Positions 1 through 37,043 of a stretch of DNA of 37,043 nt are shown here, piece by piece; position 1 is the first letter of the stretch, and each line of letters opens with the position of its first letter. Location: NCBI GenBank assembly GCA_937870585.1, contig CALMZE010000133.1, forward strand, positions 1 to 37,043. The letters are read 5' to 3'. The notes beneath the pieces are model-generated. The model was not told the DNA's origin. It saw only the letters and a program-made list of their open reading frames with translations, and ran no database searches. This DNA comes from an uncultured Sphingomonadales bacterium. GTDB taxonomy: Bacteria; Pseudomonadota; Alphaproteobacteria; Sphingomonadales; Sphingomonadaceae. The position numbers and the translations under genes were made by a program.

Positions 1-330
1 GGACGCGCCCGGGCCTACATTCTGGGGGCCATTGCCGCCGGGGGCGAGGTGACCCGGGAAGTGTTGCTCGCGGCATACCTCGAAAGACTGGCTGCCCTCG
101 TCGCCGAGATGCACTCACATCCTGCGGCCGTGCGCGACCGATACCGTGCGCGCTGCGCGACGATCGGGGCCCAGGTGCGGGTCGAGGAACCTCAGGGCGC
201 ACTGCTCGGGATCGCGATCGCGGTCGATGACGAGGGCAGACTGGTGGTGAGCAGCGGCAACGGACGACGCGTCGTCAGCGCCGGTGATGTCATCCATGTG
301 CGGAGGTGTGATGGAGCAGGACCTTCCTGA
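1..330 (+). CDS. birA: Biotin-protein ligase BirA, C-terminal fragment (actinobacterial type)
   Basis: The reading frame is open from base 1, so the gene enters from outside the window and only about 109 residues remain. The visible part matches the end of the BirA catalytic domain and its C-terminal SH3-like domain: a helix-rich stretch, then YRARCATIGAQVRV, a GIAIAVDDEGRLVV strand pair and a closing VSAGDVIHVR. BirA activates biotin to biotinyl-AMP and attaches it to a lysine of biotin carboxyl carrier domains. The composition (very GC-rich, arginine-rich) and the gene following with an overlap are typical of Actinobacteria, not of the alphaproteobacterial genes that follow from about base 600. 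Family assignment is fairly firm. The taxonomic source is inference from sequence style and gene order. Confidence 0.75.
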   Translation, partial: GRARAYILGAIAAGGEVTREVLLAAYLERLAALVAEMHSHPAAVRDRYRARCATIGAQVRVEEPQGALLGIAIAVDDEGRLVVSSGNGRRVVSAGDVIHVRRCDGAGPS

Positions 331-600
331 CGCCACCCCGCTCATGGACGCGGACGACATCGAGCGCGCCCTGCTCGGCCGGCCGGCATCCATGCGGCGC
401 AGCGAGATCTCGCAGGATGTCGAGGTCACGCCGGGCAGCGCGCGACGCTTCTGGCACGCCCTGGGCTTCCAGATCGTCGAGGACGAGGAGGCGATGTTCA
501 CCGAGGCCGACCGCGAGGCCCTGCAAGCAGTGGCCCGGTTGACCCATGACCTCGACGTCGAGGAGGAACTCGCTCTGGCGATGACGCGCGCGCTCGCCCG
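311..600 (+). pseudogene. Adenylate cyclase N-terminal regulatory domain, interrupted by a sequence junction
   Basis: An ATG at 311 sits 4-5 bases after GGAGG (302-306) and overlaps the end of birA by 20 bases. The first ~97 residues (LMDADDIERALLG, SARRFWHALGFQ, FTEADREALQAV, ALAMTRALAR) look like the N-terminal regulatory domain of actinobacterial class III adenylate/guanylate cyclases, which commonly lie directly after birA. Instead of continuing to the cyclase catalytic domain, the frame runs without a stop into unrelated alphaproteobacterial coding sequence near base 600 and ends at 928. No catalytic domain is present. I treat this as a truncated gene fragment joined artificially to the next one. 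A genuine fusion is possible but unlikely. Confidence 0.6.
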
Positions 601-928
601 GATTGCCGCCTGCGCTGCCATGCCGTCGCAGGCGGGTGAGCAGTGCGTCGGGCCGTTTCGCACCGGGCCAGCCGAAGTGGCCACGCGGATGCGCGACGAT
701 CTGGGCAGCGTTCTGAAATCCGCCTGCCCGGCCAAGACGCGCATCGCCGTGGAATTCCAGTTGCCTACAGGCAAAACGCCCAAGCGGATCAAGGTCGAAG
801 CCCCCGATTGCAAGGCCGCCGCGCCTGTCATTGCGCGCTGGATCAAGGCGCGGCAGGCCGATGAATTCATGCCCTATGAAAAGCCGCAGGATGTGGCGTT
901 CAAGATTGCTTTGCGGTTTGCCGCCTGA
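600..928 (+). CDS. Unknown protein, C-terminal part (5' end lost at the junction)
   Basis: From about base 600 the open frame encodes roughly 109 residues in the style of the rest of the window. It contains two cysteines early (IAACAAMPSQ, GEQCVGPF), a third in LKSACPAKTR and a fourth in APDCKAAA, suggesting a periplasmic or secreted protein with disulfides. The C-terminus ends in FKIALRFAA. I do not recognise the family. The true start lies beyond the junction and is not available here. Its stop overlaps the next start as TGATG (926-930), so it is translationally coupled to the MoeB/ThiF-type gene. That coupling supports the view that this half is real and belongs to the same genome as the genes to its right. 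Confidence 0.5.
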
Positions 929-1689
929 TGCTGAACGATGCCCAGCTGGATCGTTATGCGCGCCACATCGTCTTGAAGGAAATTGGCGGGGCGGGGCAGG
1001 TGCGCCTGCTGGCTTCGCATGTGCTGCTGATTGGCGCAGGCGGGATTGGCTGCCCGGCGCTGCAATATCTCGCAGCCGCTGGCGTGGGGCGGATCAGTGT
1101 GGTCGATGATGATCATGTCTCGCACTCGAACCTCCAGCGTCAGACATTGTTTGGCACAGCCGATCTAGGTCGCGCCAAGGTGGATGTGGCAGGAGATTTT
1201 GTTGCCCGGATCAACCCGGACGTGGCCTTTGCCGGGCACCGTCTGCGCATTTCGAGGGAAAATGGCGCAACATTGCTCGCAGGCGTCGATGTGGTGGTGG
1301 ACGGATCGGACAATTTCGCCACGCGGCTTGCGGTGAATGACCTCTGTGTTGCCGCACGCGTACCGCTTGTCACGGCTGCGATCGGACAGTTTCACGGCCA
1401 GATTGGCACCTGGCGCGGCTGGGAAGCCGATAAGCCCTGCTATCGCTGCTTCGTGGGCGATGCGCATGATCCCGATGACTGCGATTCGTGCGCCGATGTC
1501 GGCGTGCTGGGCGCGATGGCCGGGATGATGGGCAGCTGGGCTGCCATGGAAGCAATCCGCGTGCTCTACCCCTTTGGCGAGGACGCTGCGGGCAAGCTCC
1601 ACATTGTTGACGGGCTGAAGCCGGAGATTCGCGCCATGCGGATGCCCAAGGATCCGGGGTGTTCGACGTGCAGGGTCAGCGCTGACTGA
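928..1689 (+). CDS. moeB: MoeB/ThiF-type sulfur-carrier adenylyltransferase
   Basis: A 253-residue E1-like enzyme that adenylates the C-terminal glycine of a ubiquitin-like sulfur carrier (MoaD for molybdopterin, or ThiS for thiamine). Visible features: nucleotide-binding GAGGIG at residues 36-41, the acidic D60 after the second strand, the QR pair at 70-71, K84, the GSDN motif at 126-129, and two zinc-binding CxxC pairs (C171/C174 and C245/C248). C188, in CADVGVLGAM, is at the place of the conserved cysteine in this family. There is no rhodanese domain. The start is an ATG overlapping the upstream stop. MoaD and MoaE are encoded about 1.4 kb away on the other strand, which favours MoeB over ThiF; no thiamine gene is in the window. 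Confidence 0.88.
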   Translation: MLNDAQLDRYARHIVLKEIGGAGQVRLLASHVLLIGAGGIGCPALQYLAAAGVGRISVVDDDHVSHSNLQRQTLFGTADLGRAKVDVAGDFVARINPDVAFAGHRLRISRENGATLLAGVDVVVDGSDNFATRLAVNDLCVAARVPLVTAAIGQFHGQIGTWRGWEADKPCYRCFVGDAHDPDDCDSCADVGVLGAMAGMMGSWAAMEAIRVLYPFGEDAAGKLHIVDGLKPEIRAMRMPKDPGCSTCRVSAD

Positions 1690-1794
1690 ATCGCACCTGT
1701 GTCTCGGTCGAGGCCGAACCGCCATTGGTCGAAATCAGCTGGTGCAGCTAGGATTCGCCAGTGAGCTTGGCCAAAAGGGTCATGGAGGGGTGAT

Positions 1795-2634
1795 TTGGCC
1801 ACCAAAGGTCTGAGAATCTGGGCATGCGCTGCCATGGCTGGGCTAGTGGTTGCCTCTCCCGCCAGGGCGGCGCCATCATGCGATGGTGCGCGTGTCAAAG
1901 CTGATCGCCAGTCTCTCTGGGTGAAGCGCGAAGGCGCGGGCCGCGCGACGATTGTGTTCGAATCGGGCAATGGCAATGATTCGACGGTGTGGCAGGCCTT
2001 GCTGGAGCCCGCCCGTGCGATGGGCGCATCCACCTTCATCTATGACCGGGCCGGGTTGGGGCAAAGTGCAGCGCGGCAGGGCGGTTACGACATTCGCCGC
2101 GAAGTGCGGGCGCTGCGCAAAGCGCTGGACGTGTGCGGGGTCTCTTCTCCGGTCATTCTTGTCGCGCACAGCTATGGTGGTGTCATGGCCCTGTTGACGG
2201 CCAGTCAGGACCGCCGCGTCAAAGGCCTTGTGCTCCTCGATGCGCTGGTGCCGGAAACCTTCACGGATGAAGAGATTGCGGCCACGCTCGCCGAAGTCCG
2301 CCCCCAATATGCCGAAGTGCGAAAGGAAGTGCCCGAACTGGCGGCCTCGATCATTCCGCTGATGGAGGCCATGCCCGAAACAGCGCACCATGTCCGCCCG
2401 ATCCGGCGGCGCAAGGGCTTTCCAGTGATCGATATCGTCGCCGGAAAGGCGGAATACACCCGCCCGGCGGCCCGCGATGTGCACTTTACCGGCCATGCTG
2501 CGTTCGTTGCGCGTGATCCTGCTCGCACATTGATGTTGGCAGAGAAGAGCGGCCATAAGGTGATGTTTGACCAGCCGGACCTGGTGCTTGCTGCGATCAA
2601 GACGCTGTTGGGCACATTGGAGCTTGATCGATAG
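1795..2634 (+). CDS. Secreted alpha/beta hydrolase
   Basis: A 279-residue alpha/beta-hydrolase fold protein. The N-terminus is a Sec signal peptide (hydrophobic core AMAGLVVA, likely cleavage after ARA near residue 25), so it probably acts in the periplasm. The nucleophile elbow is AHSYGG with Ser126. The oxyanion-side DRAGLG motif is at 84-89 and the C-terminal catalytic histidine is His254 in EKSGHKVMFDQP. The acid residue is not assigned with certainty; D149 is a candidate. The start chosen is TTG at 1795 because GGAGGGG at 1784-1790 sits 4 bases upstream and only this start gives a full signal peptide. An ATG at 1834 would cut into it. Substrate unknown. It is convergent with moaE, 21 bases away. 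Confidence 0.75.
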   Translation: MATKGLRIWACAAMAGLVVASPARAAPSCDGARVKADRQSLWVKREGAGRATIVFESGNGNDSTVWQALLEPARAMGASTFIYDRAGLGQSAARQGGYDIRREVRALRKALDVCGVSSPVILVAHSYGGVMALLTASQDRRVKGLVLLDALVPETFTDEEIAATLAEVRPQYAEVRKEVPELAASIIPLMEAMPETAHHVRPIRRRKGFPVIDIVAGKAEYTRPAARDVHFTGHAAFVARDPARTLMLAEKSGHKVMFDQPDLVLAAIKTLLGTLELDR

Positions 2635-2655
2635 GCTTGGCCTGAACGCGCTACA

Positions 2656-3087
2656 TCAGCGCCATTTTTCCGCTGCAGCGTCGTCTGTGCCCTTCGCCTC
2701 GACCCAGCGATCCTCATCAGGCAGATGTTCACGCTTCCAGAACGGGGCGTCGGTCTTCAACCGGTCGATCAGAAAGGCGCACGCTTCCAGCGCTGCCGCT
2801 CGGTGCGCACTGGCAGTGCCGACAAAGACGATGCGCGCACCGGATTCGAGCCGCCCGACGCGATGGATGAGGGTAAGGGCAGAGAGCGGCCAGCGCGCCT
2901 GCGCCTCACTTGCCAAAACCTCCAGCGCCCGCTCTGTCATGCCGGGATAATGATCGAGTGTCAGCGCAGTCACGCCATCATCGGGGCGCACCAGCCCGGT
3001 GAAACTCGCCACCGCGCCCGCGCCCGTCTCTTCGAGCGCTGTCAGCTCCGCACCGGGATCGAAATCCTCATGCTGGACGCGGATCAT
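2656..3087 (-). CDS. moaE: Molybdopterin synthase large subunit MoaE
   Basis: A 143-residue MoaE, close to the usual ~150. It forms the catalytic subunit of the MoaE2-MoaD2 heterotetramer that inserts two sulfurs into cyclic pyranopterin monophosphate. Recognisable elements: FTGLVR near residue 30 (R34), LDHYPGM at 44-50, the substrate-binding pair H95-R96 in ASAHRAAALEAC, and the two active-site lysines K111 and K118 in LKTDAPFWKRE. Its start overlaps the moaD stop as ATGA (3084-3087), so the two subunits are translationally coupled in the order moaD-moaE behind pgsA. Confidence 0.95.
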   Translation of the reverse strand: MIRVQHEDFDPGAELTALEETGAGAVASFTGLVRPDDGVTALTLDHYPGMTERALEVLASEAQARWPLSALTLIHRVGRLESGARIVFVGTASAHRAAALEACAFLIDRLKTDAPFWKREHLPDEDRWVEAKGTDDAAAEKWR

Positions 3088-3332
3088 CCTCCGGTGACCG
3101 GGGGGAAGAAGGCGACCTCGCGGGCGTCGCCCAAAGGCGTGTCCATGCCTGCCATCTGCTGATCAATTGCGCCGCGCAACTTGGCTCTATAGCCCAGATT
3201 TCCGCCATTTTCTTCAATCCAGTCGGCGAGTGCGCCGAGTGTCATGACGCCATGGGGGCGGTCCAGTGTTTCGGAAGAGCGGCCCATGGTTTCGGCCACG
3301 CGCGCGAAATAGAGGATGGTGAGCAGCGCCAT
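3084..3332 (-). CDS. moaD: Molybdopterin synthase sulfur carrier subunit MoaD
   Basis: An 82-residue ubiquitin-fold sulfur carrier ending in the required Gly-Gly (PPVTGG, residues 81-82), whose C-terminus is adenylated by MoeB and then thiocarboxylated. The N-terminal strand LLTILYFARVAE and the FFPPVTGG tail are typical of the family. It starts 3 bases after the pgsA stop and overlaps moaE by 4 bases, forming a tight minus-strand operon DUF1674-pgsA-moaD-moaE. Confidence 0.95.
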   Translation of the reverse strand: MALLTILYFARVAETMGRSSETLDRPHGVMTLGALADWIEENGGNLGYRAKLRGAIDQQMAGMDTPLGDAREVAFFPPVTGG

Positions 3333-3335
3333 GGA

Positions 3336-3899
3336 TCAATCCATATGTTTCAGGCCAACGCGCAGATAATCCCAGCCGGTGATTAGCGTCAAAGCGGCGG
3401 CCCCCCACAATGTGAACAGTCCAACCTGCTTGATCCACACCATGTGCGGCAGTCCCCCCGCCAGAATGAGCGCGCCCAGAGCCACGAGTTGTAGCGTCGT
3501 CTTCCATTTGGCGAGTTGCGAGACCGGAACCGAGACTTGCAGTCCGGCCAGAAATTCGCGCAGACCCGAAACCGCGATCTCACGCATCAGGATGATAATG
3601 GCCGGAATGGTGTGCCATCCGGAAATCGAAGCGGCGTCATGACGCGTGCCGACCAGCATGACGATGACGGCGGCCACCATGATCTTGTCTGCGATTGGAT
3701 CAAGGAATATGCCGAGCTTGGATACGGTCCCGCGTGCGCGGGCGACATAGCCGTCAAAATAATCGGTTATCCCCATCAGGCAGTAAAGGCCGAATCCTGC
3801 GAGCCAGCCCGGCTCCCACCCTGGAAACCAGAGCAGGCCGACGAGAATCGGTACTGCAAAGATGCGCGAGAGCGTCAGGATGTTGGGAAGCGACAGCAT
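3336..3899 (-). CDS. pgsA: CDP-diacylglycerol-glycerol-3-phosphate 3-phosphatidyltransferase PgsA
   Basis: A 187-residue integral membrane enzyme making phosphatidylglycerol phosphate from CDP-diacylglycerol and glycerol-3-phosphate, the first step to phosphatidylglycerol and cardiolipin. The CDP-alcohol phosphotransferase signature is complete: D46-x2-D49-G50-x2-A53-R54-x8-G63-x3-D67-x3-D71. Several hydrophobic membrane segments follow. The open frame runs another 70 codons upstream to 4109, but that part overlaps the 54-residue gene on the same strand and has no family resemblance. The ATG at 3899, giving MLSLPNILTLSR, matches the usual PgsA N-terminus. Ribosome binding site is weak. Confidence 0.93.
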   Translation of the reverse strand: MLSLPNILTLSRIFAVPILVGLLWFPGWEPGWLAGFGLYCLMGITDYFDGYVARARGTVSKLGIFLDPIADKIMVAAVIVMLVGTRHDAASISGWHTIPAIIILMREIAVSGLREFLAGLQVSVPVSQLAKWKTTLQLVALGALILAGGLPHMVWIKQVGLFTLWGAAALTLITGWDYLRVGLKHMD

Positions 3900-3907
3900 G
3901 GCGCTTT

Positions 3908-4072
3908 TCAGAAATCCACCGCGATGCCGTTTTTCTCCCAATCGCCATAGCGCACCGGGTCCAGCCGCTCCGGGTCTGGCTCTGGACCGCGAGGCGTGGC
4001 CTGCGGTTGTGGCACAGGCGGGCTCTTGGAGAGATAGGCCGGAGGCTTCACATGGGCCGGGCGCGTGCTCAT
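3908..4072 (-). CDS. DUF1674 protein, succinate dehydrogenase assembly factor 4 (SDHAF4)-like
   Basis: A 54-residue gene overlooked by length-limited ORF calling. It begins with MSTRPAHVKPP, has a proline-rich middle, and ends in RYGDWEKNGIAVDF. The closing RYGDWE-x-x-G-x-x-x-DF block is the hallmark of the DUF1674/SDHAF4 family, which in mitochondria binds flavinylated SdhA before assembly of complex II; bacterial members are small and mostly uncharacterised. It ends 8 bases before the pgsA start in another frame, so it leads the pgsA-moaD-moaE operon. No strong Shine-Dalgarno sequence is visible before the ATG at 4072. The family call rests on the C-terminal motif. Confidence 0.78.
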   Translation of the reverse strand: MSTRPAHVKPPAYLSKSPPVPQPQATPRGPEPDPERLDPVRYGDWEKNGIAVDF

Positions 4073-4190
4073 CGCTGGGGTCTTTCAGTGACAAAGTGAG
4101 ACAACTCAATGCGCACTTTGGACGTGGCGGCCTGCAAGTTCAAGTGAACACGCGCACGAGGCGGTACGGTGCGGATACAACTTGCAAAAA

Positions 4191-4223
4191 CTGCAACTGC
4201 GATAAATGCTTTCGCAGTTGCAG
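4191..4223 (-). terminator. Rho-independent terminator downstream of the carotenoid oxygenase gene
   Basis: Perfect 11-base inverted repeat (CTGCAACTGCG at 4191-4201, CGCAGTTGCAG at 4213-4223) with an 11-base loop. Read on the minus strand the stem is followed by TTTTTGC (4190-4184), the expected terminator form, and it lies about 110 bases beyond the stop of the minus-strand oxygenase gene. A competing 7-base pairing (AAATGCT 4204-4210 with AGCATTT 4222-4228) overlaps its loop. Confidence 0.6.
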
Positions 4224-4320
4224 CATTTGAGGCGGAGGCCCACAAAGAACCTGCCTTTCAGGCATCCTCTCCTATCAAACTTTCAAGAGCCATCCGGTCC
4301 GCCGGGTGGCTCATTTTTTT
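4215..4320 (+). ncRNA. Candidate small regulatory RNA with its own terminator
   Basis: The plus strand here has a small-RNA layout and no credible reading frame. There is a short hairpin (TGCCT 4252-4256, AGGCA 4260-4264), then an unpaired pyrimidine-rich stretch containing TCCTCTCCT at 4265-4273, which could pair with Shine-Dalgarno sequences, and then a terminator hairpin (4288-4311) with seven T's. No plus-strand gene lies upstream that would need this terminator; the neighbours on both sides are on the minus strand. A possible -35 TTGCAA is at 4182-4187, with only a poor -10 near 4203. The 5' end is a guess. This is inference from layout, not recognition of a known RNA family. Confidence 0.35.
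4288..4320 (+). terminator. Strong Rho-independent terminator, plus strand
   Basis: AGCCATCCGG (4288-4297) pairs with CCGGGTGGCT (4302-4311), one G-T pair, four-base loop, followed by T's at 4314-4320. On the minus strand no T run follows, so it acts on plus-strand transcripts. It lies 16 bases beyond the tail end of the minus-strand oxygenase gene. Confidence 0.75.
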
Positions 4321-4335
4321 GGTGTCCGGGCGGGC

Positions 4336-5799
4336 TCAGGCCCCCATTTGCGCGGCGGTCGCGAAATTGCCGTGCAGCCCCTGGCGGATGCGGATGGGGA
4401 GCTTGGCGCGGCCAATCGGACCCTGTTCCACCGCCTGCGCGTCAAAAATGCACAGATCCGAGTAGTTGGTGACGTGATTGTCTACCAGCGCCACCACCCA
4501 GCCTTCGCCTTCCGGCGCGTTGGGTGACTTGGGGATGAAGCAGGGTTCCTGCACGCCGCATTGCGGCCCGGCCCACCAGCTTTTCTCCACGCCGGTCGCC
4601 AGATCGATATGTGTCAGTGTGTTGGTGATGGCCATGAAGGCGCCGCCCGGGCCTTCATAGGGCTTGGTCACATCGAACACGAGCATCCAGCCATGGCGAT
4701 AGGCGCGTGTGGCATAGCGATCATCGATGCGCGGGAATTCGTCGGCGAGGTTGGTGAGCTTTTCGACCTTTTCGAAACTGTCGCCGTTCGAAGCCATGTC
4801 CACGCTCCAGCGCGTGAGATAGCTCATCCCGCCGACCGGATCGAAGGGCGCCCCGGTTACGTCAGGGAAGAAGGGGAAGCTGTTCTTCGCGGCAATCGGC
4901 AGATCGAAATAGACCTTGGTACCATCGTTGAAGGCGTTCATCACATGGCCGGTGAAGCAGTTGTGCGGGGCCTGGAACCAGCGCATGTCCTTGGCGGTGG
5001 CCCCTTCCTTGCGCGGGAGGACGGCCATCCACACCGGCATCGCATGATCAAAGCCGAAATAGGGCATGTTCTTTTCAAGCCGGTCGAGCCCGGTGATGCA
5101 GGGCATGACGTTGAACACGACATAATCTTCGGTCACGCCGAAATCGTGCATCATGCAGAGATACTTATTCTCGAACGGAATTTCGAACAGCAAATCGCCG
5201 GTGGGAGAAATCTCCATATAGCTCATGTCGAGCGTCAGCGGCCCCTTGGACATGTAAGAGAAGGCGCACATGTTGCCCGTGGCGGGATCGATCTTGGGAT
5301 GCGCGCAAAAGGTCTGGCTCGCCTGCTTTCCGTCAAAATCGGTGTAACCGAAGGTGTCGAGCGTCAGCGGGTCCATCAGCAGCAGCGGACTGTCTTCCTT
5401 CATCGCATAGAGCTGGCCGGCATGGACCATGACATTGGTGTTGGCGGTCCCGCGAATCTTTCCTGCCACCGCAGGGTCGTCGGTCAGATGGTTGCGATAG
5501 GCCCCGAACAACGCCTTGCCTGCTGCATTCTCCAGCTTCCACTTGTCGGTCTGCGCAAAACGCTGCTTGAAATCGACCTTGCCGCCCTTGAAACGGAACA
5601 TGGAGACCATGCCGTCGCCATTGAAGAACTGGTCGTCGGGAAATTTGGGCGTGAACTGCGGATCGGGATGGACGCGGTAAAAAGCCCCATCGAGCGTGTC
5701 GGGCACGCTGCCCTCAATCTCAACATCCAATATGTCGCCTTGCAGGCGCACGGGACGCATCGCCCCGGTGAAGCCGGGGTTGGTCGGGAAATGGGCCAT
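4336..5799 (-). CDS. Carotenoid oxygenase family protein, lignostilbene-dioxygenase type
   Basis: A 487-residue non-heme iron(II) enzyme of the RPE65/carotenoid cleavage family, which splits a C=C double bond with O2 into two aldehydes. The four iron-binding histidines can be placed: H167 (CAHPKID), H218 (MMHDFG), H285 (FTGHVMNAF) and H476 (RQGLHGNF). The C-terminal [11 protein letters not shown] block is close to that of the sphingomonad lignostilbene-alpha,beta-dioxygenases, so stilbene-type aromatics are as likely as apocarotenoids. Start ATG at 5799 is preceded by AGGAGAG (5808-5814). Translation could open at 5832, but that extension includes an operator-like palindrome. Divergent from a SnoaL-like gene and a kinase-like gene with which it probably shares control. 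Confidence 0.88.
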
Positions 5800-5816
5800 G
5801 GTCGCAGCTCTCCTAT

Positions 5817-5870
5817 TTTGTATGCGTTGCATACGAAGTGAGCGAAGGAGTGACTTTGACCCATGTCAAA
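5817..5870. promoter_or_regulatory. Two operator-like palindromes in the divergent oxygenase/SnoaL region
   Basis: First palindrome: GTATGC (5820-5825), 3-base spacer, GCATAC (5829-5834), extended on both sides by matching T/A pairs; it is immediately upstream of the oxygenase ribosome binding site. GntR-type regulators bind this class of short-spaced site. Second: TTTGAC (5855-5860), four bases, GTCAAA (5865-5870), a TTG-N8-CAA layout like Crp/Fnr-family sites. Regulator identities are inference; neither regulator gene is adjacent. Confidence 0.45.
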
Positions 5871-5939
5871 AGCGGCGCGCGGGGATTGATCAGCGCGCGC
5901 GGTGCGACCAGAGAAGGGGGAGAGAGACAGGAGAGACCC

Positions 5940-6305
5940 ATGGGATTGACCGAAATCGAACGCTTCAATGCAGACTGGCTCAAGGCTTGGAGCGACAAGG
6001 ATGTGGAACGGCTGCTGACCTTCTATACCGAGGATGCCGATTATCTCGATCCGCAGGTGCCCGCCGGTATCAAGGGGCATGACGCGCTGCGGGCTTATCT
6101 GACGCAATTGTTCGCGGCGCTTCCTGCCACAACCTACACGCCCGAAGTGGTGTGGACCGTGGAAGGCGGCTATTGCGGCCGCTGGTATCTCGATGCGGGC
6201 GAAGGCGAGGGCGCGATGCGGATGCGCGGCTTTGATTTCGTGCAGATGCGCGATGGCCGCATCAGCTTCAACGAAGTCTACACGCATACGTTGCCCGCCG
6301 CATGA
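5940..6305 (+). CDS. SnoaL-like / NTF2-fold protein
   Basis: A 121-residue protein with the NTF2-like alpha+beta-barrel pattern: an N-terminal helix (RFNADWLKAWSDKDVERLLTF), YTEDADYLDP, a GHDALRAYLTQLFAALP helix, then alternating strands ending SFNEVYTHTLP. This matches SnoaL-like polyketide cyclase/nuclear-transport-factor-2 domains, which act as small hydrolases, isomerases or binding proteins. The ATG at 5940 is chosen because an AGGAGAG-type site lies about 6 bases upstream and it gives a normal family length; the frame is open to 5838 without family resemblance. It overlaps the next gene as ATGA (6302-6305). Confidence 0.75.
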   Translation: MGLTEIERFNADWLKAWSDKDVERLLTFYTEDADYLDPQVPAGIKGHDALRAYLTQLFAALPATTYTPEVVWTVEGGYCGRWYLDAGEGEGAMRMRGFDFVQMRDGRISFNEVYTHTLPAA

Positions 6306-7372
6306 GCGCGCCCGATATTCGTATGCCCGGTGATGTGACGGCTGATTGGCTGTCCGCCGTGCTCGCCCAAGGGGGTGTCGATGCGCAGGTGAGCGGTTTT
6401 ACCGCCAAGGCGGTGGGCGCGGGGATGATCGGCGACAGCGTGCGCTTCACGCTCGATTATGCGCGCGCCGGGGCGGATGCGCCGCGCTCGATCGTCGGGA
6501 AATTCCCCTCGGCGGGCGAGGAGAGCCGCAATGCGGGCGTGTCGCTCGGCAATTACATGCGCGAAGTGCGGTTTTACCAGCATCTTGCCAAGACCGCGCT
6601 GATCCGCACACCCTTTTGCTATTTCACCGATGTTGATCCGGTCAGCCATGATTTCGTGCTGATGATGGAAGATCTGAACCCGGCCCGGCAGGGGGACCAG
6701 CTGGCCGGGGCCTCGATCGCGGATGCCCGGTCTGTTGTAGAGGAAGCGGCAAAGCTCCATGCCTCACACTGGCAGGATGATGCGCTGTTTGCCTATGACT
6801 GGCTCAATGCGACGGATGGCGATGGCCCGTCGTTCGACGTGAATGAGATCATTGCGCTGTGGGAGGGCTTCCGCGCCCGCTACGGCGAACGTGTGACGCC
6901 TGATGCGGCGAAGATCGGTGATGCGCTGTGTGCCAACTGGCTGAAATATGATCATGTCGATGGGCCGCGCGGCCTGAACCATGCCGATTTCCGGCCTGAT
7001 AACATGATGTTCAAGGACGCGCCCGAAGGTCCGCAGATGGTGATGCTCGATTGGCAATCGGTCGGCTATGGCAATCCGGCGACAGACGTGGCCTATTTCC
7101 TCGCCGGGGCCATCACGCCTCAGGAACGCACAGAGCATGGCGCGGCGTTGCTGTCTCATTATCATGACACGATGGGCCGTCATGGCGTGTCCTATGACTC
7201 CGCCCATTTCGAGCGCCACTTTGCGCGCGGCAGCTTCCAGCTGTTCCTCACCGCCTTCTTTGCCGCCATGCTGGTGACGCAGACGCCGCGCGGCGACGAC
7301 ATGTTCTTCCGCATGGCCAATGGCGCGGTCGATCAGATTCTTGATACCGGAGCGATGGCGCTTCTCGATTGA
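6302..7372 (+). CDS. Aminoglycoside-phosphotransferase-fold kinase, ecdysteroid-kinase-like (EcKL/CHK)
   Basis: A 356-residue kinase-fold protein. The catalytic loop reads GLNHADFRPDNMMF, where H-x-D-x-x-x-x-N carries the catalytic Asp and metal-binding Asn. The second metal site is MLDWQSVGYG (around residues 248-257), followed by DVAYFLAG. An N-terminal lobe with IVGKFPS supplies the nucleotide lysine. This is the EcKL/CHK branch of the aminoglycoside phosphotransferase superfamily, common in sphingomonad steroid- and aromatic-degradation regions. The phosphorylated substrate is not predictable. Translationally coupled to the SnoaL-like gene. Confidence 0.8.
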   Translation: MSAPDIRMPGDVTADWLSAVLAQGGVDAQVSGFTAKAVGAGMIGDSVRFTLDYARAGADAPRSIVGKFPSAGEESRNAGVSLGNYMREVRFYQHLAKTALIRTPFCYFTDVDPVSHDFVLMMEDLNPARQGDQLAGASIADARSVVEEAAKLHASHWQDDALFAYDWLNATDGDGPSFDVNEIIALWEGFRARYGERVTPDAAKIGDALCANWLKYDHVDGPRGLNHADFRPDNMMFKDAPEGPQMVMLDWQSVGYGNPATDVAYFLAGAITPQERTEHGAALLSHYHDTMGRHGVSYDSAHFERHFARGSFQLFLTAFFAAMLVTQTPRGDDMFFRMANGAVDQILDTGAMALLD

Positions 7373-7375
7373 TCT

Positions 7376-7430
7376 CAATCCAGACAGCGCCATCGCTGGA
7401 TCGCTTTGCTCCGCTCGCAATGATGATATG
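7376..7430. repeat. Probable dispersed intergenic palindromic repeat
   Basis: Directly after the kinase stop lies AATCCAG...CTGGATCGC followed by GCTTTGCTCCGCTCGCAATG. Read on the minus strand this begins CATTGCGAGCGGAGCAAAGC, a form I recognise as a dispersed repeat type in alphaproteobacterial intergenic DNA. ATCCAG and CTGGAT can pair as a stem. Only one copy is in the window, so the repeat status cannot be shown from this sequence alone. Confidence 0.4.
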
Positions 7431-7796
7431 GGTTCATGCCCGTGAGACTTGGTATTGATCCATGAAATGAAGCGGCATGGTCGCGTATCGCAGATTGCCT
7501 TCAATTTCGTCGCGACACCCGAAACCTGAACATTCACGACGCGATGGAGCGACGATGGAGATCCAAGTCGGATTTCACTATTGCCCGACCCGGCCCTCAC
7601 ATGAGGGGGCAAGCAGTTACGTGCGTCACGGTAGCATAATTGAATGAATTATATCACTTTTACTACAATGATTGGCCCAGGTCTCTTGATTGACACACAT
7701 TTGCGTTTCCCTTTTTGAGCATCTCAAGAATTCATTTTTTGCGTTGACACAATTCGCAAACGGACACAGATGCCGGTTTATGGGAGCAAATCAATA
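7431..7796 (+). promoter_or_regulatory. AT-rich regulatory region before the asnB-wecB-wecC cassette
   Basis: No credible gene is seen in these 366 bases. Short inverted repeats are dense: CCCTC/GAGGG (7594-7607), ATAATT-gaatg-AATTAT (7636-7652), TTGAG-cat-CTCAA (7715-7727), and TTTGCG/CGCAAA (7738-7743, 7755-7760) flanking a TTGACA box. TTGACACA occurs twice, at 7690-7697 and 7744-7751, each near a TTTGCG/CGCAAA element. TTGACA at 7744-7749 is a plausible -35; no good -10 is evident. GC content drops clearly between about 7630 and 7760. Confidence 0.5.
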
Positions 7797-9659
7797 ATGT
7801 GTGGCATTCTGGGTTGTTTGCTGGATGCGCGCGCGTCGATGAACAAGGGCCACCTTGCCACAGCGATGGGGCAGATGGAGCATCGCGGCCCTGATGGTGA
7901 AGGCGTAGAGGAACTTGTTACGCCTGCTGGCCAAACGCTTGTCTTGGGCCATAAGCGCTTGTCGATCATCGATTTGGCCGGCGGGGTTCAGCCCTTCTGG
8001 AGCCATGATCGGCGATTTGTCTGCACCTTCAATGGTGAAATTTACAACTATATCGAACTTCGTGAGGAACTGGTCGCACGCGGCGTGCCGTTTACGTCGC
8101 ATTCAGACACTGAGGTTCTGATTGAGGCCATTCGCGCGTGGGGCGACGCAGCACTCAGCCGCTTCAGAGGTATGTTTGCCTTTGCACTATATGATACGCT
8201 GAACGATGATTTGCTGCTGGCGCGTGATCCGTTTGGAAAAAAGCCCCTGTTTTTGGCTCACACAGAAAGTGGCCTGTTCTTCGCCTCCGAAATTGCACCG
8301 CTTCTTACGCTCAGTGCGATCCCGGTTGAATTTGATCATTCCGAATTTGCCGGGTTCTTGCGTCGGCGATACGTTTATTCGCCCAAGACCATGTTCAAAG
8401 GTGTTGAAAAACTACCGTCTGGCCACGGGCTTCGTGTTCGGGGCGGGCAGGTTGAACAATGGCCCTATTATGTGTTGCCTTTCATCCAGAACAAGCCTGT
8501 TGCGCAGGACTATCGTGGCGCAGTGCGCGAATTTTCGCGCATTCTCGATGAGGCCGTCCATATTCGTATGCGAAGCGACGTGCCCTTTGGTGCCTATTTG
8601 TCGGGTGGGCTTGATTCCTCGGTGATTGTCGCGCTGATGACACAGCACAGCAACAAGCCGGTGGCTACTTTTGCTGTCGGATTTGATGATACCGAATTTT
8701 CCGAGCTGGATTACGCGGCGGAAGTGTCTTCGGCCCTCAAAACGGCTCACACCGAGCTGAAGATTTCCCCGGACATGTTCGTTGAGTGCTGGGAAAATGC
8801 AGTTTCCAAACGAGGCGCGCCGGTCTCGCAGTCATCGGATATTCCGATTTTGCTGCTGTCTGAGCGCGCGGGTCAGGATGTCAAGGTTGTGCTGACCGGC
8901 GAGGGCGCCGACGAACTGCTGGGCGGCTATCCTAAATATCGCGCTGAAGCCTGGGTCTCCCTTTACCAGAACTGGATTCCGTCCTGGCTGCACAGGGCCG
9001 TGGTCCGGCCAGTTGGCGCGAGACTTCCCTACCAGTATGATCGCATCAAGACGATGTTTGCGGCATTGGAAGAGCGCGATATCGCGCGTCGGGCAGACGC
9101 CTGGTTTGGCAGCATGGATGAAAATGAGATTCGTCGGCTCGTTCCAGAATCCGTTGTGAATCCCTTTGCTATAGACCCTGCATGGAAGGGTATGTCTTCG
9201 GCGCGTCAGCTTCAGATCATGGATCAACTCCATTGGCTTCCAGACAATCTTCTGGAGCGAGGAGACCGGATGTTGATGGCTGCTTCAGTTGAAGGGCGGA
9301 TGCCCTTCATGGATACTGAACTGGCAGCGTTTGTATCGCGATTACCCGAATCCTACTATCTGGGCGGTAAAGGCGGAAAGCGCATCTTGCGAGACGCGGC
9401 TGCGCAGTGGATCGATCACAAGAGCATTGTTCGGCCCAAGAACGGGTTCAAGGTCCCGTTCGGTGATTGGCTCCACGGCCCTTTGCGTGACCGCCTGAAG
9501 GATCTTCTGCTCAGCGATCAATCCGTTTGTGCCCGGATTATGGACAAGGCGATGATCAACGTCTTTGTCTCTGACCATCTGGAACGCCGCAGCAACCGCG
9601 AAAAGGCGCTATGGTCCCTCATGAACTTCGAGATTTTTGCTCGCCAGGCTGGTTTCTGA
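7797..9659 (+). CDS. asnB: Asparagine synthase (glutamine-hydrolysing)-type amidotransferase
   Basis: A 620-residue two-domain enzyme. The N-terminal class II glutaminase domain begins MCGILG, so Cys2 becomes the nucleophile after Met removal; this fixes the start at 7797 (GGGAG about 11 bases upstream) instead of 7770. RLSIIDLAGG and FNGEIYNY are glutaminase motifs. The C-terminal synthetase domain carries the PP-loop SGGLDSS near residues 268-274 and TGEGADELLGGYPKYR. It transfers ammonia from glutamine to a carboxyl group activated as acyl-AMP. Sited directly before wecB and wecC, it may amidate a sugar uronic acid instead of aspartate, as AsnB-like proteins do in O-antigen clusters; that is inference. 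The gene is visibly AT-richer than its neighbours. Confidence 0.85.
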   Translation: MCGILGCLLDARASMNKGHLATAMGQMEHRGPDGEGVEELVTPAGQTLVLGHKRLSIIDLAGGVQPFWSHDRRFVCTFNGEIYNYIELREELVARGVPFTSHSDTEVLIEAIRAWGDAALSRFRGMFAFALYDTLNDDLLLARDPFGKKPLFLAHTESGLFFASEIAPLLTLSAIPVEFDHSEFAGFLRRRYVYSPKTMFKGVEKLPSGHGLRVRGGQVEQWPYYVLPFIQNKPVAQDYRGAVREFSRILDEAVHIRMRSDVPFGAYLSGGLDSSVIVALMTQHSNKPVATFAVGFDDTEFSELDYAAEVSSALKTAHTELKISPDMFVECWENAVSKRGAPVSQSSDIPILLLSERAGQDVKVVLTGEGADELLGGYPKYRAEAWVSLYQNWIPSWLHRAVVRPVGARLPYQYDRIKTMFAALEERDIARRADAWFGSMDENEIRRLVPESVVNPFAIDPAWKGMSSARQLQIMDQLHWLPDNLLERGDRMLMAASVEGRMPFMDTELAAFVSRLPESYYLGGKGGKRILRDAAAQWIDHKSIVRPKNGFKVPFGDWLHGPLRDRLKDLLLSDQSVCARIMDKAMINVFVSDHLERRSNREKALWSLMNFEIFARQAGF

Positions 9660-9833
9660 CGCGGGGCAAAAGGGGGGCGGCCGCAGCATGGCGCAGGACC
9701 GACCTTGCAGGCGGAAATTTACTGATTCCGTGGCTTGGCAGATGTGAGCCAAGGCTCTAGTCCAGCCGGGACCGTCCGAATTTTTCGAAAAGCGGTTTTG
9801 CTTCCCGCAGAAGATGGAGTAAGTGCGCGCGCT

Positions 9834-10973
9834 ATGTCTCTGATTTCTCAAGGCCGACGCCGTGTCGTGACTGTGTTTGGCACGCGTCCGGAGGCGATCA
9901 AGATGTTCCCCGTGGTCCATGCTCTTCAGCAGGAGACCGGGCTGGAAACGCTGGTATGTGTAACAGCGCAACATCGTGAAATTCTCGATCAAGTCCTTCA
10001 GATTGCACAGATCGTTCCTGATTTCGATCTGAACGTCATGCAGCCCAACCAGTCGCTCGATACTCTTCTGGCGAGCCTCGTGACAGGTCTGGGCCAGACT
10101 TTTGATCAGATTAAGCCGCACCGAATTCTGGTTCATGGCGACACACTGACAACGATGGCCGCCACACTTGCGGCTTATTTCAGGAAGATTCCGGTGGGGC
10201 ATGTCGAAGCTGGCTTACGCAGTGGAGATATTTATCAGCCCTGGCCAGAAGAAGTGAATCGCAAGGTGACGGGCGTGATTGCAGACATGCATTTTGCCCC
10301 GACTGCAACGGCGGCGCGAGCGCTCCTTGCAGAAAATGTGCCCGAAAGTGCGATCCACATCACCGGCAACACGGTCATTGACGCCCTGTTGGCCACGCAA
10401 CAGCGCATCCGCCAGCAGCCTGCTTTGGCGCAAGCCCTTGATCCACTCATGGCAAAGTTAGCGGGCAAGCGCATTGTGGCCGTCACTTCGCACCGCCGTG
10501 AGAATTTCGGCGATGGGATGGAGGCTATCGCGCAATCAATCGCTACCATTTCTGAGCGCGAGGATGTCGCGATCATCTTTCCTGTTCACCCCAATCCCAA
10601 CGTCCGTGGGGTAATGGCAGAGCGGCTTGGGCATCGTCCCAATGTCTACTTGATCGATCCGCTAGATTATCCCAATTTCGTGCGACTGCTCGATTTGTGC
10701 GAACTTGTCTTGACGGACAGTGGTGGCGTTCAGGAAGAAGCCCCCTCGCTTGGCAAGCCCGTGCTCGTCATGCGCGAAACGACCGAACGCCCTGAAGGCG
10801 TTGAAGCGGGGACGGCGCTGCTCGTTGGCACGCAAGCGGATCGCGTCATTTCAAATGTCTTTACCCTGCTGGATGATCGGCAGGCCTACACCGCCATGGC
10901 GCGCGCCCATAATCCGTTTGGCGACGGAACGGCTGCGCGCAAGATTGCAAGGATTGTCGCCAGTGAATGCTGA
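9834..10973 (+). CDS. wecB: UDP-N-acetylglucosamine 2-epimerase (non-hydrolysing)
   Basis: A 379-residue enzyme interconverting UDP-GlcNAc and UDP-ManNAc in the cytoplasm. Family motifs: FGTRPEAIKM (15-24), TAQHRE (44-49), HGD at 101-103 with the catalytic Asp, HVEAGLRSGD with E125, the PEEVNR pair near 138-143, and TSHRREN near 218. The frame opens at 9735 with TTG, but the first 33 codons lack family resemblance; ATG at 9834 gives the standard length and N-terminus. The preceding 174 bases hold no recognisable gene. It overlaps wecC by 11 bases. Confidence 0.93.
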   Translation: MSLISQGRRRVVTVFGTRPEAIKMFPVVHALQQETGLETLVCVTAQHREILDQVLQIAQIVPDFDLNVMQPNQSLDTLLASLVTGLGQTFDQIKPHRILVHGDTLTTMAATLAAYFRKIPVGHVEAGLRSGDIYQPWPEEVNRKVTGVIADMHFAPTATAARALLAENVPESAIHITGNTVIDALLATQQRIRQQPALAQALDPLMAKLAGKRIVAVTSHRRENFGDGMEAIAQSIATISEREDVAIIFPVHPNPNVRGVMAERLGHRPNVYLIDPLDYPNFVRLLDLCELVLTDSGGVQEEAPSLGKPVLVMRETTERPEGVEAGTALLVGTQADRVISNVFTLLDDRQAYTAMARAHNPFGDGTAARKIARIVASEC

Positions 10974-12228
10974 AACCACACAACGTATTTCTGTTATTGG
11001 GCTTGGTTATATTGGGCTTCCCACCGCCGCGCTGATGGCCAGCTCGGGCCGCGTTGTGCAAGGGATGGATGTCAGCCAGACCGTTGTCGATACGATCAAT
11101 GCAGGCGGCGTGCATATTGAAGAGGTTGACCTGGATGAACTAGTCCATCGCGTCGTGTCGGACGGTCATCTGCGTGCTTTTACGACCGTTCAGCCGGCGG
11201 ACGTGTTTGTGATTGCGGTGCCCACGCCAATCCGTGACGATCATTCGCCAGACACAGATTATGTGTTGAAAGCCGCGCGGAACATTGCGCCAGTCCTGGA
11301 AGCGGGAAATCTTGTGATTCTCGAATCCACGTCGCCAGTAGGCACGACAGACGCCATCTGTGCCCTGTTTGCTGAACTGCGCCCTGATCTTGCATTGCCG
11401 GGCCATAGTGACTCTGCTCCCGCAATCAACGTGGCCTACTGCCCGGAGCGTGTGTTGCCCGGTCGCATCCTGATTGAACTTGTGGACAATGATCGCTGCA
11501 TAGGCGGTATTACACCGGCTTGTGCAGCCCGTGCGGCAGCCTTTTATCGCCAGTTCGTGAAGGGTGAGTGTATCGAGACTACGGCACGTGGAGCCGAGAT
11601 GGTCAAGCTCGTCGAGAACAGCTTCCGGGATGTGAACATCGCGTTTGCCAACGAACTCTCCATGGTCTCTGAAACGATGGATGTGGATGTGTGGGAGGTG
11701 ATCCGCCTCGCCAACCGTCACCCCCGCGTCAACATTTTACAGCCGGGTCCCGGAGTGGGGGGGCACTGCATAGCCGTTGATCCATGGTTTATTGTTCATG
11801 GCGATCCGGACAATGCCAACCTGATTCGTACCGCGCGCGAAGTTAATCTGGCAAAAACCGACCGTGTCGTTGAAAAGGCTGCGAAGTTGATCGAGAGTCG
11901 GAGCGATGCACGCGTCGCGTGCCTCGGCTTGGCTTTCAAGCCGAATATCGATGATTTCCGCGAGAGTCCGGCACTTGAAATCGCCCAAAAGCTGGCCGAG
12001 CGCTTCGGAGACCGCATCGAAATTGTGGAGCCGTACGCGCAGGTTCTGCCAAAGGCTATCGCTGCTACGAGCGCACGCCTTATCAGTCTTGAAGCTGCGC
12101 TTGATTGTGCAGACATTTTGATTTTGCTTGTGGATCATGATGAGTTCAAGGCGGTTCCATTGTCTGCGCGTGCCAGCAAGACGGTCTACGATACACGCGG
12201 CGTCTGGACGGACCAGCCATCTATCTAG
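10963..12228 (+). CDS. wecC: UDP-N-acetyl-D-mannosamine dehydrogenase
   Basis: A 421-residue NAD-dependent dehydrogenase that oxidises UDP-ManNAc to UDP-ManNAcA in two steps. It shows the N-terminal Rossmann motif GLGYIGLP (13-20), GAEMVKLVEN with the active-site Lys, the catalytic Cys269 in GVGGHCIAVDP, and the C-terminal domain motif GLAFKPNIDDFRESPA. The start is GTG at 10963 with AAGGA 9 bases upstream, overlapping the wecB stop; this gives the usual family length and avoids 81 codons of overlap with wecB from the longer frame. Together with wecB it makes an activated mannosaminuronic acid for a surface polysaccharide; no glycosyltransferase or polymerase gene lies beside them. Confidence 0.93.
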   Translation: MNAETTQRISVIGLGYIGLPTAALMASSGRVVQGMDVSQTVVDTINAGGVHIEEVDLDELVHRVVSDGHLRAFTTVQPADVFVIAVPTPIRDDHSPDTDYVLKAARNIAPVLEAGNLVILESTSPVGTTDAICALFAELRPDLALPGHSDSAPAINVAYCPERVLPGRILIELVDNDRCIGGITPACAARAAAFYRQFVKGECIETTARGAEMVKLVENSFRDVNIAFANELSMVSETMDVDVWEVIRLANRHPRVNILQPGPGVGGHCIAVDPWFIVHGDPDNANLIRTAREVNLAKTDRVVEKAAKLIESRSDARVACLGLAFKPNIDDFRESPALEIAQKLAERFGDRIEIVEPYAQVLPKAIAATSARLISLEAALDCADILILLVDHDEFKAVPLSARASKTVYDTRGVWTDQPSI

Positions 12229-12268
12229 GGAGCCCGAGCGCGGGTTGGTCCTTGAAGTCGTTTTTTGG

Positions 12269-12303
12269 TCTTCCCGTCGAGCCATAGAGTGACGACGAGA
12301 AGA
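12269..12303. repeat. Imperfect inverted repeat between wecC and the tetR gene
   Basis: TCTTCCCGTCG (12269-12279) and CGACGAGAAGA (12293-12303) pair with one mismatch around a 13-base loop. The T run (12261-12266) lies on the 5' side for plus-strand transcripts, and no T run follows on the minus strand, so it is not a standard terminator for either convergent gene. Function unknown. Confidence 0.4.
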
Positions 12304-12362
12304 CAATGACGTGTTGGCTTCTCTCTGCTCTGACTTGGCCTCCGCGCCCGCTGTCCTGTTGG

Positions 12363-13007
12363 CTAACCGGGCGTTTGCCCGCCATACCGCGCCTTGAACC
12401 CGTCAAACAGCACGCGCAGGCTTTCCACAAAAACGGCCTCGTCATTGGGCGCTTTGGCCAGTGCATCGGCGAGGCGTGGGTAGCGGGCAGCGTCGAAGAT
12501 GGGCATGGCGGGGCTGTGATGGGCCTCTGCCGCTGCGGCGAAAAGCGACGCGCCATAGGTGAGCTTTTCGATCGATTCGAGGATCGCGGCGTGCGTTCCT
12601 GCCGGATAGGGGCACTCCCTCAGCGTGGTTTCATACGCGCCGAGCATCAGGCTGCGCGGGAAGAAGCGGAGCATCAGCGGGGCGGCGTTGCAGTGGCGCA
12701 GGATGACGCGGCGGGTGGCCACGGCGAGTTCCACGGCATGTTCTTCCCAATCGCTCGTTTCGCGCGATTGCTCGCCCACTTCGCGCAGCATCGCCCGCGC
12801 AACGAGTTGCAGCAGCTCGTCCTTGTCCTTGAAGTGATAATAAAGCGAGGGGGCCGTGACAGACATGGCGCGGGCAACCGCCTGCACGCTCAGCGCATCA
12901 AGCCCTTCCCTGTCCACCAGTTCGATCGCGGCGGCGATGGCCGCATCCTTGGTGATCAGCGGCTTGAGCGGACGCCCCGGCTTGGTCCGTGGTTTCGATC
13001 CTGCCAT
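12363..13007 (-). CDS. TetR/AcrR-family transcriptional regulator
   Basis: A 214-residue one-component repressor. The N-terminal helix-turn-helix domain covers about residues 18-65: AAIAAAIELVDREGLDALSV, then VARAMSVTAPSLYYHFKDKD, the classic TetR recognition-helix ending. The C-terminal ligand-binding half is unassigned. The N-terminal tail is rich in Lys/Arg/Pro. It lies 19 bases downstream of the first acyl-CoA dehydrogenase gene on the same strand, so it probably controls that gene and its divergent partner, sensing an acyl-CoA or related metabolite. A palindrome at 14277-14290 is a candidate binding site. Confidence 0.88.
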   Translation of the reverse strand: MAGSKPRTKPGRPLKPLITKDAAIAAAIELVDREGLDALSVQAVARAMSVTAPSLYYHFKDKDELLQLVARAMLREVGEQSRETSDWEEHAVELAVATRRVILRHCNAAPLMLRFFPRSLMLGAYETTLRECPYPAGTHAAILESIEKLTYGASLFAAAAEAHHSPAMPIFDAARYPRLADALAKAPNDEAVFVESLRVLFDGFKARYGGQTPG

Positions 13008-13026
13008 GGTTCACGCACACCCCTGT

Positions 13027-14238
13027 TCATAGCCCCAGCCCGGCTTTGGCAATGATGTTCCGCTGGATCTCATTCGATCCGGCATAGATCGAGCCGGCCC
13101 TGTCATTCAGATATTTGAGCGGCGCGATGGCCGCTGCACGGGGGCCATAAAACGGGCCGGTCGGTTGGGCAAGTTGGTTCGGGCCGCCGCTCATCCCGGC
13201 CTGAGGCTGAAAGGCCGCGCCATAGGGTCCAGCGGCTTCGAGCGCGAGTTCGGTGATGTGCTGGCTGAGCTCTGTGCCCATCACTTTCATGATCGAGCCC
13301 GACAGGCCTGGCCGCCCGCCCTTGGCCGCAGTAGCCATCGCCTGAAATTCATAGGTTTCGAGCACATCGAGCCGGATTTGCGCAGCGGCAACGCGCCGGG
13401 CAAAGCCGGGATCTGCCATGAACGGTCCAGCGAGTTCGCGCACCCGTTCCAGCCGCACTTGCAACTCGGGCGCATAGGCGCTGCCGCCGCGTTCAAACTC
13501 AAGCAGATATTTGGCAACCGTCCAGCCATCATCAATCGCGCCAACCACATTGGCCACAGGCACTCGCACCGAATCGAAGAAAATCTGGTTCTGGATATGC
13601 TCGCCCGATGTCATGATGATCGGACGGACGGTGATGCCCGGCGTATCCATGGGAATCAGCACGAAGGTGATGCCCTGCTGCGGACGGGCATGGATTGAGG
13701 TGCGGACGAGGCAGAAGATCCAGTTCGCCATATTGGCATGGGTCGTCCAGATCTTGGTGCCGGTGCAGATGAAATCATCACCATCGCGCACCGCGCTCAT
13801 TTTTAGCGGAGCCAGATCAGAGCCTGCATGCGGTTCGGAATAGCCCTGACACCAGAAGTCCTCGCCTGAAAGCATCCTTGGCAGAAAATAATCCTTCTGC
13901 GCGTCCGTTCCATGCCCCAGCAGCGCAGGCGCACACATCGCAATTCCCATGGGAGAAACCGGCGGTGCGCCAGCGCGCACGCGTTCCCGCGCAAAGATGT
14001 AACGCTGCGTCACACTCCATTCCGCCCCACCATAACGCTTTGGCCAGCTTGGCGCCGCCCAGCCGCGCGCATGTAATTTTTTCTGCCAGGCGAGCGACAG
14101 CTCATGATCGCCATAGACGCTGGTCAGCCAGCGCCCGGCTTCACGGATTTCAGGGGTGAGTTCCGCATCCAGAAAGGCGCGAACTTCATCGGAAAAGGCC
14201 TTGTCGGCATCGGTCCAGAGCATATCCATAAAGAGCAT
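13027..14238 (-). CDS. Acyl-CoA dehydrogenase family protein (first of a divergent pair)
   Basis: A 403-residue (or 400/398 if the Met at 14229 or 14223 is used) flavoprotein that introduces an alpha,beta double bond into an acyl-CoA, passing electrons to ETF. Characteristic stretches are WCQGYSEPHAGSDLA, TGTKIWTTHA in the middle beta domain, and the C-terminal SIYAGSNEIQRNIIAK. The position of the C-terminal catalytic Glu of short/medium-chain enzymes is Ala here (YAG rather than YEG), as in enzymes that carry their base elsewhere or act as one half of a heteromer. The opposite-facing partner gene at 14331 supports a heteromeric enzyme like those of bacterial steroid side-chain degradation. 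Confidence 0.85.
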   Translation of the reverse strand: MLFMDMLWTDADKAFSDEVRAFLDAELTPEIREAGRWLTSVYGDHELSLAWQKKLHARGWAAPSWPKRYGGAEWSVTQRYIFARERVRAGAPPVSPMGIAMCAPALLGHGTDAQKDYFLPRMLSGEDFWCQGYSEPHAGSDLAPLKMSAVRDGDDFICTGTKIWTTHANMANWIFCLVRTSIHARPQQGITFVLIPMDTPGITVRPIIMTSGEHIQNQIFFDSVRVPVANVVGAIDDGWTVAKYLLEFERGGSAYAPELQVRLERVRELAGPFMADPGFARRVAAAQIRLDVLETYEFQAMATAAKGGRPGLSGSIMKVMGTELSQHITELALEAAGPYGAAFQPQAGMSGGPNQLAQPTGPFYGPRAAAIAPLKYLNDRAGSIYAGSNEIQRNIIAKAGLGL

Positions 14239-14261
14239 ACCAGCATCATCGCAGGGCCGCT

Positions 14262-14298
14262 GTCAATATTCTTATACCATTTGATAATGGGGTTGACG
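14262..14298. promoter_or_regulatory. Divergent promoter region with candidate TetR operator
   Basis: CCATT (14277-14281), spacer TGAT, AATGG (14286-14290) is a perfect short palindrome midway between the two acyl-CoA dehydrogenase genes. TTGACG on the plus strand (14293-14298) and TTGACA on the minus strand (14267-14262) flank it on opposite sides as possible -35 boxes. The local tetR gene is the natural candidate regulator. Confidence 0.4.
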
Positions 14299-14330
14299 TG
14301 TGCGCGGTTCGTGCAAAAAGGGGGAATTAC

Positions 14331-15476
14331 ATGGCGAGGATGCGCAGCATGGATTTTGACCTGACCGAAGAACAGACTTTGCTCAAAGCTACGCTCGCCC
14401 AATATCTGGCGCAACGCGCGGGCTTTGCGGAGCGGACTGCGGCATCGCGCAGCGAGCCGGGCTATCGCACCACGATGTGGCAGGATCTGGCACAGACGCT
14501 CGGTCTGCTCGGCGCGACTCTGCCCGAAAGCGCGGGCGGGCTGGGCGGAGGCGCAGTTGAACAGATGATCATCATGGAAGAACTGGGCCGCGCTCTGCTG
14601 CTGGAGCCTGTGCCTGAAACCGTGTTTCATGGCGCTTGGCTGCTGGAGCGGTGCGGCGCGCACGATCTGTTGGCGGGTGTGGTCGACGGATCAGTCCGCC
14701 TTGCCGTGGCTCTGGGAGAGCCTGAGATGCGCCATGATTATGCCGATATTGCCACGCGCGCGGCTCCTGCTGGCAGTGGCTGGGCGCTGACCGGCAGCAA
14801 GGCGGTGGTGATGGCTGCGCCTTGGGCGACCCATCTGATCGTTGCTGCACGCACCAGTGGACAGCCGGGCGATGCGGACGGCCTTTCGCTCTTCTCGCTG
14901 GACGCGAACTCAGATGGACTGACGCTCCATCCCTATCCCACCATTGATGGTCGCCGTGCGGCTGACGTGCTTCTGGATGGGGCCATCGCCACGCTGATCG
15001 GGGCAGAAGGCGGCGCGCTCGCGCTGATCGAGGAAATGCGGGATCGGGCGATTGCGGGGCAGGCCGCCGAAGCCGCCGGACTGCTCGCCACCCTGGTCAA
15101 GGATACAGTCGAATACACCAAGCAGCGTCAGCAATTCGGGCAGGCGATTTCGGGCTTTCAGGTGCTTCAGCACCGCATGGTCGATATGCACATGCAGGTG
15201 GAGATGGTGCGCTCCGCTGCCGTGCTCGCCACGCTCAAGCTCGATGGTGATCCGGTCGAGCGCGCGCTTGCAGCGTCGGCGGCCAAGGTCACGCTTGCCA
15301 ATGCTTGCCGCTTCGTTGGCCAGAATGCAGTGCAGCTGCATGGCGGCATGGGCATGACCGACGAGCTGGCCATCGGCCATTATTTCAAGCGCGCCACCGT
15401 ACTCGAAAGCGAATTTGGCAGTGCAGACTGGCATCTGGCTCGCCACGCCGCATTGGCGGTCAAGCGCGCGGCCTGA
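14331..15476 (+). CDS. Acyl-CoA dehydrogenase family protein (second of a divergent pair)
   Basis: A 381-residue acyl-CoA dehydrogenase-fold protein. It begins MARMRSMDFDLTEEQ, the common opening of the small-subunit type, contains PESAGGLGGG and MIIMEELGRALL in the N-terminal helical domain, and QNAVQLHGGMGMTDELAIGHYFKR in the C-terminal domain. ATG at 14331 is chosen for the AAGGGGG site about 6 bases upstream; the frame opens earlier at GTG 14298, and a Met at 14349 is also possible. The divergent partner at 13027-14238 is of the complementary type, so an alpha2-beta2 heteromer acting on a bulky acyl-CoA (steroid or terpenoid side chain) is plausible but unproven. Confidence 0.83.
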   Translation: MARMRSMDFDLTEEQTLLKATLAQYLAQRAGFAERTAASRSEPGYRTTMWQDLAQTLGLLGATLPESAGGLGGGAVEQMIIMEELGRALLLEPVPETVFHGAWLLERCGAHDLLAGVVDGSVRLAVALGEPEMRHDYADIATRAAPAGSGWALTGSKAVVMAAPWATHLIVAARTSGQPGDADGLSLFSLDANSDGLTLHPYPTIDGRRAADVLLDGAIATLIGAEGGALALIEEMRDRAIAGQAAEAAGLLATLVKDTVEYTKQRQQFGQAISGFQVLQHRMVDMHMQVEMVRSAAVLATLKLDGDPVERALAASAAKVTLANACRFVGQNAVQLHGGMGMTDELAIGHYFKRATVLESEFGSADWHLARHAALAVKRAA

Positions 15477-15480
15477 GCCC

Positions 15481-16545
15481 TTAACCCAGCAAGAGCGCCA
15501 CAGTATCGAGTTCCATGATCGCCTCACCCGCGCGCTCGGCATTGCGGATGCACATCTCTTCGGGCTGAAGTTCTGCCGGGCACAGCGAAAAGAGGAACAT
15601 CCATGCGGCATGGCGGGCATAATCGTGCCAGGCGTCGGCGAAGGCGGGCGGCGTTACGCCGCGCATTTCCAGCTGCTTTAGATAATGCGCCAGCTGGTCG
15701 CGCTGGCAGGCGCGGCGCTGATCGACGGGCTGCGAGCTGATGATGGCATAGCTGACGTCCCACGCCCAATGCCCCTGCATCACGGTGGCCCAATCCAGCA
15801 GGCCGGGCGTGCCATCGGCATCATAAAACTGGTTGCCAACATGTGGATCGCCATGGACCACGCAGATGGGCTGGGCGGCGTCGCTTGCCACCAGCGCATG
15901 GATCGCAGCGCCTATCCGGTCGCGGTCGCGCAGTGCGTCGGGAATATGGGTGAAGCGCGGGCGTTGGGCTGCATAGTCCCAAAAGCCCAGAAACTGGTCT
16001 GCGACATTGTTTGCATGGATAATCCCACCGGGCTTGAGCCACTCCCATTGACCGAGCGTCGGCGCGCGCCAGTGCGCGGCGTGCAGGTCTGCCAGCATGT
16101 CGAGAATGGCGTTCATCCGTTCGGGGGAAACCGTCGCATCCTGATTGCCGAAGGTCACGGGGCGTCGGTTGAGGTCTTCATAGATCACGATTCCGCTCGA
16201 TCCGTCGGGCGCGAGGGCGGTGGCATAAGGGCGCGGCACATTGAGCGACAGCGCAGGCGCAAGATCGCGAAAGAAGCAGGCCTCAATCGCGCTGTGTTCG
16301 GCTTGTTCGGCCAGCTGGGTTTCCAGCCCGCATTTGAGCCAGAGCGAAGGCGGCAGCCCGTGCGCCTGCCCCGCCTCGTTCCAGCCGATATGATATTCCA
16401 CCTTGGTCGCCGTGCCACGGATCACCGTACCGCGCTCAAATGTGAGGGCCGCAGCGCCGCCGTGATGGCGTGCAACGCACTGGCTGAACCATGCGGCGGT
16501 GATGGCGGCAAGGGTTTGCGGGAACGGGGTTTGACCATCTTGCAT
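15481..16545 (-). CDS. Aminoglycoside-phosphotransferase-fold kinase, ecdysteroid-kinase-like
   Basis: A 354-residue kinase-fold protein. The catalytic loop is VVHGDPHVGNQF (H-G-D-x-H-x-x-N), followed by the metal-binding LLDWATVMQGHWAWDVSYAI. The N-terminal lobe has LWLKCGLE with the probable nucleotide lysine and IVIYEDLNRR. It is distantly like the kinase gene at 6302 but not a recent duplicate: catalytic loop and flanking segments differ throughout. GAGGAG lies about 8 bases before the ATG. It converges on the acyl-CoA dehydrogenase gene (4 bases apart) and diverges from the TonB receptor gene, with which it shares a symmetric promoter. Confidence 0.8.
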   Translation of the reverse strand: MQDGQTPFPQTLAAITAAWFSQCVARHHGGAAALTFERGTVIRGTATKVEYHIGWNEAGQAHGLPPSLWLKCGLETQLAEQAEHSAIEACFFRDLAPALSLNVPRPYATALAPDGSSGIVIYEDLNRRPVTFGNQDATVSPERMNAILDMLADLHAAHWRAPTLGQWEWLKPGGIIHANNVADQFLGFWDYAAQRPRFTHIPDALRDRDRIGAAIHALVASDAAQPICVVHGDPHVGNQFYDADGTPGLLDWATVMQGHWAWDVSYAIISSQPVDQRRACQRDQLAHYLKQLEMRGVTPPAFADAWHDYARHAAWMFLFSLCPAELQPEEMCIRNAERAGEAIMELDTVALLLG

Positions 16546-16569
16546 GGGGCAACTCCTCTCTGCCTAATG

Positions 16570-16614
16570 ACTATAGATTTTTACTTGACGGGCAAGCAAT
16601 TCAAAATCTATGCT
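16570..16614. promoter_or_regulatory. Overlapping divergent promoters with a symmetric operator
   Basis: Plus strand: -35 TTGACG (16585-16590), 18 bases, -10 TATGCT (16609-16614) for the TonB receptor. Minus strand: -35 TTGCTT (16599-16594), 18 bases, -10 TATAGT (16575-16570) for the kinase gene. A perfect 9-base inverted repeat, ATAGATTTT (16573-16581) and AAAATCTAT (16603-16611), places one arm over each -10 box. The arms are 30 bases centre to centre, about three helical turns. Confidence 0.6.
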
Positions 16615-16674
16615 CCTTAGACTGCAATCGGCGGCATCGTGTCGAATGCCGAAATGCAAAGGGAGGACGCCGCA

Positions 16675-18876
16675 ATGCGCAACGCATCTTACAGGAAATT
16701 TTTGTCTGGAACCGTCGCTGCCGGAGCAATTCTGGCCAGCCTCTCGCTGCCCTCTCAGGCCAGCGCGCAAGCGGCGGAGGATGCCGCTGCCGACGATGAT
16801 ATCGTCGTGACCGCGCAGCGCCGCGAGGAGAAGGCGAAGGACGTTCCTATCACGCTGACCACCATCACGTCCGAAGCGCTTGGCAACGGCGATGTGCAGC
16901 AGCTGAGCGACATCGCCAAGCTGACGCCCGCACTGCGCTTTGACAATTATGGCGGCTTTGTACAGCCCACCATCCGTGGCGTCGGCACGGCCGTGTCTGC
17001 ATCGGGCGCGGGTTCAAATGTTGGCATTTATGTCGATGGCTTTTATGCGCCCAACCCGCTGTCGAACGATTTTCAATTGCTCAACGTATCAAGTGTGACC
17101 GTGCTCAAGGGGCCGCAAGGCACGCTGTTTGGTCGCAACTCGACCGGTGGCGCCATTCAGGTGACGACGACCGATCCCAGCGCTGAAACGCGTGGTCTCG
17201 CTGAGGTCTCCTATGGCCGCTTCAACGCCCAGAAATATCAGGCCTATTTCACGACCGGAACGGACACTATCGCCTTCGACATTGCCGGGCTCTACCGCAA
17301 GGGCAATGGTTTCGTGCGCAACGTGGTGACGGGCAGCAAGAAAGATGCGGCCTATGATGCCTGGTCGATCCGCACGGGGGTGAAGTTCACCTTGTCTGAT
17401 TCAGCTTCGCTGCTGTTCCGCTACACCCACGCGGATACCGAAGATCCCACTTACACCGCGTTCAACAGTCTGACGCAGAACGGCGTTGTGCAAAGCGCGG
17501 GGACGGCGCTGAGCCCACTGATTCCCGGTGGTGTCATCGCCTCGACCAGTCGGCGCGAAGTGTCGCAAACCAGCGGCGCGAACTTCACCTCCAAGGTGGA
17601 TGCGTTCCAGCTGACGGGTGAGCTTGATCTTGGCATTGGCACGCTGCGCTCCTACTCGCAGTATCGCAAGGAATCCTCGCTCTCTTTCCTCGATCTCGAT
17701 GGTTCGTCGCTGCCGATTTTCGATGTGGAGTTTTTCATCACCGACAAGGTGATCACGCAGGAACTGATCCTGACCTCGGAAGGCGATGGCCCGCTGCAAT
17801 GGACTGTCGGTGGCTTCTATTTCTCGGACAAGAACCGCTTCAAATATCTGGACGGCTTTGTGGCCGGTGGCGCGCGCACCAACGTCTCGCGCTCGCAGAC
17901 CGATACCAAATCGGCGGCGGCGTTCGTTGATATGACCTATAATATCGGGGACAAGCTCTTCGTCACCGGTGGTCTGCGCTACAGCAATGACAAGGTGAAG
18001 AATGGTGGCTTTGGTGCCGGGCCGCTGGCCTTTCCGCTGCCCGCCGGTTTCTACCCGATCCCCGATATTTCCGACAGCCGTCTGACGCCGCGCCTCGTGC
18101 TGCGCTACAAGCCGTCCGAAGCGTCGAGCGTCTATGCCTCTTTCACGGCGGGGCATAAGGCGGCGATCCTCAACCCCAATGGCTTCACCACCGTTCCGGT
18201 CGATTCCGAAAAAATCCGGGCGTATGAAGTCGGCTACAAATATGCCGCGCGCGGCCTGTCGTTCGATCTTTCAGCCTATTATTATGATTATTCGAACCTT
18301 CAGGTGGCGAGCTATAATGGCACGCAATCGCTGATCACCAACGCGGCGGACTCGCGGGTCTATGGTCTGGAAAGCCAGCTGTCCTATCAGGTGTCGGACG
18401 CATTCCAGATCAACATGGGCGCGGCCTATACTGATGCGAAATATGACAAGTTCCTCACCTCACCGCGCTTTGATCAGTGTCTCGCGGCGGCGTGCGGGGC
18501 GGCCTACGGCCTTTTCCTGACTTCCACGACCGATGCCAGCGGCTTCCGCATGGCGCGGTCGCCCAAGTTCACCGGCAATATTGGAGGCCGGTATGAGGTG
18601 GATATGGCAGGCGGCAAATTCGCGCTCTCAGGCAGCCTGGCCTACACGTCCAAGGCCTATTTCGACTCGTCGCAGCAATATTCGCAGAAGGGCTATGAAC
18701 TGCTCAGCCTGCGTGCCGAATGGACCGATCCGAGCGACCGTTTCACGCTGGCAGTCTATGGCGACAATGTTACGGACTCAAAATATCACAACCAGATCCT
18801 GCCGGGGCAGTTCGCGATCCAGACCGTCTGGGGTCAGCCTGCCAGCTGGGGCATTTCAGGGCGTGTGAAGTTCTGA
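16675..18876 (+). CDS. TonB-dependent outer-membrane receptor
   Basis: A 733-residue receptor. The signal peptide runs MRNASYRKFLSG... to a likely cleavage at ASAQ-AAED near residue 31. DDDIVVTAQRREE contains the TonB-box-like element and start of the plug, with VPITLTTI, RGVGT, VYVDG-type (IYVDGFYAP) and LKGPQGTLFGRNSTGGAI, all standard for the sphingomonad catabolic receptor group. The remainder alternates like a 22-strand barrel and ends in the C-terminal aromatic residue (GRVKF). GGGAGG lies 8 bases before ATG 16675; the frame opens earlier at 16639 without a signal-peptide reason. It probably imports an organic substrate for the neighbouring acyl-CoA dehydrogenases instead of iron; that is inference from context. 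Confidence 0.9.
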   Translation: MRNASYRKFLSGTVAAGAILASLSLPSQASAQAAEDAAADDDIVVTAQRREEKAKDVPITLTTITSEALGNGDVQQLSDIAKLTPALRFDNYGGFVQPTIRGVGTAVSASGAGSNVGIYVDGFYAPNPLSNDFQLLNVSSVTVLKGPQGTLFGRNSTGGAIQVTTTDPSAETRGLAEVSYGRFNAQKYQAYFTTGTDTIAFDIAGLYRKGNGFVRNVVTGSKKDAAYDAWSIRTGVKFTLSDSASLLFRYTHADTEDPTYTAFNSLTQNGVVQSAGTALSPLIPGGVIASTSRREVSQTSGANFTSKVDAFQLTGELDLGIGTLRSYSQYRKESSLSFLDLDGSSLPIFDVEFFITDKVITQELILTSEGDGPLQWTVGGFYFSDKNRFKYLDGFVAGGARTNVSRSQTDTKSAAAFVDMTYNIGDKLFVTGGLRYSNDKVKNGGFGAGPLAFPLPAGFYPIPDISDSRLTPRLVLRYKPSEASSVYASFTAGHKAAILNPNGFTTVPVDSEKIRAYEVGYKYAARGLSFDLSAYYYDYSNLQVASYNGTQSLITNAADSRVYGLESQLSYQVSDAFQINMGAAYTDAKYDKFLTSPRFDQCLAAACGAAYGLFLTSTTDASGFRMARSPKFTGNIGGRYEVDMAGGKFALSGSLAYTSKAYFDSSQQYSQKGYELLSLRAEWTDPSDRFTLAVYGDNVTDSKYHNQILPGQFAIQTVWGQPASWGISGRVKF

Positions 18877-18900
18877 TTTTGCCAGACGGATGACAAGGGG

Positions 18901-18934
18901 AAGGGCCTCGCCGGTTGGCGGGGCCTTTTCCTTT
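18901..18934 (+). terminator. Rho-independent terminator after the TonB receptor gene
   Basis: A 12-pair stem (18901-18912 with 18917-18928, two G-T wobbles) closes on a GGTT loop and runs into TTTTCC and TTT. It starts 25 bases beyond the receptor stop codon. Confidence 0.85.
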
Positions 18935-19081
18935 AACAGGCTACCGTAAGAGCCCACGACGGGTTCCGCTCTGACGGAATTCACCGCCCCTCGCGACGGC
19001 GGAGCGTTTGATGCGGGGCTCCGGATCGGCGCACTGGGCGGCTGGCTCCGCTCCTTGGAAAGCGCCTATCGTTAAGTCAGG

Positions 19082-19162
19082 GATCCTCGCGTGCTGCGCT
19101 ATGCGCCTTGGCGTGAGGTCATTCTTTTCATACCAAGGCGCAAAGACAGGCAGGCGAGGATC
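19082..19162. repeat. Nested inverted repeat overlapping the end of the DUF1330 gene
   Basis: Outer arms GATCCTCGC (19082-19090) and GCGAGGATC (19154-19162) and inner arms TGCGCCTTGG (19102-19111) and CCAAGGCGCA (19133-19142) are all perfect. The two internal gaps are each 11 bases and the loop is 21. The inner arm region (CCAAGGCGCAAAGAC) resembles a GGCGCAAAG dispersed element seen in many proteobacteria. The right outer arm includes the DUF1330 stop codon. Confidence 0.6.
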
Positions 19163-19448
19163 AGAGCGTCTCGGTGATGAACGCGCGATAATCCGCGCCC
19201 TGGAAACGGTGCTTGCGGGCTTCGGTGTAGGCGGGGCTGTCATACCAGGCCTTGGCCGCTTCCATCGTCGGAAATTCGATGATCACCGCGCCATCGATTG
19301 GCGCGCCCTCCAGCGTTTCATGCTTGCCATAAACCACATGCGGCTTGGCTTCATGCCCGGCCATCGAGGCTCCGGCTTTGGGCGCATAGGCATCCATTTC
19401 GGCCTGATCGCGCATCCGTTCGCGGGTGAAAACAATAAAAGCGGCCAT
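19161..19448 (-). CDS. DUF1330 domain protein
   Basis: A 95-residue protein of the dimeric alpha-beta barrel group: MAAFIVFTRERMRD, a middle GAVIIEFPTMEAAKAWYDSPAY helix characteristic of DUF1330, and C-terminal RFQGADYRAFITE. Biochemical function of the family is not established. Two consecutive ATGs occur (19451, 19448); the second is preferred because AAGGAG then lies 7 bases upstream. The open frame continues to 19580 but the extra residues lack family resemblance. Confidence 0.85.
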   Translation of the reverse strand: MAAFIVFTRERMRDQAEMDAYAPKAGASMAGHEAKPHVVYGKHETLEGAPIDGAVIIEFPTMEAAKAWYDSPAYTEARKHRFQGADYRAFITETL

Positions 19449-19591
19449 CATCCATCTCCTTATCTGGTTGGGAACACAGTATCTCTTGCGGGCACGGGCA
19501 GGCAGGTCAAGCCATGGTTGCGATTTGTGATTGCAACGTGGCACGGCGCTGATAACCTTCGCCTTCCCGTTGCCTATCAAAGGAGAATTTT

Positions 19592-19957
19592 ATGCGGAAA
19601 ATGACTGTTGCCATGGTGGCGGGCTTTGCCTTGATCGGCCTTTCTGCCTGCTCTGAAAAGGCGAAAGAAGAATCGAGCGAAGCCGCAGGCGCGGTGGTCG
19701 AAGACGCCAAGGATGCGACCGCCACGGCGGGTGCAATGATCGAAGAAGGTGCTGACAAGGCCGGTGCTGTCGCTTCCGATGCCACCGATAAGGCTGGGGC
19801 TGTGGCGGCTGATGCCAAGGCTGTCGCAGGCGATGCCGCAGCCGATGTGAAGGACAAGGCGGCTGTCACGGCAGACAAGGCCAAGGACGCAGCCGGCAAG
19901 GTCATTGAAAAGGCTGGGGCTGCTGCTGAAAAGGCGGGCGAAAAGCTTCAGAACTGA
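19592..19957 (+). CDS. Small alanine-rich helical lipoprotein
   Basis: A 121-residue protein with a lipoprotein signal peptide and lipobox LSAC, making Cys20 the lipidated residue; the following Ser-Glu favours outer-membrane sorting. After that the chain is almost entirely Ala, Lys, Asp, Glu and Val in short repeats (DKAGAVASDAT, DKAGAVAADAK, VIEKAGAAAEKAGEK), predicting long amphipathic helices like LEA or apolipoprotein repeats. Such proteins often bind membranes or protect against envelope or desiccation stress, but no specific role can be assigned. AAAGGAG precedes the ATG, and a terminator follows at 19991. Confidence 0.75.
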   Translation: MRKMTVAMVAGFALIGLSACSEKAKEESSEAAGAVVEDAKDATATAGAMIEEGADKAGAVASDATDKAGAVAADAKAVAGDAAADVKDKAAVTADKAKDAAGKVIEKAGAAAEKAGEKLQN

Positions 19958-19990
19958 TCCTTCTCGGGACAGTTTGCCGAATTGACGCGG

Positions 19991-20025
19991 AAGGCGCGTC
20001 CGCCAGTTGCGCGGGCGCGCCTTTT
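19991..20025 (+). terminator. Rho-independent terminator after the lipoprotein gene
   Basis: AAGGCGCG (19991-19998) pairs with CGCGCCTT (20016-20023), an inner CGC/GCG pairing may extend it, and a TTTT run follows. It separates the lipoprotein gene from the export operon that begins at 20084. Confidence 0.75.
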
Positions 20026-20083
20026 CGTTACTTATGACAGCTTCACGGGTCGCGCTGTGGGTGTTCTTGGGGTGGTGCGCCGT

Positions 20084-21328
20084 ATGAGCGAGTCGATTTT
20101 CAGGCAGTCGGCACTGGACCGGCTGGCCAATCCGGAACGGCTGGATGCGCCCGTGCATCTGGTGCCGCGCGCTTCATGGATGTTGCTTGCCGCATTGGGA
20201 GCGGTGATCGCCGGGGCCTTGCTCTGGTCCATCTTCACGCATGTTCCGCTCAAGGTGGGCGCGCAAGGCGTATTGATAGGGGCTGGCGGTCTGTCTGAAA
20301 TCGCCAGCGGAGAGGCAGGCAAGATTGAGCGGCTGATGGTCACCTCCGGTCAGCAGGTGAAGGCTGGAGACCCGATTGCCCAGCTCTACCGCACCGATCT
20401 GGAGCGCGATCTGGAGGAAGCCCGCGCCAAATTGTCAGGCGCGCAGGATCGCTACAGCCGCCTCTCCGGCTATTACGCAGCCCAGCAGGCCCGCGACGGG
20501 CAGGCTGACGCGATGCGGGTGGGGTCGCTCGCCGACAGCCGTCGGGCGCTCGCGGATCGCGCCCGTTATCTGGAAGACAAGGCCGTGCGGATGCGGCAGC
20601 TTGTCGCGCGGGGCTTTGTTCAGAAAGACCGGCTGGCCGATGTGCAGGCTGAACTGGCCGCAGTGCGCGAGAAAATGGCCAATCTGGGCGAATCTGCCGT
20701 GCGCGTGCAGGTGGATGCCAATGCCAAGGCCGGGCAGGCCGATCTTGCCATGCTCGATGAGCGGCGCACCATCGAAGAGCAGCAGCGGCTGATCGCGCGG
20801 CTGACGACGCAACTAACCGAGCGACGCTTCATTCGCGCCGGAGAAGCGGGGCAGATCACCGAACTCAAGCTGGGCAATGGAGACATGGTGGGCGCAGGCA
20901 GCGCGATTGCAACGCTTGCGCCTGCCGGACCGCGCGGGGGCATGGTGGCCTTGCTCTATGTGCCGGTGGCGGAAGGCAAACGCATCCGCCGCGGCATGGC
21001 TGCTGAAATCGTGCCCGCCAATGTGGAACGGGCGGTCTATGGTCATGTGACAGGCCGGGTGCAGTCGGTTGCGCCTTTACCGGCCACAGCCGAAGGTATG
21101 CGGCGGATGCTGCGCAATGATGCGCTCGTTCAGCAGATGATGGCGGGTGGCGCACCGATTGAGGTGCGCGTTGCGCTCGATAGGGATACCACCACGCCGA
21201 GTGGTTTTCACTGGTCCGCCTCACGCGGGCCGTCTGCTGGCATCAGCGCCGGGTCCGCGCTTGCCGGGCAGGTCGTGATCGAGCGCCAGCGCCTGATCGG
21301 CCTGCTCATTCCTCAGGCAGCGGATTGA
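20084..21328 (+). CDS. HlyD-family periplasmic adaptor of an NHLP-type peptide export system
   Basis: A 414-residue membrane fusion protein linking inner-membrane ABC transporters to the outer membrane. It has one N-terminal membrane segment (WMLLAALGAVIAGALLWSIF, about 31-50), a biotinyl-lipoyl-like half motif (GEAGKIERLMVTSGQQVKAGDPIAQL), a long coiled-coil region (about 110-240) and the second lipoyl half (RAGEAGQITELKLGNGDMV). The size and the C-terminal VIERQRLIGLLIP fit the NHLP bacteriocin-system secretion protein type. The frame extends upstream to 19982 across the terminator, so ATG 20084 is chosen. The next gene starts 4 bases after its stop. Confidence 0.83.
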   Translation: MSESIFRQSALDRLANPERLDAPVHLVPRASWMLLAALGAVIAGALLWSIFTHVPLKVGAQGVLIGAGGLSEIASGEAGKIERLMVTSGQQVKAGDPIAQLYRTDLERDLEEARAKLSGAQDRYSRLSGYYAAQQARDGQADAMRVGSLADSRRALADRARYLEDKAVRMRQLVARGFVQKDRLADVQAELAAVREKMANLGESAVRVQVDANAKAGQADLAMLDERRTIEEQQRLIARLTTQLTERRFIRAGEAGQITELKLGNGDMVGAGSAIATLAPAGPRGGMVALLYVPVAEGKRIRRGMAAEIVPANVERAVYGHVTGRVQSVAPLPATAEGMRRMLRNDALVQQMMAGGAPIEVRVALDRDTTTPSGFHWSASRGPSAGISAGSALAGQVVIERQRLIGLLIPQAAD

Positions 21329-21332
21329 GGCG

Positions 21333-23471
21333 ATGGCGCGGCGGCTGAAAACGCCCACCATCCTCCAGCTGGAGGCAGCGGAGTGCGGCGCAGCGTCGCT
21401 CGGCATGGTGCTGGGCTATCATGGCCGCTTCCTCCCGCTGGATGAACTGCGGACATTGTGCGGCGTCTCGCGCGATGGCTCCAAAGCGTCGAGTCTGGTG
21501 CGGGCTGGGCGCGCGCTGGGCATGGAAGCCAAGGGCATGAAGGCTGAGCCGCATCATCTGGCGGATTTGCCCTTGCCCGCCATCGCCTTCGTCAATTTCA
21601 ACCATTTCCTCGTCGTTGAAGCGATGGATGAAGCGCATGTCTGGGTGAATGATCCGGCGGACGGGCGGCGGCGCGAAACGCTGGACGCTTTTTCTGTCAG
21701 CTTCACCGGCGTGGTGCTCACTTATGAGCCCGGCCCTGAATTCAAGACAGGGGACAGCCGCCCCAGTCTCGCGCAATCGCTGCGCAGCCGCTTTGCCGGG
21801 TTTGAACCGGCTTTGTGGTTCGTCATTCTGGTCAGTCTGGCGCTCGTCATACCCGGCATCATTTTGCCGATCTTCTCACGCATTTTCGTCGATTATGTAC
21901 TGGTCCGCTCGCTCGATGACTGGCTGTTGCCGCTCTTGGGCGGGATGCTGCTCACTGCCTTCATCCGTTTCCTCATGCTCGAATTGCAGGGGCAGGCGCT
22001 GGTGCGTGTGCGGATGGCAATGATGATGCAATCGGGCAGTGATCTGATGCGCAGGCTGATGATGTTGCCCATCGGCTTTTTCGATCAGCGCTTTGCTGGG
22101 GAAATTGCTGACCGGGTGAAGCTGAATGAGGGTCTGGCCGAACTGCTGACCGGGCGACTGGCACAGGCTTCGGCCAGTCTGGTCACGGCGGGTTTCTTCC
22201 TGATTGCGATGCTGGCCTATAATTGGGCGCTCACCATCCCGGTTGTGCTGCTGGCAGCGGCCAATGCGGCTGTGCTGATGCTCTCCGGCCGCATCCTGTC
22301 TGAGCGGTATCGCAAGCTCTCGATTGATCGCGGCAAGCTCTCTGGTGCGCGCGTGTCTGGCATCAAGGACATGGAGACGTTCAAGGCGAGCGGCGCGGAA
22401 GACATGCTGTTCGCGCGCTGGATGGGGCTGGCAGTCAACGCGCAGAACAGCCAGCAGGCTGCCAACGCCCTGTCTGCGTGGGTGATGCCGCTGCCCGCGC
22501 TGATCAGCGCGCTGATCACGGGTGTCATTCTGGTGCTGGGCGGGCTTGCGGTGATGAACGGCACGATGACGCTCGGCGGGCTGGTTGGCTATCAAACGCT
22601 CGCCGCGAGCTTTGCCGCGCCGGTGGCCGCGCTGGCCGGGTTCGGCACCGAAATCCAGCAGATCCGGTCCTACACCGAACGGCTTGATGATGTGCTGACG
22701 CAAACCCCCGATCCGCGTTTCGCCGGGCCGCAGCGCGCATTTGACGGGCAGTTGCCACGCGGGCGGTTGACGCTGGAGGCTGTCTCGTTCGGCTATGCGC
22801 CGCTCGATCCGCCGCTGGTGGACAGGCTCTCGCTCGATATTGCACCGGGCGAGCGGATCGCACTGGTGGGGCCGTCGGGCTCAGGCAAATCGACGCTGGG
22901 CAAGCTGATTGGCGGGCTGGAAAATCCGCGCGAAGGCCGCGTCGTGCTCGATGGGCGTCCGCTGTTTGACTGGCCTGCGCAAGCACTGGCGCACCGGCTG
23001 GCCTATGTCCGGCAGGATGTGGTGCTGTTTGCAGGCAGTGTGCGTGAAAATCTGACGCTCTGGGATCCGACCATTCCAGAGGCGGACATGATTCAGGCCG
23101 CCAAGGATGCGCAAATCCACGCGCTCATCGCCTCGCGCCCGGGCGGCTATGACGCACTGATTGCCGAAGGCGGCAATAACTTTTCGGGTGGTGAGCGCCA
23201 GCGCATCGAGATCGCCCGCGCGCTGGCCACCAACCCTGCGCTGATCATCCTCGATGAAGCGACCAGCGCGCTCGATCCCATCTCCGAACATCTGGTCATG
23301 GAGGCGATCCGCAGGCGCGGCATGACGTGCATCATCATTGCGCACCGCCTCTCGGCCATCCGCGATTGTGATCAGATCATCGTGCTCCAGAATGGGCGTG
23401 ATGTAGAGCGCGGGACGCATGGCGAGTTGCTGGCGATGGAGGGGCTTTATGCCCGCCTCGTCGAAGCCTAG
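21333..23471 (+). CDS. C39 peptidase-containing ABC transporter (NHLP type, first transporter)
   Basis: A 712-residue exporter fusing three modules. Residues 1-130 are a C39 peptidase that removes double-glycine leader peptides, with Cys18 (LEAAECGAAS), His91 (NHFLVVE) and Asp107 (VNDPADG) intact, so it should be active. About 160-440 is an ABC permease domain. The ATPase domain has Walker A GPSGSGKST near 512-520, signature FSGGERQR near 615 and Walker B LIILDEATSAL near 638. This architecture matches the peptidase/permease/ATPase protein of NHLP (nitrile-hydratase-leader-peptide) export clusters. It overlaps the next gene by 23 bases. Confidence 0.88.
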   Translation: MARRLKTPTILQLEAAECGAASLGMVLGYHGRFLPLDELRTLCGVSRDGSKASSLVRAGRALGMEAKGMKAEPHHLADLPLPAIAFVNFNHFLVVEAMDEAHVWVNDPADGRRRETLDAFSVSFTGVVLTYEPGPEFKTGDSRPSLAQSLRSRFAGFEPALWFVILVSLALVIPGIILPIFSRIFVDYVLVRSLDDWLLPLLGGMLLTAFIRFLMLELQGQALVRVRMAMMMQSGSDLMRRLMMLPIGFFDQRFAGEIADRVKLNEGLAELLTGRLAQASASLVTAGFFLIAMLAYNWALTIPVVLLAAANAAVLMLSGRILSERYRKLSIDRGKLSGARVSGIKDMETFKASGAEDMLFARWMGLAVNAQNSQQAANALSAWVMPLPALISALITGVILVLGGLAVMNGTMTLGGLVGYQTLAASFAAPVAALAGFGTEIQQIRSYTERLDDVLTQTPDPRFAGPQRAFDGQLPRGRLTLEAVSFGYAPLDPPLVDRLSLDIAPGERIALVGPSGSGKSTLGKLIGGLENPREGRVVLDGRPLFDWPAQALAHRLAYVRQDVVLFAGSVRENLTLWDPTIPEADMIQAAKDAQIHALIASRPGGYDALIAEGGNNFSGGERQRIEIARALATNPALIILDEATSALDPISEHLVMEAIRRRGMTCIIIAHRLSAIRDCDQIIVLQNGRDVERGTHGELLAMEGLYARLVEA

Positions 23472-25923
23472 GCTGCCCATCCAGCCCGGCGCGCCAGTGC
23501 CGCTGCCCAACGGCGTGCAGGCGTGGCGCGTGCAGGATGCACCGGTGGAGGTTTATCTGGTCAGCCCTGAGCGGCGTCGGCTGATAGCCGTGGTGGAGCC
23601 GGGCGGCCATGTGTTCGGCATCGCGCATGAGACGCTCTCGCTCCAGATGGTGGCCGGGGAAGCCAGCGGGGAGGCCCCTGCGGTGCGCGACGTGGCCGAG
23701 AGCGCCCGACACTGGATGGAGCAGGCAGCAGGTGCAGCGGGCGTGGCTGTGCCCAAAGGCAAGGCGGATGCTGACGCTGTGGCGGCCTTCACCGTCGCGC
23801 TCAATGCCGCTTTTGCCCGGGCGGATGCAGAACGCGATGCAGCGCTCTCAGCCCGCCTGTCTGGTGAGGGCGTGGCGCAAGATGCCGCGCGCTCGCTCGC
23901 CGATGCCCTCAAACAGGCCGCGCTGGCTTTGGGCGGCGATCTGGAGCGCGAAAGCGTTCTTCCGCATACGACAGATTTTGCGCTCGCCCCGTCACTGGCC
24001 CGGCGATACGGGCTGCGCGCCGCGCGCGTCGTTCTGGATGGGCATTGGACGGACGATGATCGCGGGCCTCTGCTGCTGCGCGAACGCGGTACGCAGGCGG
24101 TGCGCTTTGCCGTCTGGAGGCCGTCTGGCTATGTCGATGCCAGTGGCGACCCTGTGGATGGAGCCGCACAGGATACGCTGGCTTGGCGCGTCTACGGACC
24201 TCTGGCCGACGATGTCAGCACAATGCGCGGCATGATGAAAAGCGTGCTGCGCGGCCTGATGCGGGAATGGAAGCCGATTGCGGGCGCGGCGCTGCTGGCC
24301 GCGCTGCTCGGGCTGATCGCGCCCTGGACGGCGGGCTGGATCTTCGATGAAATCGTGCCGGGCGGAGAGCGCAGCCTTCTGGCCGCAGCCGGGCTGGCGC
24401 TGCTCGCTGCCGCTCTGGTGACGGTGGTCCTTTCAGCCGTGCGCGCGCTGGCGATCAGTCGGGTGCGCGGGCGTGGCATGTTGACGATGATGGCGGGACT
24501 TTCAGACCATGTGCTGCGCCTGCCCGCGCGCTTCTTCCGCACCGTTTCCGCCGGGGATTTCGCGCAACGGTTGGCGAGCGTGGAGATGGTGCGCACCAGC
24601 GTGACCGAATTGCTGCTCAATGCCGGGCTCACCTCGGTCTTCGCCTTGCTCTATCTCGGGCAATTGCTGCTGTTTGACACAAGGTTGGCGCTTGCCGGGC
24701 TGGCGCTCACGCTTGTCTATGTTACGCTCACGGTGATTTTCAGAACGCTTCAGGTGCGCCCGGCCACACTTGCAGCAGAGCGAGATGGGAAGCTGGCCAG
24801 CCTTACCTATGAAATGCTCGAAGGCGTGGCCAAACTGCGCACAGCGGCGGCCGAAGGGCGGATGCTGGCGCGCTGGCAGACGGCCTATGCATCCGAACGC
24901 GATGCGGCAGCGGCCTCTGACCGCATCGAAGCGCATTATCGCGCTTTCGAAGACAGTTGGTCACTGCTCACCATGGCCGGCCTGTTTGCCACCGCAGCCT
25001 TGCTCGCACAGGCGGATCTGTCTGCCGGGCAGCTGATAGCGTTTCTGGCTGCGTTCGGACTGTTTCAGGGGGCGTTTACGCAACTCTGCGACGGATTGAT
25101 GGCGCTGTGGGGACTGCAACCCATTGCCGAGCGCGCGCGCCCGATCCTCACCGCGCCTGCCGAAGCGCGCGCGGGCCGGGCCGATCCGGGGCGGTTGCAG
25201 GGCCATATTGCAGCCAGCGGCCTCAGCTTTGCCTATGATGGCGCCAATGTCCCGATTATCGACGGGCTTGATCTGGAGGTGAAGCCCGGCGAACATCTCG
25301 CCATTGTCGGCGGCTCGGGTTCGGGCAAGTCGACAATCCTACGGCTGCTGCTCGGCTTTGAAGCGCCGCTGACCGGCTCGATCACCTATGATGGGCAGGA
25401 TTTCTCAAGTCTCGATCCCGCGCGCGTCCGCTCGCAAATCGGGGTGGTGCTTCAGTCGAGTCAGCTTTTTGCAGGCTCGATTCAGGAGAATATCAAGGGC
25501 GCGAGCGATGCCACGCTCGAACACTGCCTCGCTGCTGCCGAGGCCGCCGGTCTGGCGCGCGATCTCAAGCTCTTCCCGATGGGCCTGCACACCCCGATCA
25601 CAGAAGGTGCTGGCACACTCTCTGGCGGGCAGCGTCAGCGCATCCTGATCGCCCGCGCGCTGGCAGGAAGCCCGCGCATCCTGTTCCTTGATGAGGCCAC
25701 CAGCGCTCTCGACAATGCCACGCAGGCGGTTGTCGCTGAAACCATGGGCGCGCTCAATGCAACCCGCATCACCATCGCCCACCGCCTCTCCACTGTGCGC
25801 AATGCCAACCGGATTGCCGTGCTGGAAAAAGGGCGGTTTGTGGAAAGCGGCGATTTTGAAAGCCTGATGGCAAGGAACGGGGCCTTTGCCCAACTGGCCA
25901 GACGCCAGCTGCTGGAGGATTGA
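23449..25923 (+). CDS. ABC transporter, NHLP type, second transporter
   Basis: An 824-residue half transporter. The first ~260 residues form an unusual N-terminal domain of the kind found in the second ABC protein of NHLP systems, partly like a degenerate cyclic-nucleotide or cupin region (VEPGGHVFGIAHE) followed by an acidic helical stretch. A permease domain spans about 275-560. The ATPase has Walker A GGSGSGKST near 620, signature LSGGQRQR near 723 and LFLDEATSALD. There is no C39 peptidase. ATG 23449 is chosen for GGAGGGG 4-5 bases upstream; it lies inside the end of the previous gene. Presumably works with the peptidase-transporter to export a matured peptide. Confidence 0.86.
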   Translation: MPASSKPRLPIQPGAPVPLPNGVQAWRVQDAPVEVYLVSPERRRLIAVVEPGGHVFGIAHETLSLQMVAGEASGEAPAVRDVAESARHWMEQAAGAAGVAVPKGKADADAVAAFTVALNAAFARADAERDAALSARLSGEGVAQDAARSLADALKQAALALGGDLERESVLPHTTDFALAPSLARRYGLRAARVVLDGHWTDDDRGPLLLRERGTQAVRFAVWRPSGYVDASGDPVDGAAQDTLAWRVYGPLADDVSTMRGMMKSVLRGLMREWKPIAGAALLAALLGLIAPWTAGWIFDEIVPGGERSLLAAAGLALLAAALVTVVLSAVRALAISRVRGRGMLTMMAGLSDHVLRLPARFFRTVSAGDFAQRLASVEMVRTSVTELLLNAGLTSVFALLYLGQLLLFDTRLALAGLALTLVYVTLTVIFRTLQVRPATLAAERDGKLASLTYEMLEGVAKLRTAAAEGRMLARWQTAYASERDAAAASDRIEAHYRAFEDSWSLLTMAGLFATAALLAQADLSAGQLIAFLAAFGLFQGAFTQLCDGLMALWGLQPIAERARPILTAPAEARAGRADPGRLQGHIAASGLSFAYDGANVPIIDGLDLEVKPGEHLAIVGGSGSGKSTILRLLLGFEAPLTGSITYDGQDFSSLDPARVRSQIGVVLQSSQLFAGSIQENIKGASDATLEHCLAAAEAAGLARDLKLFPMGLHTPITEGAGTLSGGQRQRILIARALAGSPRILFLDEATSALDNATQAVVAETMGALNATRITIAHRLSTVRNANRIAVLEKGRFVESGDFESLMARNGAFAQLARRQLLED

Positions 25924-25924
25924 G

Positions 25925-26440
25925 ATGAAGAAAGCACTCTATATCCTGGGCGAACTGGAGGATCGGGATCTGGTCTGGCTGAACGCCGCAGGCCGGGTGG
26001 AAACCCTGACCGATGGCGCGTGGCTGATCCGTGCCGGTCAGGAGGTGCGCCAGCTCTATTTCATCGTCGATGGTGATTTTGACGTGGTTCTCCCCAAGAC
26101 CGGGCAGGTCGTCGCGCGCCTCTCTCTGGGCGATGTCACAGGCGAAATGAGCTTTGTTGAAAAGCGCCTACCCTCTGCCAGCGTGCGCGCATCCGGCCCG
26201 GCCCAAGTGCTCGCTGTGCCGCGTGAGGCGATCCTCGCACGCTTTGAAGAAGACACCGCTTTTGCCGCGCGCTTCTGGCACGCTTTGGCCATCTTCCTCT
26301 CAGATCGGCTGCGCACCGCGACCGGCGGCGGCAGCGAGAGCGATGCGCGCGAACTCGATGACGGCTTGCTCGATACGTTGCACGTAGCGGGTGACCGCTT
26401 CACCCGCCTGCTCGATCTCCTCGCTGGGAGGACACGTTAA
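25925..26440 (+). CDS. Cyclic-nucleotide-binding-domain protein of the export operon
   Basis: A 171-residue protein. Residues ~10-125 form a Crp-like cyclic-nucleotide-binding beta barrel (LTDGAWLIRAGQEVRQLYFIVDGDFDVV, SLGDVTGEMSFVEKRLPSASVRA), with no helix-turn-helix afterwards. The phosphate-binding cassette resembles GEMSFVEKRLPSAS. Proteins of this kind occur in bacteriocin/NHLP transport clusters, where they may gate transport. The start ATG follows the previous stop by one base, with GGAGG inside the previous gene's end. Confidence 0.8.
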   Translation: MKKALYILGELEDRDLVWLNAAGRVETLTDGAWLIRAGQEVRQLYFIVDGDFDVVLPKTGQVVARLSLGDVTGEMSFVEKRLPSASVRASGPAQVLAVPREAILARFEEDTAFAARFWHALAIFLSDRLRTATGGGSESDARELDDGLLDTLHVAGDRFTRLLDLLAGRTR

Positions 26441-26645
26441 CAGGCTGTTGCAAGGCTCACAGTTCGAGCGGATTTGAAAGGTTCTACCAAGCGCCTGTTC
26501 GATCCATTTGCGGATATGCTCACGGAAGGCATGGCTGGGGTGACCCGGCCTGCGCCCATCAACGCAAGGTCAAGAAAGCCGCCATAGCTTCAGCCAAAAT
26601 CTTCACTGCCATGGGCCGGACCCAAGGGCGGGTCGGTGCGGAGGA
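26441..26645. other. Intergenic stretch with a possible degenerate coding remnant
   Basis: Between the export operon and pheT, the minus strand has a run readable as HPSHAFREHIRKWIEQALGR and continuing into the cyclic-nucleotide gene's complement, and a second frame with MAVKILAEAMAAFLTLR ending in a stop. AACAGGCTGTTGCAAGGCTC (26440-26459) recalls the GGCTCTGTTGCAAA ends of IS6-type elements but matches imperfectly. GACCC/GGGTC pairs near 26614-26630 lack a T run. No intact gene or clear terminator for pheT is seen. Confidence 0.25.
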
Positions 26646-29033
26646 TCAACCCCGCAGCACCGCCCCCAGCTTGGCAGCAGCGGCCACCACCTTGTCGGCA
26701 ATCGCTTTCAGATCAGCCTCGCCATAGCTCTTCTCGACCGGCTGGAGCGTAACTTCCACGGCCAAGCTGACCTGCCCCTCAGGCACGCCCTGCCCGGCAA
26801 AGCGGTCAAACAGTCGAGCCGCGACGATGTTCGCCTTGTCCGCGCCCTTGATGGTGCGGACGAGATCGCCCGCCGGCAGGCTTTCGGGGACCAGAAACGC
26901 AAAGTCGCGCGTTACGGCTTGCAGCGGCGGTGGCGTGAAGGCCGGGCGCATAAAGCCCGTTCCGCCGCGCTTGGCGGGCAGCGCGTCGAGATAAATCTCT
27001 GCCGCCATCACCGGACCATCTAGATCAAAGGCCTTTGCAGTATTGGGATGCAGCGCCCCGAAGGCCGCCAGAACCGTCTTGGGGCCAAGGCGCAACGTAG
27101 CAGACTGGCCGGGGTGGAAATGGTCACCAGCCTCTCCCATGACTTGGAGGTTTTCGACCGGAGCCCCAGCCGCCGCCAACAGCGCGAGCACTTCGCCCTT
27201 GGCATCATAGGCATCAAACTTGGCCGCCTTGCCGGTGGCCCAGCCGCGCGACGCCTTGTCGCCCGCGAGCACGAGGCCAACGGTCGGATGCTCCTTGTCC
27301 GCCAGATAGCGCCGACCCAGTTCGAACAGACGGATGCTGTCCGCCCCTCGCGCCTGATTGCGGGCAGCGGCTGAAAGCAGACCGGGCAAGAGCGAAGGCC
27401 GCATGACCTTCATGTCTTCGCTGATCGGATTGGCGAGCGTCCAGTGTCCGCCACCAAAGGCCGCAGCTTCTTTTTCGGGCAGGAAGGACCAGTTGATCGC
27501 TTCGTTCAAGCCCCGCGCGGCCGCCGCACGACGCACCTTGCGCTCGATGGTCTGTGCTGGCGTGGCGGTCGGCTTGGCGACGCCATCGGCGCGCGGCAAT
27601 GGCGTTGAGGGGACGTTGTCCAACCCCACCATGCGCACGACTTCTTCCACTAGGTCAGGCGCGCCATCAATATCGCGTCGCCAGGTCGGGATGGTGACTG
27701 TCCAGTCCGGAGCTACACCAAAGCCCAGCGACTCCAGCACTGTCTTCTGCCGCGCGGCAGGCACGTCAATGCCTCCCAGACGCGCGCATATGCCGGTGTC
27801 GTAAGACAGGGTGCGCGGTGCCACAGGCGGCGTTCCCGCGCGCGTGATGGCGCTGGCGGTGCCGCCGCAATGCTCCAGCACCAGCCATGTGGCGATGGCG
27901 AGGCCATCCTCCAGAAACGCCGGATCAACGCCGCGTTCAAAGCGCTGGCGGGCATCGCTGGTCAGCATAAGCTTCTGCCCGGCGCGCGCGATATGTTCGG
28001 GATCGAAATAGGCACATTCGATCAGCACGTTGGTCGTGCCTTCCGAACAGCCCGAATGCTCGCCGCCCATGATGCCGGCAATGTCATGCACCTGCGCATC
28101 ATCGGCGATGACAGTCATGCTGGCGTCTAACGTGTAGGTTTTGCCATTGAGCGCCACAACCTGCTCGCCATCCCGCGCCTTGCGGGCAACGAGCGCGCCG
28201 GACAATTGGGCACGATCATAGACGTGCAAAGGCCGCCCCAGATCGAGCGAGACGAAGTTGGTGATGTCCACCAGCGCTGAAATCGGCTTCTGGCCAACCG
28301 CCTTGAGCTTCTCGACCATCCACGCCGGAGCCGCGCCATTGGTGACGCCGGAGACGGCCTGCGCGTAGAAAGCCGGACAGCCTGCGGGGTCATCGGTGCG
28401 CACATCGGGCGCGGGATCGCTGCCGGGGATCGGCGCGAGCGTGCCCATGCGATAGACCTCGCCCAGCGGCTTCAATGTGCCCAAGCCGGCCGCTGCCAGA
28501 TCGCGGGCAATGCCGCGCACGCCCATGCAATCCTGCCGGTTGGGCGTGATGGCAACCTCGATCACCGGATCGTTGAGCGCGGCATAATCGCTGAACGCGG
28601 TGCCGACTGGCGCATCGGCGGGCAGTTCGATGATCCCATCATGATCATCGCCCAGTTCCAGCTCGCGGCTGGAGCACATCATGCCGTTCGATTCGACGCC
28701 CCTGATGGCGGCCTTCTTCAGCACCATGCCATTGGCGGGAACGACCGCACCTTCGACGCCAAACACGCCGACCAGTCCGGCGCGCGCATTGGGTGCACCG
28801 CACACGACTTGCAGAGCGCCCTGCCCGGCATCGACAGTCAGCACCTGCAACTTGTCCGCCTGCGGATGACGTTCGGCGGTCAGCACTTTCGCCACAGTGA
28901 AGCCCTTCAGGCGTTCGGCGGGGTTCTCAATGCCTTCGACTTCGAGCCCGATGCGGTTGCACGCGTCGGCCACGTCATGAACGGTCGCTTCGGTCTCCAG
29001 ATGCTCCTTGAGCCAGCTCAGAGAGAATTTCAT
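26646..29033 (-). CDS. pheT: Phenylalanyl-tRNA synthetase beta subunit
   Basis: A 795-residue bacterial-type beta chain. In order: N-terminal segment [13 protein letters not shown], an EMAP/tRNA-binding OB-fold (about 40-150, with [11 protein letters not shown]), B3/B4 editing domain, B5 domain, the catalytic-core-like fold and the C-terminal ferredoxin-like anticodon-binding domain ([16 protein letters not shown] to the end). It forms the alpha2-beta2 enzyme with PheS. The ATG overlaps the pheS stop as ATGA (29030-29033). Full length, with no visible disruption. Confidence 0.97.
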
Positions 29034-30193
29034 GCGCCTACTCCTCCGCTCAGCGTGGGCACATCGAGTGCCGCAAAGCCATAATGTTTCAGCCAGCGCA
29101 GATCGCCATCGAAGAAGGCGCGCAGATCATCCATGCCATATTTGAGCATGGCGAGCCGGTCGACGCCGGTGCCGAAGGCGAAGCCCTGATATTCGTCCGG
29201 ATCAAGCCCGCAATTTTCGATCACCCGCCGGTGGACCATGCCGCTGCCCAGCACTTCCATCCAGTGATCGGAGCCGCCGACGACGCGCTTGCCGTTCTGG
29301 ATCGTGTACCCGATGTCGATTTCCGCGCTCGGTTCTGTGAAGGGGAAATAGCTGGGGCGCATCCGGATGGTCACATCGTCGCGCTCGAAAAAGGCGCGCA
29401 GGAAGGTTTCCAGCGTCCATTTGAGATGGCCAAGGTGAATGCCCTTGTCGATCACCAGACCCTCGATCTGGTGGAACATCGGCGTGTGTGTGGCGTCTGA
29501 ATCACTGCGGTAGACGCGGCCCGGCGCGATGATGCGGATCGGGGGCTTTTGCGATGTCATCGTGCGGATCTGCACCGGAGAGGTGTGCGTGCGCAGCAGC
29601 ATCTTTTGAGCCCTCTCCCCTTCAGGGGAGAGGGTTGGGAGAGGGGAAGTCTCGCTCGACTCATCCCCTCTCCCCGGCCCTCTCCCCTGAAGGGGAGAGG
29701 GAGAAGTTTCGGGGAAATAGAAAGTGTCATGCATCGCCCGCGCCGGGTGCGTTTCGGGGATGTTGAGCGCGGAGAAATTGGTCCAATCGTCCTCAATCTC
29801 AGGACCTTCGGCAACGGCAAAGCCCATATCCGCGAAGATTTCGGCCAGTTCGTCCATGACTTGCGAAACGGGGTGCACCGAACCGCGCGGCGCTTCGGAC
29901 GAGGGCAGCGTCATGTCGAGCCGCTCGGTGGCGAGGCGGGCATTGAGCACAGCGGATTCAATCGCCGCCTTCTTGTCGGCAATGGCGGTGGTCACGGCCT
30001 CGCGCAGGCCATTGATGACCGGCCCCTGCACCTGCCGCTCTTCGGGAGACATCTGCCCCAGCGTCTTCAAGAGCGCAGAGACACTGCCTTGCTTGCCGAG
30101 CGCCGCCACACGCACAGTCTCCAGCGCATCTAGGCTGTCAGCCCCTGCAATGGCGGCAAGAGTTTCGGATTGGAGTGTGGCGATGTCTGTCAT
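29030..30193 (-). CDS. pheS: Phenylalanyl-tRNA synthetase alpha subunit with an in-frame repeat insertion
   Basis: A 387-residue PheS, the catalytic subunit that activates phenylalanine. N-terminal coiled-coil (to about 90), then catalytic class II motifs: [52 protein letters not shown] and the C-terminal [13 protein letters not shown]. Between HDTFYF (155-160) and [10 protein letters not shown] (197-206) about 35 residues rich in Ser, Pro, Gly, Arg and Glu are inserted, encoded by a palindromic repeat (29606-29710). Without it the length would be a normal ~350. The frame is kept, so the gene is presumably functional. ATG at 30193 gives [10 protein letters not shown]; the open frame continues to 30334 without family likeness. 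Confidence 0.95.
29606..29710. repeat. Palindromic repeat element inserted inside pheS
   Basis: Two 24-base units, 29611-29634 and 29678-29701, are exact reverse complements of each other and each is itself nearly palindromic (CCCTCTCCCC ... GGGGAGAGGG). Between them GGGAGAGGGGA (29637-29647) pairs with TCCCCTCTCCC (29664-29674) around a 16-base centre. The whole ~91-base core is therefore one large inverted repeat. This type of CCCTCTCCCC element is a known dispersed intergenic repeat style in proteobacteria; here it lies inside a coding sequence and keeps the frame. Confidence 0.85.
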
Positions 30194-30220
30194 GAGTGTC
30201 CGTCCGTAATGCCCACAAGC

Positions 30221-30264
30221 AAAAGGGCGCGAACGGCAAGCCTGCCGCCCACGCCCCTTTGCGC
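30221..30264 (-). terminator. Terminator or attenuator between rplT and pheS
   Basis: On the minus strand CGGCA-ggct-TGCCG forms an upper stem, an internal loop follows, GGGCG pairs with CGCCC, and the structure ends in TTTTGC (30224-30219). It sits after rplT and just before the pheS start (30193), so it likely reduces read-through from the ribosomal genes into pheST. Confidence 0.6.
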
Positions 30265-30278
30265 ATAAGTCGAAGTTG

Positions 30279-30644
30279 TTACGCTGCCTGAGGCAGAGCC
30301 GCCTTCGCCTGCGCGACGATGACGCTAAACGCACCAGCTTCGTTCATGGCCAGATCGGCCAGAATCTTGCGGTCCAGCTCAACACCGGCCAGCTTGCAGC
30401 CGTGCATGAACTGACCATAGGTCAGACCTTCGGCGCGAACGGCGGCGTTGATACGCTGGATCCACAGCGCGCGGAAGCTGCGCTTCTTCGCCTTGCGGTC
30501 GCGGTATGCGTACTGGCCAGCCTTTTCGACGGCCTGAATCGCGATGCGAATCGTGTTCTTGCGACGGCCATAATAGCCCTTCGCCTTGTCCAGAATGCGC
30601 TTGTGACGCGCGTGGGTGGTAACACCCCGTTTGATGCGAGACAT
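30279..30644 (-). CDS. rplT: Ribosomal protein L20
   Basis: A 121-residue L20 with the expected start [16 protein letters not shown] and the [29 protein letters not shown] and C-terminal ILADLA segments. It binds 23S rRNA early in large-subunit assembly and in many bacteria represses its own operon. It lies 13 bases after rpmI on the same strand and ahead of pheS. Confidence 0.98.
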
Positions 30645-30657
30645 GGTTCAGTGCTCC

Positions 30658-30861
30658 TTACTTGAGGCCGTAAGGCGCCCACGCCTTCACCGTTGCGGTG
30701 TCAGCGTCGGACAGCACGGAAGTGCCGCGATTCTGGCGGATATACTTGCCATTATGGCTGATGAGCCGGTGCCGCTTGCCGGCCACGCCGTGCTTCAGCT
30801 TGCCGGTCGCGGTGAGCGTGAAACGCTTCTTCACACCGCTCTTGGTCTTCAGTTTGGGCAT
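30658..30861 (-). CDS. rpmI: Ribosomal protein L35
   Basis: A 67-residue L35: MPKLKTKSGVKKRF opening, highly basic, with the HRLISHNGKYIRQNRG segment. It is the first gene of the rpmI-rplT-pheS-pheT string. infC, which precedes rpmI in many bacteria, is not upstream here; the next gene on that side is a TonB receptor ending at 31006. Confidence 0.98.
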   Translation of the reverse strand: MPKLKTKSGVKKRFTLTATGKLKHGVAGKRHRLISHNGKYIRQNRGTSVLSDADTATVKAWAPYGLK

Positions 30862-30970
30862 TTTCGTCCTTTCACAAATGCGACGATCAAGACCGGCCGT
30901 GGCAGCCCTTTCAGCCAGGCAGGTCAGCTTATCGTACAGCGGAAGAGCGCGCCTTTAGGGGGAGTACCCC

Positions 30971-30993
30971 GAAAAGGCAAGCCCTTGCTGCCA
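30971..30993 (-). terminator. Weak Rho-independent terminator after the TonB receptor gene
   Basis: On the minus strand GGCAGCAAG and CTTGCC form a short stem with one bulge and a GG loop, followed by TTTTC. It lies just past the receptor stop (31006) and before rpmI. Confidence 0.45.
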
Positions 30994-31005
30994 TGCGCTA
31001 TCCCA

Positions 31006-33321
31006 TCAGAAGCGGAAGCCCGCCGTGATCGACCAGGTGCGCGGATCGCCAAAATAGACGGTCTGGATGTTGCCCACGCTGGAGAATTCCTGCCCGTCGG
31101 TCTTGTAGAGCGACTTGCCGACATTCTTCACCGCGCCGCGCAGATAATAACGCCCTTCGGCAAAATCGGCCTGCGCATAGAGATTGCCCAGCCAATAGCC
31201 ATTTTCGGTCAGCCCCGGACGGTTGTCGATCGAGAGATACTGCTTGTCGACAAAGCGGGCTTCACCACCCAGCGTCAGCGAGGCCGAACCCAGCGGGATC
31301 ACATAGTCAGACGAGAGACGCAGGCTGAGCGGCGGCGCGAAGGCGGGCTTGCAGACCACGGCAGCGCCAGTGGGGTTGCAGGAGAAGGCGGGCGCACGGC
31401 GTCCGTCGTTGAACTCCTTATATTTGGCGTCGAGATAGCCCATCGCCACGCCGAGCGTCAGCGCGGTCACCGGCTTCACAGTCGCTTCCACTTCAACGCC
31501 CTGCATCCGCAGCTTGCCCGCGTTGAGCACAGGGAAGGAACCGCCGGTGATGCCGGTGTTTCCGCCGCCCACACGCGCCTGGAAGTTGCGATAGTCCGAA
31601 TAGAAGAAGTTGGCGGCCAACCGCACGCGCCCGCCCAGGAAGTTGCCCTTGGCACCCGCTTCATAGGTCCAGACCGTTTCCGGCTTGAAGAAGGGGGTGA
31701 TCGTCGTGACGCCATTCACAACCTCTGTCACATCGCCCAGACCGTTGACGCGGCCATTAAACCCGCCCGATTTGAAGCCACGCTGCGCCGAGGCATAAAG
31801 ATGCGTGTTCGGCGTCGGCTTGAACGACAGCGTGAGCGAGGGTGTCCACGCACCGAAGGTCACATGGTCAAGCGAGTTGAACGGCGCAGGAAGGCTGTTC
31901 GGGAAGACGAAGGGTGCACCCGGCGCACCGCCGGTGAAAGCGGTCGTCGTGCGATAATATTCCTTGCGATCCTTGGTGTAACGCAGGCCACCCGTCACCG
32001 AGAAGGCGTCGGACAAATCATAGGTCAACTGGCCGAATGCGGCGTAGCTCTTCACCGTCTGATCATCATCAATGGTGCGCAGGAAAGAGAGCGGGAAACC
32101 GACATATTTCAGATAGCTGTCTGCATAGGCTTCCTGATGCGAGGCGATCTGCTCGTTCATATAATAGAGACCGAACACACCCTTCACGCGATCAGAATCA
32201 TATTTCAGCTGCAATTCTTCGCTGAACTGCTTCTGCCGCACGCCCACGAACACATCGCCCACTTCAGCAGCCGTCGCGTCGATATCGACGAAATAGTCGG
32301 GGCTGAGCTTGCGATAGGCGGTGATCGAAGTCAGCGTCAGCGCGTCATTCAATTCATAGTTGATCGTGCCCGACAGGCCCCAATGATCCAGCTTCTGGCC
32401 TTCATTGCCCTTGAAGCTCGTCGCCGCCTGATAGTTATAAGCGCCATAGGGTTCCGCCGCCGAGATGACGAACGGCGATGCCGCTGTGAACGTGGCATTA
32501 TAGTTGAAACCGACAAGTGCCGAGGTGGCATGGCCGAGCGTCAGCGCGGTGCGCTGGCGGGTATAATCGCCCGAGATGATGATTTCGAGCGCGTCGGTGG
32601 CCTGAGCCCGCAGAATGGCGCGGCCCGAGAGGGTGTCGCGGTCATTATACTTCTTGCCGGTGAGCGCGTCGGTCACGATGCCATCGCGCTTGTCCACCTG
32701 CCCGGCGAGCGACAGCGCCACGCGCCCCGCCACCAGCGGCGCGGAGATATAGCCATTGCCCACCAGCTGATCATAGCTGCCATAGGTGAAGCTGCCGCTC
32801 GCCTTCAGCTCTTCAAGGCTGGGCTTGCGACTGACGATGTTGACAGCGCCTCCAATGGTGTTCTTGCCATAGAGCGTGCCCTGCGGACCGCGCAGCACTT
32901 CAACACGCTCAACGTCATAAAGGTTCATGAGCGCGCCCTGGATGCGGCTCATATAAACGCCATCGACATAGACGCCGACCGCCGGATCGAACGTCTGAAG
33001 CGCATCAGGCTGGCCGATGCCGCGAATGAAGATGTTCGCGTTGGAGGAGGACCCACGGCCCTGCACCAGATTGAGGTTCGGCACCGCGCCCTGCACGCCG
33101 GAGAGATCCTGCGCCTGCAATTTGCCCAGTTCTTCCTGACCAAAAGCGCTGACGGCAATCGGAACATCAACCAGACGCTCTTCGCGCTTGCGGGCGATGA
33201 CGACGATTTCGCCATCATCGGCGGCTTCGTCTGCGGTCTGCGCAAAGGCCGGGACAGCCGGAAGCGCGGCACAGGCCACACTGGCAAGCAGCGCGAAACG
33301 AAGGGTGCTGGGGGATTTCAT
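31006..33321 (-). CDS. TonB-dependent outer-membrane receptor
   Basis: A 771-residue receptor. Signal peptide MKSPSTLRFALLASVACAA... with likely cleavage at PAFAQ near residue 28; then DDGEIVVIARKREE (TonB-box-like start of the plug), VPIAVSAF, IRGIG, VGVYVDGVYMSR and LRGPQGTLYGKNTIGGAVNI. The barrel ends in the C-terminal Phe of ITAGFRF. The ATG at 33321 has AGGAGA 7 bases upstream; the frame opens earlier (33510) only through the regulatory region. Its promoter carries an operator for the divergent tetR gene, suggesting substrate-induced uptake. It is unlike the receptor at 16675 beyond the shared family motifs. Confidence 0.9.
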   Translation of the reverse strand: MKSPSTLRFALLASVACAALPAVPAFAQTADEAADDGEIVVIARKREERLVDVPIAVSAFGQEELGKLQAQDLSGVQGAVPNLNLVQGRGSSSNANIFIRGIGQPDALQTFDPAVGVYVDGVYMSRIQGALMNLYDVERVEVLRGPQGTLYGKNTIGGAVNIVSRKPSLEELKASGSFTYGSYDQLVGNGYISAPLVAGRVALSLAGQVDKRDGIVTDALTGKKYNDRDTLSGRAILRAQATDALEIIISGDYTRQRTALTLGHATSALVGFNYNATFTAASPFVISAAEPYGAYNYQAATSFKGNEGQKLDHWGLSGTINYELNDALTLTSITAYRKLSPDYFVDIDATAAEVGDVFVGVRQKQFSEELQLKYDSDRVKGVFGLYYMNEQIASHQEAYADSYLKYVGFPLSFLRTIDDDQTVKSYAAFGQLTYDLSDAFSVTGGLRYTKDRKEYYRTTTAFTGGAPGAPFVFPNSLPAPFNSLDHVTFGAWTPSLTLSFKPTPNTHLYASAQRGFKSGGFNGRVNGLGDVTEVVNGVTTITPFFKPETVWTYEAGAKGNFLGGRVRLAANFFYSDYRNFQARVGGGNTGITGGSFPVLNAGKLRMQGVEVEATVKPVTALTLGVAMGYLDAKYKEFNDGRRAPAFSCNPTGAAVVCKPAFAPPLSLRLSSDYVIPLGSASLTLGGEARFVDKQYLSIDNRPGLTENGYWLGNLYAQADFAEGRYYLRGAVKNVGKSLYKTDGQEFSSVGNIQTVYFGDPRTWSITAGFRF

Positions 33322-33354
33322 GGCAAACTCTCCTGCAAACGGATTCGAACGGAC

Positions 33355-33373
33355 AGCCGGATTGCATCCGGCT
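33355..33373 (-). promoter_or_regulatory. Hairpin in the leader of the TonB receptor transcript
   Basis: AGCCGGA (33355-33361) and TCCGGCT (33367-33373) are perfect arms with a 5-base loop. They lie downstream of the receptor's -10 box (33387-33382) and 34 bases before its start codon, so the hairpin would sit at the very 5' end of the mRNA, where it could stabilise the message. Confidence 0.4.
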
Positions 33374-33381
33374 TTGCAGAC

Positions 33382-33414
33382 GCTATAGTGAAAGTTGAAC
33401 CATGTTTCAACTTT
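33382..33414. promoter_or_regulatory. TetR operator within overlapping divergent promoters
   Basis: AAAGTTGAA (33391-33399), 6 bases, TTCAACTTT (33406-33414) is a perfect 9-base-arm palindrome. On the minus strand -35 TTGAAA (33410-33405), 17 bases and -10 TATAGC (33387-33382) form the receptor promoter, so the operator covers its -35 and most of its spacer. On the plus strand TATAGT (33384-33389), with TTGCAT at 33362-33367, is a plausible tetR promoter whose transcript would begin in the operator. Confidence 0.65.
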
Positions 33415-33436
33415 GGAAATGGCGCAGGGGTGGCGA

Positions 33437-34063
33437 ATGTTGGAAGAGCGTGGCATTCCCGCCACAATGGAACCGAATGCCAAGACCCCGCGCACCGAAC
33501 GCGGTCGCAAGACGCTGCGTGCGATTCTCGATGCGGCGGCGGCTGAATTCGGGGAAAAGGGGTTTTACGAAAGTTCGATCGTAGGGATCACGACCCGCGC
33601 GGGCGTCGCACTGGGCAGCTTTTACACCTATTTCGATTCCAAGGACGCGATCTTCCGCGCGCTGGTGCGGGATATGTCCGCGCAAGTGGGCCAGCACGCG
33701 GCCGCAGCGATGCGTGACGAGGATGATGCCCTTACCCGGGAATCGCGCGCGTTTCTGGCGTTTCTGGAATTTACGCGCGGCCATAAGGAAATTTACCGCA
33801 TCATTGATGAAGCGGAATTTGCCGATCCCGAAAGCCACCGGCTGCACTATGAAAGCACCGCCACGCGCATTCTCGCACGCTTGCAGGAGGGCGCGGCCAA
33901 GGGTGAGGTGCGCGCAGACGTGAGCGAAGCCCATGCCTGGGCACTGATGGGCATGAACGTGTTTCTGGGCTTGCGCTATGGCGTCTGGTCCGATGGCGAA
34001 CCCGCCGAGCATGTGGCCGCTTTGGCGCGCGAGTTCGTGGCGAAGGGGCTTGGGGTCAGCTGA
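33437..34063 (+). CDS. TetR/AcrR-family transcriptional regulator
   Basis: A 208-residue repressor. The HTH domain spans about residues 22-70: LRAILDAAAAEFGEKGFYES, SIVGITTRAGVALGSFYTYF and DSKDAIFRALV, the canonical TetR layout. The C-terminal part (IIDEAEFADPESHRLHYES, ALMGMNVFLGLRYGVW) resembles TetR_C domains sensing acyl-CoA or hydrophobic ligands. ATG 33437 is chosen for AGGGG at 33425-33429; earlier in-frame starts (33395, 33419) would begin in or just after the operator. Divergent from the TonB receptor and probably autoregulated. Its end overlaps the convergent pentapeptide gene by 8 bases. Confidence 0.88.
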   Translation: MLEERGIPATMEPNAKTPRTERGRKTLRAILDAAAAEFGEKGFYESSIVGITTRAGVALGSFYTYFDSKDAIFRALVRDMSAQVGQHAAAAMRDEDDALTRESRAFLAFLEFTRGHKEIYRIIDEAEFADPESHRLHYESTATRILARLQEGAAKGEVRADVSEAHAWALMGMNVFLGLRYGVWSDGEPAEHVAALAREFVAKGLGVS

Positions 34064-34736
34064 CCTTCAGTCCGAGTTCCGCCAGCAATTCCCCAGCCTG
34101 CCGCGCCGAGATCAGCGCCCCTTTGAACAACGTCGCATCCATCAACCGCAGACCACCCAGATCAGCCCCGCGCAGGTCTGTACCTTCGAATCGGCTCCCA
34201 CTCAGTTGCGCATCCCGCAGGCTGCATCCCTCCAGCGTGGCCGCGCGGAAATCGCATTTGCGCAAGTCTGCCTGACCAAAATCGATCCGATCCAGCCTTT
34301 GCTTGCGAAAGGAATGGCCCTGCAGCTTGACGTTGATCATCAGCGTTTCTTCAAAGCTGACATCAAGCGCGCGAATATCGGTGAAGTCTGCGCCGGTCAG
34401 CTTGCAACCGGCAAAGCGCGCGGATGACAGGCGTGCGCGCCGGAACAGCGCATTGTTGAAATCGCAGGCATTGATCTCTGCCTCGCTCAGATCGGCATTC
34501 AGGAAGGACGCAAAGCCGCCCCGGCAGGATTGCAGGCGCGCGCCTTCCAGTTGCGCGTCAGCAAAATTGGTCTCGCGCAGGATGCAGCGTTCCAACACCC
34601 AGCCCGCCAGTGCCAGGCCAGACACGTCTGCGCCTTCCAGATCGCAATCGACCAGATGGACAGGCTGCGCAGCGGCGGCCAGTGCCTGAACGGCCCCGCG
34701 CTCCAGCGCGCGATCTTGCACAATCGTCTCAGTCAT
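34056..34736 (-). CDS. Pentapeptide-repeat protein, Qnr/MfpA-like size and layout
   Basis: A 226-residue protein built of five-residue A(D/N)LxX-type repeats (CDLEGADVSGLALAG, TNFADAQLEGARLQ, NADLSEAEI, GTDLRGADLGGLRLMDA), forming a right-handed quadrilateral beta-helix of about eight coils. The non-repeat C-terminus, LISARQAGELLAELGL, resembles the dimerisation helix of Qnr proteins (~218 residues), DNA mimics that protect DNA gyrase from quinolones and toxins. That role is inference; many chromosomal pentapeptide proteins have no known function. ATG at 34736 overlaps the end of the AraC gene by 8 bases, making it the last gene of a hisN-araC-pentapeptide operon. Confidence 0.8.
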   Translation of the reverse strand: MTETIVQDRALERGAVQALAAAAQPVHLVDCDLEGADVSGLALAGWVLERCILRETNFADAQLEGARLQSCRGGFASFLNADLSEAEINACDFNNALFRRARLSSARFAGCKLTGADFTDIRALDVSFEETLMINVKLQGHSFRKQRLDRIDFGQADLRKCDFRAATLEGCSLRDAQLSGSRFEGTDLRGADLGGLRLMDATLFKGALISARQAGELLAELGLKVS

Positions 34737-35622
34737 CTTCGTTGATCCGCCGCACCGCAAGTGTGGCAGGCCCGGACTCGCCCGCCAGAAATTTGCGGAT
34801 CGCTTCTGCCGCAACCGATAATATGGGCCGCTCCAGTTCAAAATAATGAGAGGGGGACATGCCCGTAAAATCTTTGAAATCTCGGATCATATGGCTTTGA
34901 TCCACATATTGCGTATCAATGAAATCGCGCCATTCAGCATAGGGTCGCCGTTCCATCGTGAACAGCATCCGCAGGAAGCGCTCACGCCGCAACAGCACCT
35001 TGGCCGGGAACCCATAATAGCGTAGCGCCAGACGCGCGAGCCGGGCCTGAGGCAGATCAAGCCGGTCACAGAGCTGCGCGACGCTGTCCACCTCCGGATT
35101 GTTGAGCGCCGCCATCAGCGCCATCACCTTGGGCGCACGCGGAGAAGGGGGCACCTTTCCCAGCCAGTCCGCGAACCAGCTGTCAGCGCGCGCGCACCGG
35201 TCTTCAAAACTATCGGACTCCAGCAGCAGCCCATGCAGTTCATCCGCGCGCGCGCCGATAACTGCATCAAGTCGCGCCACCTTGTTGGCATAATCCACGC
35301 CCTTGGCATCCGGCACGGCATTCCAGAAAAGCGGGAAAAGGACGATGCAAAACACCTTGCCGCCACAACCCGCAATCCAGCGCGCCTGATCAGTCAGGCC
35401 ATGGAAGAGCGCATCCCCGCCGATAGACACCATCCGGTCCGGCGTTTCCCCATGGAGCCATCGCCCGCCTAGCGGAAAGCGCATCGTCGCCCAATAAGGA
35501 AGAAGCAAATCCTTGACTGGCGCGCTATCGCCAATCGTGACTTCCCAATAGACGAACAGGCTGCCGCGCAGCGGTTCGGCAGGCCAGGCATATTGAAACG
35601 CAACGTCACTCATACGCATCAT
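34729..35622 (-). CDS. AraC-family transcriptional regulator
   Basis: A 297-residue regulator. The N-terminal ~150 residues are a beta-rich sensing domain of unassigned ligand (LLPYWATMRFPLGG, VSIGGDALFHGLTDQARW). The C-terminal two-HTH DNA-binding domain covers about 175-270: SVAQLCDRLDLPQARLARL and the conserved second motif DQSHMIRDFKDFTGMSPSHY. Start candidates are 35622, 35619 and 35613; 35622 forms an ATGA overlap with the preceding phosphatase stop and is preferred. Its target may be the adjacent pentapeptide gene. Confidence 0.85.
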   Translation of the reverse strand: MMRMSDVAFQYAWPAEPLRGSLFVYWEVTIGDSAPVKDLLLPYWATMRFPLGGRWLHGETPDRMVSIGGDALFHGLTDQARWIAGCGGKVFCIVLFPLFWNAVPDAKGVDYANKVARLDAVIGARADELHGLLLESDSFEDRCARADSWFADWLGKVPPSPRAPKVMALMAALNNPEVDSVAQLCDRLDLPQARLARLALRYYGFPAKVLLRRERFLRMLFTMERRPYAEWRDFIDTQYVDQSHMIRDFKDFTGMSPSHYFELERPILSVAAEAIRKFLAGESGPATLAVRRINEDD

Positions 35623-36401
35623 CCGTGATGACAGGCGAGACCTTCCAGAACATCGTCCAGCCGTGCCGGATCACCAAGCGCAATGACATCGCCCCGGCTT
35701 TCGGCATGGAGCGGCTCGCCTGACCAGTCGCACATCTGCCCGCCCGCGCCCTCGACGACAGGCACCAGCGCCGCCAGATCGTGCAGCTTCAAACCCGCTT
35801 CCACCACCAGATCAATATGCCCGGTGGCGAGCAGCGCATAATTATAGCAATCCCCGCCCCAGATCAGCCGACGGTGCGCGGTCTTGGCGGCAAGCGCCAT
35901 GAAATGCTCGCCTTCATGGTCGCTCAGATATTGCGGGCCTGTGGAGGCGAGAATCGCATCCTTCAGATCGGGGCAAGCGCGCGTGCGCACCGGCTTGCCG
36001 TTGAGCGTGGTGCCGCGCCCGGCCGCACCCACCCAGCGTTCATTGAGGATCGGCTGGTCGATCAGACCCAGCACCGGCCAGCCCTCTTCCATCAGCGCAA
36101 TCAGCGTGCCGAAAATGGGCCGCCCCGCGACAAAGCTCGTCGTGCCATCAATCGGATCAATCACCCATTGGCGCGACGCGCCTTCGCGGGTGGCCCCATA
36201 TTCCTCACCCAAAATCCCGTCCGCCGGGCATTCGGTTTCTAGGATGGCGCGGATCGCCGCTTCCGCCACGCGGTCTGCCAGCGTGACCGGCGTGGCGTCA
36301 CTTTTGGACTCAAGACCGAACTCGGCGCGGTAATAGGGGCGGATGGCGGCCCCGGCGGCATCGGCCAGCCGTTCGATCAGGGCGATGTCGCTGCTTTTCA
36401 T
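35619..36401 (-). CDS. hisN: Inositol-monophosphatase-family histidinol-phosphatase
   Basis: A 260-residue Mg-dependent phosphatase. Metal-binding motifs are GEEYG at 65-69 and DPIDGTTSF at 82-90, and the C-terminal motif is LKLHDLAALVPVVEGAGG. WGGDCYNYALLATGHIDLVVE is the sequence type of HisN-like histidinol-phosphatases, which remove phosphate from L-histidinol-phosphate in histidine synthesis; a general inositol-phosphate or 3'-nucleotide role cannot be excluded. First gene of a three-gene minus-strand string. Divergent from the ketoacyl synthase gene across 73 bases. Confidence 0.85.
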   Translation of the reverse strand: MKSSDIALIERLADAAGAAIRPYYRAEFGLESKSDATPVTLADRVAEAAIRAILETECPADGILGEEYGATREGASRQWVIDPIDGTTSFVAGRPIFGTLIALMEEGWPVLGLIDQPILNERWVGAAGRGTTLNGKPVRTRACPDLKDAILASTGPQYLSDHEGEHFMALAAKTAHRRLIWGGDCYNYALLATGHIDLVVEAGLKLHDLAALVPVVEGAGGQMCDWSGEPLHAESRGDVIALGDPARLDDVLEGLACHHG

Positions 36402-36474
36402 GGGGCTGCCCTAACGCACTTGGCGGCCCGGCTTCAAGCGGTTAACAGGGCCTCCGTCGCCAAGGGGAACCCGC

Positions 36475-37043
36475 ATGAGCCAATTCGCAGCCAAGCCCGT
36501 CATTTCCGCAACCGGACTGTTCACCCCGCCAGACAGCATTTCCAACGCCGAACTGGTTGAGAGCTTCAACACCTATGTCGCGCGCTTCAATGCGGAGCAG
36601 GAAGCCGCCATCGCAGCGGGTGAGGTGAAAGCGCTTGAACCCAGCTCGGTTGAATTCATCGAGAAAGCGAGCGGTATCAAGGCGCGGCATGTGCTCGCCA
36701 AAGCGAGCATTCTCGATCCCGATATCATGGAACCACGCTGGGCCGAACGCCCCAATGACGAAGTATCCGTCCTTGCCGAAATCGGCATTGCTGCCGCGCG
36801 CGACGCGCTGGCCCGTGCCGGCCGCGATGCCAAGGATGTGGATGCGGTGCTGTGCGCCTGCTCCAACCTTCAGCGCCCCTACCCCGCCATCGCCGTCGAA
36901 ATTCAGGACCGGCTTGGCATGGGCGGCTTTGGCTTTGACATGAATGTCGCCTGCTCTTCGGCGACCTTCGGCATCCAGACGGCGGCGGACATGATCCGCT
37001 CAGGCAGCGCCCGCTCGGTACTGGTGGTGAACCCGGAAATCTG
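36475..37043 (+). CDS. Beta-ketoacyl-ACP synthase III-like protein (3' end outside the window)
   Basis: The first 189 residues of a thiolase-fold condensing enzyme. It begins MSQFAAKPVISATGLFTPPD and carries the nucleophile Cys160 in NVACSSATFG, typical of KAS III/FabH, which condenses an acyl-CoA with malonyl-ACP. An N-terminal insertion around residues 30-60 (FNTYVARFNAEQEAAIAAGE) and the KASGIKARHVL segment mark a longer, non-housekeeping FabH-like subgroup; OleA-type activity is an alternative. AAGGGG lies 7 bases before the ATG. The catalytic His and Asn lie beyond the window. Confidence 0.85.
   Translation, partial: MSQFAAKPVISATGLFTPPDSISNAELVESFNTYVARFNAEQEAAIAAGEVKALEPSSVEFIEKASGIKARHVLAKASILDPDIMEPRWAERPNDEVSVLAEIGIAAARDALARAGRDAKDVDAVLCACSNLQRPYPAIAVEIQDRLGMGGFGFDMNVACSSATFGIQTAADMIRSGSARSVLVVNPEI

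Follow-up and report, generated by a model that had tools for sequence, protein, structure and literature searches.

An in-frame palindromic element in the pheS gene of a sphingomonad and a DUF559 nuclease gene as its likely partner

The gene for the alpha subunit of phenylalanine--tRNA ligase, pheS, is essential, and in an uncultured member of the Sphingomonadales it carries a long palindromic repeat within its reading frame. This raises the question of what the insert is, what moves it and how a host protein accommodates it. In the window, the whole stretch of 37,043 nucleotides that was analysed, pheS lies at 29033..30193 on the minus strand and encodes 387 amino acids (TIGR00468, E 2e-104, over the cut-off). 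Its stop overlaps the start of pheT, the beta-subunit gene (26646..29033, minus strand), while rplT, encoding ribosomal protein L20, is located upstream (30279..30644, minus strand); both were assigned by open reading frame (ORF) and profile match. The preferred reading, held at a probability of roughly 0.7, is that the insert is a dispersed MITE-like element of sphingomonads, that a DUF559 protein would cut its hairpin ends and move the short copies, and that copies within genes would survive in loops and linkers.

The element occupies about 29608..29703 (~96 bp, minus strand), as delimited by inverted-repeat analysis, folding and the copies found by genome-wide BLAST. It contains two palindromic units of 24 nt, both defined by palindrome analysis and a pattern search of the genome: unit 1, CCCTCTCCCCTTCAGGGGAGAGGG (29611..29634), has 10-bp arms around a TTCA centre, and unit 2, CCCTCTCCCCTGAAGGGGAGAGGG (29678..29701), is its reverse complement. 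The first-pass annotation had described two exactly inverted 24-base units, which is correct, but its span of 29606-29710 is a few bases too generous. An inner inverted pair, GGGAGAGGGG...CCCCTCTCCC (29637..29674), was identified by inverted-repeat analysis and folding, and allows the entire element to fold as one hairpin. This hairpin reaches -86.7 kcal/mol over 121 nt of the gene strand (z = -8.8), and none of 200 shuffles was equally stable. Across the 3.8 Mb of the genome, the pattern of the palindrome has 17 occurrences and its reversed control none, and the two results together exclude a chance origin. The pheS reading frame stays open through the whole element.

The element is absent from the 29 other PheS loci in an alignment of 30 that included the one in the window. 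A search of the genus gave a match in 11 of 13 genomes, the window's own counted; all 10 other PheS genes lack the element, and no such palindrome is present at their loci. The stretch from FYF to MLL spans 37 codons in this PheS, 10 residues in nine congeners and 9 in the tenth, and the DNA of six congeners at this loop is 30 nt long. It had been proposed that the insertion would be called into doubt if all related proteins carried a non-repeat segment of similar length, and this is not the case, with ten same-genus loops that are 27-28 residues shorter and elementless. The earlier figure of about 35 added residues describes a real insertion but corresponds to nearly the full loop, the net gain being 27. 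It follows from the same counts that some host sequence was replaced by the insert. Across the family the length of the loop is naturally variable, up to ~36 residues (locus L048). When aligned with two solved structures of E. coli-type PheS (PDB 4p71 and 3pco), the protein shows a gap at the element position; the structure predicted for this PheS alone has a mean pLDDT of 41, too low to be of use.

The assembly of 3.8 Mb is distributed over 233 contigs and is 96% complete. A BLAST search of this genome with the element returned 91 matches, which were grouped by hand into 33 sites after omission of seven weak matches (E 0.7 to 4.65). With 33 sites, eight of them in frame in genes, the genome-wide count of copies proposed at first pass establishes that the pheS insert is not a one-off. 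In a full copy, a 24-nt palindrome is followed by an inverted copy of one of its halves; the same arrangement is mirrored at the other end, and the centre between them varies from roughly 15 to 60 nt. The copies are short, dispersed and without a transposase gene of their own, they have terminal inverted repeats, and larger units with the same ends carry a gene (DUF559), all of which are traits of MITEs. As in REPs and REPINs, palindromic units of 20-40 nt are present, often as inverted pairs. By eye, most listed full copies have no GTAG/CGTC end tag, their ends being (A)AAGCCC and GGGAG, and no target-site duplication was noticed by eye at the serA-hisZ junction or at the in-gene junctions inspected.

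Copies are found both between genes and in frame within housekeeping genes. According to a simple coding-composition model, 10 of the 33 sites lie inside the chosen open frame, 3 overlap a frame end and 20 are outside; gene-breaking copies would be missed by this count, since only open frames were scored as in-gene. One of the ten is the DUF559 gene of a larger unit, one is a chance match in RarA, and eight are true hosts: PheS, GlyS, ValS, IleS, PolA (DNA polymerase I), LigA, TrmD and PdhB. RarA was dropped as a ninth host as its LSPEGARE stretch aligns gap-free with E. coli RarA, and the site at C176:39997 was not counted because its only overlap is with the N-terminal part of a short-chain dehydrogenase ORF, probably an over-extension. 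Alignment to solved structures covered five hosts, PheS, TrmD, PolA, LigA and ValS, and in each there are extra residues at the element; GlyS was compared with its relatives instead. The in-frame insertion into protein genes, a trait of the Rickettsia palindromic elements (RPEs), thus extends to eight hosts with structure gaps for five, and the original description of a dispersed palindromic repeat in an essential gene, parallel to the Rickettsia elements, is borne out. LigA carries a half element of about 17 residues and the IleS insert belongs to a related subfamily, while the other seven hosts encode SPL(Q/E)G and/or SP(E/Q)GER. Three of the six reading frames of the element consensus are open. 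Most in-gene copies appear to read in one orientation.

An exact search for the half-element pattern yielded at least 118 stretches holding at least 128 half-elements. The listed stretches are nearly all titled Sphingomonadales, with the exception of two records of 'Bacillus sp. 2B10', one Gammaproteobacteria, one Proteobacteria and three Alphaproteobacteria MAGs. The 'Bacillus sp. 2B10' records (L164, L182) hold a sphingomonad-type element, which may reflect an error in title or assembly, or contamination. DUF559 is lacking at 95 listed half-elements, 75 of which have a partner arm nearby and so form short copies. Among the listed copies, 23 fall within open frames that score positively for coding; 20 were scanned against NCBIfam, with L254, L269 and L270 left out as not gene-like, and all 20 matched a family. 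This gives 20 short copies out of 75 in frame in recognised genes, among the matches listed. The hosts of these 20 are the linker of E2 acyltransferases (6), GlyS (6), ValS (3), IleS (2), GcvPB (1), MurD (1) and RimM (1). Culturable species with an in-frame copy include Novosphingobium colocasiae, in GlyS (L200), and Sphingopyxis panaciterrae, in an E2 protein (L232). Five of the listed GlyS copies and two of the listed ValS copies are at the same site as in the window's own genome. For the six E2 proteins, the matches to models of 2-oxo acid dehydrogenase E2 stay under the curated cut-offs; the two IleS pieces (L258, L271) are truncated and likewise fall short of theirs. The start of RimM (L169) is uncertain because the element sits just before the first profile-matched residue. 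It has been noted that the E2 linker carries the in-frame element repeatedly (L172, L204, L218, L232, L242, L245). Aminoacyl-tRNA synthetases account for a striking 4 of the 8 hosts in the genome itself and 11 of the 20 in the listed relatives, but a p-value based on an assumed base rate of 1% carries no weight, the relatives also repeating the same sites.

GlyS is the best-sampled of the in-gene sites. A GlyS match is present in all 59 family genomes; 30 loci were taken, and 28 were measured, one being misaligned and one not located. The segment after ARWL is at least 75 nt long in 20 of the 28, the window's own genome included, and 18 nt in four. Fifteen of the 20 long segments fold with z <= -3, as opposed to 2 of 196 control stretches. 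The encoded peptides are of dissimilar types (SPLQGRG; RPEPVEG...RQAQ; TPAQAGVQ...DSRLRGND; TGRGT...PADGPPPPVGE), and even a species of the same genus (L308) has an insert type differing from that of the window's genome. Across the genera of the family, several dissimilar palindromic repeat types have been collected by the loop after ARWLVEEG (L307-L335). The presence of dissimilar types in one loop, both across genera and in a congener, suggests a permissive loop that has been entered repeatedly. To judge from these sequences, the in-gene copies look like tolerated insertions as opposed to a conserved new part of the protein or a selected segment. The earlier proposal that such repeats may serve to create new segments of protein is not supported in that form, given the dissimilar palindromes that different genera and a congener have at GlyS.

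The larger units with the same ends point to a partner gene. In the window's own genome, DUF559 (PF04480) has nine matches over the cut-off, eight of them near full length. At C219, two half-elements flank a DUF559 ORF, and the layout at C106 is the same; both share the arms of the pheS element, while the DUF559 units at C39 and C46 have related arm variants. Inverted arms at or above the threshold score of 14 are found at seven of the eight near-full-length genes. Among the listed half-elements, 33 of 128 have a DUF559 gene no more than 900 nt away towards the inside, and none of 128 has one towards the outside. The DUF559 protein matches PDB 3hrl at the sequence level (E 3.7e-22). It is likely, on the evidence of such sequence associations, that DUF559, a Vsr-like nuclease of the PD-(D/E)XK type, is the partner and the presumed mover of the element.

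The same arrangement recurs at a wider scale. DUF559 is present in 53 of 59 genomes of the family, 32 of 115 of the class and 47 of 200 of the phylum, and the loci studied were the best-scoring matches of the genomes, a subset of all. For the family, eight own loci and the best match from each of 29 other genomes were used; inverted palindromes surround 32 of these 37, in comparison with 0 of 204 shifted controls from the same loci and 1 of 60 control stretches taken at PheS loci. In the class, inverted arms are found at 22 of 29 loci against 1 of 163 controls, L290 being counted here as a miss although it scored 14, equal to the threshold, when re-placed. A phylum-wide draw of further loci gave arms at 14 of 25 against 3 of 153 controls; three of these 153 control stretches come from L290. 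By origin, arms were found at 7 of the 11 loci that fall outside the class, at 6 of the 13 that belong to its other families, and at the single locus from the family (1/1). Below the threshold are 5 of 37 family, 7 of 29 class and 11 of 25 phylum-draw loci, the last including 7 of the 13 other-family class loci. L360 has no arms at its DUF559 gene; two of the three controls with high scores owe them to strong inverted repeats lying 1.0-1.2 kb from that gene. At L305, in the same class, the DUF559 gene has long AT-rich inverted arms, which indicates that the arrangement is not only an effect of high GC content.

Arm type and protein type also vary together. The distance between arms correlates with the distance between DUF559 proteins over all loci (r 0.41, n=54, p 0.0002), within the family (r 0.48, n=32, p 0.0002) and within the window's own genome (r 0.59, n=7, p 0.036). 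With wrongly framed DUF559 proteins the correlation is weaker, at r 0.11 (p 0.10) for all loci and r 0.30 (p 0.005) for the family. In the genome of the window, a DUF559 unit lies between trpB and trpA (C219:16236-16655), and the right arm of the pheS element aligns to this unit with a single gap of 2 bases and 47 of 48 bases identical. Among the matches listed, a motif of trpB or trpA is present at 18 of the 24 DUF559 loci with an exact match, so that many of them probably represent one old resident site and not independent insertions. Loci of this kind with a DUF559 unit include L173, L179, L181, L182, L183, L217 and L255. At C106, between serA and hisZ, the window's genome has a DUF559 unit that is absent in all seven readable congeners, four of which have a 17-bp spacer and three other short palindromes. 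The palindromes in question, downstream of serA, are at L338, L339 and L341, one with CGTCATTGCGAGC-type ends.

The proposed mechanism is as follows. The DUF559 protein would recognise and cut the extruded hairpin ends of the element, and the short copies, which have no gene, may move by borrowing this protein. An insertion within a gene would survive if the frame is kept, the palindrome reading is open and the site falls in a loop or linker. These conditions would explain why most in-gene copies found encode PSPL(Q/E)G...LSP(E/Q)GER. In PheS, the outcome would be a net addition of 27 residues to a loop that already varied in length.

The rival explanations differ in which part of this scheme they dispute. 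If DUF559 were a passenger that homes into, or is kept beside, palindromes spread by something else, then a shared resident site would be expected, as the trpB/trpA motifs at 18 of the 24 exact-match loci have it; the repair-like role described for DUF559 proteins in part of a Caulobacter study (PMC12907096) would also fit. This explanation is unlikely, given that DUF559 lies inside the arms at 33 of 128 half-elements and outside at none of 128 among the matches listed, that arm type co-varies with protein type, and that the association recurs with different arms both within the class and beyond it. A different mover altogether is postulated if the element is an ordinary REP or REPIN spread by a RAYT, a Y1 tyrosine transposase, which has been lost or is missing from the draft assembly. 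The inverted pairs of palindromic units do resemble REPINs, the draft is 96% complete in 233 contigs, and a Y1_Tnp match exists in 12 of 59 family genomes. Nonetheless, this appears distinctly improbable: the genome itself has no Y1_Tnp (PF01797) at E<=1, those 12 genomes compare with 53 of 59 for DUF559, most listed full copies lack the GTAG/CGTC end tags by eye, and what has been found between the arms is DUF559.

Two further explanations concern the insert and not its mover. A fold of -86.7 kcal/mol over 121 nt inside an essential gene could suggest that the protein lacks the segment which the DNA carries, through removal from the mRNA or a ribosome that skips the very stable hairpin. There is very little to be said for this, as the eight hosts read straight through and expression has been reported for some RPE-1-bearing proteins of Rickettsia (PMC3733652); the openness of the hosts and of 3 of 6 consensus frames is weak evidence, since only open frames were counted. 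The least credible account is an assembly artefact or a decaying pseudogene copy of pheS, which the fragmented state of the draft would allow. Against it stand the intact 387-aa frame with TIGR00468 over its cut-off, the order pheS-pheT-rplT, and the same kind of insert on several other contigs and in named isolates. No second pheS occurs among the own-genome matches, the other matches being element-like stretches.

Among known systems, the REPIN-RAYT pairing likewise combines dispersed inverted palindrome pairs with a partner gene. The partner there is a Y1 tyrosine transposase, whereas the candidate partner of the sphingomonad element is a DUF559 Vsr-like nuclease. RPEs, as described in parts of two accounts, are repeats of ~100-150 bp, some of them in frame in housekeeping genes including that of the Phe-tRNA synthetase beta subunit, and their shared sites hold different element groups (PMC3767692, PMC10969869). 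The sphingomonad element is similar in size, in its in-frame housekeeping hosts and in shared sites with different types. The RPEs belong to another order of Alphaproteobacteria, whereas the element described here is GC-rich and has a candidate partner gene, a distinction drawn from description and not from alignment.

Intragenic GTAG/CGTC REPs are reported, in the part of the source consulted, as palindromes in ORFs of several genera, the hosts including DNA polymerase I and repair genes; their dimers encode 20-30 amino acids, for which loops or linkers have been suggested, and the mover of CGTC REPs is given as not known (PMC3733652). The sphingomonad element is likewise a short palindrome inside ORFs, including that of DNA polymerase I, but by eye most of its listed full copies lack the GTAG/CGTC tag, and DUF559 is not mentioned for those REPs in the same part of the source (PMC3733652). 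In-frame palindromes in genes are already known from Rickettsia and from REPs elsewhere, and taken by itself the pheS case adds a member to that theme.

For DUF559 itself, the portion consulted of a Caulobacter paper describes VsrA, a DUF559 protein, as a Vsr-like endonuclease of the PD-(D/E)XK type, likely active in mismatch repair and tied functionally to a cytosine methyltransferase (PMC12907096). The DUF559 proteins of the window's genome are of the same Pfam family and homologous to PDB 3hrl, while the repair and methyltransferase link is described for VsrA; this tie indicates that DUF559 can have another job. The string 'palindrom' does not occur in that text (PMC12907096). No link between DUF559 and such palindromes emerged from searches of an open-access library for DUF559 or Vsr, in which none of the 12 papers containing the word DUF559 has a title about palindromic repeats and one Vsr search covered 10 of 405 papers.

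A broader proposal is put forward tentatively, at somewhat less than even odds. A considerable proportion of the palindromic GC-rich repeats in Alphaproteobacteria, and in some others of the phylum, may be non-autonomous copies of a distinct minimal mobile element, in which one DUF559 gene between folding palindromic ends is moved by the cutting of extruded hairpins. If true, this would provide an answer, beside the RAYTs, to what spreads REP-like repeats, and an origin for the in-frame inserts by which aminoacyl-tRNA synthetases and E2 linkers have been lengthened time and again. A DUF559 gene between the same ends is a concrete and testable mover candidate for this REP-like family. The in-gene copies offer natural pairs of essential enzymes with and without some 25-40 extra loop residues, whose cost and fate are measurable, and the Rickettsia picture is extended to free-living, culturable relatives.

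Two other features of the window may be recorded. A match to Rfam RF00519 (suhB/mmgR small RNA) lies at 4246-4327 on the plus strand, with 44.4 bits against a cut-off of 41. At 19082-19162, two imperfectly inverted 35-nt arms with 77% complementarity enclose a loop of 11 nt, the longest such pair listed within 150 nt in the window.
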